Below are positions 1 through 64,000 of a stretch of DNA of 64,000 nt, one piece after another. The translations under genes were made by a program, and so were the position numbers. How positions within the stretch are numbered: position 1 is the stretch's first letter; each line of letters begins with the position of its first letter. Below the pieces are notes generated by a model. It saw only the letters and a list, made by a program, of their open reading frames with translations. It searched no databases and was not told where the DNA came from. This DNA is from Kitasatospora sp. NA04385 (GTDB lineage: Bacteria; Actinomycetota; Actinomycetes; Streptomycetales; Streptomycetaceae), in the NCBI RefSeq assembly GCF_013364235.1, contig NZ_CP054919.1, forward strand, positions 6,325,001-6,389,000, read 5' to 3'.

Positions 1-2820
1 GTCGGCACCGGTACCCAGGACGGAACGCACTACCCGCTGAGCCTCACCGCGATGATGGACGGCGACCGGCTGCGGCTCAAGCTCGGCCACCAGCGCGCCG
101 TCCTCGCGGAGGACGCCGTCGACCGGATCGCCGGCCGGTTGGTGCGGCTCTTCGAGCTGCTGGCCCGTGAGCCGGAGCGGCTGCTCGGCCGGATCGACGT
201 GCTGACGGCGGGCGAGTCCGGGGTCGTGGCGGCGCTGCCCGTCCCGGTGCCGGACGGCCGACCGGCCGCCACGCTGCCCGAGCTGTTCGAGGCGCAGGTG
301 AGGCGCACTCCGGACGCGCCGGCCGTCGAGTACGGCGGGACGGTCCTGTCCTACGCGGAGCTGGACGCCCGGGCCGACCGGCTGGCCCGGCTGCTGGCCG
401 CCCGGGGCGCCGGACCGGAGCGGTTCGTCGCCCTGGCGCTGCCGCGGTCGCTGGACACGGTGGTGGCCGTCCTCGCGGTCGTGAAGGCCGGTGCGGCCTA
501 CGTCCCGGTGGACCCGGACTACCCGCGCGAGCGGATCGCGTTCATGCTCGACGACGTCCGGCCGGTCCTGCTGGTCACCGCCGGCGCGGTCGCGGACGGC
601 CTGCCGGACCGCGGAGTGCCGCGGCTGCTGCTGGACGAGGTGGACCTCCGGTCCGCGGCGGACCCGTCGGCGGGCTCCGCGCCGCAGCGGCCGGTGCCCG
701 CCAACCCGGCGTACGTCATCTTCACCTCCGGTTCGACCGGCACCCCGAAGGGGGTCGTCGTGCCGCACGCGGGCCTGGCGGCGTTCGCGGCCGGCCAGAT
801 CGCGCACTACGGGGTCACCGGGGAGAGCCGCGTCCTGCAGTTCGCCTCGCCGAGCTTCGACGCCGCCGTGCTGGAGCTGTGCGCCGCCCTGCTGTCGGGT
901 GCCGCCCTGGTGGTCCCGGCGGAGGGCCCGCTGGCCGGCGAGGCGCTGGCACGGACCCTGGCGGACCTGCGGATCAGCCACACGCTGATCCCGCCGGCGG
1001 CGCTGGCGACCGTGCCGGACGGCGAACTGCCGGACCTCAGGACGCTGGTGGTGGGCGGTGACGCCTGCTCGGCGGACCTGGTGGCGCGCTGGTCCCCCGG
1101 ACGCCGGATGATCAACGCCTACGGCCCGACCGAGACGACGGTCGTGGCGACCGTGAGCCGGCCGCTGGCCGGACGCCGGGAACCGGCGATCGGCCTGCCG
1201 CTGCCCGGGACTTCGCTGCGGGTCCTCGGCCCGGAGCTGCAACCGGTGCCGCCCGGCGCGGTGGGCGAGCTGTACGTCTGCGGGAAGGGCCTGGCCCGGG
1301 GGTACTGGGCCCGGCCGGGGCTGACCGCCGAGCGCTTCGTCGCCGATCCGGCGGGCGGGCCCGGAACCCGGATGTACCGCACCGGGGACCTGGTCCGACT
1401 GCGCCCCGACGGCGAGCTGGACTTCGTCGGCCGGGCCGACGGCCAGGTGAAGGTCCGGGGCTTCCGGATCGAGCTCGGCGAGATCGAGTCCGCGCTCACG
1501 GCGCACCCCGCGGTGGCGCGGGCGGCCGCCGTCGTCCGCGAGGACGAGCCGGGGCACCGGCGCGTGGTCGCCTACCCCGTGGCGCACCCGGACGCGGTGC
1601 TGCCCGGGCCGGGCGAGCTGCGGGCCTGGCTGGCCGGTTCGCTGCCGTCCCACATGGTGCCGGCGGCGGTGGTGCCGCTGGACACGCTGCCGATCACCGC
1701 GAACGGCAAGCTCGACCGGAAGGCGCTGCCCGCACCGGACTTCGAGTCGGCGTCGGACGGCACCGGTCCTCGCAACCCCCGCGAGGAACTGCTCTGCGAG
1801 CTGTTCGCCGAGGTGCTCGGGGTGCCGCGGGTCGGTGTCGAGGACGGGTTCTTCGACCTCGGCGGCGACTCCCTGCAGGCGACCCGGCTGGTCACCCGGG
1901 TCCGGTCCACCCTGGGCGTCCAGGTCAGCATCAGGGCCCTGATGGAGGCCCCGACGGTGGCGGCCTTCGCCGCCCGACTGGACACCGGCGGCGAGCAGGA
2001 CCCGCTCGACGTGCTGCTGCCGCTGCGGCCGTCCGGCGACCGCGGCCCGCTGTTCTGCATCCACCCCGGGGCCGGCATCGGCTGGACCTACTCCGGGCTG
2101 CTGCGGTACGTCCCGGCGGAGCACCCGGTCTACGCCCTGCAGGCCCGCGGGCTCGCCCGGCCGGACGACCTGCCGGGCAGCATGGCGGAGCTGGCCGGGG
2201 ACTACCTGGAACAGATCCGTTCGGTCCAGCCGCACGGCCCGTACCACCTGCTGGGCTGGTCGTTCGGCGGCATCGTCGCGCACCTGATCGCGACCGAGCT
2301 GCAGCGGCAGGGCGAGGAGGTCGCCCTGCTGTCGCTGCTGGACGTCTACCCGCTGCGCGAGGAGGACCGGGACGGCGCGCCCCGGCCGGAGGTCCCGCAG
2401 GACCCGGCCGAGCGCACCGCGGGTGTGCTGGCCGCGCTGCTGCAGTTCCTCGGGTTCGACCCGAGCGGCTTCGGCGACCGCCTGCTGACGTACGGCGACG
2501 TGATGGACGTGCTCCGGAGGGGCGACAGCGCGCTCGCCTGGCTGGAGGAGCGGCACATCGCGGCCCTCGCCGACATCGGCGAGAACTTCGGCCGCATCCT
2601 GCCGGGCGCCCGGCTGGGGACCTTCGACGGCGACGCGCTGGTCTTCGTCGCCGCCGAGGGCAAGGAGAAGCCGGAGGCCATGGCGGCGGACTGGCAGCCG
2701 TACGTGACCGGACGGGTGGTCGGCCACCTGGTCGACTGCGCGCACGACGGGATGACCCGGCCGGAGCCGATCGCGGTCATCGGCGAGGTGCTGGCGAGCC
2801 GGCTGCGGGATCGGGGCTGA
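1..2820 (+). CDS. NRPS C-terminal module (C end-A-PCP-TE), 5' partial
   Basis: The reading frame is open from base 1, so this is the 3' part of a longer synthetase; 939 residues are visible. Residues 1-75 look like the end of a condensation domain. The adenylation domain follows (about 95-590), with A3 [11 protein letters not shown] near 240, NAYGPTE, YRTGDLV and the NGKLDRK lysine. The carrier protein has LGGDSLQ with Ser624 as the phosphopantetheine site. A type I thioesterase closes it (GWSFGG, Ser754; CAHDG histidine near the end). The module selects an amino acid, condenses it and releases the chain, so it is probably the final module. Aligning by eye to GrsA gives pocket residues D-A-L-L-V-G-A-V-V-K, nearest in my memory to a tyrosine-type code; this is weak. 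No epimerase or methyltransferase is present. MbtH and TEII genes lie downstream. Confidence 0.96.
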
Positions 2821-2821
2821 C

Positions 2822-3820
2822 GTGCCGAACCGCGAACGCACCCGTTCCGTCGCCCGGGCCGCCGCCACCGCGGCGGCGGTCCGGGCCCGGGCGGGCCGCC
2901 GCGCCCTGCGGGGCGCGGGACAGGCGGCCGGACTGCTGGCGCTGGGCACGGGACTGGCCCGGCTGGCCCGGGCCCGGTCCGGCGACCGGCCCGGGCCGAG
3001 GGGCCGCGCACCGGCACCGGGGGCCGGCGGCCGGGAGGTGCTCGGCTGGGGGACCGGTGCGGTGCTGCTCGCGGCGGGCCCCGGCAAGCTGGTGCTGGAC
3101 CTCGCCAGGGTGGTCACGCTGAACGGCCGGGAGGTGGCCTGGCCGGACTTCGCCCGGCGGGTCTGCCTGGTGGCCGGCGGAGCGGCCTGGACCCGGGCCG
3201 CGCTGCTGGACCGGCGCGGCCGGACCGGCGGGTGCCCGGAGTGCGGCCGTCCACCCGGCCACCGGCCCGAGCGGGTGCCGCGCTGGCCGGCGTACGTGGC
3301 CGCGGCGGTACCGGTGGTCGGCTTCGCGGTCCCGCACTGGCTCTGGGCGGCCGGCGTTCCGTTCGGGATCCCCGAGCAGGGCGCGGCCGAACTCAGCGCC
3401 CCCGGGACCGCGGGGGTGGTGGCGACGCTGGGCGTGCTGGCGTCCGGGGCGGGCGTGCTGACCGTCGGGCTGGCCCGTCCCTGGGGCGAACGCTTCCCCC
3501 GCTGGGTGCCCGCTCTCGCCGGGCGCCCGGTGCCGCCGTGGCTCGCCGAGGGCCCGCCGCTGGTCGCCGCGGCGGCGCTGACCCCGTACGGACTGCACGG
3601 GGTGGCGGCGGCGATCGGCTACGCGACCGGCCTGGTGGAGCCGGGGCCGGAGCGCCTGGGAGGCATCGAGCACCCGGGGAACCAGCTCACGTACGCGACC
3701 TTCCTGGTGTGGGGCACGAGTCTCGGAGCTGCCGCGATCGCCCACCACTACCGGACGCGCGGGCGGTGCCGGGCCTGCGGGCGGGGGGAACGTCGACAGC
3801 TACCTGCCAATGCTCGGTGA
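2822..3820 (+). CDS. Polytopic membrane protein with two Cys-pair motifs
   Basis: The GTG start lies one base after the NRPS stop, so it is probably co-transcribed. The 332-residue protein has an Arg/Ala-rich N-terminus and about five hydrophobic stretches (roughly 45-65, 95-115, 155-175, 195-215, 285-305). Two Cys pairs, CPEC near 140 and CRAC at the C-terminus, resemble a split zinc ribbon or a redox pair. I do not recognise the family. Its position between a terminal NRPS module and an exporter suggests a role in transport, resistance or membrane-bound tailoring, but that is inference only. The last 25 bases overlap a weak copy of the cluster box (CAG at 3797). Confidence 0.75.
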   Translation: MPNRERTRSVARAAATAAAVRARAGRRALRGAGQAAGLLALGTGLARLARARSGDRPGPRGRAPAPGAGGREVLGWGTGAVLLAAGPGKLVLDLARVVTLNGREVAWPDFARRVCLVAGGAAWTRAALLDRRGRTGGCPECGRPPGHRPERVPRWPAYVAAAVPVVGFAVPHWLWAAGVPFGIPEQGAAELSAPGTAGVVATLGVLASGAGVLTVGLARPWGERFPRWVPALAGRPVPPWLAEGPPLVAAAALTPYGLHGVAAAIGYATGLVEPGPERLGGIEHPGNQLTYATFLVWGTSLGAAAIAHHYRTRGRCRACGRGERRQLPANAR

Positions 3821-3914
3821 ATCTGTTCGCCTCCGACAGCGCGGCTGGTTGGCTGGGCCCGGGATTCACGCTCCCTTCCACCCCGGCCCGACAGGGAGAA
3901 TTGCGAGGAAGCTG

Positions 3915-4940
3915 GTGGATGTTGCCATCGAAGTGGCGGGGCTCCGCAAACGCTATCGGGAGACCGAGGCGCTGCGCGGGGTGGACCTGTCCGTTCCGGC
4001 CGGCACGGTGCTCGGGCTCCTGGGGCCCAACGGTGCGGGCAAGACGACGACGATCCGCATCCTGACGACGCTCCTGGAGCCCGACGAGGGCACGGTGCGC
4101 GTGGCGGGGTTCGACGTCGTCCGCGAACCGGTCGAGGTGCGACGGCGGATCGGGCTCACCGGTCAGTACGCGGCGGTCGACGAACTCCTCACCGGGAGGG
4201 AGAACCTGACCCTGATCGGCCGGCTGTACGGCCTGGGCCGGAAGCGGGCCCGGGCGAGGGCGGACGAACTGCTGGAGGTGTTCGACCTGACCGGCGCGGC
4301 CGACCGGACGAGCACCACCTACTCGGGCGGCATGCGGCGGCGCCTCGACCTGGCGGCGAGCCTGCTGGTCTCGCCCGAGGTGATCTTCCTCGACGAGCCC
4401 ACCACCGGTCTCGACCCGACCAGCCGGATGGCGCTGTGGCAGATGGTCCGGGAACAGGTCGCCGCCGGGGTCACCGTGCTCCTGACCACCCAGTACCTGG
4501 AGGAGGCCGACCACCTCGCGGACCGGATCGCCGTCATCGACACCGGTCGGGTGATCGCCGAGGGCACGGCGAACGAGCTGAAGCGGCGGGTGGGCGGGGA
4601 ACGGGTCGAAGTGGTGCTGGCCGGGGCGGAGGCCACCGCGAGGGCGGCCGAGGTGCTGAGCGCCGCCACCGGCGGTCCGGCCGTGGTCGAACCGGGCGGG
4701 TGCCGGGTCTCCGCGGCGATCAGCGGCGGCATCGGCGCCGTCGCGGCGGTCGCGGCCGCGTTCCAGGCGGCGGGCCTGGAGGTGGACGACTTCGCACTGC
4801 GCAAGCCCTCGCTCGACGAGGTCTTCATGTCGATCACCGGCCAGGCCGCGCAGCAGCCGCCGGAGACGGCGGCCGGAGCCGGTGAGGCGGACTCCGGAAC
4901 GGACGGAAGCAACGGGCGGCGGACGAAGGTGGCGGTGTGA
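3915..4940 (+). CDS. DrrA-type ABC transporter ATPase
   Basis: The protein has 341 residues. It energises export of the cluster product or gives self-resistance together with the permease that follows. Walker A is GPNGAGKTTT, the signature is YSGGMRRRLD, Walker B is VIFLDEPTTGLDP and the H-loop region reads LLTTQYLEEAD, with Gln in place of the usual His as in DrrA-type ATPases. A C-terminal extension of about 90 residues is also typical of the DrrA family. The frame is open further upstream (ATG 3810), but GTG 3915 has GAGG six bases before it and starts right at the family's usual N-terminus, so I chose it. Its stop overlaps the start of the permease gene (GTGA). Confidence 0.93.
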   Translation: MDVAIEVAGLRKRYRETEALRGVDLSVPAGTVLGLLGPNGAGKTTTIRILTTLLEPDEGTVRVAGFDVVREPVEVRRRIGLTGQYAAVDELLTGRENLTLIGRLYGLGRKRARARADELLEVFDLTGAADRTSTTYSGGMRRRLDLAASLLVSPEVIFLDEPTTGLDPTSRMALWQMVREQVAAGVTVLLTTQYLEEADHLADRIAVIDTGRVIAEGTANELKRRVGGERVEVVLAGAEATARAAEVLSAATGGPAVVEPGGCRVSAAISGGIGAVAAVAAAFQAAGLEVDDFALRKPSLDEVFMSITGQAAQQPPETAAGAGEADSGTDGSNGRRTKVAV

Positions 4941-5725
4941 ACGGTCTGGTTGCCGATTCCAGTGTGCTGATCGGCCGTCACCTGCGGCACCTCAGACGGG
5001 TGCCGAGCAAGCTCATCGGCGTCACCCTCATGCCGATCGCCTTCGTCCTGGTGTTCGGCTACCTGTTCGGCAGCGCCATGCAGGTGCCCGGCGGCGACTA
5101 CCACGACTTCATCATGGCCGGCGTCTTCGTCCAGATGCTGCTCTCCGGCATGGGGAACACCTCGCTGGGGATCATCGGTGATCTCAACAACGGCCTGGTG
5201 GACCGCTTCCGCTCGCTGCCCATGTCCCGCGGGTCGGTCCTGCTGGCGCGAACGGTCTCCGACCTGATGCTCTCCGCGATCACCTGTCTGGTGATGTCGG
5301 TGGTCGGCTTCCTGGTCGGCTGGCGCATCCACACCGGCGTGCTCTCCGCGCTGGCCGGGTTCGGCCTGCTCCTGCTGCAGGGTTTCGCCATGGCGTGGTT
5401 CGGGGTCCTGCTGGGCCTGTGGCTGAGGGGGGCCGAGGCGGTCAACTCGGTCGGCTTCATCATGGCCATGCCGCTGTCCTTCCTATCCTCGGCGTTCATC
5501 CCGCTCAACGGGCTTCCCGGCTGGCTGAGCACCATCGCCGAGTGGAATCCGGTGAGTTCGGTCGCCAGCGCCTGCCGTCGGCTGTGGGGCAACCCCACCG
5601 GCATCTCCTCGGACTCCTTCCCGGCGCAGCACCCGATCCCGGTCGCGATCCTGTCGTTCGCCGTCCTGCTGGTCGTCACCGTGCCGCTGTCGATGCGCGC
5701 CTACCGCCGGGCCGTCGCCCGCTGA
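4937..5725 (+). CDS. DrrB-type ABC-2 permease
   Basis: The 262-residue membrane subunit has six hydrophobic segments and matches the ABC-2/DrrB family. The cytoplasmic motif DRFRSLPMSR, typical of DrrB proteins, lies near residue 95. The GTG start overlaps the ATPase stop codon, so translation is probably coupled. With the ATPase it should form an exporter for a hydrophobic antibiotic or lipopeptide. Confidence 0.92.
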   Translation: MNGLVADSSVLIGRHLRHLRRVPSKLIGVTLMPIAFVLVFGYLFGSAMQVPGGDYHDFIMAGVFVQMLLSGMGNTSLGIIGDLNNGLVDRFRSLPMSRGSVLLARTVSDLMLSAITCLVMSVVGFLVGWRIHTGVLSALAGFGLLLLQGFAMAWFGVLLGLWLRGAEAVNSVGFIMAMPLSFLSSAFIPLNGLPGWLSTIAEWNPVSSVASACRRLWGNPTGISSDSFPAQHPIPVAILSFAVLLVVTVPLSMRAYRRAVAR

Positions 5726-5805
5726 GGCGTTCCGGCGGCTCCGCACCCAGTCCGTCATCCCGATCCGTCCACGGCCCGCGGGCCGCGGGAGAGGAAATTC
5801 TTGTC

Positions 5806-7026
5806 ATGAGCGAGACCAACACTGCCTCGGCCACCCTGCTGACGCCGGACTTCATCCAGAACCCCTACCCGCTGTTCGCGCAGCTCTCCGAGCAGGGGCC
5901 GACCCGGATGGCCATGTACCCCGGGGGGCCGGAGACCTGGGTCGTCACCCGCTACGAGGACGTCCGGCAGGTGCTCGCCGACCCGACCGTCCTCAAGGAC
6001 CCCAGGAACGCCCCGGACATCCTCGGCGGCGGCGGGCAGGGCGAGGACGACCTCGAGGCCCACCCGGAGCTGGCCCTGGTCCGGCACATGCTGAACAGCG
6101 ACCAGGCGGAGCACGCCCGGCTGCGCAAGCTCGTCGGCAAGGCCTTCACCGCCCGCCCGGTCAAGGGGCTCGGGCCCGCGATCGAGGAGATCGTGGCCGA
6201 CGTCCTCGACGGCCTGCCCACCGGCGAACCGGTCGACCTGGTGGAGCGGTTCGCCCTCCCGGTGACGGTCCGGACCATCTGCGGCATGCTCGGCATCCCG
6301 GTGGCGGACCAGGCGTCCTTCGCCCACCAGTTCAACACGGTCACCAACATCTCCGACCCGGCGGAGATGTCCAGGGCGGCGGGCGAGCTCGTCGCCTACC
6401 TGACGGCGCTCCTGGACGAGAAGCGCCGCAACCCGGACGAGGCCATGATCAGCGAGCTGATCGCGGTGTCCGACGGCGACGACGCGTTCAGCCAGGCGGA
6501 ACTGGTCTCCATGATCTTCCTGCTGCTCGGTGCCGGCCACGAGTCGACCAACGCCCTGATCACCAACGCGGTCCTCGCCCTGATCGACCACCCCGAGGAG
6601 AAGGCGCGGGTCGCGAAGGACCTCGACCTGGTCCCGGCGCTGGTCGAGGAGACCCTCCGGTACGACGCGCCGTTCCACCTCGCGACGTTCCGCTACACCA
6701 CCGAACCGATCGAGGTCGGCGGCGTGACCATCCCGGCCCGCGAGTCGGTGCTCACCGCGATCGGCGGCGCCAACCACGACGCCCGGCACCTCGGCGGCTC
6801 CGGCGCCTTCGACCTCGACACCGCCGGTCCGGGCCGCCACCTCGCCTTCGGGCACGGCGTGCACCACTGCCTGGGCGCCCCCCTCGCCCGGCTGGAGGGC
6901 GCGGCCGCACTGACCGCCCTGCTCGGCCGCCACCCCGGCTTCTCCCTCGCGGTGGACCGCCAGGAGCTCCAGTACCGGCCGAGCCTGCTGGTCCGCGGAC
7001 TGGTCGCGCTGCCGGTCGTGCTCTGA
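5806..7026 (+). CDS. Cytochrome P450 (CYP105/107-like)
   Basis: The 406-residue protein is of normal actinobacterial P450 length. The I-helix reads LLGAGHEST, the K-helix EETLR (ExxR), and the heme loop FGHGVHHCLGAPLAR with the thiolate Cys. The frame is open far upstream, but ATG 5806 has GAGGAAA before it and starts at the usual N-terminus. It probably hydroxylates or otherwise oxidises the peptide or a carrier-bound amino acid. It sits between the exporter and the glycosyltransferase, 80 bases after DrrB. No ferredoxin gene is next to it, so redox partners must come from elsewhere. Confidence 0.95.
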   Translation: MSETNTASATLLTPDFIQNPYPLFAQLSEQGPTRMAMYPGGPETWVVTRYEDVRQVLADPTVLKDPRNAPDILGGGGQGEDDLEAHPELALVRHMLNSDQAEHARLRKLVGKAFTARPVKGLGPAIEEIVADVLDGLPTGEPVDLVERFALPVTVRTICGMLGIPVADQASFAHQFNTVTNISDPAEMSRAAGELVAYLTALLDEKRRNPDEAMISELIAVSDGDDAFSQAELVSMIFLLLGAGHESTNALITNAVLALIDHPEEKARVAKDLDLVPALVEETLRYDAPFHLATFRYTTEPIEVGGVTIPARESVLTAIGGANHDARHLGGSGAFDLDTAGPGRHLAFGHGVHHCLGAPLARLEGAAALTALLGRHPGFSLAVDRQELQYRPSLLVRGLVALPVVL

Positions 7027-7066
7027 CCCGGCCACCCCCGTCCGTCCCGTCCCCGGAGGAGAGTCC

Positions 7067-8257
7067 ATGCCCCGTCCTGGCCATATCGCCATGGTCAGCG
7101 TCCCGTCCCGCGGCCACCTCCACCCCAGCCTGGAGCTGATCAGGGAACTCGTCGCCCGGGGCCACCGGGTCACGTACGCCAACGACCCGTCGGTCGCCGC
7201 GGCGGTCACCGAGACCGGCGCCGAACTGGTCCCGTACACGTCGGCGCTGCCCTCCACCGACACCACCGAGGGCCGCGTCACGGACCAGATCGCCCAGATG
7301 GACGTCTTCCTCGACGACGCCGTCGGCATGCTGCCCCAGCTGCGCGCCGCGTACGAGGAGGACCGGCCCGACGTCTTCCTCTACGACGTCCTGGCCTACC
7401 CGGCCCGGGTGCTGGCCATGAACTGGGGGATTCCGTCGATCCAGATCTCACCGACCTGGGTCATGCCGGAGAAGTACCGGGAGCGGATGGCCCCGGTGGT
7501 CGAGCAGCTGAAGCAGGACCCGCGCGGCGCGGCGCACTACCGCCGCTTCGACGCCTGGCTGGAGGACAGCGGGGTCCCCGGGATCGACGCCGGGGACCTC
7601 GTCAACCTGCCGGAGCGCAGCCTCGTGCTCGTCCCCAGGTTCCTGCAGCCGGACGCCGACGACGTGGACGAGAAGCGCTTCACGTTCATCGGGCCGTGCC
7701 TGGGCAGGCGCGCCCACCAGGGCGACTGGAAGCGGCCGGCCGGCGCCGAGAAGGTCGCCCTGGTCTCCCTGGGCTCGCACCTGACCAACCAGCTGCCCTT
7801 CTACGAGACGTGCGTGGAGGTCTTCGCGGCGCTGCCGGACTGGCACCTGGTGCTCCAGATCGGCCGGCACGTCGACGCCGGCGAACTCGGCGAGCTGCCG
7901 CCCAACGTGGAAGTGCACAACTGGGTCCCCCAGCTCGCCGTGCTCGAGCAGGCCGACGTGTTTGTCACCCACGGCGGCATGGGCGGCATCCAGGAGGGCC
8001 TGTTCAGCGGCGTGCCGATGGTCGTCGCACCGCAGGCCAACGACCAGCCCGCCAACGCGGAGTCGGTGGTCGGGCTGGGGATCGCCCGCCGGATCGACAT
8101 CGCCACGGTGACGCCCGACCGGCTGCGGGCCGCGGTCGTCGAGCTCGCGTCCGACCCCGCGGTCGCCGAGCGCCTGTCCGGGCTGCGGCGCGAGCTGCGG
8201 GCGCACGGCGGCACGATGCGTGCCGCGGACCTGATCGAGCGGCAACTGCCCGCCTGA
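7067..8257 (+). CDS. Macrolide-type glycosyltransferase (GT1, OleD/OleI-like)
   Basis: The 396-residue GT-B enzyme starts at ATG 7067 behind GGAGGA. The N-terminus HIAMVSVPSRGHLHPSLE aligns with OleD/OleI, including the catalytic His (His17 here) and, further on, the helper Asp of FLYDVLAY. The donor-binding half contains VFVTHGGMGGIQEG and APQANDQPANAE. Enzymes of this family move glucose or another UDP/dTDP-sugar to a hydroxyl. OleD and OleI inactivate macrolides, so this one may decorate the product or detoxify it inside the cell. No deoxysugar genes are visible, which favours a common UDP-hexose donor. Confidence 0.94.
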   Translation: MPRPGHIAMVSVPSRGHLHPSLELIRELVARGHRVTYANDPSVAAAVTETGAELVPYTSALPSTDTTEGRVTDQIAQMDVFLDDAVGMLPQLRAAYEEDRPDVFLYDVLAYPARVLAMNWGIPSIQISPTWVMPEKYRERMAPVVEQLKQDPRGAAHYRRFDAWLEDSGVPGIDAGDLVNLPERSLVLVPRFLQPDADDVDEKRFTFIGPCLGRRAHQGDWKRPAGAEKVALVSLGSHLTNQLPFYETCVEVFAALPDWHLVLQIGRHVDAGELGELPPNVEVHNWVPQLAVLEQADVFVTHGGMGGIQEGLFSGVPMVVAPQANDQPANAESVVGLGIARRIDIATVTPDRLRAAVVELASDPAVAERLSGLRRELRAHGGTMRAADLIERQLPA

Positions 8258-8319
8258 GACGGCGATCCGGCCGCCTCGTGACAGCACCGGGGCCGGGTCG
8301 CCCGCCGGGGCGGGAGGGT

Positions 8320-8352
8320 GTGCGGTGCACGGCATCACGCCGTGCACCGCAC
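8320..8352. terminator. Convergent terminator hairpin
   Basis: A perfect 14-bp stem (8320-8333 with 8339-8352) with a 5-nt loop lies between the convergent glycosyltransferase and YbaK-like genes. It can serve both strands. Confidence 0.8.
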
Positions 8353-8372
8353 GCGCGTTCGCGGGCCGTGGG

Positions 8373-8933
8373 TCAGCCGACCGGGACGGCCGGCGGCCGC
8401 TCCGCCACGGGTTGCAGGAGCGGGTTGGCGATCGCGGCCCAGTCGGCCGCCGGGACCGCGAGCGACCGGTCGAGACGGCCCGCGTTGAAGAAGATCTCGC
8501 TCTGTTCGAGCAGTTCGGGGTCGGCCAGCAGTTCCAGGTTCTGGTGGAACGAGAACGGCACGATCGACCCACTGCGGCAGCTGGTGAGCCGCTCCGCAGT
8601 GCTCCGGTCGGCGAACGCCGCGCGATCGCCGCCCAGCAGCCGGGCGACGGCGGGCAGGTCGACCCGGCGGTCCCCGGGCACCACGACGACGCTGTGCCGC
8701 GGCGGGACGCCCGCCCTCTTGATCCGGACCACGATGGATTTCGCGGCCTGCCGCAACGCGTGGCCGCGGATCCGGCTCGCCTCGGCGGTACGGCCCTCGG
8801 GCTCGTGGTGGATCAGGCGGTGCGGCACCTGCCCGTGGGCCAACAGATCCATGACGCGGTGGTAGACGCCGTGCTCCTCCCCGTCCTCCGGGCCCGGTGG
8901 CCCGACGCTCACCGGGGTCGGTCTTGTCTTCAT
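8373..8933 (-). CDS. YbaK/ProX-type aminoacyl-tRNA deacylase
   Basis: The 186-residue protein has the YbaK/EbsC and INS-domain pattern: an early His/Glu/Thr stretch (HHEPEGRTAEAS), the conserved AKSIVVRI lysine near residue 66, VVVVPGDRRVD, a GSIVPFSF segment and FFNAGRLD near the end. These proteins hydrolyse mischarged tRNA, such as Cys-, Ala- or analogue-tRNA, in trans. The gene is convergent to the cluster's tailoring genes and has the cluster box at its promoter, so I infer it belongs to the cluster. There it may keep a nonproteinogenic NRPS building block out of proteins. The substrate cannot be told from sequence. Confidence 0.88.
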   Translation of the reverse strand: MKTRPTPVSVGPPGPEDGEEHGVYHRVMDLLAHGQVPHRLIHHEPEGRTAEASRIRGHALRQAAKSIVVRIKRAGVPPRHSVVVVPGDRRVDLPAVARLLGGDRAAFADRSTAERLTSCRSGSIVPFSFHQNLELLADPELLEQSEIFFNAGRLDRSLAVPAADWAAIANPLLQPVAERPPAVPVG

Positions 8934-8962
8934 CTCATCCCCTTTCTTGAGGTGCCCCCTGC

Positions 8963-9016
8963 ACGCTAGGGCGCCCCCGCCTGTCCCCCCTTCGGCGCTG
9001 GCCGGTAACTGTCAGA
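8963..9016 (-). promoter_or_regulatory. Cluster-box promoter of the YbaK-like gene
   Basis: On the minus strand, CTGACAGTTACCGG is followed 11 bp later by a second CAG. The -10 TAGCGT (8963-8968) lies exactly 43 bp after the first CAG (C at 9011), the same geometry as the plus-strand boxes at 9276, 10986 and 12780. The gene starts about 30 bp further on. Confidence 0.65.
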
Positions 9017-9271
9017 TCCGGCAAGGGAATTGGGCGAATGTCCGTAGTGCGGACGGGGGCCGGTGCGACCGGTACCGGGGATGTCCGGAATCGGTCACGG
9101 AGTGCTCCGGCGCCGCCGGATCCGCTGTGCCCGGCCCGAATTCCCGATTCCGGGCCGGTGCTCGGGCGTCGAACCCGATGTGCTGCCGGAGGAGCGGGAT
9201 CCGCGGCCGGTCCGGCGGATTTCCCGAGCTGCCCGGAACGTGCCGAGCCGCCCGGGGCGGCTCGGCACCCG

Positions 9272-9324
9272 GTGGCAGGTTCCTGAAACGGTCGTTGCAG
9301 CACTTCGGGCCGCCCGGCTAGAAA
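9272..9324 (+). promoter_or_regulatory. Cluster-box promoter with no recognised gene behind it
   Basis: GGCAGGTTCCTGAAA (C of CAG at 9276), then TTGCAG as -35, an 18-bp spacer and TAGAAA as -10 (9319-9324). This is one of the best matches of the set. No convincing coding region follows before the next box at 10051. Confidence 0.65.
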
Positions 9325-10050
9325 TTCTCCCGGAACCGGACGGAAGTGCGCCGAAAGGCCGGCCGGAAGAGATTCGTTGACGAATTCTTAATCCCGCGCG
9401 GTGGATTCGTCCGGACCCGCGGAAAGTTCCAGAAGACTCCGGCGGCCGCCTTCCCGGACAGGCCGCCGGCGCCCCGCGAGCACCGCTCGCGGCGACGGAC
9501 CGGGCCGGTCCCGTACACCCCCGGCGGGGCCGGCCCGGCACGGCCCTGGTCGGACGGGGGCGGCGATGGTCGCGGCCGGGCCGTGGGGAAGCGGGCGCGC
9601 TGCGTGACGGCGCCGCGGGAGCGGCCGTGGTCGGCGCCCGGGGACGGCGGGACCGAGCGGACGCCGACGGGCGGTCGAGAGCGCGATCGGCGAACCGGTC
9701 GCGGCTGCGCCGTCCACCGCCTGCGGGCGGCTCCACGCGGGTCTGCCGATCGACACGGCGACGGCACGCGGCGCGGCGCCGGTCCGACCGGACCGGGCGC
9801 TCTCGCGGCCGTCCGCCGTCCGCCGTCACCCGACCGCCGTCCGCCGTCACCCGACGTCGGCGGCCCCCGTGGCCGCGGTACCGCACGCGGGCCCCGGCCG
9901 ACCCCGCGCGGACCGGGGTCCGTGGTCCGCCCGTCGGTAGTTCGCCGCCGACCGTCGTGACCGGAATCGGTCAGCGGGGCGCCCCCCGGAAGCCCCGCTG
10001 CCACCCTGCGTGCCCGCCTGCGCGCGCAACGTCGCCGGGCCGGGCCGGGC
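9325..10050. other. 726-bp stretch without a recognisable gene
   Basis: All long frames here on both strands are Arg/Pro/Gly-rich and look non-coding; none resembles a protein family and no start has a Shine-Dalgarno site. The first 80 bases are less GC-rich and hold GAATTC and GAAGAGATT, the latter also present in the leader of the gene at 12877. Around 9807-9860 a 22-bp unit is repeated in tandem, ending in the palindrome CCGACGTCGG, which recurs near 13530. It could be a decayed gene or an RNA leader. Confidence 0.5.
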
Positions 10051-10102
10051 GCGCAGTTTGCTGACAGCGGCGTAGGTCTCCGGGAGGGCCGCCCTGTTCG
10101 AT
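10051..10102 (+). promoter_or_regulatory. Cluster box upstream of regulator 10136
   Basis: GCAGTTTGCTGACAGC carries two CAGs 11 bp apart (C of the first at 10054). At +43 the candidate -10 is TTCGAT, which is weak. The regulator starts about 35 bp later, so this gene may be controlled by its own product or by the SARP. Confidence 0.5.
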
Positions 10103-10135
10103 GGCGGGGATCGAGCGGCGCGCCAGGGGGTAGCG

Positions 10136-10954
10136 ATGAGGGAACTGTTGGGCACACCGGGGGCGGCACCGCGCAGCCGCCGGGCCGGGGACGAGATCGA
10201 GCAGGGGCTGCTGGAGGTCCAGGCCCTGATCGAGGACACCGTGCTGCGCCACCGCAGCTTCGTGTCCCGCTCGGCCGTCGTCACCGAGGTGCCGCCGGAC
10301 GAGGCGGAGCTGTCCGCCGAGACCGCCCGGCTGATCGGGCGCGCCCGGCACGGGCTCCGGCTGGTGCTCGCCTCGGACGTCCCCAGGGCCCGGGCGGTCT
10401 ACCGCGCGCTGGAGGAACTGCTCGCCGGGCGCGGCGCGGAGGTCACCGTCCAGCTGCTGTGCGTGCCGGAGACCCTCGACCGGGAGTTCGTCGGCCGGCT
10501 GCTCGACGCGGGCTGCCGGCTGGAGGCCAGGACCTGCCGGCTGCCGTGGATGGAAACGGTCATGGTCGACCACCAGGTGGTGCTCGCCTGCACCGGCCTG
10601 GTGGTCGGCAAGCGGCAGGCCGCGGTGATCCGGGACTTCTCGGTGATCCGCACCATGCACAACCTGTTCGCGGACGTGTGGCGGCGCGCCCGGCCGGGCG
10701 AGGACCGGCTCGACTTCGGCAGCCTGGCCCGGGCCGAGTTCGCCCGGCGCATCCTCGACCGGCTGAACGCCGGGGTGACCGACGAGGCCGCCGCCCGGGA
10801 CCTGTCGGTGTCGGTGCGCACCTACCGCCGGTACGTCGCCGAGATCATGGAACTGCTCGGCGCGAACTCCCGTTTCCAGGCCGGCGCCCGGGCCGCCGAA
10901 CTCGGACTGCTGACCGCGGCCCGGCTCCCGCAGCAGGCCCGCCGGGTCGGCTGA
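10136..10954 (+). CDS. LuxR-type HTH regulator with N-terminal sensor-like domain
   Basis: The 272-residue protein has a C-terminal helix-turn-helix (residues about 205-255: TDEAAARDLSVSVRTYRR, then LGANSRFQAG) of the LuxR/NarL kind. An N-terminal domain of about 190 residues starts with the family signature VQALIEDTVLRHR. I place that domain near TrmB/PLD-like ligand-sensing folds, tentatively; no HKD catalytic motif is visible. It has no receiver domain. It is paralogous to the two genes at 26488 and 27276 (shared ALIE(D/S)TV and SVRTYRRYVAEIM). Its position at the head of the biosynthetic genes and the box in its own promoter suggest pathway control. Confidence 0.85.
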   Translation: MRELLGTPGAAPRSRRAGDEIEQGLLEVQALIEDTVLRHRSFVSRSAVVTEVPPDEAELSAETARLIGRARHGLRLVLASDVPRARAVYRALEELLAGRGAEVTVQLLCVPETLDREFVGRLLDAGCRLEARTCRLPWMETVMVDHQVVLACTGLVVGKRQAAVIRDFSVIRTMHNLFADVWRRARPGEDRLDFGSLARAEFARRILDRLNAGVTDEAAARDLSVSVRTYRRYVAEIMELLGANSRFQAGARAAELGLLTAARLPQQARRVG

Positions 10955-10981
10955 CCTGCGGCGCGGCACCCCCGCCGGGCG

Positions 10982-11034
10982 GTGGCAGCTTCCTGAAGCC
11001 GACGTTGTCGCCGCTTCCCGCCGCCGGATAGAAC
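10982..11034 (+). promoter_or_regulatory. Cluster-box promoter of the TEII-IclR operon
   Basis: GTGGCAGCTTCCTGAA (C of CAG at 10986), -35 TTGTCG, 18-bp spacer, -10 TAGAAC (11029-11034). It aligns base for base in spacing with the box at 9276. The 5' leader to the thioesterase start is about 170 nt. Confidence 0.7.
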
Positions 11035-11207
11035 TGGTCCGGCCGAGAGGCCACCGGCGGCGGAGCCGGACCCGCACCCCCGTCGGGTACGGCTCCGCTC
11101 CGGCACGCCACCGGGTTCCGGACGGTCCGGCCCGCTCTCCGCCGGCGTCCCGCCCGGGACCGCGCGGAGGCACGGGGACGACGGACGGCGAGGCAGGAGA
11201 GGGAGAG

Positions 11208-11957
11208 ATGATCGAGAGCACCATCGGCAGCCGGTGGTTCCGGCGCTACCCGGTGTCGCAGGGCCCGGCCACCCGGCGGCTGGTCTGCCTGCCCCACGCG
11301 GGCGGCGCGGCCGGCACCTTCCACGGCTGGGCGGAGCACCTCGGCGCCGGGGTGGAACTGCTGGCGGCCCGCTACCCCGGCCGGCAGGAGCGGATCGCCG
11401 AGGAGTGCCTCACCAGCATGGAGGACCTCGCCGACGCGGTCACCGCGGCGCTGCTGCCCCTGCTGGACCTGCCGCTGCACCTGTTCGGCCACAGCATGGG
11501 CGCCACCCTCGGCTACGAGGTGGCGCTGCGGCTGGAGCGGGAGCACGGCGTCAGCCCGGCCGGCCTGTACGTCTCCTCCCGCAAGGCGCCGCACCGGGTC
11601 ACGCCGAACCCCGCCCACCTGGGCGGCGACCGGGAGGTGCTCGACGAACTGCGCTCGCTGGGCGGCACCGAGATGCGGGTGCTCGACGACCCCGACCTGT
11701 TCGAGCTGCTGATGCCCGCGATCCGGGCCGACTTCCGGATCGTCGGCACCTACCCGGCCCGGCCGGTGCGGCGGCTGGGCTGCCCGGTGTCCGGCTACGT
11801 GGGCGACCGGGACACCGGGATCACCCCGGCCGACATGGCGGCCTGGGCGGACGCGGCGCCCGGGCCGTTCGACCTCCGGGTGTTCCCGGGCGGGCACTTC
11901 TACCTGACCGAGCACCGCGAAGCGCTGGTGCGGGACCTCGCCGCCCGGATCGCGTGA
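11208..11957 (+). CDS. Type II thioesterase (NRPS/PKS proofreading)
   Basis: The 249-residue alpha/beta hydrolase starts at ATG 11208 behind GGAGAGGGAGAG. It has the TEII hallmarks LVCLPHAGGAAGTF and ARYPGRQER, the nucleophile elbow GHSMG near residue 95, the catalytic Asp around GDRDTG and the C-terminal His in GGHFYL. TEII enzymes remove stalled or misprimed acyl groups from carrier proteins, which fits the adjacent NRPS. The IclR-like gene begins 4 bases after its stop. Confidence 0.95.
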   Translation: MIESTIGSRWFRRYPVSQGPATRRLVCLPHAGGAAGTFHGWAEHLGAGVELLAARYPGRQERIAEECLTSMEDLADAVTAALLPLLDLPLHLFGHSMGATLGYEVALRLEREHGVSPAGLYVSSRKAPHRVTPNPAHLGGDREVLDELRSLGGTEMRVLDDPDLFELLMPAIRADFRIVGTYPARPVRRLGCPVSGYVGDRDTGITPADMAAWADAAPGPFDLRVFPGGHFYLTEHREALVRDLAARIA

Positions 11958-11961
11958 CCCG

Positions 11962-12741
11962 GTGACCACCGCGACCCCGCAGACCGCCGCGATCCCGCAG
12001 ACCGCCGCGGCTCCGGCCGCCGCCGCGCTCCTGCCGCCCGACAGCGGCGTCGGCGTCCTGGACAAGACCTCGCTGCTGTTCGCCGTACTGGCCCGGGGCC
12101 CGGCCTCGCTGCGGGCCCTGAGCGAGGCCACCGGCCTGTCCAGGGCGACCGTGTACCGGCTCGCCCTGGCCCTGGAGCGGCTCCGGCTGCTGTCCCGCGA
12201 CGCGGGCGGGCGGTTCCTGCTCGGCCCGCGGCTGGGCGAACTGGCGGTGGAGTCCTGCCGCGACCGGCTGCTGCAGGGCGCCGAGCACGAACTGGCCGAC
12301 CTGCGGGTGCGCACCGGGGCCAGCGCCCGGCTCTACCGGCGCCACGGCGGCCAGCGGATCTGCGTGGCCACCGCCGAGGGCCCCGGCACCGGCCGGCCGG
12401 CCCGGTCGGCGGAGGGCGTGGCGCTGCCGATGAAGGCCGGTGCGGGCGCCCAGGTGCTGCTGGCCTGGGAGGAGCCGGAGGAGATCACCCGCTCGATCCG
12501 GGGCGCCGGCTTCGGCGCGGTCACCCTGACCCGGGTCCGCCAGCAGGGCTGGGCGCAGAGCCTGGGCGTCGGCGAGCTGGGCTTCGGCGCGGCCGCCGTG
12601 CCGGTGCGCGGCGTCGCCGGGCGGGTGGTGGCCGCGCTCGTCCTGGACGGCCCGATCACCCTGATGTCCCGCAGCCCGGGGCGGCGGTACGGCGGCCTGC
12701 TGATCGACGCGGCGGCCAGGCTCGGCGCCGTGCTGACCTGA
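11962..12741 (+). CDS. IclR-family transcriptional regulator
   Basis: The 259-residue protein has an Ala-rich N-terminal extension and a winged helix at about 35-95 (LSEATGLSRATVYRLALALE). The C-terminal effector domain is GAF-like, with GASARLYRR, LPMKAGAGAQVLLAW and AAVPVRGVAGRVVAAL. IclR proteins sense small metabolites. The GTG start follows the thioesterase stop by four bases, so the two are co-transcribed. It is one of at least five regulators in the cluster. Confidence 0.88.
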   Translation: MTTATPQTAAIPQTAAAPAAAALLPPDSGVGVLDKTSLLFAVLARGPASLRALSEATGLSRATVYRLALALERLRLLSRDAGGRFLLGPRLGELAVESCRDRLLQGAEHELADLRVRTGASARLYRRHGGQRICVATAEGPGTGRPARSAEGVALPMKAGAGAQVLLAWEEPEEITRSIRGAGFGAVTLTRVRQQGWAQSLGVGELGFGAAAVPVRGVAGRVVAALVLDGPITLMSRSPGRRYGGLLIDAAARLGAVLT

Positions 12742-12775
12742 ACCGGACCGGAATTCCGCCCGCCCCCGGGAATTC

Positions 12776-12828
12776 CTGACAGTTAGTTGCAGAACGTCTT
12801 GTCCGCGCCCGCTCCGGGTCGGTAGAAA
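12776..12828 (+). promoter_or_regulatory. Cluster-box promoter of the isomerase-mbtH operon
   Basis: CTGACAGTTAGTTGCAG (C of the first CAG at 12780), -35 TTGTCC, -10 TAGAAA (12823-12828) at exactly +43. It starts 34 bp after the IclR stop, giving the next two genes their own promoter. Confidence 0.7.
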
Positions 12829-12876
12829 TCCGTCCGGCCCTTCCTTCCGGAAAACCCGAAGAGATTGGAGGCGGTG

Positions 12877-13518
12877 ATGGCGAGGAAACCGCCGCGCTGG
12901 TACTTCTCGTTCGGCAGCGCGTACTCCTGGATGGCGTACCGGGACCTGACCACACGCTATCCGGACGTCGCGGAGGCGATCGAGTGGATCCCGTTCTGGG
13001 AGCCGAACGACGACCACCACGACGACCTGGAGTCCTCCGGGGTGCAACTGCCCTACGTGGAGCTCTCCCGGGAGAAGTACGCCTACGTCCTGCAGGACGT
13101 GCGCCGGCTGGCCCGCGAGCGCGAGCTGCGGATGGTCTGGCCGGTGGACCGGGCGCCCGACTGGGAGGTCTCGCACCTGGCCTACCTGGTGGCCCGGGAC
13201 GGCGGGTGCGGCCGGCAGTTCGCCGACGCGGCCTACCGGGCCCGCTGGGAGGAGGGCCGGGACATCTCCTCCCCGGAGGTGATCGCCCGGATCGGCGCGG
13301 ACCTCGGCCTCGACCCGGCCGCACTGGCCGGCGCCCGGCAGGACCCGCAGGTCCGCGCCCGGGGCCTGGAGGCGCTCAACGCCGCCTACCGGGACGGGGT
13401 GTTCGGCGTCCCGTACTTCATCGACGGCTTCCAGCGCTTCTGGGGCGTCGACCGGCTGCCCGGCTTCGTCTCCGCCGTGCGCCACCGTACGGCGGCCGCC
13501 CCCGCGGCCGTCCGCTGA
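12877..13518 (+). CDS. DsbA/kappa-GST-fold protein, HCCA isomerase-like
   Basis: ATG 12877 has GGAGG five bases upstream and is preferred over the TTG at 12865; the product is 213 residues. The N-terminal strand and helix [13 protein letters not shown] match the 2-hydroxychromene-2-carboxylate isomerase pattern F-x-S-P-Y-S-Y, with Ser14 in the catalytic position. The C-terminal GVFGVPYFI has the cis-proline of the thioredoxin fold. There is no CxxC (only one Cys, near 110), so it is not a disulfide oxidase. An isomerase acting on a carrier-bound or aromatic acyl substrate is possible. It lies 62 bases before mbtH under the same promoter. Confidence 0.78.
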
Positions 13519-13580
13519 CCGACGTCACCCGACGTCGGCGGCCGCACCACCCGAACCGACCGACAGGAGTCCGAACCATC

Positions 13581-13793
13581 ATGGCGACCAACCCGTTCGA
13601 GGACGACAGCGCCTCCTACTACGTCCTCGTCAACGAGGAGAACCAGCACTCGCTGTGGCCCGCCTTCGCCGAGGTCCCGGCGGGCTGGACCGTCGTGCAC
13701 GGCCAGGAGAGCCGCGAGTCCTGCCTGGAGTACGTCAACACCCACTGGACGGACATGCGCCCCAAGAGCCTCGTCGAGGCGATGGGCGCCTGA
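13581..13793 (+). CDS. MbtH-like NRPS accessory protein
   Basis: The 70-residue protein shows the family pattern [25 protein letters not shown] and the C-terminal [12 protein letters not shown] with conserved Trp residues. MbtH proteins bind adenylation domains and are needed for their folding or activity. ATG 13581 is preceded by CAGGAG. Its presence fits the NRPS upstream. Confidence 0.97.
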
Positions 13794-13841
13794 CCCGCCG
13801 CCGTCCGGCGGCGGCCGTCACCGCCGTCCCCCCCCCCCTGC

Positions 13842-13877
13842 CCGGCCCCGGTCCGTCCCCGTGCGGACCGGGGCCGG
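13842..13877 (+). terminator. Terminator after mbtH
   Basis: A perfect 14-bp GC stem (13842-13855 with 13864-13877) and 8-nt loop follow a run of C residues. It ends just before the next cluster box. Confidence 0.75.
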
Positions 13878-13889
13878 ACCGCTGCCCGC

Positions 13890-13951
13890 TGGCAGCTTGC
13901 TGACAGCCTGCGCCCGGGGAGCCGGTCGCACCCCGGCGGCGAACCTAGGGT
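13890..13951 (+). promoter_or_regulatory. Cluster-box promoter of the polyprenyl synthase
   Basis: TGGCAGCTTGCTGACAGC has two CAGs 11 bp apart (C of the first at 13893). The -10 TAGGGT (13946-13951) lies at +53, one helical turn further than in the +43 promoters. The gene starts 42 bp downstream. Confidence 0.65.
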
Positions 13952-13993
13952 CGGGTCCGAACGCCCGTGCCGACGACCCCGCCCGGAGGAACG

Positions 13994-15037
13994 ATGACCG
14001 CGCTGACCGCCGGGCCCCGGCCGGACTCCGCCCTGGTGGCCCGGCTGGCCCTGGCCGACCGGGAGTTCGCCGACCGCCTCCGGCACGGTCTGGCCGAGGC
14101 CGAGACCCGGCTGCGCGAGGTCGCGGCGGACGTGCCCGACGCCCTGATCGCCGAGTGGTCGCGCTACCTGATCGAGGCCGGCGGCAAGCGGCTGCGCCCG
14201 CTGCTGGTGCTGCTCGCGGCCGAGTTCGGCCCGGCCGGCCGGGCCGAACTGGCCGACCGGGCCCGGGACGCCGCCGCGCTGGTGGAGCTGGTGCACGTGG
14301 CCTCGCTGCACCACGACGACGTGATGGACGGCGCCCGCAGCCGGCACGGCGTGCCGAGCGCCCCGGCCCGCTGGGGCAACCGGACGGCCGTCGCGCTGGG
14401 CAACCGGCTGCTGGTCCGGGCCGCCCGGCTCGCCGCGGAGCTCGGCCAGGAGGTGTCCGGCCTGCAGGGCGCCGCCGCCGAACGCCTGGTGCGCGGCCAG
14501 CTGCGGGAGCTGACCGGCCCGGCGGAGGGCGAGTCGCCGCTGACCCACCACTTCGAGGTGATCGCCGACAAGACGGCCTCGCTCATCTCGCTGGCCCTGC
14601 GGACGGGCGCCACCGTGGCGGGCGCCCCCGCCCCGGCCGTCCGGGCGCTGGCCGAGTACGGGGAGCACCTCGGCACCGTCTTCCAACTCTCCGACGACCT
14701 GCTGGACTTCGAGGCCGACCCGGTGGAGTCCGGCAAGGACCCCGGCACCGACCTCGCCGTCGGGGTGCGCACCCTGCCGGTGCTGCTGGCCCTCAGCGAG
14801 GACGGGCCGCGCGCGGCCGAACTGCGCGGCCTGCTGGAGGGCGGGCCGCTCACCGACGAGGCCGACCGCCGCCGGGCGGCGGAACTGCTGCGCGGCTCGA
14901 CCGCGGCGGCGCGGGCCCGGGAACTGCTGCACTCGTACGCGACGGACGCCCGCGAGGCGCTGTCCGCCCTGCCCGACCGGCCGGCCCGGGACGCGCTGGC
15001 CGCGCTGGTGGGCGTGGTCGAGCACCGCGCGTCCTGA
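13994..15037 (+). CDS. Long-chain trans-polyprenyl diphosphate synthase
   Basis: ATG 13994 sits three bases after GGAGGA; the protein has 347 residues. It has GGKRLRPLLV, the first Asp motif LHHDDVMD (DDxxD), the isoprenoid-binding TAS/LISLA helix and the second motif LSDDLLDFE. Residues four and five before the first Asp motif are Ser and Ala, small as in hexa- to octaprenyl synthases, so a long chain (about C30 or more) is expected. It elongates FPP/GGPP with IPP. Menaquinone or carrier-lipid supply are the usual roles. The cluster-box promoter suggests a role tied to antibiotic production, perhaps raising carrier lipid or making a lipid precursor. Confidence 0.92.
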   Translation: MTALTAGPRPDSALVARLALADREFADRLRHGLAEAETRLREVAADVPDALIAEWSRYLIEAGGKRLRPLLVLLAAEFGPAGRAELADRARDAAALVELVHVASLHHDDVMDGARSRHGVPSAPARWGNRTAVALGNRLLVRAARLAAELGQEVSGLQGAAAERLVRGQLRELTGPAEGESPLTHHFEVIADKTASLISLALRTGATVAGAPAPAVRALAEYGEHLGTVFQLSDDLLDFEADPVESGKDPGTDLAVGVRTLPVLLALSEDGPRAAELRGLLEGGPLTDEADRRRAAELLRGSTAAARARELLHSYATDAREALSALPDRPARDALAALVGVVEHRAS

Positions 15038-15073
15038 GGCGGCGGGCACCCCGGCGGGTGTCCGGACGTGCGC

Positions 15074-15109
15074 GGGGGCCGCCGGGTCGGATCCGACCCG
15101 ACGGCCCCC
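15074..15109. terminator. Bidirectional terminator between convergent genes
   Basis: A 17-bp stem with one mismatch (15074-15090 with 15093-15109) lies between the polyprenyl synthase and MMPL genes, which converge. Confidence 0.8.
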
Positions 15110-15137
15110 GTCCGTCACTGCCCCGTCGCTGCCGGGG

Positions 15138-17291
15138 TCAGCCGCCGTTGCGGCCGCTGTCCACCAGGTCGGGCCGCGCTCCGGCCGCCGCCGCGGCGGG
15201 CTGCTCCTTCAGCCCGGGCCACCAGGCCCGGCGGCCGAGCAGGGTGGTGACGGCGGGCACCAGGAACAGCGCCATGACGAAGGCGGTGAGCAGGATGCCG
15301 GAGGCCACCGCGAAGCCCATCTGCTGGAGCATCGAGTTGTCCGCCAGCATCAGGACGCCGAAGGTGCCGGCCAGGATGACGGCCGCGGCGCCCATGGTGG
15401 GCGCGGACTGGGCCACCGCGTGCCTGATCGCCGCCCGCGGGTCGTTGCCCGCGCGGATCTCCTCGCGCAGCCGGGCGATCATCAGGATGTTGTAGTCGGT
15501 GCCGATCGCCACCACGAACAGGTAGACCAGGATCGGCAGGGTGAACAGGATGCCGTCGGCGCCCTTGACGCCCTGGAAGAGCCAGACCGTGGCGCCCAGG
15601 GTGCCGGCGAAGCCGAGGCCGACCGAGAGCATCAGGAACCAGGGGGCGACCGCGCTGCGCAGCAGCAGCCCGAGGATCAGCATGATGGCGATCCCGGCGA
15701 CCGGGAACACCACGGTGTAGTCGTGGTTGACGGCGGTGCGGATGTCGGCCAGGACGGCGCTGGTGCCGCCGACCAGGGCGCGGCTGCCGTCGGGGGCGGC
15801 GGCGTGGGCCTGGGTGCGCAGGGCGCCGCCGACCAGGTCGATCGCCTTCTCCTCGGACGGCTTGTAGGTGAGCGAGACGCTGTACCGGGCGACGGTGCCG
15901 TCGCTCGACGCGTCCGGGGCGGAGACCTGGGCGACGCCCTCGATCCGGGTCAGCGCGTCCCGGTAGGCGGACTGCTGCTGCTCGGAGAGCCGGCCCCCGG
16001 AGGTGTTCTCCAGGAACACCAGGGTCGGGTCCGCCTGCCCGGCCGAGAAGCTGCGCTGGAGGGTGTTCATCGCCTGCACGGACTCCAGCTTGTCGGGCAG
16101 CGAGCCGCCGCTGTCGAAGTCGGCCTTGAAGCCGAACAGGCCGACGGCGAGCGCCACCAGCAGACCGCCGGAGACCGCCGCCACCAGCCCGGGGCGACGG
16201 GCCGTCAGGCCGCCGACCTTCTGGGCCAGGGCGCCCTTGGGCTCGCGCTTCCAGGCCTTGGACGGCCAGAAGGCGGCCCGGCCGAGCAGCGCGAACACGG
16301 CGGGCACCAGGGTGACCCCGGCGACCAGGCTGACCGCGACCGCGATGGCCAGCGAGGGGCCCATGGCGCGCAGCATGCCCATGGTGGACAGGGTCAGCGC
16401 GAGGAAGGCCACCACCACGGCGCCGGCGGCGGAGGCGATGGTCTCGCCGACCCGCGCGACGGCCTCGGCCATCGCGGGGCGCGGCTCCATCCCCGCCCGC
16501 AGGAACTCGCGGTAGCGGAAGAGCAGGAACAGCAGGTAGTCGGTGCCGACGCCGAACAGCACCACGATCAGCATGGTGGAGACCGACGGGTCGGCGGTCA
16601 GGCCGAAGACGGAGCTGGCGGTGGAGATCAGGCCGGTCGCGGTCAGGTAGACCATCACGATCACGAGCACCGGCAGCAGCGCGATCAGCGGGCTGCGGAA
16701 GATGACGCCGAGCAGGACGACGATCAGCAGCAGCGTGGCCATCATGATCATGCCGTCGGTGTTGCTGCCGGAGTCCTTGGTGTCCAGTGCGGTGGCGGCC
16801 TGGCCGGTGACGCCGAGCTTGAGGGCGGTGCCGTTCAGCAGCTGCCCGGCGTCCGTCCGCAGTTGCTTGACGTCGTCGGTGACCGGGTCGTCGTAGACGT
16901 CCTTGGTGTCGGCGTAGACGTTCGCCAGGCCGACCTTGCCGTCGGGGGAGACCGCGTCGGGGCTGGTGCGCACCTGCTTGAGGTGGGCGTAGCCCTTGGC
17001 CTCCAGGGCGGAGGAGACCTTCGCGATGTCGGCCTTGTCGGCGTCGGTGAGCGCGGCGCCGTCGGTGCGCTGGAAGACGGCTATCGCGGCGGGCTGGTCG
17101 GGCCCGGGGAAGGCCCGCTCCTGGACGCCGGAGACCTGGACCGACTCGTAGTGCGAGGGCAGGAAGTCGGCCTGGTCGGTGGTCGATTCGAGCTTGGGCG
17201 CGAGCGCGGTCAGCGCGACCGTCGCCACCAGCCAGGCCACGACGACCAGCCAGGGCCGGCGGACGACGAACCGTCCGATCCGTGTGAACAT
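15138..17291 (-). CDS. MMPL/RND-family exporter
   Basis: The 717-residue protein has about twelve membrane segments: one at the N-terminus (about 14-32), then two blocks of five or six around two periplasmic loops, as in actinobacterial MMPL proteins. The motif VGTDYLLFLLFR and its second-half partner IGTDYNILMIAR carry the Asp-Tyr pairs of the proton relay. MMPL proteins export lipids and lipopeptides. It is divergent from the carboxylase genes, and an inverted repeat lies in its promoter. With DrrAB it gives the cluster a second export route. Confidence 0.93.
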   Translation of the reverse strand: MFTRIGRFVVRRPWLVVVAWLVATVALTALAPKLESTTDQADFLPSHYESVQVSGVQERAFPGPDQPAAIAVFQRTDGAALTDADKADIAKVSSALEAKGYAHLKQVRTSPDAVSPDGKVGLANVYADTKDVYDDPVTDDVKQLRTDAGQLLNGTALKLGVTGQAATALDTKDSGSNTDGMIMMATLLLIVVLLGVIFRSPLIALLPVLVIVMVYLTATGLISTASSVFGLTADPSVSTMLIVVLFGVGTDYLLFLLFRYREFLRAGMEPRPAMAEAVARVGETIASAAGAVVVAFLALTLSTMGMLRAMGPSLAIAVAVSLVAGVTLVPAVFALLGRAAFWPSKAWKREPKGALAQKVGGLTARRPGLVAAVSGGLLVALAVGLFGFKADFDSGGSLPDKLESVQAMNTLQRSFSAGQADPTLVFLENTSGGRLSEQQQSAYRDALTRIEGVAQVSAPDASSDGTVARYSVSLTYKPSEEKAIDLVGGALRTQAHAAAPDGSRALVGGTSAVLADIRTAVNHDYTVVFPVAGIAIMLILGLLLRSAVAPWFLMLSVGLGFAGTLGATVWLFQGVKGADGILFTLPILVYLFVVAIGTDYNILMIARLREEIRAGNDPRAAIRHAVAQSAPTMGAAAVILAGTFGVLMLADNSMLQQMGFAVASGILLTAFVMALFLVPAVTTLLGRRAWWPGLKEQPAAAAAGARPDLVDSGRNGG

Positions 17292-17353
17292 GACACTCCT
17301 AGCGTTTCGAAGCCCCGGCGCCGGATCGGTGCCGGGTGGGCGACCCGAACCGA

Positions 17354-17371
17354 TTGATTGCGTACGATCAA
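17354..17371. promoter_or_regulatory. Candidate operator TTGAT-N8-ATCAA
   Basis: A perfect 5-bp inverted repeat around GTAC lies 63 bp upstream of the MMPL start, a typical place and shape for a TetR-type repressor site. No TetR gene is adjacent in the window. Confidence 0.45.
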
Positions 17372-17435
17372 AGTCCGTGATCGCGGAGGGTGAGGATGCA
17401 GCATCGCATCGTCGCCCCCCTCCCCACCCGGGCCG

Positions 17436-17550
17436 TGGCAGCTTGTGGCCACCCCGCCCGGATCACACCGCCCGCCCGGGCGGGGACGGTTCAGCTTGTG
17501 GTCGGCCCCCGGGCGGACGGTGGCGGGCCGGTCCGGGCCCTGCCTACGGT
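17436..17550 (+). promoter_or_regulatory. Doubled cluster box before the acyl-CoA carboxylase
   Basis: GGCAGCTTGTGGCC (C of CAG at 17439) and TTCAGCTTGTGGTC (C at 17492) are 53 bp apart. A -10 TACGGT (17545-17550) lies 53 bp after the second, the same spacing as at 13893. The match is less exact than for the +43 promoters. Confidence 0.5.
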
Positions 17551-17588
17551 CGGGACCCACCGCCGAACACTCAGAGGGGGGATGGCCG

Positions 17589-19151
17589 GTGTCCGATGCC
17601 GGGTCCACCATGCGCGACCAGTCCGAGGAGCTCCGAAGCCTGCTGGCGGATGTCCGGGCCGGAGACCGGAAGGCCACCGAGGCGCAGCACGCCAAGGGGA
17701 AGTTGACCGCGCGGGAGCGGATCGATCTGCTGTTGGACGAGGGTTCGTTCCACGAGGTGGAGCCGTTGCGGCGTCACCGGGCGCAGGGTTTCGGTCTGGA
17801 GGGGAAGAAGCCGCACACCGACGGTGTGATCGTGGGGTGGGGCACGGTGCACGGGCGCACGGTGTTCACCTATGCGCACGATTTCCGGATCTTCGGCGGT
17901 GCGCTGGGTGAGGCGCACGCGCAGAAGATCCACAAGATCATGGACATGGCCATCGCGGCGGGTGCGCCGCTGGTGTCGCTGAACGACGGCGCCGGCGCCC
18001 GCATCCAGGAGGGCGTCACCGCCCTGGCCGGCTACGGCGGCATCTTCCAGCGCAACACCCGCGCGAGCGGGGTGATCCCGCAGATCTCCGTGATGCTCGG
18101 CCCCTGCGCCGGCGGCGCCGCCTACAGCCCGGCGCTGACCGACTTCGTGTTCATGGTCCGCGAGACCTCGCAGATGTTCATCACCGGCCCCGACGTCGTG
18201 CAGGCCGTCACCGGCGAGAAGATCACCCAGAACGGCCTCGGCGGCGCCGACGTCCACTCCGCCGTCTCCGGCGTCTCCCACTTCGCCTACGACGACGAAC
18301 CCTCCTGCATCGAGGAAGTGCGCTACCTGCTCTCCCTCCTCCCGCAGAACAACCGCGAGATGCCCCCCGTCGTCGCCGCCGACGACCCCGTCGAGCGCCG
18401 CAACGACCCGCTGCTGACACTCGTCCCGGTCGACGGCAACCGCCCCTACGACATGCGCAAGGTGATCGAGGAGGTCGTCGACCACGGCGAGTTCCTCGAA
18501 GTCCACGAGCACTGGGCGGGCAACGTGCTGTGCGCGCTGGCCCGGCTCGGCGGCCGGACGGTCGGCCTGGTGGCCAGTCAGCCGCTGTCGCTGGCCGGGG
18601 TGCTGGACATCCACGCGAGCGAGAAGGCCGCCCGCTTCGTGCAGTTCTGCGACGCGTTCAACATCCCGCTGGTCACCCTGGTCGACGTGCCCGGCTTCCT
18701 GCCCGGCGTCGACCAGGAGCACGGCGGCATCATCCGGCACGGCGCCAAACTCCTCTACGCCTACTGCAACGCCACCGTGCCGCGGATCTCGCTGATCCTG
18801 CGCAAGGCCTACGGCGGCGCCTACATCGTGATGGACTCCCAGTCGATCGGCGCCGACCTCTCCTACGCCTGGCCCACCAACGAGATCGCCGTCATGGGCG
18901 CCGAAGGCGCCGCCAACGTGATCTTCCGCCGCGAGATCGCCGCCGCCGACGACCCGGACGCGGTGCGCGCCCAGCTGGTCAAGGAGTACACCGCCGAGCT
19001 GATGCACCCGTACTACGCGGCCGAACGCGGCCTGGTCGACGACGTCATCGACCCGGCCGAGACCCGGGCCGTGCTGGTCGCGGCGCTGGAGGTGCTGTCC
19101 GCCAAGCACGCGGTGCTGCCCAGCCGCAAGCACGGGAACCCGCCGCAGTGA
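17589..19151 (+). CDS. Acyl-CoA carboxylase beta (carboxyltransferase) subunit, PccB-like
   Basis: GTG 17589, nine bases after a G-rich Shine-Dalgarno site, gives 520 residues that align through most of their length with Streptomyces PccB/AccB: QHAKGKLTARERIDLLLDEG, NDGAGARIQEGV, GPCAGGAAYSPA, FITGPDVV and VPGFLPGVDQEHGGIIRHGA. It transfers the carboxyl group from biotin to propionyl- or acetyl-CoA. The key specificity residue (the PccB Asp422 region, MDSQSIGADL) was not resolved by eye. The biotinylated alpha subunit must be encoded elsewhere. The epsilon subunit follows with a 4-base overlap. It may supply malonyl- or methylmalonyl-CoA for an acyl part of the product. Confidence 0.95.
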   Translation: MSDAGSTMRDQSEELRSLLADVRAGDRKATEAQHAKGKLTARERIDLLLDEGSFHEVEPLRRHRAQGFGLEGKKPHTDGVIVGWGTVHGRTVFTYAHDFRIFGGALGEAHAQKIHKIMDMAIAAGAPLVSLNDGAGARIQEGVTALAGYGGIFQRNTRASGVIPQISVMLGPCAGGAAYSPALTDFVFMVRETSQMFITGPDVVQAVTGEKITQNGLGGADVHSAVSGVSHFAYDDEPSCIEEVRYLLSLLPQNNREMPPVVAADDPVERRNDPLLTLVPVDGNRPYDMRKVIEEVVDHGEFLEVHEHWAGNVLCALARLGGRTVGLVASQPLSLAGVLDIHASEKAARFVQFCDAFNIPLVTLVDVPGFLPGVDQEHGGIIRHGAKLLYAYCNATVPRISLILRKAYGGAYIVMDSQSIGADLSYAWPTNEIAVMGAEGAANVIFRREIAAADDPDAVRAQLVKEYTAELMHPYYAAERGLVDDVIDPAETRAVLVAALEVLSAKHAVLPSRKHGNPPQ

Positions 19152-19381
19152 GCGGGGCGGACCCGCTGCTGCGGGTGGTGCGCGGACGGCCGGACGACAC
19201 CGAACTGGCCGTGCTCGTCGCGGCTCTGACGGCGCGCCGCAGACCGGAGGCCGACGCGGCGGCCCGGCCGGTGCGGGCCGCCCGTTGGGAGCGGGCCGCG
19301 CCGCGGCGGGCGGGCGGGGGGCTGGCAGCTTCCTGTCCGCCCGCTTGGCCCGGTGGGGTCCTGGCGGTACCAACGATCTGA
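19148..19381 (+). CDS. Acyl-CoA carboxylase epsilon subunit
   Basis: This small gene overlaps the beta-subunit stop (GTGA) and encodes 77 residues. LLRVVRGRPDDTELAVLVA near the N-terminus is the AccE/PccE signature. The rest is Ala/Arg-rich, also usual. Epsilon subunits stabilise the alpha-beta complex. Its 3' end contains the cluster box and promoter of the SARP gene, so regulation and coding overlap here. Confidence 0.85.
   Translation: MSGADPLLRVVRGRPDDTELAVLVAALTARRRPEADAAARPVRAARWERAAPRRAGGGLAASCPPAWPGGVLAVPTI
19322..19373 (+). promoter_or_regulatory. Cluster-box promoter of the SARP gene
   Basis: CTGGCAGCTTCCTGTC (C of CAG at 19325), -35 TTGGCC, 17-bp spacer, -10 TACCAA (19368-19373) at +43. 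It lies inside the end of the epsilon-subunit gene. Confidence 0.55.
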
Positions 19382-19473
19382 CCCTAGCGAGACCGAAGAG
19401 CCGATGGCCGGCACCGGGGGGTGGTGCGGTGCAGTCGCGCGACCAGGGTGCCGGCCGCGCGAATGGATGTGTC

Positions 19474-21402
19474 ATGTTGCGCGCCAAGAAAACGAGGGGC
19501 GTCGAGCGGCCGAACACCCGGCAGACCGCACCCGACCTGGAGTTCCGGCTGCTCGGACCGGTCGAGGCGGTGGCCGGCGGCCGGGAGATCGGACTGGACG
19601 GCGCGAAACAGCGCTCCGTCCTGGCCGCGCTGTTGCTGTCCGACGGCCGGATGCTGCCCGACGAGAGACTGCGGGCCCTGATCTGGGGCTGGGACCCGCC
19701 GGCCAGTTGGACCGCCCAACTGCACACCTACGCCTCGCGGTTGCGCTGCCGGCTCGGCCCCCAGGTCGAACTGGCCCGGCGCGCCCCCGGCTACCGGCTG
19801 GACATCGGCCAGTGCCGGGTCGACCTGTACCAGTTCCGCGAGGGCGCCGAACTCGGCCGCCGGGCCCTGGCGGCCGGAGAGTACGCCCGCGCCGCCCGAC
19901 TGCTCTCCGGCGCGCTCGCGCACTGGCGCGGCACCCCGCTCACCGGGGCCACCGCCCAGCTCGCGGCGAAGGAACTGCCCGCGCTGGAGGAGGACCGCCT
20001 CGCCGCCCTGGAGGACCGGATCGAGGCCGACCTCGCCCTCGGCGGCCACCGGCGCGTCGTCGCCGAACTGCGCGGCCTGGTCGCCGAGCACCCCACCCGG
20101 GAGGGCCTGCGCGGACAGCTGATGGCCGCCCTGTACCGCTGCGACCGGCAGGGCGACGCTCTGGAGGTCTACGACCGGGGGCGGCGGCTGCTCGCCGAGG
20201 AGCTGGGCGTCTTCCCGGGCCCGACCCTGCAGGAACTGCACGGCCGGATCCTCACCAACACCCTGTCCGGCCCGGCCGCCGCCGAACGGCCCGCCGTCCG
20301 GCTGTCCGCCCCCTCCGCCCCGCCCGCCCCGCCCGGGCCGGTGCCCGGGCCCGGCGCGTGGGACGGGCTCGTCCCGGCGATGCTGCCGCCCGCCGCCGCC
20401 GACTTCACCGGACGCCGGGGCCACCTGGCCGCGCTGCGGGCCGCCGTGGTCGGCGGGCCACCGGGCCGCCGGGCCCGGTCCGGACGGCCCGTCGGCCCCG
20501 CCGGTCCGGTCGTGCTCACCGGCGGCGCCGGGTGCGGGAAGTCCGCGCTCGCCGTCCAGGCCGCGCACCTGGCCCGGTCCGCCTTCCCCGGCGGCGTGCT
20601 CTACGCGGACCTGCGCGGCCCCGGCGGCCCCGCCCGCGGCCCGGCCGGGGTGCTCCGTTCCTTCCTGCGCGCCCTCGGCGCGGACGGGCGCGAACTCCCT
20701 TCCGGCACCGATGAGTTGATCCTCCTCTACCGCAGCAGGCTGGCCGGGCGGAAGATCCTGGTGGTGCTGGACAACGCCCGCGACGAACGCTCCGTCCGCC
20801 CGCTGCTCACCCCCGACGCCTGCGGCCGCACCATCGTCACCAGCCGCTGCGCCCTGCCCACCATCGAGGGGGCGCAGCGCCTCCAGGTCGGCCCGCTGGA
20901 GTTCCCCGAGGCGTACCGGCTGCTCGTCGCGGCCGGACGGGAACGGGCCGGCGCCGACCCGGAAGCCACCGCCCGGATCGTCGAGTTCTGCGACCGGCTG
21001 CCGCTCGCCCTGCGGATCTGCGCGTCCCGGCTGGCCGCCCAGCCGCACTGGACGGCCGCCCGGCTGGCCGACCGGCTCGCCCCCGACGAACGCCGGCTGG
21101 ACGAACTGCGCCTGGGCGAACTGGACGTCCGGGCCACCCTGGCGGAGGACCTGCCGGGGCTCCGACCGGCCGTCCGCACCGCCCTGGGGGCACTGGCGAG
21201 GTCCGGCGCCGACAGCGTCACCCCGGCGGAGGCCGCCGGGGTGCTGCGCTGCTGCGAGCGGGAGGCCGAGGAGGCGCTGGAGCTGCTCACCGCGGCCCGG
21301 CTGCTGACCGTCGACCCGGGCCCGGCCGAACTGCGCTACCGGATGGCGTCGCTGGTCCGCCTGGTGGTCCGGGAGCAGCCGGCCGCCGCGCTCGCGGCCT
21401 GA
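19474..21402 (+). CDS. SARP-family regulator with NB-ARC-type ATPase domain
   Basis: From ATG 19474 the protein has 642 residues. Residues about 15-110 form the OmpR-like winged helix (LEFRLLGPVEAV, LLLSDGRMLPDERL). Residues 115-270 form the bacterial transcriptional activation domain (ELGRRAL to ELGVFPGPTLQELH). After a Pro/Ala linker comes an NB-ARC-like domain with Walker A GGAGCGKSALA and ILVVLDNARD. The TPR tail of large SARPs is missing, so it is medium-sized. SARPs activate pathway genes by binding direct repeats with 11-bp periodicity; the cluster box has such a period. GTG 19429, with a G-rich upstream run, is an alternative start. Confidence 0.93.
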   Translation: MLRAKKTRGVERPNTRQTAPDLEFRLLGPVEAVAGGREIGLDGAKQRSVLAALLLSDGRMLPDERLRALIWGWDPPASWTAQLHTYASRLRCRLGPQVELARRAPGYRLDIGQCRVDLYQFREGAELGRRALAAGEYARAARLLSGALAHWRGTPLTGATAQLAAKELPALEEDRLAALEDRIEADLALGGHRRVVAELRGLVAEHPTREGLRGQLMAALYRCDRQGDALEVYDRGRRLLAEELGVFPGPTLQELHGRILTNTLSGPAAAERPAVRLSAPSAPPAPPGPVPGPGAWDGLVPAMLPPAAADFTGRRGHLAALRAAVVGGPPGRRARSGRPVGPAGPVVLTGGAGCGKSALAVQAAHLARSAFPGGVLYADLRGPGGPARGPAGVLRSFLRALGADGRELPSGTDELILLYRSRLAGRKILVVLDNARDERSVRPLLTPDACGRTIVTSRCALPTIEGAQRLQVGPLEFPEAYRLLVAAGRERAGADPEATARIVEFCDRLPLALRICASRLAAQPHWTAARLADRLAPDERRLDELRLGELDVRATLAEDLPGLRPAVRTALGALARSGADSVTPAEAAGVLRCCEREAEEALELLTAARLLTVDPGPAELRYRMASLVRLVVREQPAAALAA

Positions 21403-21437
21403 GCGGACGGCTGCCCCCGGGCGGGGTCGCGGCAGGG

Positions 21438-21587
21438 TCAGCCGCAGCCGCCGGCGTGGCCGAAGTCCAGGCTGCGGGCGGGCATCGGCGCGGTCGCGGC
21501 CAGCAGTTCCGGGTCGGCGAGGAGCAGTTCGAGGTCGAGGTGCTCCGGGCCGTCCTGGACGGCGGCGGGGTCGGTGGTGGTCTCCAT
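21438..21587 (-). CDS. 49-residue peptide with LDLELL leader-like part and GGCG tail
   Basis: ATG 21587 is preceded on the minus strand by GGAGGAACC, an excellent ribosome site, and the frame ends at 21438. The N-terminal part is acidic and Leu-rich (EHLDLELLLADPELLAA). A short spacer APMPARS is followed by the tail LDFGHAGGCG with the only Cys next to last. Leader-like acidic helix plus Gly/Cys/His-rich core resembles a RiPP precursor, but no lanthionine, cyclodehydratase or radical-SAM gene lies in the window. It closes an operon with the SnoaL-like, reductase and A-PCP-TE genes. A scaffold or carrier peptide is another possibility. Function unknown. Confidence 0.7.
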   Translation of the reverse strand: METTTDPAAVQDGPEHLDLELLLADPELLAATAPMPARSLDFGHAGGCG

Positions 21588-21676
21588 GGTTCCTCCGGTT
21601 CTCTGCGGGTCTCTCTACGGGGTCTCGCTGGCGGGGTCTTCGGTCCTCGGCGGTGCCGGGACCGCCCGGCGGTGGG

Positions 21677-22105
21677 TCAGCCGTCGATCAGCCGGGCGAA
21701 CGCGACGGTGTCGAACACGTCCTCCATCCGGACGGCCAGCCCGTCCCGGAAGGTCCAGGAGTGCACGAAGGACAGGTTCTCGGTGCGGCCGCCCAGCGAG
21801 GTGACGTCGCGGACGCCGAACACCACCACCCGGTCCCCGGAGTGCAGGAACTCCCGCGGCTCCAGCCGCATCCCGCCCAGGACGGACGGGACCCGGCCGA
21901 GGAACTCCCGGACGCCCCGGTGGCCGTGCTTGGTGCCGCCGAGGCCGTACCCGGCCAGGCCCTCGGGGTGGACCCACTCGATCTCCGGGTCCATGGTGGC
22001 CAGCAGCGCGGCCACGTCCCGGTCGTGGAAGGCGCGGTAGGCGGCGCGGACGGCCGCGAGGTTGTCGTGCGCGACGGGCGCGGGGACGGGTGTGGGAACG
22101 GGCAT
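21677..22105 (-). CDS. SnoaL-like/NTF2-fold protein
   Basis: The 142-residue protein has the SnoaL/NTF2 pattern: AAYRAFHDRDVAALLATMDPEIEWVHPEG, then REFLGRVP and SWTFRDGLAVRMEDVFD. Members act as cyclases, hydroxylases or isomerases in polyketide pathways, and many remain uncharacterised. It starts 13 bases after the reductase stop. The first residues are a Pro/Val repeat (PVPTPVPAPV). Which reaction it performs cannot be told. Confidence 0.85.
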   Translation of the reverse strand: MPVPTPVPAPVAHDNLAAVRAAYRAFHDRDVAALLATMDPEIEWVHPEGLAGYGLGGTKHGHRGVREFLGRVPSVLGGMRLEPREFLHSGDRVVVFGVRDVTSLGGRTENLSFVHSWTFRDGLAVRMEDVFDTVAFARLIDG

Positions 22106-22118
22106 GGGGACGGGCTCC

Positions 22119-23114
22119 TCAGCGGGGGACGGGGTCGAGGCGGGCGGCCCCGGCGGGCGCGGGCGCGGCGGCGGGCGCGGGCGTCAGGTGCTCGGGCCGC
22201 AGGTGGTCGGGGTGCAGCGCCTCCAGCGTCCGGCGGATGCCCTCGCGCCAGTCGACCAGGCACGGGCCGGTCAGACGGCGGCGCAGCGCCGGGTCGAACC
22301 GGTAGGTCTCCCGGGTGACCGCACTGGGCTCCAGCAGCGCGGGCACCCCGGTCAGCTCCTCCAGGTGCCGCAGGCAGTCGGTGATCCCGACCGCCTCGTC
22401 CCCGCCCCAGTTGACCAGGGTCGCGGGCACCGAGGCGGCCTCCCACAGCGCCGGCACCTGCCGGACGATGTCGTCGGTGTGGATCGGGGAGCACCAGTTC
22501 TGGCCCTCCAGCGGGACGGGCACCGGCTGCCCGGCCAGCATCCGCCGGAAGTACAGCATCGGCACGCCGCCGTAACCCCCGGGCCCGTAGGCGATGTTGA
22601 GCCGGGCGATGGTGGTGGGCAGCCCGAGCACCCGGGCCAGCGCGCGGACCGCGCCCTCGGTGGCGATCTTGCCGACCGGGTAGGCGGGCAGCCAGTCCGC
22701 GACGCCGTCCACCGGGTCGTCCTCGGTGTAGGCGTGGTCGAGGGTCTGCCGGGCGTACAGCGCGCCGGTCGACACGTACAGGAAGGACTCGGCGGAGCGG
22801 CAGTGCGCCATCAGCCGGCCGGTGGCGGTGGTGTTGACGTGCACCGTCCGGTTGAAGTCGCCGTCGTCGCCGCGCCGCACCGCCGAGTGGACGACGTGGG
22901 TGAAGTCTTCCGGCAGGCCCGCGTAGGCGCCGTCCGAGTCGTCCTCCATGTCCCACCGCCAGGTGGTGACGCCCCGGGCGCGCAGCTGCTCCTCGACGCC
23001 GGGGGTGCCGAAGCGGCCCAGGCACCACACCTCGTTGTGCTCGGCCAGCGCCTCCGCCACCGGCCGGGCGACCTGCCCGGTGCCGCCGGTCACCAGGATC
23101 TTCTTGCCCCTCAC
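22119..23114 (-). CDS. NAD-dependent epimerase/reductase (extended SDR)
   Basis: The 331-residue protein starts with a Rossmann motif [11 protein letters not shown], then [11 protein letters not shown] and the catalytic YPVGK (YxxxK), and AYGPGGYGG later. It fits the extended SDR family that includes sugar epimerases and ketoreductases. The GTG start overlaps the A-PCP-TE stop (GTGA), so it is probably translationally coupled and acts on the product of that synthetase. The last 40 residues are an Ala/Pro tail. Confidence 0.88.
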
Positions 23115-25870
23115 GCGTCCGCCCCCATCGCCCGGTCCAGTTCCTCGCGCAGGATCGCCTGGAAGGCCGCCACGTGCTGCGGGCCCATCAGGGTGTAGTG
23201 CTCGCCCGGCACCGCCACGTACCGGGTGTCCTCCTCGGTGAAGTCGTCCCAGCGGCGCAGCTCCTTCTCCAGCCAGTCGGCCCTGGTGCCGCGCAGCGGC
23301 TCGGCGTGGAAGACCGTCATCGCGCGGACCGTGCCCTCCGGCCGGTACGAGCGGCCCAGGTCGGTGAGCCGGTCGGCGAGGTCGGCCCAGTTGGCGAACC
23401 GCTCCCGGTCCAGGTCGAGTTCGGCGATCCGGGCGGGCGGCGCGAGGGCCAGCAGCCGGTCGATCTGCTCGTCCTGCGGCAGGCCGCGCAGCTGCCCGGG
23501 CAGCTCCCCGGCCTGCCGCTTGTCGACCAGCGCCAGGAAGAAGGCCAGGTTGACGGCGGTCTCGACGAAGTCCAGCTCGTCCATCCGGTACTTGATGTGC
23601 GGCGGCAGGTTGAAGCTGCCCAGGAAGCCGACCCGCTCGCCCGCCCGCTCCAGCTGCTTGGCGATCTCGAAGGCCACCGCGGCGCCGAAGGAGTACCCGG
23701 CGAGGGCGTACGGGCCGTGCGGCTGCCGGGCCCGGATCGCCGCCACGTAGCTGTCGACCATTTCTTCGAAGGTCCGGAACGGCTTCTCGCCCTCGTTGAA
23801 GCCGCGGGCCCGCAGCGCGTGGAACGGCCGCTCCCCGACGAAGTACCGGGCCAGGTTGACGAAGACCAGCACCTCGCCGACCCCCGGGTGGACGCAGAAC
23901 AGCGGCGTGCGGTCGCCACCGGTCTGCATCGGCACCACCGGGTCGTACGCCGTCTCACCCAGCCCCCGCGGCTGGGTGAGACGGCTCGCCAGCGAGCGCA
24001 CGGTCGGCGCGTTCAGCAGGGTGATCACCGGCAGGTCCGCGACGCCGAGGCGGGCCGTGATCCGGCCGCGCAGCCGCAGGATGTCCAGCGAGGTGCCGCC
24101 CAGGTCGAAGAAGCTCGCGGTGGCGCTGATCCGCTCCGGCGCGGTGTCGAACAGCTCGGCGTAGATCTCCGCCAGCGCCGTCTCCACCTCCCCCTGCGGG
24201 GCGCTGTGCCCGCCGAGGTGGAGTTCGGTCAGCTCCTCGGCCGCGCGCAGCTCCCGCTCGTACCCGCCGGACTCCAGGCGCCGGCGCATCAGCGAGCGCT
24301 GGATCTTGCCCAGGCTGGTCTTCGGGAAGGCCTCCAGCGGCAGCGGCAGCACCAGGGCCGGCCGGAACCCCCAGGTCATCACGGTGCTGCTGCGGACCGC
24401 CACCATCGCCCGGTAGCGCCCCGCGGCGTCCTCCTCGGGCAGCGGGCAGTGGAAGGCCACCACCAGCTGCTCGGTGTCGCCGCCCGGGCGGACCGGGAAC
24501 GCGGCGACGTACGAGGGGCTGACCCCGTCCAGGCGCTCCAGCACGCTCTCCAGCTCGTGGCTGAAGTAGTTGACCCCGTTGACGATCACGCTGTCCTTGC
24601 TGCGCCCGACCAGGGTGAGCCGCCCCCCGTCGATCCGGCCCAGGTCGCCGCTGCGGAACCAGCCGTCGGCGGTGAACGCCGCCGCGGTCGCCGCCGCGTC
24701 GTTGTGGTACCCGGAGGTGATCATCGGGCCGGTCAGCTGGAGCTCGCCGACCTCGCCCTCGGGCAGCGCGCGGTCCGCGGGGTCGGCGACCCGGATCCGC
24801 AGCCCCGCCACCGGCGTGCCCAGGTCGGCGAACTCCCGGCCCCCGTCGCCCTCCGGGAAGGCGAGCGAGTAGACGCTGCCCGCGCAGGTCTCGGTCATCC
24901 CGAAGGCCGGCCACAGCGCCGCCGGGTCCAGGCCGTACGGGGCGTAGTGCGCCAGGAAGGCCCGGCCGGTCGCGCGGACCACGGCCTCGCCGCCGCTGAC
25001 GATGTGCCGCAGCCGGGACAGGTCCAGCCCCGCCAGGTCGACCGCCGGGAGCCGCTCGGCGGCCGAGACCAGCAGGCCGAGCAGGAAGTTGGGGGTGAAG
25101 GTCATCGTCACGCCGTGCTCGGAGGCCAGCCGGAGGAACTCCAGCGGCTCCCCGAGCACCGTCCCCGGCTGCACGTGCACCTGGCGGCAGCCCGCCCACA
25201 GCGGCAGCAGGTGGCACTCCAGCAGCGCGGCGACGTGGTCGAAGGACACCCAGTTCATCGAGGTGTCGGCGGGGGTGAGCCGGTGGTAGCCGTTCTTCCC
25301 GGCCATCGACGCCAGCAGGTTGGCGTGGCTGAGCCTGACCGCCTTGGGCAGGCCGGTCGACCCCGAGGTCAGCACCAGTACGGCGTCGTCCTCCGGCGCG
25401 GCCCGGTGCACCGGCTCCGCGGCGGGGTCGCCGCCGGTCGGCAGCAGTCCGTCGACGGTGGCCACCACCAGGCCCGGCACCTCGGGCAGCTCCCGGGCCA
25501 GTTCCCCGTCGGTGACCACCAGCGGCCCGTCCAGCAGGTCCCGGACGTGGGCGAGTTGCGCCGCCCAGCGCTCCCGGTCGGTGCGCACCGGCGTCATCGG
25601 GCACGGGACGAAACCGCCGAGCTGCGCGGCCCAGAACGCGGTCAGGAACTGCGCCTGGTCCTCCAGCAGCAGAACCACCTTGTCCTGCGGCCGCAGCCCG
25701 CGGGCCCGCAGCCCGGCCAGCAGCCGGCGTGCCTCGTACAGGAGTTGGACGTGGCTCTGCTCCCGGTGATCGGAGCCCGCGCCGCCGGAGCAGTAGCGGA
25801 TGCCGTTCTCCGGCTGCTGCTCGGCGGCTCCGAGCAGCAGGTCGACGCTGGTGCGCGGGGGGTTCGTCAT
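23111..25870 (-). CDS. Free-standing A-PCP-TE synthetase (atromentin/polyporic-acid type)
   Basis: ATG 25870 has GGAG upstream; the protein has 919 residues. The adenylation domain (1 to about 555) has [11 protein letters not shown], and its [10 protein letters not shown]...CRQVHV segment is the pattern I know from fungal atromentin synthetases, bacterial p-terphenyl enzymes and some polyketide loading ligases. The A10 lysine is in [10 protein letters not shown]. The carrier protein has LGGTSLD (Ser594). The thioesterase has GYSFG (Ser727) and GEHYTLM. No condensation domain exists. It may join two aryl-keto acids or activate one acid and hand it over. Upstream CCAATG-free DNA gives no SD other than GGAG. 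Confidence 0.9.
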
Positions 25871-26487
25871 GGTTGCTCCATCGCGTGGCTCTCGTGGTAC
25901 CCGGCTGGCGGGTGGGGAAGGAGGCCCTCGTCCGAACGGGCGGGGGAGGAGGTGAACCATCGGGCCGGGGAAGCTGTGGGGCCCTCGGTGACCACCGGGG
26001 CTGCTGTGGTGAAACGGTAGGTGCGGCCCACCTGGTGGGACAGCCGGTGGCCTGAAGAAGACGCGCGTCCGTTACGGCTGGTCACGGCAGTGCGGCGCAG
26101 GGTGCCGGAAGCGGAGGGCGGGGGCACTGCTTGGGCGGCTGCTCGGCATCTTGCTGTCGCGATGGTGTCGGGCCCTCCATCGAGCTGATGTTCTGTTATA
26201 TGGGCCGTGCGGCACGCGATCTGACGGAGCGTCCGCCGGTTCGCCGGGGTCGGTGCCGCGCCGGTGGCACCCGGCGGCCGGGCTGTCGGTGGCGGCGGGC
26301 AGGATGAGCGGGGCGAAAGGAGTTTCGTTGACCGGGACCGGCCGTCGAACTAGGGTGTGAGTGATCTCTGTTCCATTTGTGCGCCTCCCATCGAAGGGGT
26401 TTTCGCCCCGGACGGCAGGGGCTTCCGGTCGTTCCGGAACGTGCACAAACGGATAAGCGCGGGATGGATCAACGGGGGCAGGACATC
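25871..26487. other. 617-bp divergent control region
   Basis: No gene is seen between the divergent A-PCP-TE and regulator genes. On the minus strand TACCGT (26014-26019) is a possible -10 for the synthetase operon. On the plus strand a weak cluster box (GGCATCTTGCTGTC, CA at 26147) is followed by TATATG near 26197, and a canonical promoter lies at 26328-26356. The stretch is less GC-rich than its surroundings near 26180-26210 and 26470-26560. Confidence 0.5.
26328..26356 (+). promoter_or_regulatory. Canonical sigma-70-type promoter of the regulator pair
   Basis: TTGACC (26328-26333), a 17-bp spacer and TAGGGT (26351-26356) form a near-consensus housekeeping promoter about 130 bp before the regulator start. 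Confidence 0.7.
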
Positions 26488-27279
26488 ATGCTTTTTGGGA
26501 ACTTGACGAAATCGGAAGGCGATCTTTCGAAAGTGCACGCGGAGCGTGTGGAAGAGACTCTGCTCCAAGCCAGAGCCTTGATCGAATCCACCGTCTCGAT
26601 GCACCGCCGGCGCAGCGACGGGCCGGCCCCGGTGTCGCGCACCGACGCCGGGGCGGTCGGCGACACGATGGAACAGCTGATCGCCGGAGCCCGCCGCTCG
26701 GTGAGCCTGGCCCTGGTCGCGGACGGCAAGTTCGCCGCCGAGGCCCGGCGGATCCTCGCCGCCCGCCCGCAACGCGTCCCCGGCTCGCCCGCTCCGGTGC
26801 TGCGCGTGCTCTGCGTCGGCGCGGCCACCCGGGACGCCGTCGAACTGCTGACCAATCCGTACCTGCCGCAGACCGAGGTGCGGGTGACCGAGACCGACCT
26901 GCGCGAGGTGATGGTCGTCGACGGGCGCGGCGCCCTGGTCCGCTCCGCGGCCGGCCACGCCGACGGGGCCGCCGTGGCCGTCCACGACACCGCCGTGGTG
27001 CGCGCCCTCGACCTGCTCTTCGCCGGAGCCTGGTCCCGGGCCCGCCCGCTGGCGCGCCACCTGGACTTCCGCCCGCGCCTCGACCACGACCAGGCCCGGC
27101 GCGTGCTGGAGATGCTCAGCGACGGCCGCACCGACGAGTCCGCCGCCCAGCAGCTGGGCGTCTCGCTGCGCACCTACCGCCGCCACGTGGCGGAGATCAT
27201 GCGCGAACTCGGCGCCAACTCGCGCTTCCAGGCCGGGTTCAGGGCGGTCGAGCTGGGCCTCATGCCCAGGTCGGCGTGA
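26488..27279 (+). CDS. LuxR-type HTH regulator, paralogue of 10136
   Basis: From ATG 26488 (GGGGGCAGGA upstream; ATG 26464 is an alternative in frame) the protein has 263 residues. It carries the family signature ARALIESTVSMHRR, a sensor-like middle part and the C-terminal helix-turn-helix (TDESAAQQLGVSLRTYRRHVAEIM, then LGANSRFQAGFRA). The first 70 bases of coding sequence are unusually AT-rich for the window. The stop overlaps the GTG start of a second paralogue. Joint expression suggests the two may form heteromers. No receiver domain is present. Confidence 0.83.
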   Translation: MLFGNLTKSEGDLSKVHAERVEETLLQARALIESTVSMHRRRSDGPAPVSRTDAGAVGDTMEQLIAGARRSVSLALVADGKFAAEARRILAARPQRVPGSPAPVLRVLCVGAATRDAVELLTNPYLPQTEVRVTETDLREVMVVDGRGALVRSAAGHADGAAVAVHDTAVVRALDLLFAGAWSRARPLARHLDFRPRLDHDQARRVLEMLSDGRTDESAAQQLGVSLRTYRRHVAEIMRELGANSRFQAGFRAVELGLMPRSA

Positions 27280-28148
27280 AGGGAGACGGCCCGGGGGGCG
27301 ACCGTCCACCGGGGCCGTACCCGTCCTCGGACGGGTACGGCGCGGAGCACCGGGACACGGCACCCGACCGGGCCATGGACGAGCTGGAGGAGGCCCTGCT
27401 CGGGGTGAGCGCCCTGATCGAGTCGACGGTCGCGATCAACCGCGACCGCTACTCGGCCGACCGGCTCGTCACCACGCTCACCGGCCCCTACCGGAGGGTC
27501 CTCGACACGGCGGAGCGGATGATCGCCGGCGCCCGCCGGAGCATCGACATCGTGCACGCCCGGCGCCTCCAGGAGGAGGACCGGGCCGAGCGCGCCGAAC
27601 GGGGCCTGCTGGGCCGGACGGACCCGTCGGTCCAGGTCCGGCTGCTCTGCTCGCCCGAGCTCATCGACGAGGGCTTCGTCAGCGAACAGGTCGACCTGCC
27701 GGACCCGGTGGACATCCGGGTGGCCCGGGTCCCCCCGCTCCAGGCGATCCTGGTCGACCGGGAGTCGGCCCTGGTGGTCACCGGCGTGGCCGCCAACCGG
27801 CGCGCCGCGGTGATCTGGGTGCCCGAGGTGATCCACACCCTGCAGATCCTCTTCGACAACGTCTGGCGGGGCGCCCTGCCCGCCGCCGACCGCATCGTCT
27901 TCGGGGACCGCGCGCGGGCGGCCTTCGCCCGCCAGATCCTCGCCGCGCTGCGCGCCGGCGTCACCGACGAGGTCGCCGCCCGCGACCTCGCCATCTCGGT
28001 GCGCACCTACCGGCGCTACGTCGCCGAGATCATGACCCTGCTGGGCGCCAACTCCCGCTTCCAGGCCGGAGTCCGGGCGGCCGAGCTGGGCCTGCTGCCG
28101 CTGACCCGCCCCGGCTCCGGTTCCGGTGCCGCTCCGGGCTCCGGCTGA
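27276..28148 (+). CDS. LuxR-type HTH regulator, third paralogue
   Basis: GTG 27276 overlaps the upstream stop codon and gives 290 residues; ATG 27375 is an alternative that removes a Gly/Pro-rich extension. The signature VSALIESTVAINRDR, the sensor-like domain (VQVRLLCSPELIDEGF is close to the segment in the 10136 protein) and the helix-turn-helix TDEVAARDLAISVRTYRR are all present. It is closer to the 10136 protein than to its own neighbour in the HTH and the middle segment. The tail is Gly/Ser/Ala-rich. Confidence 0.83.
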   Translation: MKGDGPGGDRPPGPYPSSDGYGAEHRDTAPDRAMDELEEALLGVSALIESTVAINRDRYSADRLVTTLTGPYRRVLDTAERMIAGARRSIDIVHARRLQEEDRAERAERGLLGRTDPSVQVRLLCSPELIDEGFVSEQVDLPDPVDIRVARVPPLQAILVDRESALVVTGVAANRRAAVIWVPEVIHTLQILFDNVWRGALPAADRIVFGDRARAAFARQILAALRAGVTDEVAARDLAISVRTYRRYVAEIMTLLGANSRFQAGVRAAELGLLPLTRPGSGSGAAPGSG

Positions 28149-28190
28149 CCCGGCCGGGGGCGTCCTCACCCGAGGCCGCCCCCGGCCGGG
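28149..28190. terminator. Convergent terminator
   Basis: A perfect 13-bp GC stem (28149-28161 with 28178-28190) and 16-nt loop lie between convergent genes; the right arm is inside the 3' end of the minus-strand gene. Confidence 0.7.
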
Positions 28191-28447
28191 CCGGCGTCGG
28201 GCCGCTCCGGGTCGGGTCGCCCCGTCTCGGACTGCCCCAAGGGTTGCTCCGCGTCGGGCTGCTCCGCTTCGGCGTGCAGGGTGATCAGCTCGGTCAGCGC
28301 GTCGATGTACGCGGCCAGCACCTCGCCCCACGGCAGCTCACTGGCCCGCAGTTGGGCGGTCTCCTGATCCTCGTGCGCCTGCTCGATCTGGCGCAGGACG
28401 CACAGCGGGTGGTGGACCCGAGCGGGGTCGCGCTCGTCTTGGTTCAT
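28166..28447 (-). CDS. Small acidic protein of unknown function
   Basis: ATG 28447 has AGGAGATTCC before it; the product has 93 residues. The N-terminal 60 residues look helical (LRQIEQAHEDQETAQLRAS, then YIDALTELITLHAEAE), and the tail is a Pro/Glu/Gly-rich repeat. I do not recognise it. It is convergent with the regulator pair and has a good ribosome site, so it is probably real. Confidence 0.6.
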   Translation of the reverse strand: MNQDERDPARVHHPLCVLRQIEQAHEDQETAQLRASELPWGEVLAAYIDALTELITLHAEAEQPDAEQPLGQSETGRPDPERPDAGPAGGGLG

Positions 28448-28659
28448 GGAATCTCCTGGTAGCGGCGCCCGTCCCTGGTAAGACCCCCATCCGGATCATT
28501 GTCGACGTCCGCCCTATGCGTCGCCTGGAGCCGTTCTGTATCGAGACGTCGGGACACCGCACATTGTTCTCCCAGAAGCAGGACGGATTCAATCCCGAAT
28601 CCCGTTCCCGCGGACTTCGTTCCGGTGCGCACCGTGAACGGGCGCGCCCCCGCCCGCGG

Positions 28660-29328
28660 TCAGGGCGCCGGGTCGGCGCCCCGCTCCACCGCCAGGTACG
28701 CCAGCACGGCCCGCACCCGGCGGTTGGTGTCCTGGTCGTCGGCGAGGCCGAGCTTGGCGAAGATCGCGGTCGTGTACTTGCTGACCGACCCCTCGGAGAG
28801 GAACAGCCGGCCCGCGATCGCCGCGTTGGACAGTCCCTCGGCCATCAGCGCCAGCACCGAGCGCTCCCGCTCGGTCAGCGCCGCCAGCGGGTCCGCGCGC
28901 AGCGGCCGGCCCAGCAGCTTGGCGACCACCGTCGGGTCCAGCGCCGTCCCGCCGTCGGCGACCCGGTGGACCGCGTCCATGAACTGCCCGGCGTCCAGCA
29001 CCCGGTCCTTGAGCTGGTAGCCGATGCCGCCGTGCCCGTCCGCGAGCAGCTCGCGCGCGTACAGCTGCTCCACGTGCTGCGACAGGATCAGCACCGGCAG
29101 CCCGGGCACCGCCCGGCGGGCGGTCAGCGCGGCCTGCAGGCCCTCGTCGGAGAAGGCCGGCGGCAGCCGGACGTCGACGATCGACACGTCCGGCCGGTGG
29201 GCGAGCAGCGCCTCCAGCGCGGCCGGCCCGTTGTCCACGGCCGCCACCACCTGGTGGCCGTACGCCTCGACCAGGCGCACCATCCCGTCCCGGAGCAGGA
29301 AGAGGTCCTCGGCTACGACAATTCGCAC
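28660..29328 (-). CDS. LuxR/NarL-type response regulator
   Basis: The 222-residue protein has a receiver domain (MRIVVAEDLFLLRDG; phospho-acceptor Asp in VSIVDVRLPP; YQLKDR with the conserved Lys) and a C-terminal LuxR helix-turn-helix (LTERERSVLALMAEGLSNAAIA). The GTG start overlaps the kinase's 3' end by 16 bases, so the two form one operon. The 25-bp inverted repeat upstream of the kinase, repeated in part before the gene at 59263, is the likely operator. Confidence 0.93.
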   Translation of the reverse strand: MRIVVAEDLFLLRDGMVRLVEAYGHQVVAAVDNGPAALEALLAHRPDVSIVDVRLPPAFSDEGLQAALTARRAVPGLPVLILSQHVEQLYARELLADGHGGIGYQLKDRVLDAGQFMDAVHRVADGGTALDPTVVAKLLGRPLRADPLAALTERERSVLALMAEGLSNAAIAGRLFLSEGSVSKYTTAIFAKLGLADDQDTNRRVRAVLAYLAVERGADPAP

Positions 29329-30677
29329 GGTACCGCCACAGTGACGCGAGTCGGTCCCCCGGTGGGGCTGTCGATCTCCAGACGTCCGCCGAAGGCCGCC
29401 ATCCGGCGCCGCACGCCGTCCAGTCCGGAGCCGGGAGCCGCGGTGGCCCCGCCGATCCCGTCGTCGCTCACGCTAGCAGTGAGCGTCCGTCCGGCGTACG
29501 ACAGTTCGACGCCCACCCGGTCGGCGTGCGCGTGCTTCACGGCGTTGGTGAGCAACTCGGCGACCGAGAAGTACAGCGCCGCCTCGACCGGCCGCTCGGG
29601 CCGGGCCGGCACCCGGCTGACCACGTCGACCTCGACCACCGCGTCCAGCGCCAGCGCCCGGACGGCGTCGACCAGGCCGCGTTCGACCAGCACCGGCGGG
29701 TTGATGCCGCGCACCAGCGCCCGCAGTTCGGCCAGCGCCCCGGCGGAGTTGGCCCGGGCCTCGGCGAGCAGCCGCTTGGCCGCCTCCGGGTTGCTGTCCA
29801 CCAGGTGCTCGGCGGCGCCCATCGACATGCCCAGCGCCACCAGCCGGGCCTGCGCGCCGTCGTGCAGGCCGCGCTCGATCCGCTCCAGCTCGGCGGCCTG
29901 GGTCTGCGTCAAGTCCGCCCGGATCTCCTCCAGTTCGGCCACCCGCCAGCCCAGCCGGGTCGACGTCACCGGCCCCAGCAGCCACCGTCCGACCGGCCCG
30001 AGCACCCGCCAGGCGAACGGCGCCGCCGCCAGCCCCGCCGCGCACAGCACCGCCCCGGACACCGGCCGGTCCGCCGCCAGCAGCGCGCCGAGCACCAGCG
30101 CCAGCAGCGGCAGCGCCGCGACCGGCAGCACGGTGACCGACGCCGCCAGCACCCACACCCCGTCCCAGTGCAGCTGCGGGTCGTGGAACCTGGCGTGCAC
30201 CCGGGCCCGGCGCCGGGCCTCCCGCTCCGAGCGGTGGTACTCCTGCCCGTCCCACCAGAAGCCGGTCGCCATCCTGGTCACCGGCTTCGGCTCCCGGTAC
30301 ACCACTGCCGACTCCAGCCCCAGCCAGCGCCCCGCGCACCGCCGGGCCGCCCCCGCCAGCGCCCGGCTGGTGAACGGGTGCACCGTCCACACCGCGACCG
30401 CCACCCACACCGCCACCAGCAGCGTCTCCCCGAACACCGCCAGCGCCCGCAGCGGCCACGCCGCCGTCGTCCCCGCCGACCACGAGTACGCCAGCGCCGA
30501 CCCCGCCCACCCCACCGGCACCGCCACCAGCGCGAACGGGCAGGTCAGCCCCACCAGTACGGCGGAGCGCCACGCCCCGGTCCCGACCGCGGCCGCCCAC
30601 TCCGCGGGCCCGCCCCCCGGCGCCCGGCCCGTCCGGTCCGCCCTGCCCACCCTGTCCGCCCTGTCCGCCCCGCCCAT
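29313..30677 (-). CDS. NarL-partner sensor histidine kinase (HisKA_3)
   Basis: The 454-residue membrane kinase has about six hydrophobic segments in the first 240 residues, arranged as two groups around a cytoplasmic Arg-rich loop. Then come the dimerisation helix with phospho-His (ELERIERGLHDGAQARL) and the ATPase domain (TNAVKHAHADR, DDGIGG, GLDGVRRRM). No extracellular sensor domain is visible, so it may sense the membrane state. It is the cognate kinase of the overlapping response regulator. Confidence 0.92.
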   Translation of the reverse strand: MGGADRADRVGRADRTGRAPGGGPAEWAAAVGTGAWRSAVLVGLTCPFALVAVPVGWAGSALAYSWSAGTTAAWPLRALAVFGETLLVAVWVAVAVWTVHPFTSRALAGAARRCAGRWLGLESAVVYREPKPVTRMATGFWWDGQEYHRSEREARRRARVHARFHDPQLHWDGVWVLAASVTVLPVAALPLLALVLGALLAADRPVSGAVLCAAGLAAAPFAWRVLGPVGRWLLGPVTSTRLGWRVAELEEIRADLTQTQAAELERIERGLHDGAQARLVALGMSMGAAEHLVDSNPEAAKRLLAEARANSAGALAELRALVRGINPPVLVERGLVDAVRALALDAVVEVDVVSRVPARPERPVEAALYFSVAELLTNAVKHAHADRVGVELSYAGRTLTASVSDDGIGGATAAPGSGLDGVRRRMAAFGGRLEIDSPTGGPTRVTVAVPCELS

Positions 30678-30743
30678 CGGAGGGCTCCTTTCGCCGCGGT
30701 CACCGATGCCGCCGGTCGGAAGGGCCCGAACGGCGCGCTCCCG

Positions 30744-30830
30744 AGGCTACGGACCGCCCGCCCGTCCCGGACATGGGGCTGCCCGTACGCGGAGGTGGGC
30801 CTGGCCCCACCTCCGCGTACGGGCAGCCCC
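30744..30830 (-). promoter_or_regulatory. 25-bp inverted repeat and promoter of the kinase operon
   Basis: Arms 30775-30799 and 30806-30830 match perfectly around a 6-nt centre. On the minus strand a -10 TAGCCT (30744-30749) lies 20 bp past the shared CCCATGTC. A related element sits before the gene at 59263 with the same order and spacing, which favours an operator. It may also act as terminator for the DUF1330 gene, which ends at 30871. Confidence 0.65.
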
Positions 30831-30870
30831 GGCCGCATCCCGCGCGGGGCCGGTCAGTGCGCGGGGCCGG

Positions 30871-31197
30871 TCAGTGGCCGAGCGAGTCCGCGCCGCGGTA
30901 GCCGGACGGCACGCCCTCGACGAGGACGATGTCGGCGGTCATGTGCCGGGTGCGCAGCGGCAGGATCTCCCGGTAGGCGGGGGAGTCCCACCAGGCGCGG
31001 GCCCGCTCGTGGTCGGGGAACTCGATGACGATCGTGCCGCCCTGCCCCCAACTCCCCTCCACGGTCTCGGACCTGCCGCCGTGGACGATGAACCGGCCGC
31101 CGAAGGGGTCGAGGGTGGCGTCGATCCGCTCCAGGTACTCGACGATGTCGGGGCCGAACTCGACCGAGTGGATCTGGGCCAGCGCGTAGGCGGTCAT
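30871..31197 (-). CDS. DUF1330 family protein
   Basis: ATG 31197 has AGGAG upstream; the 108-residue product matches the DUF1330 dimeric ferredoxin-like fold: MTAYALAQI, IVEYLERIDATLDPFGGRFIVHGG, IVIEFPDHERARAWWDSPAY. The function of the family is unknown; stress-related roles are assumed. The frame stays open upstream through a repeat region, but the Shine-Dalgarno site fixes this start. Confidence 0.88.
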   Translation of the reverse strand: MTAYALAQIHSVEFGPDIVEYLERIDATLDPFGGRFIVHGGRSETVEGSWGQGGTIVIEFPDHERARAWWDSPAYREILPLRTRHMTADIVLVEGVPSGYRGADSLGH

Positions 31198-31254
31198 GCG
31201 GCGCTCCTGGGGTGTGTCGGGAGGGGTGTCGGGAAGGGCGTCGGGAGGGCTGTC

Positions 31255-31358
31255 GTGAAGGGTCTCGCGGGGTGTGCCGTCCGCTGCCTCCGACGGTAGG
31301 CGGTGCGGGCCCGTCGGCGAATCGGTCACGTATCGGTACACCCCGCGAGACCCTTCAC
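31255..31358. repeat. Perfect 21-bp inverted repeat flanking 62 bp
   Basis: The arms 31255-31275 and 31338-31358 are perfect reverse complements. The interval holds ATCGGT repeats near 31320-31337. It sits between the DUF1330 start and the SDR stop. It may be a small mobile-element remnant or a long operator. Confidence 0.6.
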
Positions 31359-31380
31359 GGCCCCCCGGCGGGCCGGTGGA

Positions 31381-32118
31381 TCACCAGGGGACGACGCCGG
31401 CGTCCTCGAAGAAGCCGCCGCTCGGGCCGCCGTCCGGGAGGGTGGCGAGCCGGATCGGGGTGGCCGCGCCCTCGGCGGGGGTGCGGGGGCCGTGGAAGCC
31501 GGTGAAGTCGGTCGCGACCAGGCCCGGGCAGGCGGCGTTGACGAGGATGCCGGTCCCGGCGAGCTGCCGGGCGTACTGCAGGGTGAGGGCGTTGAGGAAG
31601 GACTTCGACGGCGCGTAGGCCGCCATGACGGGGCCGACCTCGGTGTCCGGGTCCGCCTGCCGGGCCAGGGAGCCGACGCTGCTGGAGACGTTGACGATCC
31701 GGGGGGAGGCGGAGCGCCGCAGCAGCGGCAGCATCGCGTTGGTCACCCGGACCACGCCCAGGACGTTGGTGTCCACGACGGCGCGCACCACCTCCAGGTC
31801 CAGCACGGTCGGGTCCTGCAACCATCCCGGGCCCATCTCGCCCGACACGCCCGCGTTGTTGACCAGGGCGTCCAGCCGTCCGGCCTGCCGTTCGAGCAGG
31901 GCCGCGGCGGCGGCGACGCTGCGGTCGTCGGTCACGTCCAGCGGCACCCCGAACGCGTCCGCGCCGTCGGCGCGCAGCCGGTCGACGGCGGCCTCGCGCC
32001 GGGCCGCGTCGCGGGCGCCCACGCCGACGCGGTAGCCGAGGCGGCCCAGTCCGGCCGCGATCTCGTAGCCGATGCCCTTGTTCGCGCCGGTCACCAGCGC
32101 GGTCTTCGTTTCGCTCAT
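31381..32118 (-). CDS. Short-chain dehydrogenase/reductase
   Basis: The 245-residue classical SDR has TGANKGIG for cofactor binding, NNAGVSG, the catalytic Ser in VNVSSSVGS and YAPSK, then NAACPGLVATD. The Arg after the glycine motif (GARD) favours NADPH. It is divergent from a LysR gene with a perfect palindrome between them, so LysR probably controls it. The substrate is unknown. Confidence 0.92.
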   Translation of the reverse strand: MSETKTALVTGANKGIGYEIAAGLGRLGYRVGVGARDAARREAAVDRLRADGADAFGVPLDVTDDRSVAAAAALLERQAGRLDALVNNAGVSGEMGPGWLQDPTVLDLEVVRAVVDTNVLGVVRVTNAMLPLLRRSASPRIVNVSSSVGSLARQADPDTEVGPVMAAYAPSKSFLNALTLQYARQLAGTGILVNAACPGLVATDFTGFHGPRTPAEGAATPIRLATLPDGGPSGGFFEDAGVVPW

Positions 32119-32173
32119 GCCGACGATGCTGGCCGCTGGGCGGGCGGTGCGGCCAACACCGGTACGGTGCCCT

Positions 32174-32194
32174 GTGATACCCGGCGGGTATCAC
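32174..32194. promoter_or_regulatory. LysR operator palindrome
   Basis: GTGATACCC and GGGTATCAC form a perfect 9-bp inverted repeat around a 3-nt centre, midway between the SDR and LysR starts. It contains the T-N-A type symmetry of LysR sites. Confidence 0.7.
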
Positions 32195-32211
32195 CGCGTA
32201 GGCTGTCGGCC

Positions 32212-33075
32212 GTGGACACCGTGGAGACCCGCGAGTTGGCGTACTTCGTGGCCGTGGCCGAGGAGTTGCACTTCGGACGCGCCGCCGAGCGGCTCGGGAT
32301 GGCCCAGCCGCCGCTGTCCCGGGCCATCCAGCAGCTCGAACGGCGGCTGCGGGTACGCCTGTTGGAGCGCAACCGCCGCGGTGTCCGGCTGACCGGCGCC
32401 GGGGAGGTGCTGCTCCGGGAGGGCCGGGCGGCCCTCGACGCGGCGGCCGCCGCCGTCCGCCGCACCCGGCGGGCCGGGGGCGCCGACGGCCCGGGCGGCC
32501 CCGGCGGGCGGCTGGTGCTCGCGGTGAAGGCGGCCGCCTCGCACGAACTGCTGCGCAAGCTCCTCGACGCCCACGCGGCCGAACCCGGCGGCGCCGAGGT
32601 CGAGGTGCTGCTGTGCGGCATGTGCGAGCAGGAGGAACTGCTGCGCGACGGGCGCGCCGACGCCGCGCTCATGCACACGCCGTGGAACTCCCTGGCCGGA
32701 TTCGACAGCGAGCCACTGGTCACCGAGGGGCAGGTCGCCCTGCTGCCGGCCGGGCACCCGCTGGCCGCCCGCGCGAGCCTGTCGCTGGCCGACATCGGGG
32801 ACGTCCCCGACCTGCCGCTGGCCCGCTGGCCCTCCCACGGCGTCTACGCCCCCGGCCCGGGCCCGGAGATCCGCGACCAGACCCAGCTGGCCCAACTGAT
32901 CGCCCTGGGACGCACGGTGGCGGTCGTCCCCGACTCCGCCCGCTCCTGGCTCTGGGCCGAGCACGCGGCCGTCCCGCTGACCGACGCGCCCCTCGTCGTG
33001 ACCCACCTCGCCTGGCCCGCGCACAGCCGCTCCCTCGCCCTGGCCGGCCTGGTCCGCACGGCCACCCGGCTGTGA
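32212..33075 (+). CDS. LysR-family transcriptional regulator
   Basis: From GTG 32212 (GTG 32221 is also possible) the protein has 287 residues. The winged helix is at 5-65 (LAYFVAVAEELHFGRAAERL, PPLSRAIQQLERRL). The effector-binding domain follows after a Gly/Ala-rich linker. It probably regulates the divergent SDR and itself through the palindrome at 32174. Confidence 0.92.
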   Translation: MDTVETRELAYFVAVAEELHFGRAAERLGMAQPPLSRAIQQLERRLRVRLLERNRRGVRLTGAGEVLLREGRAALDAAAAAVRRTRRAGGADGPGGPGGRLVLAVKAAASHELLRKLLDAHAAEPGGAEVEVLLCGMCEQEELLRDGRADAALMHTPWNSLAGFDSEPLVTEGQVALLPAGHPLAARASLSLADIGDVPDLPLARWPSHGVYAPGPGPEIRDQTQLAQLIALGRTVAVVPDSARSWLWAEHAAVPLTDAPLVVTHLAWPAHSRSLALAGLVRTATRL

Positions 33076-33169
33076 CCGGGCCCCGGCCCGCCCGGCCCCG
33101 GCCCACCCGGCCCCGGCCCGCCGGTCACCGCCCGGCCTGCGCGGGACGGGCGACCGCCCGGTGTGCGGG

Positions 33170-33451
33170 TCAACTCCCTTCCCGTTCGCCGGGGTTGCTG
33201 TGCACCTCGGCCCAGACGACCTCGCGGGCGGTGCCGTTGTTGCGGGAGGGCGGGGAGTAGTGGTGCCCCCAGTGGTCGCCGAGGGCGAGGGCGTCCAGGA
33301 CGGCCCGGTGGTCGGCGGTGTCGTCGGGGCGGGTGATCGTGAGTTCGATCCGGTAGCCGGTGGGGGTGGTGGCGAGCTTGGCGTCGCCGCCGCCGGCCCG
33401 GGAGAGCCGTTCGGCGATCTCCCAGGCGCGCTGTCGTGCGGTGCCGCTCAT
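33170..33451 (-). CDS. Hypothetical protein, third gene of a small operon
   Basis: The ATG overlaps the upstream stop codon (ATGA). The 93-residue product has a helical N-terminus and a KLATTPTGYRIELTI strand pair; no family recognised. The overlap supports translation. Confidence 0.65.
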   Translation of the reverse strand: MSGTARQRAWEIAERLSRAGGGDAKLATTPTGYRIELTITRPDDTADHRAVLDALALGDHWGHHYSPPSRNNGTAREVVWAEVHSNPGEREGS

Positions 33452-33816
33452 GAGGCGGCGCCCAGGACGGGACGGGCGGGACGGGCGGGACGGGCGGCGG
33501 GGCCGAGCGGCGGGCGCGCCGGTGAGCGCTCCGGTGGGGGAGCGGCGGGCAACTCGCCGCGCAGGTAGGCGAGTTCGGCCAGGGCCTCGGCCAGCTTCTG
33601 CACCCAGGGCAGGCCGACGCACCCCAGCGCGAGGGCCCCGAACTCCGGCAGCACGTCGTCCCGGTAGACGGGCGACAACCCGGCCGGCGGGTCCAACCGG
33701 GCTGCTCTGAACGCCTGTTCCAGCAGATCGGCGGCCTGCTCGGGCTCGGTGAACCTGCCGCGCAGGAACCGCTGGAGGACGTCGCCCTCCTCCAACGGCT
33801 GTCCGGTGTACCGCAC
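33448..33816 (-). CDS. Hypothetical protein, second gene of a small operon
   Basis: From GTG 33816 the product has 122 residues; the first 90 are mixed and mostly helical (LLEQAFRAARLD, WVQKLAEALAELAYLRGEL), followed by a Pro/Arg/Ala tail. Not recognised. It starts 63 bases after the gene at 33880 and overlaps the next one. Confidence 0.6.
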   Translation of the reverse strand: MRYTGQPLEEGDVLQRFLRGRFTEPEQAADLLEQAFRAARLDPPAGLSPVYRDDVLPEFGALALGCVGLPWVQKLAEALAELAYLRGELPAAPPPERSPARPPLGPAARPARPARPVLGAAS

Positions 33817-33879
33817 GTGCTTCCTCGCCTCGATGTCGGTGTCGATGTGGATGTGAGTGTGGATGTGGATGGAGGCCGG

Positions 33880-34362
33880 TCAGCTCGACGGCCGACCCGC
33901 GGGCCGGACGATTCCCGCCCGCACCAGGTCCGCGAACGCCGGATGGCGCACCCCGCCCCGGCCGACCGGCCAGGGCTCGCCCCCGTCCGGGCCGACGGGG
34001 CGCAGCAGCAGTTCGCCCTGCTCGGTCACCCGGGAGAGCTCGCCGATGCGGCCGGTCGCGGTGTCGAACAGCAACTCGCCATATTCGTAAAGTCGTTCGA
34101 CCCCGGCCGCCCCGGTGAACTCCCCGCCGCGCACGGCGTGCACGTAGGGCGCGCCCGTCCAGACCAGGGTGGCCAACTCGCCCGCCACGTACGGGGCGAC
34201 GCCGCCGAGTTGCACCAGGTAGGCGCCGGTGGCGGTCTTCTCCACCGCCAGCGAAGGCAGCCTGAGGCCCGCCGAGTTGAAGGCGTCCCGGACCGCGTCG
34301 CGCACCTTGTACGCGAAGGCGCGCTCGCTCCTGTCCAGCCGGTCAAGCAGGGAGTTGCCCAC
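33880..34362 (-). CDS. Hypothetical protein, first gene of a small operon
   Basis: From GTG 34362 the product has 160 residues (LLDRLDRSERAFAYKVRDAV, then ATGAYLVQLGGVAPYV and YGELLFDTATGRIGE). No family recognised. It is divergent from the XRE regulator at 34492. The set of three may belong to the same accessory module as the XRE/DUF397 genes. Confidence 0.6.
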   Translation of the reverse strand: MGNSLLDRLDRSERAFAYKVRDAVRDAFNSAGLRLPSLAVEKTATGAYLVQLGGVAPYVAGELATLVWTGAPYVHAVRGGEFTGAAGVERLYEYGELLFDTATGRIGELSRVTEQGELLLRPVGPDGGEPWPVGRGGVRHPAFADLVRAGIVRPAGRPSS

Positions 34363-34491
34363 CGATGGTCACCGCCCGTTCCCTGTTCTCGCCAATGTGT
34401 CATCAGGATCGGCATTCGGGCGTAGCATCGGAAGCCTTCCGCACTTGACTCTTGTCCCGTGGGGGACTCGGCGTCGAAAGAGTGATCGAGC

Positions 34492-35325
34492 ATGCGTCGT
34501 ACGGAACTTGACCCCTCGTCATCTCCCGCTGCTGCTTTCGGCCTACAGCTCCGCAGGTCGCGGGAGATACGGAACCTGTCCCAGGTGCAGCTCGGCGACC
34601 TCATGGGGTACAGCGACACCCTCATCTCGTGCATCGAAAGAGCTACCCGCAGTCCCACCGCTGACTTCGCGGCCCGGGCCGACGAGGCGCTGGCCACCGG
34701 CGGGACGCTGGGGCTGATGTGGTGGAGCCTCAAGAACCAGAGCCTGCTGGAGGGCTTCCCCGAGTACGCGGCGGAGGAAGCGAAGGCGGTGGAGATCCGC
34801 CTGTTCGAACTGGGCATCGTCCCGGGGCTGCTACAGACCTCGGCCTACGCGCGGGCGGTGGCTCAGGCCGCTGTGAAGCGCGGCGCGATCACCCAGGCGC
34901 AGGCGGACGAGCGGATGGACTTCCTCGCGGCCCGCCAACGCCTGTTCGACCAGTCGAAGCCGCCGCTGCTGCACGTCGTCCTGGACGAGAGCTGCATCAG
35001 GCGTCCGATCGGCGGCCGGGAGGTGATGGCGGCTCAACTCGACCATCTCGTGGAGCTGTCGGACCGACCGAACGTCACCCTGCAGCTCGCCCCGTACAGC
35101 CTGGGAGAGATTGTGCCGTTCTACATGTCGGTGACCCTGCTGACCATGGCCGATCGATCCGTACTCGCGTACACGGAATCCCAGCACCGGGGCATCCTCA
35201 CGCGTGAAATCGAGACCGTCCGACCGTGGGAGAGGGACTACCATCGGCTCCAGGTGGAAGCCCACGGCACGTCGGCTTCCGTGGCGAAGATCAGCAGGCT
35301 TCGGAAGGAAGACCATGGACCGTGA
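34492..35325 (+). CDS. Scr1-type XRE regulator (HTH + DUF5753)
   Basis: The 277-residue protein has an XRE helix-turn-helix (SREIRNLSQVQLGDLMGYSDTLIS) and a C-terminal DUF5753 domain (FELGIVPGLLQTSAYARAV, LLHVVLDESCIRRPIGG, LQLAPYSLGE). Such genes are paired with DUF397 genes throughout Streptomyces, and the pairs may act like regulator/anti-regulator or toxin-antitoxin sets. Here the stop overlaps the first DUF397 start by 11 bases. Its last 84 bases are the start of the tandem repeat that carries the DUF397 copies. Confidence 0.93.
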   Translation: MRRTELDPSSSPAAAFGLQLRRSREIRNLSQVQLGDLMGYSDTLISCIERATRSPTADFAARADEALATGGTLGLMWWSLKNQSLLEGFPEYAAEEAKAVEIRLFELGIVPGLLQTSAYARAVAQAAVKRGAITQAQADERMDFLAARQRLFDQSKPPLLHVVLDESCIRRPIGGREVMAAQLDHLVELSDRPNVTLQLAPYSLGEIVPFYMSVTLLTMADRSVLAYTESQHRGILTREIETVRPWERDYHRLQVEAHGTSASVAKISRLRKEDHGP

Positions 35326-35536
35326 CCACGACCTGAGCCGTGCGGAGTTCCGCAGCTCCAGCTACAGCGCCAACGGCGGTCAGTGCATCCAGCCGGCGAC
35401 GAACCTGTACGCGGCGCGCGGCATCGTGCCGGTGCGTGACTCGAAGGACCAGGGCGGGCCGGTGCTGGTCTTCCCGGCGGCGGCCTGGGCCGCCTTCTGC
35501 GCCGCCACCGCCGCCGGTGAGTTCGGCGAGATCTGA
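35315..35536 (+). CDS. DUF397 protein, copy 1
   Basis: The 73-residue protein has the DUF397 pattern FRSSSYSANGGQCIQPA, then GIVPVRDSKDQ and PAAAWAAFCAA. It overlaps the XRE gene. Compared with copies 2 and 3 it differs at about five residues (for example Arg for Gly at 10, [12 protein letters not shown] for His-Ala-Ala-His). Confidence 0.93.
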   Translation: MDRDHDLSRAEFRSSSYSANGGQCIQPATNLYAARGIVPVRDSKDQGGPVLVFPAAAWAAFCAATAAGEFGEI

Positions 35537-35563
35537 CCTTCGGTCAACTCCGTTCAGCCGGGC

Positions 35564-35583
35564 GCCCCCTTCTCGGAGGGGGC
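35564..35583 (+). terminator. Terminator after DUF397 copy 1
   Basis: GCCCCCT and AGGGGGC pair around a 6-nt loop, followed by GTTCT. Confidence 0.65.
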
Positions 35584-35715
35584 GTTCTGCTGTCCGGGAG
35601 GTTCTGGCGGATCGGGCCCTCCCGGTGCGGCGGAGGAACTAGCATCGGCGTCAGGTGGGAGCCGACGGCATGTCGGCTTCCGCGGCGACAGCCGACGGCC
35701 TTCGGGAGGGACACC

Positions 35716-35937
35716 ATGGACCGTGACCACGACCTGAGCGGTGCGGAGTTCCGCAGCTCCAGCTACAGCGACAACGGCGGTCAGTGCATCCAGCCGGCGA
35801 CGAACCTGCACGCGGCCCACGGCATCGTGCCGGTGCGTGACTCGAAGGACCAGGGCGGGCCGGTGCTGGTCTTCCCGGCGGCAGCCTGGGCCGCTTTTTG
35901 CGCCGCCACCGCCGCCGGTGAGTTCGGCGAGATCTGA
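35716..35937 (+). CDS. DUF397 protein, copy 2
   Basis: 73 residues, GGGAGG ribosome site. Nearly identical to copy 3; Asp at position 19 where copy 3 has Asn and copy 1 Ala. It has no XRE partner of its own; the DNA in front is a worn copy of the XRE 3' end. Confidence 0.93.
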   Translation: MDRDHDLSGAEFRSSSYSDNGGQCIQPATNLHAAHGIVPVRDSKDQGGPVLVFPAAAWAAFCAATAAGEFGEI

Positions 35938-35965
35938 CCTCCGGTCAACTCCGTTCAGCCGGGCC

Positions 35966-35985
35966 GCCCCCTCCTCGGAGGGGGC
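35966..35985 (+). terminator. Terminator after DUF397 copy 2
   Basis: Same 7-bp hairpin as after copy 1 with one loop change. Confidence 0.65.
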
Positions 35986-36116
35986 GTTCTGCTGCCCGGG
36001 AGGTTCTGGCGGATCGGGCCCCCCGGCGCGACGGAGGAACTAGCATCGGCGTCAGGTGGAAGCCGACGGCATGTCGGCTTCCGCGGCGACAGCCGACGGC
36101 CTTCGGGAGGGACACC

Positions 36117-36338
36117 ATGGATCGTGACCACGACCTGAGCGGCGCGGAGTTCCGCAGCTCCAGCTACAGCAACAACGGCGGTCAGTGCATCCAGCCGGCG
36201 ACGAACCTGCACGCGGCCCACGGCATCGTGCCGGTGCGCGACTCGAAGGACCAGGGCGGGCCGGTGCTGGTCTTCCCGGCGGCAGCCTGGGCCGCCTTCT
36301 GCGCCGCCACCGCCGCCGGTGAGTTCGGCGAGATCTGA
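36117..36338 (+). CDS. DUF397 protein, copy 3
   Basis: 73 residues, GGGAGG ribosome site; differs from copy 2 only at position 19 (Asn). The repeat ends within a few bases of the stop, so the terminator is lost. Confidence 0.93.
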   Translation: MDRDHDLSGAEFRSSSYSNNGGQCIQPATNLHAAHGIVPVRDSKDQGGPVLVFPAAAWAAFCAATAAGEFGEI

Positions 36339-36498
36339 CCCGCGCCCGCCCGGGCCGACCGCTGCGCGGCGCACCAGGACGACCGCCTGCCCGGCGCCGA
36401 CGCGGCGCCCCGCGAGTTCGAGGTCGTGGCGGGCCCGGCCGAGCAGGGCGCGCAGCCGGGTAGGGCGCGCAGCCGGGCCGTTCGGCGGAGGGGCGGGC

Positions 36499-36849
36499 TC
36501 ACCGCCAGTTGCTGGTTCCGCCCAGGAACTCCACCAGCGGCAGGCCCTCGTCGTCGGCCTCGGCGTCCCAGTAGTCGTAGGTGACCTGCCAGAACGGGCC
36601 GAGCTGCTTGCCCCACGGCAGCCGGTAGCGGTGCACGAACGCGGGTCGGCCGGGCTGGACGACCACGATGCGCTGGCTCAGCAGGAACCGGCCGTTCTCG
36701 TGGCGGATCTCCGTCCGGTCGTCGACGACGGTCGACCAGTCGCCGATCCGCAGCACCCGCCGACCGTCGACCTCCCGCACCTCCGCCGTCACCCGGCCCA
36801 ACCGGTACCGCTGGACGGCCTCGGTGTGTCCGGACTCCACTGCGTCCAC
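36499..36849 (-). CDS. Hypothetical 116-residue protein
   Basis: GTG 36849 lies behind GGGGGAG; upstream codons are Arg/Pro-rich and unlikely. The protein is beta-rich (RVLRIGDWSTVVDDRTEIR, FLLSQRIVVVQPGRPAF, VHRYRLPWGKQLGPFWQ) with an acidic end. It may be a lipocalin- or ricin-like small fold; no family was recognised. Confidence 0.7.
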   Translation of the reverse strand: MDAVESGHTEAVQRYRLGRVTAEVREVDGRRVLRIGDWSTVVDDRTEIRHENGRFLLSQRIVVVQPGRPAFVHRYRLPWGKQLGPFWQVTYDYWDAEADDEGLPLVEFLGGTSNWR

Positions 36850-36949
36850 CGTGCGGCTCCCCCCGGGGCTGGCACGGCCCGGGGCGGGCCGCGCTGCTCC
36901 GATGTTCCTCCGCTCCGGGAGGCGGCACAAGACCGGGAGGCGGCACACC

Positions 36950-36999
36950 AACGGCCCGGGCCCGGGAACGCACCTGCGCGTTCCCGGGCCCGGGCCGTT
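36950..36999 (-). terminator. pntAB terminator
   Basis: A perfect 22-bp stem (36950-36971 with 36978-36999) and 6-nt loop lie 16 bases past the pntB stop. Confidence 0.85.
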
Positions 37000-37014
37000 G
37001 GCGGAGGCGGGGCG

Positions 37015-38445
37015 TCAGGTCAGGGCCGGGTCGAGGGTGGCGAGGGACTGGAGGATCTGGTCGACGCTCTGCTTGGCGTCGCCGAAGAGCATGCTGGTGT
37101 TGTCGCGGAAGAACAGCGGGTTCTGGACGCCCGCGTAGCCGGAGGCCATGGAGCGCTTGAAGACGACGACGCGTTCGGCCTCCCAGACCTTGAGGACGGG
37201 CATGCCGGCGATGGGGCTGGCGGGGTCGTCGAGGGCGGCGGGGTTGACGGTGTCGTTGGCGCCGATGACCAGGACGACGGAGGTCTCGGCGAAGTCGTCG
37301 TTGATCTCGTCCATTTCGAGCACGATGTCGTAGGGGACCTTGGCCTCGGCGAGCAGGACGTTCATGTGCCCGGGGAGGCGCCCGGCCACCGGGTGCACGC
37401 CGAAGCGGACCTCGACGCCGCGTTCGCGCAGCCGGCGGGTCAGGTCGGCGACGGGGTGCTGGGCCTGGGCGACGGCCATGCCGTAGCCGGGGGTGATGAT
37501 GACGGACTTGGCGGCGGCCAGCAGTTCGGCGGTCTCCCGGGCGCTGACCTCGTGGTGCTCGCCCTGTTCGGCGTCGCCGCTCGCCGGGGCCTCGATGCCG
37601 AAGCCGCCCGCGATGACGGACAGGAAGGAGCGGTTCATCGCCTTGCACATGATGTACGAGAGGTAGGCGCCGGAGGAGCCGACCAGCGCGCCGGTGACGA
37701 TCAGCAGGTTGTTGTCGAGCAGGAAGCCCGCGGCGGCCGCCGCCCAGCCGGAGTAGCTGTTGAGCATGGAGACCACCACCGGCATGTCGCCGCCGCCGAT
37801 CGAGGCGACCAGGTGCCAGCCGAGCAGCAGGGCCAGCACCGTGACGGCGACCACCAGGCCCAGCGAGGGCGCGACGGTGAACCAGGCGGTGAGCGCGACG
37901 AAGGCGCCGAGCGCGCCCAGGTTGAGCGCGTTCTTGCCGGGCAGCACGAGCGGCCGGGAGGCGATCTTGGCGGAGAGCTTCAGGTAGGCGACGATCGAGC
38001 CGGTGAAGGTGACCGCGCCGATGAAGATGCCGATGAACACCTCGGCGTGGTGGATGGTCAGCAGGTCGGCGGTGACGGCGGTCTGGGCGTCGCCGTGCCG
38101 CTCCACCTCCAGGTAGCTGTTCCAGCCGACCAGGACGGCGGCCAGGCCGACGAAGCTGTGCAGGACGGCGATCAGCTCCGGCATCTGGGTCATCTCGACC
38201 CGGCGGGCCCGCCACAGGCCGATCGCGGCGCCGAGCACCATCGCGAGCAGGATCAGCGCGACGGCGCCCGCGCTGATCGAGCGGGAGGCGACCACGATCG
38301 TGGCGGTCAGGGCGAGGGCCATCCCGGCGATGCCGTAGACGACACCGGCCCGGGAGGTGCGGTGCTGGGAGAGCCCGGCCAGGCTGAGGATGAACAGCAG
38401 GGCGGCGACCAGGTCCGCGGCGTGCGCGGCGGTGAGGGACGTCAT
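37015..38445 (-). CDS. pntB: NAD(P) transhydrogenase subunit beta
   Basis: The 476-residue protein has eight or nine membrane segments in the first 270 residues and the NADP-binding domain III at the end ([47 protein letters not shown]). With the alpha subunit it couples proton movement to hydride transfer from NADH to NADP, providing NADPH. It follows pntA by six bases. It is of normal length and appears intact. Confidence 0.97.
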
Positions 38446-38451
38446 CTCGGC

Positions 38452-40005
38452 TCAGCCTTTCGAGAACATGCTCAGCATGCGGCGGGTGACGGCGAAACCG
38501 CCGAAGACGTTCACGCTGGTCAGCAGGATCGCCACGAAGGACAGCACGGTGACCAGGGTGCTCTCGTGCCCGATCTGCAGCAGCGCGCCGATCACCACGA
38601 TCCCGGAGATCGCGTTGGTGACCGACATCAGCGGGGTGTGCAGGGCGTGGTGGACCTTGCCGATCACGTAGTAGCCGATCACCACGGCGAGCGCGAACAC
38701 CGTGAAGTTCTCCGCCAGTTGGGGCGGCGCGAAGGCGACCAGCAGGAACAGCGCGAGCATCCCGGCGCCGATCAGCCCGAACCGGACGGCCGGGGTGGCC
38801 CGGGCGGGCTCGGCGGCGGGCGGGGCGGCCGGGGCCGGGGGCGCGGCGGGCGCCGCCGAGACGGCGACCGGCGGGGGCGGCCAGGTGGTCGCGCCGTCGC
38901 GGACGACCGTCACCGCGCGCTGCACCACGTCCTCGAAGTCGATCGCCAACTGCCCGTCCTTGCCCGGCGTGAGCAGCTTCAGCAGGTTCACCAGGTTGGT
39001 GCCGAACAGCTGCGAGGCCTGCGCGGGCAGCCGGGACGCCAGGTCGGTGTAGCCGATCAGGGTCACCCCGTTGTCGGTGACCACCGTCCGCCCGGCCACC
39101 GTGCCGGCCACGTTGCCGCCCTGCGCGGCCGCCATGTCGACGACCACGCTGCCCGGCTTCATCGCCGCCACGTCCTCGGCGGTGAGCAGCTTCGGCGCGG
39201 GCCGGCCGGGGATCAGCGCGGTGGTGATCACGATGTCCACGTCCGCGGCCTGGGCCCGGTACAGCGCGGCGGCGGCCCGGTCGTAGTCCGCCGAAGTGGC
39301 CTTCGCGTACCCGTCGGTGCTCGCCTCCTGGACGGCCTGCACCGCCAGGTACTCGCCGCCCAACGACTTCACCTGGTCGGCGACCTCGGGGCGCGGGTCG
39401 GTGGCCCGGACGATCGCGCCCAGGCTGGAGGCGGCGCCGATCGCGGCCAGCCCGGCCACGCCCGCGCCCGCCACCAGCACCTTCGCCGGCGGCACCTTGC
39501 CGGCCGCGGTGACCTGCCCGGTGAAGAACCGGCCGAAGGCGTGCGCGGCCTCGATCACGGCCCGGTACCCGGCGATGTTCGCCATCGAGCTGAGCACGTC
39601 CATCGACTGCGCCCGGGAGATCCGCGGCACCGCGTCCAGCGACAGCGCCGTCACCCCGCGGGCCGCCAGCGCGGCCAGCAGCTCCGGGTGCTGCGCGGGC
39701 GCCAACAGCCCGACCAGGGCAGCGCCTTCGCGCAGCCGGGCCACCTCGGCGTCCGAGGGCGCGTTCACCTTCAGCACCACGTCGGCCGCCCAGGCGTCCC
39801 CGGTGGCGGCGCCCGCCGCCGCGTACGCCGCGTCGTCGAAACCGGACGCCGCACCGGCCCCCGGCTCGACGACCACGTCGTAGCCGAGGGCCAGCAGGCC
39901 GCGCACGGTGGCCGGAGTCGCCGCCACCCGGGTCTCCCCGGGGGCGGACTCGGCCACCACGCCGACCCGTTGGGGCGGGCGGGGCGAGGAGTCGTATCCA
40001 GACAT
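38452..40005 (-). CDS. pntA: NAD(P) transhydrogenase subunit alpha (fused)
   Basis: The 517-residue protein has the NAD-binding domain I ([51 protein letters not shown]) and a C-terminal part with four membrane segments ([27 protein letters not shown]). This is the fused arrangement of E. coli PntA, not the split one. An Ala/Pro linker at about 385-415 joins the two parts. Confidence 0.97.
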
Positions 40006-40184
40006 CGCTCGTTCTCTCTCGTCGGAGGAGGTGGTGCCGGACGTGTTCCGTGACCGGAGGGGAACTACTCCCCCTGGTCGCAGGAACCTAGACTCCCGAC
40101 CCCCTCCGGCAGAACGGGGCGAACGGTGAAATGTGTCACCACAACTCCCACCGACCGGACTACACCCGGCGGGGGGCGGCGGGG

Positions 40185-41177
40185 TCAGGCCAGGCCGGGG
40201 TGGATCAGCCGGCCGTGCCGGATGAGGGAGGCGGACTGCTTCAGGCGGCGCGCCCGGACGCTGATCTCGTAGTCGCCGATGCCCTCGACCGGGGCCAGCC
40301 GGGTGGTGAGGTAGCGGTAGAAGTCGGGGGTGTCCCGGCAGATGACCACCGCCATCAGGTTGTGCCGGCCGCTGATCGCGGCGGCGAAGGCGCACTCGCC
40401 GTGGCCGCCGACCTCCTCGCCGACGCGGTGCAGCCGGGCCAGGTCGACCCGCAGCCACAGGGTGGCGTTCAGCTCGTAGCCCAGGCGTTCGGGCAGGGAG
40501 TCGACGTCGTAGGTGAGCGATCCGGCCGCCTCCAGGGCCTCCAGGCGGCGGGCGACCCGCGGCTTGGACCAGCCGGTCAGCTCGGCGAGGCGGGTGTGGG
40601 TGGCCCGGCCGTCCTCCGCCAGCGCGTCCAGCAGCGGCAGGTCCTCCTCGGGCAGCGGCAGCGGGGGATCGGCCGGGACGGGCCGGTCGGCGATCAGCCG
40701 GCGCACCTGCCCGGGGGTGAGCGAGGCGCCGGAACCGGCCCAGGACGCGGTGCCCGGGCCGCCGTAGGTGCGCACCACCAGGTCGACGTTCACGTCCAGG
40801 ACGGCGCTCGCCCGGGGCAGTTGGCGCAGCAGCAGGTCGTCGCCCGCGGTGCCGGCGGGGGAGCGGATGATGCAGATGATCTCCGAGCCGCCGGAGGCGA
40901 TCCCGACGTACGCCACCTCGGAGCGGCGGGCCAGGGACGCCGCCAGCGGGCCGACCGCGTCCGGACGGCAGCGCAGCCGGGCGATCCACTCCGCCTGCCC
41001 GGGCGCGCTCGGGTTGCCGAGGGCGACGACGCGCAGCACGCCGTCCCGGCGCAGGGCGGCGTAGCGGCGCGCCACGGTCTGTTCGGACACGCCCAGCACC
41101 TCGCCGAGCCGCCGGAACGGGACCCGGGGCGCGCACTGCAGGCCGTGGAGGATTTTTCGGTCCAGATCGTCTGGCAT
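40185..41177 (-). CDS. Double-domain Lrp/AsnC regulator
   Basis: From ATG 41177 the protein has 330 residues, twice the usual Lrp length. Two helix-turn-helix segments ([20 protein letters not shown], and [21 protein letters not shown]) are each followed by an AsnC-type ligand domain. It is divergent from the MFS exporter, which it probably controls. ATG 41198 is an alternative start. Confidence 0.9.
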
Positions 41178-41395
41178 GGCGGAACTATGCCACTTCATCG
41201 GCCATGGATGGAGGTTCGTGCACGCGTGGCGGGATCGGCTGCCGGTTTCGACCGCGGACCGGCGAAGCTGGTCGGCGGCTCCGCGGGCGGCCGCCGCCGA
41301 CCACCGCCGGCCGCCGCCCCGGGCCCGGGCCCGCCGGACGGCGGTGCGCCGAGGACGCGGGGCCCGCGCCCCGCAGCAGCCGAAGGAACCACCGC

Positions 41396-43012
41396 GTGAA
41401 CTCCGCAACGACCCCGGGCCCCGGCGCGGCCGGTCAGGCCGGTCAGGCCGTCGAGGGCGGTCGGGCCGCCACGCTCGTGCTGGCCTGTCTGGGCGTCTTC
41501 GTCGCCTACCTGCCCGTCACCACCGTGTCGGTGAGCCTGCCCGCGATCCAGCGCGCGCTGGGCGCCTCCACCTCCCAACTCTCCTGGGTGTCGGACGCGT
41601 TCGTGCTGCCGATGGCCGCGCTGATCCTCACCACCGGCGTCCTGGGCGACGTCCACGGCCGCAAGAAGGTCTTCCAGGCCGGGCTGGCGTTCTGCGCATC
41701 GGGCGCCGCGGTCGCGCTCTCGGCCGGGTCGGTGCAGGTGCTGTGGATCGGCCAGGCCGCCTCCGGCCTCGGCGCCGCCGCCCTGCTGCCCACCACGCTC
41801 GCGCTGATCAGCCACGCCGTGCCCGACCACCGCGAACGCGGCAAGTACATCGGCTTCTGGGCGATGAGCATGCTGGCCTCGCTCGCCGTCGGCCCGCTGA
41901 TCGCCGGCGCGCTGCTGGCGCACACCGGCTGGCGCTGGATCTTCCTGCTGCCCGTCCCGGTGTCGCTGCTGGTGCTGGTGGTCGCGGCGCTCCGGCTGCC
42001 CGACTCGCGCGCCCCGCACGGCCGCCGGCTCGACTGGCCCGGCCAGGTCACCGCCGCGGTCGCCGTCACCGCGCTGGTCTACGGCGTCATCGAGGGCGGC
42101 GCGGACGGCTTCGGCGAACCCGCCGTGCTGGCCGCGCTGGCGCTCGGCGCGCTCTCCGGCACCGCCTTCGTCCTGGTCGAACGGCGCAGCGCGAGCCCGA
42201 TGCTGGACCCGGCGCTGTTCCGCAGCCCCGCGTTCACCGCCACCGCGCTGGTCGCCATGGTCAGCTTCCTCGGCCTGATCGGCTTCTTCTTCGTGCTCAG
42301 CCTGTACTTCGGCATGGTGCAGCACCTGAGCACCATGCAGGGCGCCCTGCGACTGGTGCTGGTCTCCGGCACCTCGCTGCTGGCCGGACTGCCGGTCGGA
42401 CGGCTGATGCACCGCGTCCCCTCCCGGGTGCTGATCACCTCGGGGCTGGTGCTGACCGCCGCCGCGCTGCTCGCCATGACCGGCGTCGACGCCGACACCT
42501 CCTACCCGGCGCTGGCCTGGCGGTTGGTGCTGCTCGGCCTCGGCATGGGCCTGGTGCTCACCCCGATGACGGCCACCGCGGTCTCCGCCGTCCCCTTCCA
42601 CCTGGCCGGGATGGCGGCCGCGGGCAACAACGCGATCCGCCAGGTCGGCGGCGCGCTCGGCCCGGCCGTCCTCGGCACGCTGCTCACCACCCGCGCCCTG
42701 GACGCCCTGCCCGGACGGCTCGCGGACGCGGGCGTCCCCGCCGAGAGCGCCGCGCGCGTCCTGGACGCCACCCGCGAACAGGGCCTCGGCGCCGTCGCCG
42801 GGCTCGACCTCGGCCCCGCCACCGGCCGGGCGCTGGCCGCACTGGGCGGATCGTTCCTGGACGGCATGCGGCTGTGCCTGCTGGTCTCCGCCGCCCTCGC
42901 CCTGCTCGCCGCGCTGGCCTGCGCCCTGCTGCTGCGCCCGACGGCCCGCCCGACCCCGGCCGGCCGCCCCGGAGACCGGACGCCCGAGTCGGCGGCCACC
43001 CCGCAGAGCTGA
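41396..43012 (+). CDS. MFS drug exporter (DHA2, 14-TM)
   Basis: GTG 41396 has AAGGAA nine bases before it; 538 residues. It has about fourteen membrane segments, motif A GVLGDVHGRKKVF after TM2 and motif C around MLASLAVGPLIAGALL. Members expel hydrophobic drugs with protons (EmrB/QacA type). The Lrp regulator is divergent. Confidence 0.93.
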   Translation: MNSATTPGPGAAGQAGQAVEGGRAATLVLACLGVFVAYLPVTTVSVSLPAIQRALGASTSQLSWVSDAFVLPMAALILTTGVLGDVHGRKKVFQAGLAFCASGAAVALSAGSVQVLWIGQAASGLGAAALLPTTLALISHAVPDHRERGKYIGFWAMSMLASLAVGPLIAGALLAHTGWRWIFLLPVPVSLLVLVVAALRLPDSRAPHGRRLDWPGQVTAAVAVTALVYGVIEGGADGFGEPAVLAALALGALSGTAFVLVERRSASPMLDPALFRSPAFTATALVAMVSFLGLIGFFFVLSLYFGMVQHLSTMQGALRLVLVSGTSLLAGLPVGRLMHRVPSRVLITSGLVLTAAALLAMTGVDADTSYPALAWRLVLLGLGMGLVLTPMTATAVSAVPFHLAGMAAAGNNAIRQVGGALGPAVLGTLLTTRALDALPGRLADAGVPAESAARVLDATREQGLGAVAGLDLGPATGRALAALGGSFLDGMRLCLLVSAALALLAALACALLLRPTARPTPAGRPGDRTPESAATPQS

Positions 43013-43177
43013 ACCGGCCCGCCGGGGTGCGCGGGCCGGGATGCGGGCCGGGGGCGCGGCCGTCCGTGGGGTCAGGCCGGTGCAGCGGCGCTCCTCCAGG
43101 GCCAGGATCTCGGCCCGGCCACCGTCCCGCTCGGCTTCCTCCTCGGCCGGGCGGGCTCCCGGCCGCGCCCCGACACT

Positions 43178-43192
43178 GACTGACCGTCAGTC
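43178..43192. promoter_or_regulatory. Palindrome GACTGAC-C-GTCAGTC
   Basis: A perfect 7-bp inverted repeat with one central base, 21 bp upstream of the small gene at 43214. The TGAC/GTCA half-sites are typical of TetR operators. The owner is not evident. Confidence 0.55.
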
Positions 43193-43213
43193 CCCCCTGC
43201 CACGCTGCCTCCC

Positions 43214-43408
43214 ATGACCAACAGCAACCCCACCCTGCAGCGCACCGACTGGCACACCACCCACCTCGGCAGCCAGCCCATCCCCGTCCACTGCGGCCGC
43301 CTCGCCTACGACATCGACCTCGGCGAGTGGGAGTGCGCCTGGTGCGACGACCGCATCCACGTCCGCGACGTCCCGGACTGGCCGCACCCCGCGCGGAACG
43401 CGCGGTAG
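43214..43408 (+). CDS. Small CxxC protein
   Basis: The 64-residue product has WECAWCDDRIHVRDVPDW, a Cys pair with a possible third ligand in PVHCGR, so a small zinc ribbon is likely. No strong ribosome site; the start is close behind the palindrome at 43178. Function unknown. Confidence 0.65.
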   Translation: MTNSNPTLQRTDWHTTHLGSQPIPVHCGRLAYDIDLGEWECAWCDDRIHVRDVPDWPHPARNAR

Positions 43409-43808
43409 CCGGGCGGCCCCCGGGTGCTCGCGACGGCCCCGGTGCTCGTCCCGGCCCCCGGTGCTCGTCCCGGCCCCCGTCACGGTGCCGGGACGGACGG
43501 GTCTGTGCCGGAGGGCGCCCGGAGGGTCGGGAAGTGCCGCCGGACCTCCTCGGCCGGCTCCTCCCGGCGGTCCTCCGGGAGACGCGGTCGGCGGTGTCCG
43601 GCCACGCTGCCGTAGAGCGGGATCGTGCGGGCGGGCGAGGAAGCTCGTGCCGTCCGGTGCAGTACAGCGGGTGGACCCCGCCGCCGGGACGATCCCAGGA
43701 ACGCAAGGCGAGTTGAACCACCCGGCGCGCCGCCCCCACCGGAACCCCTCCGCCCGACCGCCGTCCGTGAGCGGGCCCGGCCTGGACGCCGGGCCCGGGG
43801 CCGGGGGA
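43409..43808. other. 400-bp stretch without a clear gene
   Basis: Holds two or three copies of a 19-bp unit (GGTGCTCGTCCCGGCCCCC) near 43420-43480 and a hairpin terminator for the minus-strand hydrolase (43773-43781 with 43788-43796). Long frames here are compositionally non-coding. Confidence 0.5.
43773..43796 (-). terminator. Terminator of the alpha/beta hydrolase gene
   Basis: GGGCCCGGC and GCCGGGCCC pair around a 6-nt loop, 13 bases past the stop. Confidence 0.7.
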
Positions 43809-44858
43809 TCAGCCGGTCGCCGCCGCGGGTGCGGCCGGGGCGGGCGGCGTGCCCAGCAGGTCGCCCACCGAGGCGGTCACGGAGCGCAGGAAGCCCGGGT
43901 CGAACGGCCCGTACGTGCGCAGCCCGGCCGCCGTGCGGGGCGACAGCAGGTGGCCGAGCCCCGGGTGCACGGTCAGCCGCGACTCCAGGCCGCCCGCCGT
44001 CGCCGCCCGGTGCAGCAGGTGGGCGTGGCGCGGCGGGGTCGTCCAGTCCTCGGTGCCGACGTGCACCGCGACCCGGCCGCGCAGGCCGGACAGGCGTCGG
44101 TACGGGGCGGGCTGGGCGTACCAGTCCCGCCAGAACGAGGCGGGGGCCGTGCCGTCCGAGCCGTCCAGCGCGCCGCGCTCCCAGGCGTCGTACTCCCAGG
44201 CCAGTTCCGCGCGCAGCACCTCCGGCTCGGCGCGCGGGCCGAACCGCTCCGGCAGGTCGAACTCCTCCCACCAGCCGCTGCGCCCGGACAGGTCGGCCCG
44301 GGCCGCGGCCAGGTCGACGCTGCCGTCCGGGCCGGTGAAGGCGCCGGACAGCAGCCACTCCAGCCGCCGGTCCAGGCCCAGCCAGCGCTGGAACACCGGG
44401 CCGGCCTCGACCTTGGGCGCGACCAGCACCAACACCGCCTCGCCGCCCAGCCGTTGCGCCGCCGCCAACGCCACCTCCGCGCCCATCGACACGCCCAGCA
44501 GCGCCACCCGCCGGCCGTCCACCCCGGGGTGCGCCCGCAGCAGTTCCACCGCCCGGACGGCGTCGTCCACCAGGCCGGTGAAGGTGAACCGGGGCGAGCC
44601 CGCCCCGCCGCGGCGGTCCTCGGTGACGAACCTGGTGTCGAACGAGGCCGCCGCGCACCCCGCCCCGGCCAGCGCCGCCCCCAGGTCGGCGAACAGCCGC
44701 ACCGGCCCGTTCCCCGACACCTCGGCGGGCAGCGCGGCGTCCGCGTCCCACGCCCCGAACGGCTGCAGCAGCAGCGCCACCGGCGCCCGCGCGGCCCCGT
44801 CCGGCACGCGCAGCCGCACCGCGCGCCCGTCGTCCAGCGACAGCCCGTCCCCGTTCAT
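43809..44858 (-). CDS. Alpha/beta hydrolase
   Basis: The 349-residue protein has a nucleophile elbow GVSMGAEVAL near 122, Asp in GTEDWTTPPRH and His in PGLGHLLS, so the triad is complete. The insertion between them forms a lid of about 100 residues. It belongs to the peptidase S9/dienelactone-hydrolase-like group; the substrate is unknown. Confidence 0.85.
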   Translation of the reverse strand: MNGDGLSLDDGRAVRLRVPDGAARAPVALLLQPFGAWDADAALPAEVSGNGPVRLFADLGAALAGAGCAAASFDTRFVTEDRRGGAGSPRFTFTGLVDDAVRAVELLRAHPGVDGRRVALLGVSMGAEVALAAAQRLGGEAVLVLVAPKVEAGPVFQRWLGLDRRLEWLLSGAFTGPDGSVDLAAARADLSGRSGWWEEFDLPERFGPRAEPEVLRAELAWEYDAWERGALDGSDGTAPASFWRDWYAQPAPYRRLSGLRGRVAVHVGTEDWTTPPRHAHLLHRAATAGGLESRLTVHPGLGHLLSPRTAAGLRTYGPFDPGFLRSVTASVGDLLGTPPAPAAPAAATG

Positions 44859-44965
44859 CCCTGCTCCCCGCCCGTCTGCGGGTCCGCAGAGCCCGCGTCC
44901 GAAAAGCCTTGCGTCCGAAAACCCCTCCCCGGGGCCGAACGCCCGGGGCCCGTAGCATCCCGCGC

Positions 44966-45769
44966 ATGGCGATGTTCGTGCACCTGACTTCGGCGGCCGA
45001 CGCGCCGCGCGTGCGGCGTTCCGGGATCAGGGCGGACAGCCGGGGGCCGGGCGGGGCGCGCGGGGTGTACTGCTTCCCGGTGCTGCCCTCGTACACGCTC
45101 ACCCACCAGTGGCTGCGCGAACTGGCCCGGCGCGGGACCAGGGGCGGGATGGTGGCCGTGCACGTGCGGCTGGACGACGGGCAGCAGGTGCTGGCCGGGC
45201 ACTACGCCGGGCGCACGCGGGACGAGCACCGGCCGGTGACGGCCGCCGAGGCGGTGCGGCTGATCGCGGCCCGGGACGACCCGCGCGGCTGGGAGGTGTT
45301 CCTGCCCCGGGCGGTGCGGCCCGCCGAGGTGCACCGGATCCGCACCGCCCCGCAGGTGGTCGGCTGGCGCTACTGGCCCGGCTCGAACGGCGTCCGCCCC
45401 TGCACCTGCTTCGGCTGCCGGGTGCGCGGCGAGTACGGCGGCAGCCGCCTGCGCGCCCGGCTGCCGCACCCGCTGGACGGCCCGCCGCCGCCCGTCCCCG
45501 TGCTGCTCGACCGGATCGCCGCGGCGGGCGACCCCGGCGACCCGGCGGCGCTCTCCGACGCGCTGCACTGGCTGGGCATGCGCCGCCGCGGCCCGGTCCC
45601 CGAGCTGGCCCCGCTCGCCGCCCACCCCGACGCCCGGGTCCGCGCCGAACTGGTGTGGGCGATCGGCCGCTGGTCCACCCCCGGCGTCGCCGCCCTGCTG
45701 GACGGCCTCGCCGACGACCCCGACCCGGAGGTGCGCGAGGCGGTCGAGGCCGTCCGCGAACCGCTCTGA
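44966..45769 (+). CDS. HEAT-repeat protein with ART-like N-terminus
   Basis: ATG 44966 lies 7 bases after TAGCAT, so the transcript is probably leaderless. Of 267 residues, the first 120 (MFVHLTSAADAPRVRRSGI, GVYCFPVLPSYTLTHQWLREL) recall the start of ADP-ribosyl- or 2'-phosphotransferase folds, but this is only a pattern impression. A CTCFGC motif lies near 145. HEAT repeats follow (LAPLAAHPDARVRAELVWAI, LADDPDPEVREAVEAV). Confidence 0.8.
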   Translation: MAMFVHLTSAADAPRVRRSGIRADSRGPGGARGVYCFPVLPSYTLTHQWLRELARRGTRGGMVAVHVRLDDGQQVLAGHYAGRTRDEHRPVTAAEAVRLIAARDDPRGWEVFLPRAVRPAEVHRIRTAPQVVGWRYWPGSNGVRPCTCFGCRVRGEYGGSRLRARLPHPLDGPPPPVPVLLDRIAAAGDPGDPAALSDALHWLGMRRRGPVPELAPLAAHPDARVRAELVWAIGRWSTPGVAALLDGLADDPDPEVREAVEAVREPL

Positions 45770-45849
45770 CCCCGTCGCCGGACCCCGCCCCGGCCCCGCT
45801 CCCGAATTATTTCCCGGCCCGGTTCCGTGCGGCTTGCCATACTTCCCGG

Positions 45850-46590
45850 ATGGACGAGGTGGACCGGGTGGATTCGGCGGGCCGGGCGGACCTGGCGGAG
45901 GGGCGGGCCGCGGTGGCGGCCCGGAGCTGGCTGGCCGGGCGGGGTGTCCGGTCGGCGGGCGACGGGTGGGTGAGCGACGGACAGCCCGGGGTGCCGCTCA
46001 CCGCCAACCAGGTGGCGCACTCCTGGGCCGCCGGGGTGTTCGCCGAGGATCTCGACCGGGCCGGTCAACTCACCCTGGCCTTCGGCTTGTTGGACCTGCT
46101 CGACGACTACTGGGTGACCTGCGAGATCGGTTCCGCGCACCGGGGCGAGGACGGCCCGCTGCCCGCCGACGTGCTGTGGGACGGCTACCGGCAGCGCCTG
46201 GAGGCGGAACGGGACGCCGAGGCGGTCACCCACTCGCTGTGGGTCGACTGGTTCGAGGACCGCGCCACCGCCGCCACCGCCTTCGCCGAAGTCCTCGGCG
46301 ACGACGTCGAACGCGTGGTGAGCGAGCCGACCGCACCACGGCTGCGCCGGGCCCGCCGGGTCCTGGAGCACTCGGGCCCGGTGCCCTGGACGGTGAAGGA
46401 ACCCGCCTACCGCACCGCCGCCCGCCTGCCCGCCCTGCACCCGGCTCTGTTCCGCGCGCTGCTGGCGAGCCACCGCGACGTCCACGGCGACGTGGCCCCG
46501 GCCCCCGCACTGGCCCTGCTCGACCGGCTCGACCTCCCCGCCGGGACCCCGCACCTCGCCGACCTGCGCCGGACGTTCGCCCGCTCTTGA
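45850..46590 (+). CDS. Hypothetical 246-residue protein
   Basis: ATG 45850 follows CATACT by 6 bases, again fitting a leaderless transcript. The protein is helical and acidic (WVSDGQPGVPLTANQVAHSW, LLDLLDDYWVTCEIGSAH, WVDWFEDRATAATAFAEVL). No family recognised. Its strong codon bias supports it. Confidence 0.78.
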   Translation: MDEVDRVDSAGRADLAEGRAAVAARSWLAGRGVRSAGDGWVSDGQPGVPLTANQVAHSWAAGVFAEDLDRAGQLTLAFGLLDLLDDYWVTCEIGSAHRGEDGPLPADVLWDGYRQRLEAERDAEAVTHSLWVDWFEDRATAATAFAEVLGDDVERVVSEPTAPRLRRARRVLEHSGPVPWTVKEPAYRTAARLPALHPALFRALLASHRDVHGDVAPAPALALLDRLDLPAGTPHLADLRRTFARS

Positions 46591-46686
46591 CTCCCGCCCC
46601 GCCGGGCCGGGTGGGGCGTTCGCCGGGGGTGCCGCTGCCCGCTCGATCCGCCGGGGGCGGGCGGGCCGGTGGGCATAATGGCGGGC

Positions 46687-47907
46687 ATGGGACGGGTGGC
46701 GGTGCGGCGGGTGGTGGCGGGCCGGAACGGGGCGGGGCTGCTCTGCCTGGTGGCGATGGTGGCGGCCTTCGTCGAGCTGACGGCGGTGCGGGGGCCGTTG
46801 CCCCGGCTCGCCGCTGAGCGGATCCAGCAGGCCGGAGGCGGTGCGCTGGGCGTCAAACTGCTGTTCGTGGTGGGCCTGTTCTGCGCGGCGACCGCGCTGC
46901 CGCTGGTGTTCCTACGGCCCGCCGCGGCCGGTCCGGCGGTCACCGCCGCCGTGCTCGGCGCGCTCGGGGCCTTCCACGCCGTCACCGCCGTCGGGATCGT
47001 CGCCGTCCTGGTCGCCCAGTACCGGCTGGGGCGGGCCGGTCGGCTCCCGGTCGCGCTCGCGCTCGCGCTGCCGTTCCCGGTCCTCGCGCTGGCCGCCGGT
47101 TCCGACCCCGACCTGCGGGTCCGGCTCGGGCTGCTCGCGGTGCTCGCCCCGGCGGTTGCCGCGGCCGGTCTGCAGCGGCGTGCGCGCGGGCAGCGCGCGG
47201 TGCACGAGGAGACCCGGCGGCTGGCGCTCGGCGCCGTCGCGGAGAACGCCGTGCGGGCCGAACGGGCCAGGATCGCCCGGGAGTTGCACGACGTGGTGGC
47301 CCACCACGTGTCGATGATCGCGGTCCGGGCCGAGACCGCCCGGCTGGCCACCCCCGGCCTGCCCGCGCAGGGCGCCGAACGGCTGCTGGAGATCGGTGAC
47401 GCGGCCCGCGACGCGCTCGCCGAGATGCGCTGCCTGCTCGGCGTGCTGCGCGAGGACGGCGAGGCCGCCGACCGCGCCCCGCAGCCGGGTCTGGCCCGGC
47501 TGGGCGAACTGCTGGAGGAGGCCCGCCGGGCCGGCGGGGGAGTGGTGCGCCTGGTGGTGCGCGGCGCGCCCGCCCCGCTCGACCCCGGGGTGGAACTCGC
47601 CGCCTACCGGATCGTCCGGGAGGCGCTGACCAACGCCCGCCGGCACGCCCCCGGCGCCGCCGTCGACGTCGAGCTGGCCTACACCGCCGCCGCCCTGGAA
47701 CTGCGGGTGCGCGACAACGGCCCCGGCCCGGACCCGGACCCGGCCGACGACGGGCACGGCGGGCACGGCGGGCACGGCGGGTACGGCGGGCACGGCCTGC
47801 TCGGCATGCGCGAGCGCGCCGCCGCGGTCGGCGGCACGCTGCGCACCGGCCCCGGCCCCGGCGGCGGCTTCGCCGTCGAGGCGGTCCTCCCCCGGAGGCC
47901 GCGGTGA
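46687..47907 (+). CDS. NarL-partner sensor histidine kinase
   Basis: CATAAT (46674-46679) lies 7 bases before ATG 46687. The 406-residue kinase has about five membrane segments, then HisKA_3 (RARIARELHDVVAHHVSMI) and the ATPase (REALTNARRHAPG, RDNGPG). A 9-bp tandem repeat puts five Gly-Gly-His/Tyr units into the ATP lid (47757-47795), just before GLLGMRERAAAVGG; this is unusual. It overlaps the response regulator start by four bases. Confidence 0.93.
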   Translation: MGRVAVRRVVAGRNGAGLLCLVAMVAAFVELTAVRGPLPRLAAERIQQAGGGALGVKLLFVVGLFCAATALPLVFLRPAAAGPAVTAAVLGALGAFHAVTAVGIVAVLVAQYRLGRAGRLPVALALALPFPVLALAAGSDPDLRVRLGLLAVLAPAVAAAGLQRRARGQRAVHEETRRLALGAVAENAVRAERARIARELHDVVAHHVSMIAVRAETARLATPGLPAQGAERLLEIGDAARDALAEMRCLLGVLREDGEAADRAPQPGLARLGELLEEARRAGGGVVRLVVRGAPAPLDPGVELAAYRIVREALTNARRHAPGAAVDVELAYTAAALELRVRDNGPGPDPDPADDGHGGHGGHGGYGGHGLLGMRERAAAVGGTLRTGPGPGGGFAVEAVLPRRPR

Positions 47908-48635
47908 GCGCCGGGCCGCTGCGGATCGTGGTCGCCGACGACCACCCGGTGATCCGCTCCGCGTTCGCCGCCCTGCTGGACAGCCAGCCGGACTTCACCG
48001 TCGTGCGCACCGCCGCCGACGGCACCGAAGCCGTCCGGGCCTGTCGGGAGGAGCGCCCCGACCTCGTCCTGATGGACATCCGGATGCCCGGCACCGACGG
48101 CATCGAGGCGACCCGGCAGCTCACCGCCGACGGCCCGAACCCGCCCCGGGTGCTCATCCTCACCACCTTCGACCTGGACGAGTACGTCTACGAGGCGCTG
48201 CGGGCCGGCGCCAGCGGCTTCCTGCTCAAGGAGGTCACCGCCGAGCGCCTGTTCGAGGCGGTGCGGGTGGTGGCCGCCGGGGACGCACTGCTCGCCCCCG
48301 GCGTGACCCGTCGGCTGATCGCCGAGTTCGCCGCCATGCCGCCCCGCGACGCCCCGGCCCCCGGCGCCGGGTCCGCGGCCGCCCCCGCTCCGGAGCCCGA
48401 GCCGCACCCCGCCGCCGAGCGGCTGCGCACGCTCACCCCGCGCGAGACCGAGGTGCTGCGGCTGGTCGCCGAGGGCCTGTCCAACCCGGAGCTGGCCGCC
48501 CGCCTCACCGTCACCGAGGAGACCGTGAAGACCCACGTCAGCCGCATCCTGGCCAAACTCGGCCTGCGCGACCGCACCCAGGCCGTGGTGACCGCGTACG
48601 AGACCGGACTGGTGGTGCCCGGCCGCGGCCGCTAG
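47904..48635 (+). CDS. LuxR/NarL-type response regulator
   Basis: The GTG overlaps the kinase stop. 243 residues: receiver (IVVADDHPVIRSAF; Asp in LVLMDIRMPGTDG; FLLKEV) and LuxR helix-turn-helix (LTPRETEVLRLVAEGLSNPELA, VTEETVKTHVSRILAKL), with an Ala/Pro linker of about 25 residues. Confidence 0.95.
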   Translation: MSAGPLRIVVADDHPVIRSAFAALLDSQPDFTVVRTAADGTEAVRACREERPDLVLMDIRMPGTDGIEATRQLTADGPNPPRVLILTTFDLDEYVYEALRAGASGFLLKEVTAERLFEAVRVVAAGDALLAPGVTRRLIAEFAAMPPRDAPAPGAGSAAAPAPEPEPHPAAERLRTLTPRETEVLRLVAEGLSNPELAARLTVTEETVKTHVSRILAKLGLRDRTQAVVTAYETGLVVPGRGR

Positions 48636-48638
48636 CCG

Positions 48639-48708
48639 GGCGCGGGCGGTCGGGTGCGGGCGGTCGGGTGCGGGCGGTCGGGTGCGGGCAGCCGAGCGCG
48701 GGCGGTCG
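48639..48708. repeat. 14-bp tandem repeat, 5 copies
   Basis: Unit GGGTGCGGGCGGTC, five head-to-tail copies with few changes, directly after the response regulator stop. Confidence 0.85.
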
Positions 48709-48830
48709 GGCGCCCGCGGCAGGACCGGCCGGGGGACCGGGGGGAGACTGGACGGGGCGGCACCGATGAGTTCGCCCGTCCCGGTCCGTCCGCACTCCTG
48801 ACCGGACCACCCACTCCCCGGGAGCACACC

Positions 48831-49451
48831 ATGGGAAGCATCGACATCGAGCTGTTCGCCACCCTCGACCTGGTCGGCCAGGCCCCCGGCGGCCCCGAGG
48901 AGGACCCGGACGGCTTCACCTTCGGCGGCTGGCAGGCCCCGCTGATCGACGAGGTCTCCGGCGCGCAGGTCGACGCCGCCTACCGGGGCACCGACGCGCT
49001 GCTGCTCGGGCGCCGGACGTACGACATCTTCGCCGCGTACTGGCCGCAGGCCGGGGACAACCCGTTCGCCGAGCTGTTCAACCGCGTCCCGAAGTACGTC
49101 GCCTCGCGCGGCAAGCCCGAGCTGAGCTGGGCCGGGTCCGAGCTGCTCGGGCCCGACCTGCCGGCCGCCGTGCGGGAGGTCCGCGAGCGGCACCAGCGGG
49201 TGAAGGTGGTGGGCAGCCTCGACCTGGTGCAGACCCTGCTGCGGGAGAAGCTGTTCGACCGGCTCGACCTGTGGGTGCACCCGATCGTGCTGGGCAGCGG
49301 CAAGCGGGTGTTCGGCAGCGGCGCCGTCCCCAGCAACCTCACCCTGCTCGAACCGCCCGCCGCCGGCCCGCGCGGCACCGTCCTGCTGCGCTACGGCCTG
49401 GCCGAGGGCGTCCCCGCCACCGGCGACATGAGCAAGCCGAACGAGGGCTGA
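48831..49451 (+). CDS. DHFR-fold reductase (RibD C-terminal family)
   Basis: ATG 48831 follows GGGAGC. The 206-residue product has MGSIDIELFATLDLVGQAPG, LLLGRRTYDIFAAYWP, VGSLDLVQTLLREKLFDRL and HPIVLGSGKRVF, the usual pattern of the YyaP/RibD_C proteins. NADPH-dependent reduction of an unknown pterin- or flavin-like substrate is assumed. Confidence 0.92.
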   Translation: MGSIDIELFATLDLVGQAPGGPEEDPDGFTFGGWQAPLIDEVSGAQVDAAYRGTDALLLGRRTYDIFAAYWPQAGDNPFAELFNRVPKYVASRGKPELSWAGSELLGPDLPAAVREVRERHQRVKVVGSLDLVQTLLREKLFDRLDLWVHPIVLGSGKRVFGSGAVPSNLTLLEPPAAGPRGTVLLRYGLAEGVPATGDMSKPNEG

Positions 49452-49468
49452 GCCGCCTCCCCGCCGGA

Positions 49469-49561
49469 GGCCCGCGCGTCAGACCTCCGGCGGCAGGCCC
49501 GCGCGTCAGACCTCCGGTGGCGGGCCCGTGCGTCAGACCCCCGGTGGCAGGCCCGTGCGCC
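49469..49561. repeat. 27-bp tandem repeat, 3.4 copies
   Basis: Units at 49469, 49496 and 49523, with a partial unit at 49550. Each contains GCGTCAGACCTCCGG or a near copy. It lies in the gap between the reductase and ABC genes. Confidence 0.85.
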
Positions 49562-49677
49562 TCCTGCGGGGGAGGCGCCGTAGCTCCGGCGGGGGACGGT
49601 GCCCGTCCCGCCGGGCCCGGAAGACCGCTCCCGGCCGTGACGACCCGGCCGGGCCCGGGTTCCTACGCTCGGTCACC

Positions 49678-50631
49678 ATGGAGCAGAACACCACCGACCG
49701 GGCCGCGACGATCCATGTCGCGGGCCTGCGCAAGCGGTTCGGGGCGAACCAGGCACTGGACGGCATGACCTTCACCGTCGGCCCCGGCCGGATCACCGGC
49801 TTCGTCGGCCCCAACGGTGCCGGGAAGTCCACCACCATGCGGGTGATCCTCGGTCTGGACGCCCCCGACGAGGGGACCGCCCTGGTCGGCGGCCGCCCCT
49901 ACCGCACCCTGCGCCGCCCCTTCGCGCACCTCGGCGCGCTACTCGACGCGGGCGCCCTGCAACCGGGCCGCACCGCACGCAACCACCTGCTGTGGCTGGC
50001 CCGTTCGCAGGGCATCGGCCCCGCCCGGGTCGACCAGGTGCTGGCCGCCGCCGGACTGCGCGAGGCCGCCGGACGCAAGGCCGGACAGTTCTCGCTCGGC
50101 ATGCGCCAGCGCCTGGGCATCGCCGCCGCCCTGCTCGGCGACCCGCCGGTGCTGATGCTCGACGAACCCTTCAACGGGCTCGACCCCGAAGGCTTCCAGT
50201 GGATCCGCGCCCTGCTCGCCGAACAGGCCGAACGCGGCCGGGCGGTCCTGGTCTCCAGCCACCTGATGGGCGAACTCCAGGACACCGCGCACCATGTGAT
50301 CGTGGTCGGCCGCGGCCGGGTGCTCGCCGACACCACCGTCGCCGACCTGCTGGCCGGCGCCTCCCGGGGCCGGGTCACCCTGCGCACCCCGGACCTGGAC
50401 GGCGCGGTGCGGGCCCTGGCCGGCGGCGGCGCCACCGTCAGCTCCACCGGCCCCGACACCGTCACCGTCCTCGGCCTGCCCTCCGAACGGATCGTCGCGC
50501 TGCTCGGCACCGAGGGCGTCCCGTTCACCGAAGTCGCCGCGCACCGCGCCTCGTTGGAGGAGGCGTACCTCGAACTCACCCGGGACGCCGTCCAGTACCG
50601 CAGCGGCAGCGCGGGGGAGGCCGGGCGATGA
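49678..50631 (+). CDS. ABC transporter ATPase
   Basis: The 317-residue protein has Walker A GPNGAGKSTT, signature FSLGMRQRLGIA and Walker B VLMLDEPFNGLDPEG, followed by SSHLMGELQ. It belongs to the CcmA/BcrA-type exporters common in Streptomyces. TACGCT (49665-49670) lies 7 bases before the ATG, so it may be leaderless. The stop overlaps the first permease gene. Confidence 0.95.
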   Translation: MEQNTTDRAATIHVAGLRKRFGANQALDGMTFTVGPGRITGFVGPNGAGKSTTMRVILGLDAPDEGTALVGGRPYRTLRRPFAHLGALLDAGALQPGRTARNHLLWLARSQGIGPARVDQVLAAAGLREAAGRKAGQFSLGMRQRLGIAAALLGDPPVLMLDEPFNGLDPEGFQWIRALLAEQAERGRAVLVSSHLMGELQDTAHHVIVVGRGRVLADTTVADLLAGASRGRVTLRTPDLDGAVRALAGGGATVSSTGPDTVTVLGLPSERIVALLGTEGVPFTEVAAHRASLEEAYLELTRDAVQYRSGSAGEAGR

Positions 50632-52304
50632 GACGACTCCTGGATCCGGCCGTCGACTTCGGGCGGCTGCTGCGCGCCGAGTGGACCAAGCTGCGCACCG
50701 TGCCCGGCTGGGTCGCCACCGTGGCCGGCGCGCTGCTGGCGATCGTCGCGGTCGGCCTGCTCGGCACCGCCGCGAGCAACCCGTACCCGGGCCGCACCGA
50801 ACTCCCGGTCGGCCCCGACGGGGAGGCCGTCAACGACAGCTTCTCCTTCGTCCACCGCGAACTGTCCGGCGACGGCACCCTGACCGTCCCCGTGCTCGGC
50901 CTCACCGGCATCAAAGCCGAAGGGAAACAAGGGAGTTCACCCGGACCGGTGGCCGAGTGGGCGAAGGCCGGGATCATCGTCAAGGCCGGCCTCGACCAGG
51001 GCTCCGCGTACGCGGCGGTGGCCGCCACCGGCGGGCACGGCGTCCGGATGCAGTACGACTACACCCACGACACGGCCGGACGCCCCGGCCTCCCCACCGC
51101 CGACGCCCCGCACTGGCTGCGGCTGACCCGCGCCGGCGACACCGTCACCGGCTACGACTCCGCCGACGGCCGCACCTGGACGCCGATCGGCACCGCCCGC
51201 CTCCCCGGCCTGCCCCGCACCGTCCGGGTCGGCCTGTTCGCCACCTCCCCCGAACTCGCCGAGGACACCGGCACCGGCCCCGGCCTCACCCCCGCCGTCG
51301 CCACCGGCCGCTTCGGGCCGCCCGTCCTCTCCGACGGCTGGACGGGGGCCGGCGATTCGGGCGTCGACGGGACGGGCGTCGACGGGACGGGCGCCGACGG
51401 GACGGGCGCCGACGGGACGGGCGCCGACGGGACGGGCGTCAACGGGACGGGCGTCAACGGGACGGGCGGAGCGGGGACGGGGGCCGGGGATCCGGGCGCC
51501 GGGTGGACCGGCGGTCGGGTCGGCACCGACGCGGGCACCTCCGGCAGTTACCTGGCGGGCGTCGAGGCCGGGCACACCAGCGACGCCACCGGGTTCACCG
51601 TCACCGGCGCGGGCGACATCGCTCCGGTGGTCGGCGGCCCCGCCCTGGCCGGCGGCCGGGTGATCGAGAACTTCCTGGTCGGCACCTTCGTCGGCCTGAT
51701 CGCCCTGGCCGTGGTCGCCACCGGCTCCGCCACCGCCGAGTACCGGCGCGGCCTGATCGCCCTGACCTTCATCGCCGCCCCCCGCCGCGGCCGGGTGCTG
51801 TTCGCCAAGTCCCTGCTGCTCGCGGCGGTCTCGCTGCTCACCGGCACCGCCGCCGCCGCGCTCGCCGTCCCGCTCGGCACCGCCTGGTCGACGTCCCACG
51901 GCTTCCCGGTGGCCACCGTCCCGGACGCGGTCCGGCTGCGGGTGGTGCTCGGCACCGGCCTGGTGCTCGCGGCGGCGGCCGTGCTCGCCCTCGCCCTCGG
52001 CTTCCTGCTGCGCCGCGCCGCGGTGGCGATCACCGCCGTCGTCGCCGCGCTGGTGCTGCCGTACGTACTGGCCACCTCCGGTGCGCTGCCCACCGGGGCG
52101 TCCGAGTGGCTGCTGCGGATCACCCCCGCCGCCGGGTTCGCGATCCAGCAGAGCCTGCCCCGCCTCCCGCAGGTGGCCACCCTGTACACCCCCGACTCCG
52201 GCTACTACCCGCTCTCCCCGTGGGCCGGACTCGCCGTCCTGACCGCCTGGGCCGCCGCCGCCCTGGTCGCCGCCGTCCTCGTGGTCCGCCGGAGGGACGC
52301 ATGA
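50628..52304 (+). CDS. ABC permease with extracellular lectin-like domain
   Basis: The 558-residue subunit starts by overlapping the ATPase stop. Membrane segment 1 is at about 30-48. A large outside loop (50-345) contains a concanavalin/DUF1349-like part (AGIIVKAGLDQGSAYAAVAA, PHWLRLTRAGDTVTGYDSAD, then TVRVGLFATSPE) and a low-complexity stretch of eight (V/A)(D/N)GTG units encoded by a 15-bp minisatellite. Five more membrane segments follow (from about 350). Such a domain in an ABC-2 permease suggests binding to glycan or protein outside the membrane. Confidence 0.88.
   Translation: MRRLLDPAVDFGRLLRAEWTKLRTVPGWVATVAGALLAIVAVGLLGTAASNPYPGRTELPVGPDGEAVNDSFSFVHRELSGDGTLTVPVLGLTGIKAEGKQGSSPGPVAEWAKAGIIVKAGLDQGSAYAAVAATGGHGVRMQYDYTHDTAGRPGLPTADAPHWLRLTRAGDTVTGYDSADGRTWTPIGTARLPGLPRTVRVGLFATSPELAEDTGTGPGLTPAVATGRFGPPVLSDGWTGAGDSGVDGTGVDGTGADGTGADGTGADGTGVNGTGVNGTGGAGTGAGDPGAGWTGGRVGTDAGTSGSYLAGVEAGHTSDATGFTVTGAGDIAPVVGGPALAGGRVIENFLVGTFVGLIALAVVATGSATAEYRRGLIALTFIAAPRRGRVLFAKSLLLAAVSLLTGTAAAALAVPLGTAWSTSHGFPVATVPDAVRLRVVLGTGLVLAAAAVLALALGFLLRRAAVAITAVVAALVLPYVLATSGALPTGASEWLLRITPAAGFAIQQSLPRLPQVATLYTPDSGYYPLSPWAGLAVLTAWAAAALVAAVLVVRRRDA
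51360..51479 (+). repeat. 15-bp in-frame minisatellite, 8 copies
   Basis: Units of GGCGTCGACGGGACG and variants (GCC, CAA changes) run head to tail inside the permease gene and keep its frame. Confidence 0.95.
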
Positions 52305-53185
52305 CGCAGCACCCCGCCCCGGTTCCCGGCCGCGCGCCCGCCCCGGCTCCCGGCCGCGCGCCCGCCCCGGCTCCCGGCCTCACCCCCGACTCCGCCTCCG
52401 GCCGCGCGCCCGGCCGCGTCCTGCGTGCGGAGTGGACCAAGTTCCGCACCGACGCTGCCCACGCCTGGCTGCTGCTCGTCCTGGTCCTGCTGACCGTCGG
52501 GGTCGGTGCGGGCACCGTCGCCACCACCACCTGTCCCGACCCCGGCTGCGGCGTCGACGCCCCCCGCACCGCGCTCACCGGCGTCCTGGCCGGGCAGGTG
52601 GCGGCGGCCGTGCTGGGCGTGCTGGCCGCCGGGAACGAGTACCACACCGGCATGATCCGGACCACCCTGGCGGCCGTCCCGCGCCGCTCCGCCGTCCTGG
52701 CCGCCAAGGCGCTGGTGCTGTCCGCGGCCGTGCTCGCCGCCGGGGCGCTGGCGGTGGCCGGCTCGCTGCTCGCCGCGCGGCTGCTGCTGCCCGGCAACGG
52801 CTTCACCGCCGCCCACGGCTACCCCGCCCTGACCCTCGCCGACGGCCCCACCCTGCGGGCCGCCACCGGATCGGTGCTCTACCTGGCGCTGGTCGCCCTG
52901 CTCGGCCTCGGCGCGGTCACGGCCGCCCGCGACTCCGCGACCGCGATCGGCGCCGTCCTCGGCCTGCTGTTCGCCTTCCCCGTCCTGATCAAGGTGGTCG
53001 CCGACCCGGACTGGCAGCGCCACCTGCGCCAACTCGCCCCGATGCCGGCCGGGTTGAACGTCCAGGCCACCCTGGGTGTCGACCGCCTCCCGATCGGGCC
53101 CTGGCCGGGCCTGGGCGTCCTGGCCCTGTGGGCCGCCGCCGCGCTCGCCCTCGGCTGGGTGGTGCTGCGCACCCGGGACGCCTGA
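52301..53185 (+). CDS. ABC permease, second subunit
   Basis: Start overlaps the first permease. 294 residues: a Pro/Ala/Gly repeat N-terminus (about 35 residues), RVLRAEWTKFRTD as in the first permease, then six membrane segments with NEYHTGMIRTTLAAVPRR between TM2 and TM3. Partner of the preceding permease and ATPase. Confidence 0.92.
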   Translation: MTQHPAPVPGRAPAPAPGRAPAPAPGLTPDSASGRAPGRVLRAEWTKFRTDAAHAWLLLVLVLLTVGVGAGTVATTTCPDPGCGVDAPRTALTGVLAGQVAAAVLGVLAAGNEYHTGMIRTTLAAVPRRSAVLAAKALVLSAAVLAAGALAVAGSLLAARLLLPGNGFTAAHGYPALTLADGPTLRAATGSVLYLALVALLGLGAVTAARDSATAIGAVLGLLFAFPVLIKVVADPDWQRHLRQLAPMPAGLNVQATLGVDRLPIGPWPGLGVLALWAAAALALGWVVLRTRDA

Positions 53186-53242
53186 TCCGCGGTCAATCCA
53201 GGGCTGAACACCAGCATGGAGGCCGCTGTCGGCCAGACCTCC

Positions 53243-53396
53243 GTGTCGTGTCATGTGATGGCGCGTCACGGATGTCGCGTCACCAACGGCGCGTCATCGA
53301 TGTCGCGACACCAATGTCGCGACACCGGCGTCGCGTCACCAATGGCGCGTCATCGATGTCGAATCACATGATGCCGGGTCAAGTGCTGCCGCGTCA
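53243..53396. repeat. 14-bp tandem array, 11 copies
   Basis: Eleven units with consensus GATGTCGCGTCACC follow each other without spacer; the middle ones are best kept. The unit contains GTCGCG and GTCAC. The array lies in the 462-bp gap between the permease and lipoprotein genes, otherwise without a gene. Confidence 0.9.
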
Positions 53397-53647
53397 CGGA
53401 TTCGTTCCGGCGGGCGGGTGCGGCATCCGTCGGGCGTGCGGGGCGGGTCGGGCACGCGGAGCAGCGTCGTTGCAGGTCGGCGACGGGGTGCGGTCAGGGG
53501 GTCCGGCGGGGTGCGGACGTGCGTGTCACAGCACTGTCCTCGGCGCGGTACGGGCGGAACGGTTCGTCCGGGTGGGGCTGTCCTGGCCTTCGTAGACCCG
53601 CTCGCGCCGAGCAGCCGGCACTGCCGACCCACCCCGAGGAGAACACC

Positions 53648-54277
53648 ATGCGCGTCCGCAAGCTCGCCTTCGTCACCCTGACCGTCGCGGCCGCCCTCTC
53701 GCTCACGGCCTGCCAGGACGACGAGACGGGCGCCCCGACTGCCACCGCTCCCACGGGCTCCGCCGCGTCCACCGCGTCCACCGCTCCGAGCGGCAGTCCG
53801 GCGAAGGGCGGTGCGGCGTCCACCCCCGCGCCGACCGGTACCGGCGGGGCCGCGAAGACCGCCAAGTGCCGGACCGAGGACCTGACCATCACGGCCGCGG
53901 ACCGCACCATCGGCGGCGACGCCGAGAACACCGTGGCGGTCGAGCTGAAGAACCACAGCGGCAAGGACTGCGCCATCTCCGGGTACGCGGGCGTCGACCT
54001 GCAGACCTCGGCGGGCCCGCTGTCCGCGCAGCGCTCCGGCGAGCCGGTCGTCGCGAGCGTTCTGAAGGCCGGCAAGTCGACGTACTTCGGCATCAGCTAC
54101 CCCGCCAACACCTCGGGCGGCTCCGGCATCCGGATCACCGGCCTGGTGATCACCCCGCCGGACGAGACCCGGTCGGTCACCCTGGCCTGGCCGGGCGCCG
54201 GTTCGCTGCCCGTCACGGACGGCAGCGGCTCCCCGGTCAAGATCGGCCCGATGGGGAGCGCCGGCCAGGGCGAGTGA
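53648..54277 (+). CDS. DUF4232 lipoprotein
   Basis: The 209-residue protein has a signal peptide and lipobox (LSLTAC, Cys22), a Ser/Thr/Ala/Pro stretch to about 70 and a DUF4232 domain (KCRTEDLTITAADR, VAVELKNHSGKDCAISGY, GISYPANTSGGSG). It is anchored outside the membrane. Function unknown; the family is common in Streptomyces. Confidence 0.92.
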   Translation: MRVRKLAFVTLTVAAALSLTACQDDETGAPTATAPTGSAASTASTAPSGSPAKGGAASTPAPTGTGGAAKTAKCRTEDLTITAADRTIGGDAENTVAVELKNHSGKDCAISGYAGVDLQTSAGPLSAQRSGEPVVASVLKAGKSTYFGISYPANTSGGSGIRITGLVITPPDETRSVTLAWPGAGSLPVTDGSGSPVKIGPMGSAGQGE

Positions 54278-54623
54278 CGGCCAGGGCGTGACGGCCGGTC
54301 GATGCGGTCCGGTCGAGGTCGGCGTGCGCGGCAGGCCGTCCGAACGCGCCGGGCGATGTCCTTCCGGGCCGGTACGCGTGTTCTCCACGATCCGGAACCG
54401 CCCCCGAACGCGCGAGGATTGCGTCCCTGCCCCGTCGGCGCCCCTGCACCACCCCGGCACCACCCCGGCACCGCCCCTCGTCCGGCGGGCGGCCGGTCGG
54501 TGACGGTGTGCGCACGGGGTGCTTGCCGGTTTCCGAACGTCTGGTTCGCCTTGCCCGCCGCGACAGGGCTATCCTCTGGCCCAGGTTGCGGGCATGGGGC
54601 CCGGAAGGTGTCTGGGGGTTGGC

Positions 54624-55031
54624 ATGGTTGCCGGTCGCGTGGTGCGGTTCGACGGTTCGCGGGGTTACGGGTTCATCGCTCCCGACAAGGGCGGGGAGGA
54701 CGTCTTCCTGCACGTCAACGACCTGCTGATCCCCGAGTCCTACATCCGTACGGGCCTGGCCGTGGTCTTCGAGATCGAGGACGGCGACCGCGGCCCGAAG
54801 GCCTCCTCCGTCCAGCTCGCCCCCGGCGTCGACCCGAAGGCCCCGGTGGCCCCCCTCGCCGACCGGGTGCCCCGTAGCGTGGACGACGACGACCAGCTCG
54901 CCTCCGACGACTACCTCGACGACGTCACCGAGGCGCTCCTGGAGTCCGCCCCCTCCCTGACGGGCACCCAGATCCTCCAGGTCCGCACCGCGATGCTCCA
55001 CCTGGCCAAGAGCCACGGCTGGATCGGCTGA
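54624..55031 (+). CDS. Cold-shock-domain protein with C-terminal extension
   Basis: The 135-residue protein has the RNP motifs GSRGYGFI and DVFLHV in its first 70 residues; a helical extension of about 65 residues follows (DDVTEALLESAPSLTGTQILQ). It binds single-stranded RNA/DNA. TATCCT near 54570 is a possible -10. Confidence 0.92.
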   Translation: MVAGRVVRFDGSRGYGFIAPDKGGEDVFLHVNDLLIPESYIRTGLAVVFEIEDGDRGPKASSVQLAPGVDPKAPVAPLADRVPRSVDDDDQLASDDYLDDVTEALLESAPSLTGTQILQVRTAMLHLAKSHGWIG

Positions 55032-55050
55032 GACGCGGCCCGGGCGGCCC

Positions 55051-56055
55051 CTACCTGCCGCTGCTCCCCGTTCCGGGCTGCCGGAAGGCTCCCTTCGGGC
55101 CGGTGCCTGAGGTCCCCGTGCCTGAGGTCCCCGTGTCCGGGGCCCCCGTGTCCCGGTCCGTCGCGTGCGGGGCCGCCATGCCCGGGGCGACCGCGTTCGG
55201 AGTTCCCGCGCTGAGGGTTCCGGCGAGGAGGGCCAGGGCGGCGGCGGACGGGGTGGTGGGGGCGGTGCTGTAGAGCAGGAGGCGGTGGGTGGTGCCGTCG
55301 GAGAGCGGGAGGCTCTCGAAGTCGAGCTCGATCGGGCCGACCAGCGGGTGGTGCAGGGACTTGCTGCCGACGGCGCAGTCGCGGACCGGGTGGCGGGCCC
55401 AGAGCGCGGCGAACTCCGGGCTCTGAATGGCGAGTTCGCCGACCAGCTGGGCCAGTCTCCGGTCCTCGGGGTGGCGGCCGACGGCGAGCCGGAGCGCGGC
55501 GACGGCGGTCCTGGCGTCCTCCTCCCAGCGGGTGTGCAGCTCGCGGGTGTGCGGGTCGAGGAAGAGCAGCCGGGTCAGGTTGGGGCGGTCGGCGGGCCGG
55601 TCGGGGGCGTCCGGGTCGAGGTGGCCGGCCAGCAGGGCGTGGCCGAGGGCGTTCCAGGCCAGGACGTCGTTGCCCCGGTCGAGGACGACGGCGGGGACCT
55701 GCGGCATCGCGTCGATCAGGTGCTTGGTCGCGGGCCGGACCTTGGCGGGCCGGTGCTGCGGCGCGCGCCGGACCCGGGCGGGGCGGGCCAGGTCGTAGAG
55801 GTGGGCGCGTTCGTCGCCGGTCAGCCGCAGGGCGCGGGCGAGCGCGTCCAGGACGCCGTCGGACGCGTTGGCGCTGTGGCCCTGTTCGAGCCGGGTGTAG
55901 TAGGTGACGCTGACCCCGGCGAGCAGGGCGAGTTCCTCGCGGCGCAGCCCGGGCACCCGCCGTCGGCCCGGGTACGGGGTCAACCCGGCTTCCTCGGGGC
56001 TCAGTTGTGCACGCCGGTTGCGCAGGTACTCGCCGAGCGCGGTCGATGTCTCCAT
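55051..56055 (-). CDS. XRE regulator with MmyB-like ligand domain
   Basis: The 334-residue protein has an XRE helix-turn-helix (VPGLRREELALLAGVSVTYY, RLEQGHSANAS) and the MmyB/MltR ligand part (VPAVVLDRGNDVLAWNALG, FLDPHTRELHTRWEEDA). The last 55 residues are low-complexity (TGAPDTGTSGTGTSGTG). It is divergent from the MFS exporter at 56259 and probably represses it. Confidence 0.92.
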   Translation of the reverse strand: METSTALGEYLRNRRAQLSPEEAGLTPYPGRRRVPGLRREELALLAGVSVTYYTRLEQGHSANASDGVLDALARALRLTGDERAHLYDLARPARVRRAPQHRPAKVRPATKHLIDAMPQVPAVVLDRGNDVLAWNALGHALLAGHLDPDAPDRPADRPNLTRLLFLDPHTRELHTRWEEDARTAVAALRLAVGRHPEDRRLAQLVGELAIQSPEFAALWARHPVRDCAVGSKSLHHPLVGPIELDFESLPLSDGTTHRLLLYSTAPTTPSAAALALLAGTLSAGTPNAVAPGMAAPHATDRDTGAPDTGTSGTGTSGTGPKGAFRQPGTGSSGR

Positions 56056-56258
56056 GGCGTCCAGTCTGCCCGCGCGGGGCGGTTCCGGGGCCGGGGCAGG
56101 GTATCCCTGCCGGTGCTACCTTCCGCAGGGGTCTGGGTGGCCCGGCCGGTTCGATGGAGGCTCCTCTCGTCACCGGACGAACGCGGCGATCACGCGAGAG
56201 CTCGCCGACGATCGCGCCGAACGTCCGAACGCGCCACCCGACGAGAGGAAGGCCCGCC

Positions 56259-57683
56259 ATGGCGACGGCCACCGCATCCGAAGCGACCCGAACCACAACC
56301 CCCGAAAGCAAGTTGACGAAGCGTCAGCGAATCGTCCTGCTGGTCCTGCTGGTGGCCCAGTTCATGCTGGCGGTGGACTTCTCGATCCTGAACGTGGCGC
56401 TGCCGGCGATCGGCGAGGGCCTCGGGCTCCCGCTGGGCGGGCTGCAGTGGATCGGGACGGCGTTCGCGCTGTCCGCCGCCGGCTTCACCCTGCTGTTCGG
56501 GCGGGTCGCCGACCTGTTCGGACGGCGGCGGCTGTTCCTGCTCGGGCTGGCCCTGCTGGGGGCGTCCTCGCTGGTGGGCGGGCTGGCCACCGGTCCGGCG
56601 GTGCTGATCGCGGCCCGGGTCGCCCAGGGGCTGGCCACCGCGATGGTCACCCCGGCGGGCCTGTCGCTGCTGACCACGTCCTTCCCGGAGGGGCCGCTGC
56701 GCGACCGGGCGCTGGGCCTCAACGGGGCGCTGATGTCGGCGGGGTTCACCACCGGCGCGGTGCTCGGCGGGGTGCTGACCGACCTGCTGTCCTGGCGGTG
56801 GGCGTTCTTCGTCAACGTGCCGGTGGCGTTCGCGGTGCTGCTGGCGGCCCCCGGGGTGATCCGGGAGAGCCGCCCGGACGTCCGGCCCAGGCTGGACGTG
56901 CCCGGCGCGCTCTCCGTCACGCTCGGCCTGCTGTCCCTGGTGTTCGGCCTGACCAGGGCCGGTGCGGCCGGCTGGGGCGACGCGCTCGCGCTGGGCGGGC
57001 TCGGCCTGGGCGCCGCGCTGCTGCTGGTGTTCCTGGCCGTCGAGCGCCGGGCCGCGGCGCCGCTGGTGCCGGTGTCGATCCTGCGGCGGCGCAGCGTGGT
57101 GTGGGGCAACGCGGCGGGGCTGATCGCCTTCCTGACCGAGACCTCGCTGGTCTTCCTGCTGACCCTCTACCTGCAGGAGGTGCTCGGCTTCTCCGCCCTC
57201 GCGGCCGGCCTGTCCTTCGGCGTGCTGGGCTTGGGCACCGTGCTGGGCGGCGCCACCGCCGCCCGGCTGATCGCCGCGGTCGGCACCCGGGCCGCCCTGG
57301 TGACCGGCGGGCTGGTGCAGGCCGTCGCGACCGCGGCCCTGCTGCTGCTCGGGCAGAGCCACTCCTCGCTGTGGCTGCTGCTCGCGGCGACCTTCGTCGG
57401 CGGCGTCGGCAACATGTACGTCATCGTCGGGTTCATGGTCACCGCGACCTCCGGCCTGCCGGACCGCGAACAGGGCCTGGCCACCGGCCTGGCCACGATG
57501 ACCCAGCAGATCGGCATCACCGTGGGCACCCCGGTGATGAGCGCGGTGGTCGCGGCCCGGGCCGGCGCCCACCCGTCCGTCCCGGCGGTCCTGGACGGCA
57601 TCACGCTCGCCGTCCTGGTCAACGCGGCCCTGGTCCTGGTGGGCGTCCTGACCACCGGCTTCCTCCGCCGCCGCGCCTCCTGA
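56259..57683 (+). CDS. MFS drug exporter (DHA2-like)
   Basis: ATG 56259 lies behind AGAGGAAGG. The 474-residue protein has about 14 membrane segments (AVDFSILNVALPAIG, RVADLFGRRRLF as motif A, GFTTGAVLGGVLTD as motif C). It probably exports a drug or metabolite under control of the divergent XRE regulator. Confidence 0.94.
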   Translation: MATATASEATRTTTPESKLTKRQRIVLLVLLVAQFMLAVDFSILNVALPAIGEGLGLPLGGLQWIGTAFALSAAGFTLLFGRVADLFGRRRLFLLGLALLGASSLVGGLATGPAVLIAARVAQGLATAMVTPAGLSLLTTSFPEGPLRDRALGLNGALMSAGFTTGAVLGGVLTDLLSWRWAFFVNVPVAFAVLLAAPGVIRESRPDVRPRLDVPGALSVTLGLLSLVFGLTRAGAAGWGDALALGGLGLGAALLLVFLAVERRAAAPLVPVSILRRRSVVWGNAAGLIAFLTETSLVFLLTLYLQEVLGFSALAAGLSFGVLGLGTVLGGATAARLIAAVGTRAALVTGGLVQAVATAALLLLGQSHSSLWLLLAATFVGGVGNMYVIVGFMVTATSGLPDREQGLATGLATMTQQIGITVGTPVMSAVVAARAGAHPSVPAVLDGITLAVLVNAALVLVGVLTTGFLRRRAS

Positions 57684-57726
57684 GCCCCGCCCGTCCCCTC
57701 ACCCGTCCGTCCCCTCACCCGCTCCC

Positions 57727-57758
57727 GCCCGGCCCGCAGGCAGCACCGCGGGCCGGGC
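57727..57758 (+). terminator. Terminator after the MFS gene
   Basis: A perfect 11-bp stem (57727-57737 with 57748-57758) and 10-nt loop. Confidence 0.7.
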
Positions 57759-57890
57759 GCCGCGTCCCGCCGGGAGCAGCGGATCGGGAGGCGCGGCGGC
57801 AGGCGCACTCCCGGGGCGGTGCGCGCCGACCACGGGGAACCGGTCGGTGGTGTGGCACGGGTCGTGGGTGGGGGCTGGCATGATCGAGGG

Positions 57891-58619
57891 ATGGTTGAAC
57901 GAGTCATCGCCGCCTGCGACGGAGCGGCCAAGGGCAACCCGGGACCCGCCGGGTGGGCGTTCGTGGTCGCGGACGGGAACGGCGTGCCGCAGCGCTGGGA
58001 GTCCGGCGCGCTGGGGCGCAACACCAACAACGTCGGGGAGTTGACGGCGCTGCAACGCCTGCTGGAGGCCACCGACCCGGGGGCCCCGCTGGAGGTGCGC
58101 CTCGACAGCACCTACACCCGGGACGCGGTCACCAAGTGGCTGCACGGCTGGAAGCGCAACGGCTGGAAGACCGCGGCCGGCAAGCCGGTCGCGAACCAGG
58201 AGCTGATCCAGCGGATCGACGCGCTGCTGTCCGGCCGGGACGTCGAGTTCGTCTACGTGCCCGCCCACCAGGTGGACGGCGACCCGCTGAACGCCATCGC
58301 CGACAAGGCCGCCAGCGACGCGGCCCGCACCCAGCAGTCCGCCGCCGGTACCGCCGCCGACCTGCCGGTGCCCGACCCGGCGGCCGCCCCCGCCCCGCGC
58401 GCCCGCCGGGCCGCCGGTTCCGCGTCCGCCGCGTCCGCTTCGTCCTCCGGCGCCAACGGCGCTGCGGTGAAGCGGAGTTCGACGGGCGGTGGCGGCCGGA
58501 CGCTGGCCGCGAAGTTCCCCGGCCGGTGCCCGTGCGGGCGCTCCTACGGCAAGGGCGAGACGATCACCAAGGTGGGCGGCAGCTGGGGTCACCCGGACTG
58601 CGCCGCCGCCCACGCCTGA
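57891..58619 (+). CDS. Ribonuclease HI with C-terminal Cys/His motif
   Basis: CATGAT (57879-57884) lies 6 bases before ATG 57891, a leaderless layout. The first 145 residues are RNase HI (ACDGAAKGNPGP with the first Asp, NNVGELTAL with the Glu, RLDSTY, HQVDGDPLNAIADKAA). An Ala/Ser linker of about 55 residues leads to a C-terminal CPCGRSY...GHPDC motif that could bind zinc. It removes RNA from RNA/DNA hybrids. Confidence 0.92.
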   Translation: MVERVIAACDGAAKGNPGPAGWAFVVADGNGVPQRWESGALGRNTNNVGELTALQRLLEATDPGAPLEVRLDSTYTRDAVTKWLHGWKRNGWKTAAGKPVANQELIQRIDALLSGRDVEFVYVPAHQVDGDPLNAIADKAASDAARTQQSAAGTAADLPVPDPAAAPAPRARRAAGSASAASASSSGANGAAVKRSSTGGGGRTLAAKFPGRCPCGRSYGKGETITKVGGSWGHPDCAAAHA

Positions 58620-58780
58620 CGCCGAGCCCGAGCGGCCGGAGCAGCCCGTACAGCCCGAGCGGCCGCAGCGGCCGGGGCCGGGCCGGAGCCGAGGTCACCC
58701 CCCGCTCCGGCCCGGCCCCGGCCGTAGACCCGTCCTGGCCGTAGACCGGCCCCGGCCGCAGACCCGCCCCGCCCCCGCCG

Positions 58781-59263
58781 TCACTTCGTGGCGGGGAACG
58801 CCGCCCGGAGCACGGCGCCCCGGGTCAGGAAGGCGACGCCGACCAGCGCGAGCGCGGACAGCCCCTGCAGCACGGCGTACCAGGCCGGGCACAGCCCGGG
58901 GACCAGGTCGACGCCGATGACGGCGATCGGGGAGACCACCGAGAGGGTGCGCAGCCGGTCGAACGCCTTGGCGTCGCCCGCGCGGGCCCGCCCGAGGTAG
59001 CGGTGGAGCAGGAAGGTCGCCAGGAACAGGATCGCGCCGCGCACCCACATGAAGGCGCTGGTCTGGTGCCCGGTGGCGGCCATCACGGCGACGGTGGCGA
59101 GGACGATCGCACCGACCGCCCCGAACAGGGTGAGGCAGGTCCGGACGGTGTCGAGCACTTCCCCGGTCCGCGCGTCAGCCGGTCCGGCGGCGGTGCCGGT
59201 GCCGGTGGCGTCGATGGTGCCGGTGGTGCCGTGCGCAGCGGCGGTTTCGGTGGTGGTGTCCAT
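58781..59263 (-). CDS. Small four-TM membrane protein
   Basis: The 160-residue protein has a Thr/Ala-rich N-terminus and four hydrophobic segments (CLTLFGAVGAIVLATVAV, AFMWVRGAILFLATFLL, LSVVSPIAVIGVDLV, VLQGLSALALVGVAFL). Family not recognised. Its promoter shares the palindromic element of the kinase operon at 30677, so it is probably a target of the response regulator at 28660. Confidence 0.8.
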   Translation of the reverse strand: MDTTTETAAAHGTTGTIDATGTGTAAGPADARTGEVLDTVRTCLTLFGAVGAIVLATVAVMAATGHQTSAFMWVRGAILFLATFLLHRYLGRARAGDAKAFDRLRTLSVVSPIAVIGVDLVPGLCPAWYAVLQGLSALALVGVAFLTRGAVLRAAFPATK

Positions 59264-59305
59264 GGTGCCGGGCTCCCCGCGTCTCGTGGTGTCGGTGTGC
59301 CATCG

Positions 59306-59372
59306 ACGCTACGGAGCGCGCGGCCGCCCCGACATGGGCCTGCCCGTACGACCGGGTGGGTCTGGACCCACC
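59306..59372 (-). promoter_or_regulatory. Second copy of the kinase-operon operator and promoter
   Basis: The element 59331-59372 (GACATGGGCCTGCCCGTACG, later GGTGGGTC and GACCCACC) matches the element at 30770-30811. On the minus strand a -10 TAGCGT (59306-59311) follows at 19 bp, against 20 bp at the first site. Confidence 0.65.
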
Positions 59373-59476
59373 TTCCACGGGGTTTGTCCGGGCCGCCGCC
59401 GGTGTGCCAGATTGCCACGGAGCGCGTGCTCCCGCATCCGCACCGTCACCCTAGCGAATCCGACGAAAAGGACCCC

Positions 59477-61318
59477 ATGACCACCGAGACGCTGGAGTTC
59501 CAGGCCGAGGCACGGCAGCTGCTGCAGTTGATGGTCCACTCGATCTACTCGAACAAGGACGTCTTCCTGCGCGAGCTGATCTCCAACGCCTCGGACGCCC
59601 TGGACAAGCGGCGCCTGGCCGGACTCACCGAGGAGCGGCTGCGCGCCGACGACCTGCACATCGCCCTCGCCCTCGACCCGGACGCCCGCACGCTGACCGT
59701 CCGCGACAACGGCATCGGCATGACCCGTGACGAGGTCGTCGGCCTGATCGGCACCATCGCCCGCTCCGGCACCGCCGAGACGCTGCGCCGCCTGCGCGAG
59801 AGCAAGGAACCCGCCGAGCTGATCGGCCAGTTCGGCGTCGGCTTCTACTCGACCTTCATGGTCGCCGACCGGGTCACCCTGGTCACCCGCAAGGCGGGCG
59901 AGCCCACCGGCATCCGCTGGGAGTCGGCCGGCGAGGGCACCTACACGGTCGAGACGGTCGAGGACGCGCCCGAGGGCACCTCGGTCACCGTCCACCTGCG
60001 CCCCGAGGACGACGAGGACGGGCTGCACGACTACACCGACCTGGCCACCGTCCGGCGGATCGTCAAGCGCTACTCGGACTTCATCGCCTTCCCGATCCGG
60101 GCCGCCGCCCCCGACGGCGGCGAGCAGACCCTCAACTCGATGAAGGCGCTCTGGGCCCGCCCGCGCTCCGAGGTCGCCGACGAGGAGTACCGCGAGTTCT
60201 ACCGGCACATCGCGCACGACTGGACCGACCCGCTGGAGACCATCCGGATGCGGGCCGAGGGCACCTTCGAGTACGAGGCGCTGCTGTTCGTCCCGGCCCG
60301 CCGCCCGCACGACCTGTTCCAGCGCGACGGCCGCCACGGCGTCCAGCTGTACGTCAAGCGGGTGTTCATCATGGAGGACAGCCGCGAACTGCTCCCCGAC
60401 CACCTGCGCTTCGTCAAGGGCGTGGTGGACGCCGCGGACCTGTCGCTGAACATCTCCCGCGAGATCCTCCAGCAGGACCGGCACATCCAGCTGATCCGCC
60501 GCCGCCTCGCCAAGAAGGTGATGGCCACCATCAAGGAGATGATGACCGGCGACGCCGACAAGTACCGCACCTTCTGGCGCGAGTTCGGCCCCGCCGTCAA
60601 GGAGGGCCTGCTCGACCCGGCCGAGGACCGCAAGGCCATCCTCGACGTCGCCTCCTTCGCCAGCACCGCCGGCGAGGAGCCGGTCGGCCTGGCCGACTAC
60701 GTCGCCCGGATGAAGGACGGCCAGGACAAGATCTACTACATGACCGGCGAGAGCCGCGCCCAGGTCGAGAACTCCCCGCACCTGGAGGCGTTCCGGGCCA
60801 AGGGGTACGAGGTCCTGCTGCTCACCGACCCGGTGGACGAGATCTGGGTCGAGGGCGTCCCCGAGTACGAGGGCCGGGAGTTCAGCTCGGTCGCCCGCGG
60901 CGCCGTCGACCTGCCCGCCGAGGAGGTCTCCGAGGAGCGCGCCGGTGCCTACGCGCCGCTGCTCGGCTGGCTGGGCGAGACGCTCGCCGAGGTCAAGGAC
61001 GTCCGGCTGACCAGCCGCCTCACCAACTCGCCGGCCTGCCTGGTCAGCGACGCCGACGGGCTCACCCCCACCCTGGAGAAGATGTACCGGGCGATGGGCC
61101 AGGACGTCCCGGCCGCCCGGCGGATCCTCGAACTCAACCCCGACCACCCCCTGGTCGCCGCCCTGCGCACCGCGCACGAGGAGCGCGCCGACGATCCGGC
61201 TCTGACCGAGACCGCCGAACTCCTCTACGGCACCGCCCTGCTGGCCGAGGGCGGCGACCTCGCCGACCCGGCCCGCTTCGCCAAGCTGCTCGCCGACCGG
61301 CTGGCCCGCACGGTCTGA
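59477..61318 (+). CDS. htpG: Molecular chaperone HtpG (Hsp90)
   Basis: The 613-residue protein has the GHKL ATPase domain (ELISNASDALDK, VRDNGIGMT, GQFGVGFYS), the middle domain (LYVKRVFIMED, GVVDAADLSLNISREILQ) and the C-terminal dimerisation part. Length is normal for bacterial HtpG. The promoter region is shared with the divergent membrane protein gene at 59263. A strong terminator follows. Confidence 0.98.
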   Translation: MTTETLEFQAEARQLLQLMVHSIYSNKDVFLRELISNASDALDKRRLAGLTEERLRADDLHIALALDPDARTLTVRDNGIGMTRDEVVGLIGTIARSGTAETLRRLRESKEPAELIGQFGVGFYSTFMVADRVTLVTRKAGEPTGIRWESAGEGTYTVETVEDAPEGTSVTVHLRPEDDEDGLHDYTDLATVRRIVKRYSDFIAFPIRAAAPDGGEQTLNSMKALWARPRSEVADEEYREFYRHIAHDWTDPLETIRMRAEGTFEYEALLFVPARRPHDLFQRDGRHGVQLYVKRVFIMEDSRELLPDHLRFVKGVVDAADLSLNISREILQQDRHIQLIRRRLAKKVMATIKEMMTGDADKYRTFWREFGPAVKEGLLDPAEDRKAILDVASFASTAGEEPVGLADYVARMKDGQDKIYYMTGESRAQVENSPHLEAFRAKGYEVLLLTDPVDEIWVEGVPEYEGREFSSVARGAVDLPAEEVSEERAGAYAPLLGWLGETLAEVKDVRLTSRLTNSPACLVSDADGLTPTLEKMYRAMGQDVPAARRILELNPDHPLVAALRTAHEERADDPALTETAELLYGTALLAEGGDLADPARFAKLLADRLARTV

Positions 61319-61333
61319 CACCCCCGGCCGCGA

Positions 61334-61363
61334 CCCCGCCCCCGTCCACTCCCGGGGGCGGGG
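61334..61363 (+). terminator. htpG terminator
   Basis: A perfect 11-bp stem (61334-61344 with 61353-61363) and 8-nt loop, 15 bases past the stop. Confidence 0.85.
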
Positions 61364-61364
61364 C

Positions 61365-61943
61365 CGTGGCTCCTTCGTCACCGCGCGCGCTGGTGAACTG
61401 CGCCTGGACGGGCGGAAGTTCCGCTCGCTGGTCAACAACTGGCCCGACTACGGCGGCATGCAGCAGTACGTCTGCTGGTTCCTCGGCCTCGCCGACGACT
61501 CCTATGGCCACGGCACCAACCGCGACAGGTTCTACACCGACGCCAACTGCCGCAAGGCGTACCGGGCCTGGGCCAAGCACGTGATCCGGCGCCGCGACCG
61601 GCACACCGGCCTGCGCTACGCCGACGACCCCGCCGTGATGGCCTGGGAGCTCACCGACGAGCCGCGCTGCCGCAGCGACAAGTCCGGTGCCACGCTGCTC
61701 GGTTGGGCCCGCGAGGTGAGCGCCTACGTGAAGTCGCCGGCCCCGCGCCGGCTGCTCGCCGTCGGCCGCAGGCTCGGAAAGCCCGTCGTCGTCGAGGAGT
61801 TCGGCCGCCGGGTCGACGACGGCTCGTTCTACCCCGACTACGACGGCCACCGCGTGATGTGGAACAACGACCCGGCCAACCCCACCCGCACCACCGCGCA
61901 GCTGTTCGCCGCCCACGCGAAGGCGATGACCGCAGCGCACTGA
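61365..61943 (+). pseudogene. GH5 endo-beta-mannanase remnant
   Basis: One open frame without a start codon reads SFVTARAGELRLDGRKFR, the usual N-terminus of mature GH5 mannanases, then jumps to LVNNWPDYGGMQQYV, and on to AVMAWELTDEPRC with the acid/base Glu. A second jump joins YVKS to LLAVGRR and GKPVVVEEFG with the nucleophile Glu. So about 70 residues are lost at the first join and a similar number at the second, both in frame. The signal peptide is missing; the htpG terminator is at its place. It cannot be a working enzyme. Confidence 0.8.
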
Positions 61944-62127
61944 CCGGGTGCGGGCGGGCCCCGGCGGAACTCCCGCCGTCCTTCCCGTTCATGAGAATTC
62001 CGCCCGCCGCCGTCACGATCCGGCTCCTCGTGACGGCCGTCACAGGGGTGCGGGTGAAACGTGTGGTGGGGTGGGGGACGTCTGAGCTGTGGGCAGGGGA
62101 CGCCCCCGCAAGGGAATCGGAGTGTTG

Positions 62128-64000
62128 ATGGTGGCTGGTCGGTGGCGGGGGTTGCGGGTGCGGTCGAACTGCCCCCGGGCCGATCGGGAGGGTCGGCGCC
62201 GCTGGGTGCCGGACTGGCGGCACCGGATCGACTACCCGCGCGACGGCCGCCGGGGCGTGCGGCGCTGGCTGCCGTCCTGGCGGCAACTGCTGCTGCTGGC
62301 GGGCGGGGCGTTCGGGCTGCTGGTGGCCACGGCCGGGGTGATGTACGCGACCACGGACATCCCCACCGACCTCAACTCCTTCGCCACCCAGCAGAACAAC
62401 GTCTTCTACTGGGCCGACGGCACCGAGATGGCCCGCACCGGGCTGGTCAACCGGCAGGACGTGCCGCTGGACCAGGTGCCGGACCAGGTGCAGTGGGCGG
62501 TGCTGGCCGCCGAGAACGAGACCTTCTACTCGGACCCGGGCATCTCCTTCCAGGGCATCGCCCGCGCGGTCTACCGGATGGGCTCGGGCGGCGACACCCA
62601 GGGCGGCTCGACCATCACCCAGCAGTACGTGAAGAACGCCTACCTGAACCAGCGTCAGGACTTCTCCCGCAAGCTCGACGAGATGTTCATCGCGCTGAAG
62701 CTGGACCAGCAGGTCAGCAAGGAGGAGATCCTCGGCGGCTACCTGAACATCAGCTGGTTCGGCCGCGGCAGCTACGGCATCGAGCGCGCCGCGCAGGCGT
62801 ACTACGGCAAGGACGTCTCCGAACTCGACGTCAGCGAGGGCGCGTTCCTGGCCTCGCTGCTCAAGGGCGCCTCGCTGTACGACCCGGCGACGAGCGCGGA
62901 CAACCACGCCCGGGCGGTCGAGCGCTGGTCGTGGATCCTGGACCGGATGGTGAAGATCGGGAAGCTGTCGGCGGCCGACCGGGCCAAGTACACCCGGTTC
63001 CCGGAGCCCCGGCCGGTGCCTCCGCTGGTCGGGCTGAACGGCCAGACCGGCTACCTGGTCGACCTGGCCAAGAGCTACGTGCAGAGCCACGCCGACATCT
63101 CACCGGCCCGGTTCGACCTGGGCGGCTACCAGATCTACACCACCTTCGAGAAGCCCCGGGAGACCGCGCTCACCGAGGCCGTCGAGACCGCCGAGAAGGG
63201 GCTCGACCCCGAAGGCCGCCCCGCCGACCGGAACGTCCACCTGGGCGCCGCCTCGGTGGCCACCGACGGCCGCATCCTCGCGGTCTACGGCGGCCCCGAC
63301 TACCTGAAACAGGGCTTCGACAACGCCAACACGGTGAACGTGCCGGTCGGTTCGGCCTTCGCCCCGCTGGTGTACGCGGCCGGCCTGGGCCAGGGCGTCC
63401 AGCGCGAACGCGACGGCGGCCGGACGTCCGTCGGGCCCACCACCAAGTACAACGGGGACAACGGCGTCGAGCTGCAGACCCCGGAGGGCCCTTACTGGGG
63501 GCGGGACGGGAAGAAGGCCAAGACCGCCAACGACGGCGGCCGGAACTGGGGCAGCGTCTCGCTGCGGACCGCCGTCGAGCAGTCCGTCAACGGGCCGGTG
63601 CAGCAACTGGGCATGGACGTCGGCCTGGGCAACGTCCGCCGGACCGCCCTCGACCTCGGACTGCTGCCGGAGAGCATGGGCGACCTGACGCCCGCCTACA
63701 CGCTGGGCAACTCCACCCCCAGCGCGATCCGGCTCGCCGACGCGTACACCGCCTTCGACGCCGCGGGCCGGCGCACCGACCCCTACTCGGTCAGCAGCGT
63801 CAGCCAGAACGGCAGCGACGTGCCGGTGGAGAAGCCGAAGGCCGTCCAGGCCGTCACCCCCGCGGTGGCCGCCGAGGTCGACACCGCGCTGCACGGCGCG
63901 GTCAAGGACGGCGCGTCCAAGGAGGTCCGCCAGGCCGCCCCGGACGGCGCCGGGAAGACCGGCACCACCCAGGAGCGCGACGCGGGCTGGTACGTGGGCT
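62128..64000 (+). CDS. Bifunctional penicillin-binding protein, 3' partial, without SxxK lysine
   Basis: ATG 62128 has GGAG five bases before it; 624 residues are visible and the frame runs off the window. A cytoplasmic Arg-rich N-terminus and one membrane segment (about 54-76) precede the GT51 transglycosylase domain (AAENETFYSDPGISFQGIAR, GGSTITQQYVKN, YLNISWFGRGSYGIERAA). In the transpeptidase domain SVN and KTGT are in place, but the SxxK motif reads S-A-F-A in VPVGSAFAPLVYA, so the general-base Lys is absent. It would still polymerise glycan; cross-linking is doubtful. Confidence 0.92.
   Translation, partial: MVAGRWRGLRVRSNCPRADREGRRRWVPDWRHRIDYPRDGRRGVRRWLPSWRQLLLLAGGAFGLLVATAGVMYATTDIPTDLNSFATQQNNVFYWADGTEMARTGLVNRQDVPLDQVPDQVQWAVLAAENETFYSDPGISFQGIARAVYRMGSGGDTQGGSTITQQYVKNAYLNQRQDFSRKLDEMFIALKLDQQVSKEEILGGYLNISWFGRGSYGIERAAQAYYGKDVSELDVSEGAFLASLLKGASLYDPATSADNHARAVERWSWILDRMVKIGKLSAADRAKYTRFPEPRPVPPLVGLNGQTGYLVDLAKSYVQSHADISPARFDLGGYQIYTTFEKPRETALTEAVETAEKGLDPEGRPADRNVHLGAASVATDGRILAVYGGPDYLKQGFDNANTVNVPVGSAFAPLVYAAGLGQGVQRERDGGRTSVGPTTKYNGDNGVELQTPEGPYWGRDGKKAKTANDGGRNWGSVSLRTAVEQSVNGPVQQLGMDVGLGNVRRTALDLGLLPESMGDLTPAYTLGNSTPSAIRLADAYTAFDAAGRRTDPYSVSSVSQNGSDVPVEKPKAVQAVTPAVAAEVDTALHGAVKDGASKEVRQAAPDGAGKTGTTQERDAGWYVG

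Follow-up and report, generated by a model that had tools for sequence, protein, structure and literature searches.

A short gene and its surroundings

The window (the whole 64,000-nucleotide stretch of Kitasatospora sp. NA04385 DNA analysed here) contains, on its minus strand, an unannotated open reading frame that translates as METTTDPAAVQDGPEHLDLELLLADPELLAATAPMPARSLDFGHAGGCG followed by a stop codon (Table 1). On the same strand it is preceded by genes for an A-PCP-TE protein, an SDR and a SnoaL-like protein. Its GC content by codon position (0.80/0.52/0.94) is like that of the adjoining genes, and it is called as a gene by a codon-usage score trained on the other genes of the window. Among 70 genomes of the genus, homologues at E <= 0.01 are present in four, the window's own included: two are orthologues (73% and 66% identity, E values of 4.8e-17 and 1e-12) and the fourth is a weak match within a long frame. 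The terminal GHAGGCG is identical in all three genus peptides, and over their final 11 codons the three genes differ by silent changes save one, an F/V replacement just before GHAGGCG. The peptide itself had no match among the plasmid records searched, and the search of viral contigs found nothing. Being coding-like and having orthologues in two relatives, the 49-residue gene is real, as the original prediction maintained; ribosome-binding site, composition, codon score and the two orthologues agree on this. The prediction had been open to refutation by a lack of homologues beside similar genes or by codons speaking against selection, and both points were looked at; neither holds. Elsewhere in the window, three tandem, near-identical 73-residue genes lie at 35315-36338 (plus strand), the first of which matches DUF397.

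Table 1. Features of the window (positions counted from its first nucleotide)
Feature	Position	Strand	Basis or remark
Stand-alone tail peptide, 49 aa, C-terminal SLDFGHAGGCG	21438..21587	-	ORF, composition, orthologues
GHAGGCG tail codons and stop; Cys-Gly at the C-terminus	21438..21461	-	
Ribosome-binding site GGAGGA	21591..21596	-	Read from sequence, immediately 5' of ATG
Untailed HCCA-isomerase-like (DSBA fold) protein, 213 aa, proposed partner	12877..13518	+	Pfam DSBA 8.5e-19
MbtH-like gene of NRPS cluster, adjoins isomerase	13581..13793	+	
AfsR/SARP regulator, convergent with peptide	19474..21402	+	Same neighbour in 14/14 stand-alone GHAGGCG loci
SnoaL-like gene, putative ech-type cassette; neighbour, not partner	21677..22105	-	
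NAD epimerase/SDR, putative ech-type cassette; neighbour	22119..23114	-	
A-PCP-TE, EchA-like; neighbour, not partner	23111..25870	-	Longest ORF start 25960
DUF6269 protein without Cys-Gly tail; homologous to the body of other tail peptides	28166..28447	-	

Distribution of the tail

To follow the tail beyond the genus, a DNA pattern encoding GHxGGCG and followed by TRR was run on 394 sampled Streptomycetaceae genomes, where it occurred at 86 places in 74 genomes; 60 regions around pattern matches were fetched. Sixty of the 86 places read GHAGGCG with a true stop, and these comprise 41 isomerases, 14 peptides, two tandem copies and three apparently non-coding places. The 14 peptide genomes are G000 (that of the window), G004, G048, G027, G033, G254, G364, G185, G177, G287, G349, G203, G343 and G156, and the bodies of their stand-alone peptides fall into three types (LDLELL, SLE-EF-EWLEQ and DUF6269-like). 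Places in G022, G202 and G315 (the last two being the same DNA) were rejected as genes and classed as non-coding. Coding scores, computed for matches other than G315 and those ending in TGG, were negative or absent for G022, G202 and the non-Ala places L091, L093, L094 and L175-L178, and ran from 10.8 to 72.9 for 13 peptide frames scored alongside. Terminal Cys-Gly was also counted over all genes of the fetched loci: among 2821 genes called, 85 were isomerases, and 27 of the remaining 2736 ended in Cys-Gly, 25 of them tail peptides (two fetched twice).

A probable chance neighbour

The original prediction had considered that the peptide might be a substrate or carrier for the A-PCP-TE enzyme and proposed checking whether its homologues always sit beside A-PCP-TE or SnoaL genes. 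The A-PCP-TE cassette is, in fact, present at just three of the 14 stand-alone GHAGGCG loci (flanks of roughly 8 kb). Conversely, when the A-PCP-TE was used as query and 80 loci were fetched with flanks of at most 8 kb (some ended by contig ends), tblastn placed an SDR gene beside it in 65 loci and a SnoaL gene in 56 but the peptide near it in two, L011 and L063. With loci so seldom shared from either side, the A-PCP-TE was rejected as the peptide's partner. For some A-PCP-TE genes, tblastn gave weak matches to the peptide at a distance of about 1.7 kb upstream; these matches lay inside long frames and away from their C-termini, and were dropped. At L011 (12270-12360) and L063 (13945-14025), CCATAG..CTATGG-like repeats occupy what is presumed to be the peptide-gene promoter and are possible regulator sites.

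The closest PDB relatives of the window A domain are McyG and 6ULW-type synthetases, which accept keto or aryl acids. Furthermore, the window A-PCP-TE (P0005) contains LGGTSL and GYSFG, both of them motifs reported for EchA (PMC9381841). Given these motifs and the shared set of three genes, the A-PCP-TE, SDR and SnoaL genes look like an echoside-type (ech) A-T-TE cassette that lies next to the peptide by chance; unlike the window locus, ech-type cassettes are mostly without the peptide. At L055 (7220-10736, plus strand) there is overlap between the genes for a fused GHAGGCG isomerase and an ech-type A-PCP-TE, which suggests that the ech-type and isomerase pathways are sometimes linked.

An untailed isomerase in the same window

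The isomerases that end in this tail have a relative within the window (Table 1), which shares 48-62% identity with 16 tailed isomerases (A2) and 56% with another untailed one, and which is itself without linker and tail, its stop codon preceding the tail position. The genome holds a second untailed isomerase (DSBA) some 50 kb upstream, within 6278-6298 kb, a stretch in which Pfam also identifies two ACP, four ketosynthase-type, two FabA-like, one KR-type SDR and one NRPS gene; further NRPS-like reading frames were recognised by eye up to 6318 kb, this reading covering the upstream stretch to that point and then the window, which starts 7 kb further on. Related isomerases likewise cluster with KS, ACP, dehydratase, FabG and NRPS genes, the KS and ACP clusters each being found at 44 of 57 related loci. 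In gene content, the region resembles the cinnamoyl-containing peptide clusters described in the available parts of PMC6510318 and PMC9321520. Clusters of this kind hold the cinnamoyl-lipid/CCNP polyene isomerases Sky27, YsfG, GlaV and EpcL, whose assigned role is E-to-Z isomerisation (PMC6510318, PMC9381841, PMC9321520); compared by description only, in the portions of those sources at hand, they are presented with no mention of a Cys-Gly tail or partner peptide. A literature search, whose reach ended short of the primary youssoufene study, found neither GHAGGCG nor such a tail or partner peptide.

A trio of small genes also recurs in the cinnamoyl-type clusters (L249 12558-13700, minus strand; clusters c10-c12; 11 of 57 loci and the window genome), one of its genes having a DsrE match above the cut-off (L249) and another a weak one (L129); the trio may be connected with the isomerase through sulfur or thiol chemistry.

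Fused and split forms

We next consider how tail and isomerase are distributed together. A census profile built from 18 isomerases, with the best seven candidates scored per genome, gave at least 86 matches in 79 of the 394 Streptomycetaceae genomes. Fifty-nine of the 86 matches end in Cys-Gly (58 GGCG, one GACG) and 24 are untailed; the match in G233 is the N-terminal fragment of a broken gene, whose genome was counted as fused by the other part, and second copies in G004 and G048 lay outside the fetched regions, their matches ending before the tail. Counted by genome (n = 79), 56 are fused, with a Gly-[Gly/Ala]-Cys-Gly tail, and 23 are untailed. A separate tail peptide is present in 22 of these 23 (13 GHAGGCG and nine DTAGGCG, the nine all immediately downstream of the isomerase), and in none of the 56 fused genomes was a separate coding peptide found of either of the two tail types searched for, GHxGGCG and D[TS]AGGCG, the DTAGGCG search having taken in the 79 isomerase genomes and G203. 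Among the fused genomes, G145 has one non-coding GHLGGCG-stop (L093) and G154 repeats its own tail code in tandem: at L165 7900-8240 (minus strand), 89-bp repeats lie behind the fused isomerase, each reading GHAGGC[GA] in putative translation. Two genomes depart from the pairing: untailed G171, in which no peptide was found and whose isomerase is on a 4.9-kb contig, and G203, in which a peptide is present and none of the candidates scored matches the isomerase. The association of form with peptide is pronounced when kinship is ignored (Fisher p 1.2e-18); corrected for kinship, four well-supported independent pairs nearly always lie in the predicted direction (p 0.125), on a tree that requires at least six changes between fused and untailed forms. 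The pairing of an untailed isomerase with a separate peptide is thus strongly supported by the sequence comparisons, and we read the window as a split system made up of its untailed isomerase and its 49-residue peptide.

The same arrangement was encountered outside the census. A class-wide sample yielded the isomerase in eight of 266 genomes, three of them outside Streptomycetaceae: in G614, of another family, the isomerase is untailed and a 41-residue DTAGGCG peptide starts inside its stop codon; in G483 it is fused, with a tail ending DTTGGCG; and in G468 it is interrupted by the contig end. Plasmid records with an isomerase match numbered 119, of which 27 were from Streptomyces, and six of these 27 were fetched, four with fused and two with untailed isomerases. 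Both of the latter plasmids, neither of which has the length of any census contig, hold exactly one AGGCG-stop, in a gene for 75 residues annotated as DUF6269 and flanked by a tryptophan 7-halogenase and a BTAD regulator. The same search supplied six HCCA isomerases of proteobacteria, none of which has Cys-Gly at its end.

DUF6269 (PF19784), to which Pfam assigns no function, corresponds to the body of other GHAGGCG peptides. Of the nine from outside the genus, eight were compared with it, six matching above the cut-off and two weakly below, and the model stops two residues before the Cys-Gly end of full-length peptides. The window peptide had no match to DUF6269, and a tail-less gene elsewhere in the window (Table 1) scored 61 bits against a gathering score of 25; in the window's clade, a different small protein may have taken over the tail from DUF6269. 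The G048 locus (L180) also has a tail-less DUF6269 gene.

What is conserved in the tail

A two-part peptide with a tail that matters had been foreseen in the original prediction, and it is this tail that was then found on isomerases; the prediction's further suggestion, a leader-core RiPP precursor, fares poorly. On such a reading the peptide would be a RiPP precursor or scaffold, its tail being either a core made into product or a carrier. The leader-tail layout would suit this, as would a Trp-halogenase-like gene that lies divergently upstream in eight of the 14 stand-alone GHAGGCG loci and beside the peptide on both plasmids. Two of the three LDLELL-type peptides, the window's included, have a SnoaL gene and no halogenase upstream, however, and none of the listed neighbours, part of which were family-scanned, was recognisable as a RiPP or PEARL enzyme. 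RiPP cores usually vary. The peptide is not RiPP-core-like, because its tail hardly varies and also ends large isomerases, well beyond dedicated precursors, and we regard this explanation as very unlikely.

The isomerase tree comprises two clades (support 100/100) that divide by tail type, with 67 isomerases of the His-type tail (including untailed G171) and 17 of the D[TS]AGGCG type, and both clades mix fused and split forms. Tail type therefore tracks isomerase clade, whether fused or split. In the D[TS]AGGCG clade, the likeness between stand-alone (type-2) peptides and fused linkers extends upstream of the tail: seven of ten such peptides score above the best of 200 shuffled sets. Such clade-specific tails would suit a protein contact, and we considered whether the tail serves for docking or assembly, holding the isomerase in a type II PKS complex, with a structural or metal-binding cysteine and the chemistry left to mycothiol. 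That tails sit on variable linkers between isomerase and tail, and can be separate proteins, is also compatible with docking. Yet the invariant part of the fused tails is Cys-Gly-COOH (59/59), and it is the residues upstream that vary by clade (GHAGGCG, SHAGGCG, DTAGGCG, TDTAGACG), so that the His of GHAGGCG is not universal; this pattern suits a thiol ligand better, and docking seems to us unlikely.

Of the fused tails, 58 of 59 also have GG before CG, which invites comparison with sulfur carriers. Sulfur carriers with residues after GG exist, and cleavage after GG would here produce a thiocarboxylate, with the DsrE-like neighbours (the small-gene trio described above) relaying sulfur. The sole tail without GG, TDTAGACG, nevertheless retains Cys-Gly, and we give the sulfur-carrier explanation a very slim chance.

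A proposed replacement for glutathione

When compared with PDB chains, the A2 profile matched 3FZ5 (2.5e-20), 2IMD (3e-8) and 3RPN (3.8e-6), relatives from the HCCA isomerase/kappa-class GST group with which the present enzymes have in common the fold, as judged from sequence, a serine and a WGxDR-type motif. Ser14 is kept without exception (82 of 82 isomerases), and Trp-Gly-x-Asp-Arg is nearly so (W189 81/82, G190 82/82, D192 81/82, R193 82/82), both sets of positions aligning with HCCA isomerase 2IMD and kappa GST 3RPN. In this enzyme family the serine is catalytic. The three PDB chains are 202-234 residues long; what sets the present enzymes apart is a Cys-Gly tail, either built in or, as proposed here, borrowed. 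Other isomerase cysteines are non-universal: one column is Cys in 46 of 82, and the matched part is without any other cysteine in ten of 24 untailed and nine of 58 fused isomerases. An AlphaFold model of the fused L055 isomerase, built from a two-sequence alignment (mean pLDDT 57.7, tail <50), was too poor to place the tail.

The DSBA fold, and the presence of FrnE and DsbA-type thiol proteins among the solved relatives, also raise the prospect of a redox partner, in which the tail cysteine would act as resolving thiol when disulfides are exchanged in DsbA-like fashion, and not as an isomerisation cofactor. The sequence around the invariant serine is S-x-x-S or similar and not CxxC, and the solved relatives include an HCCA isomerase and a kappa GST, which makes the redox reading scarcely credible.

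Glutathione is gamma-Glu-Cys-Gly, and the tail's free Cys-Gly end is thus glutathione's end. HCCA isomerase performs a cis-trans isomerisation in which free glutathione is an unconsumed cofactor (PMC10245115, in the part available). The major thiol of actinomycetes is mycothiol (PMC10950700, likewise in part). From the shared end, the mycothiol host and the retained Ser and WGxDR positions, we infer that the thiol comes from the tail. The peptide gene would then encode, as a detached piece, the C-terminal tail that belongs to a polyene cis-trans isomerase, supplying a thiol in place of glutathione, a reading to which we assign a probability of roughly 0.7. YsfG, from a cinnamoyl-lipid cluster, has been called glutathione-dependent in the portion of PMC9381841 at hand; a free thiol may suffice in vitro.

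In the proposed mechanism, the tail would occupy, in folded form, the site where a kappa-GST/HCCA-type isomerase takes glutathione, which would bring its cysteine next to the conserved serine. From there the thiolate would add reversibly to an ACP-bound polyene, the bond would rotate from E to Z, and the thiolate would leave, the polyene then being ready to close into the benzene ring of the cinnamoyl group. The tail would thereby stand in for glutathione in mycothiol-making bacteria. The window peptide would act in trans on the untailed isomerase of the window and perhaps also serve the second untailed copy.

Implications

More generally, we consider it probable that small proteins ending in GGCG are a ribosomally encoded, trans-acting replacement for glutathione in kappa-GST-fold isomerases, repeatedly fused and split, and that this is the function of DUF6269. 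If so, a small-molecule cofactor has been replaced by a gene product, tethered or diffusible, which would explain how a glutathione-type isomerase can be at work in mycothiol bacteria and would provide a role for DUF6269, a family of unknown function. The peptide gene would also fill a gap where cinnamoyl-containing antibiotics are to be expressed heterologously; its absence could be hidden by glutathione in an E. coli host.
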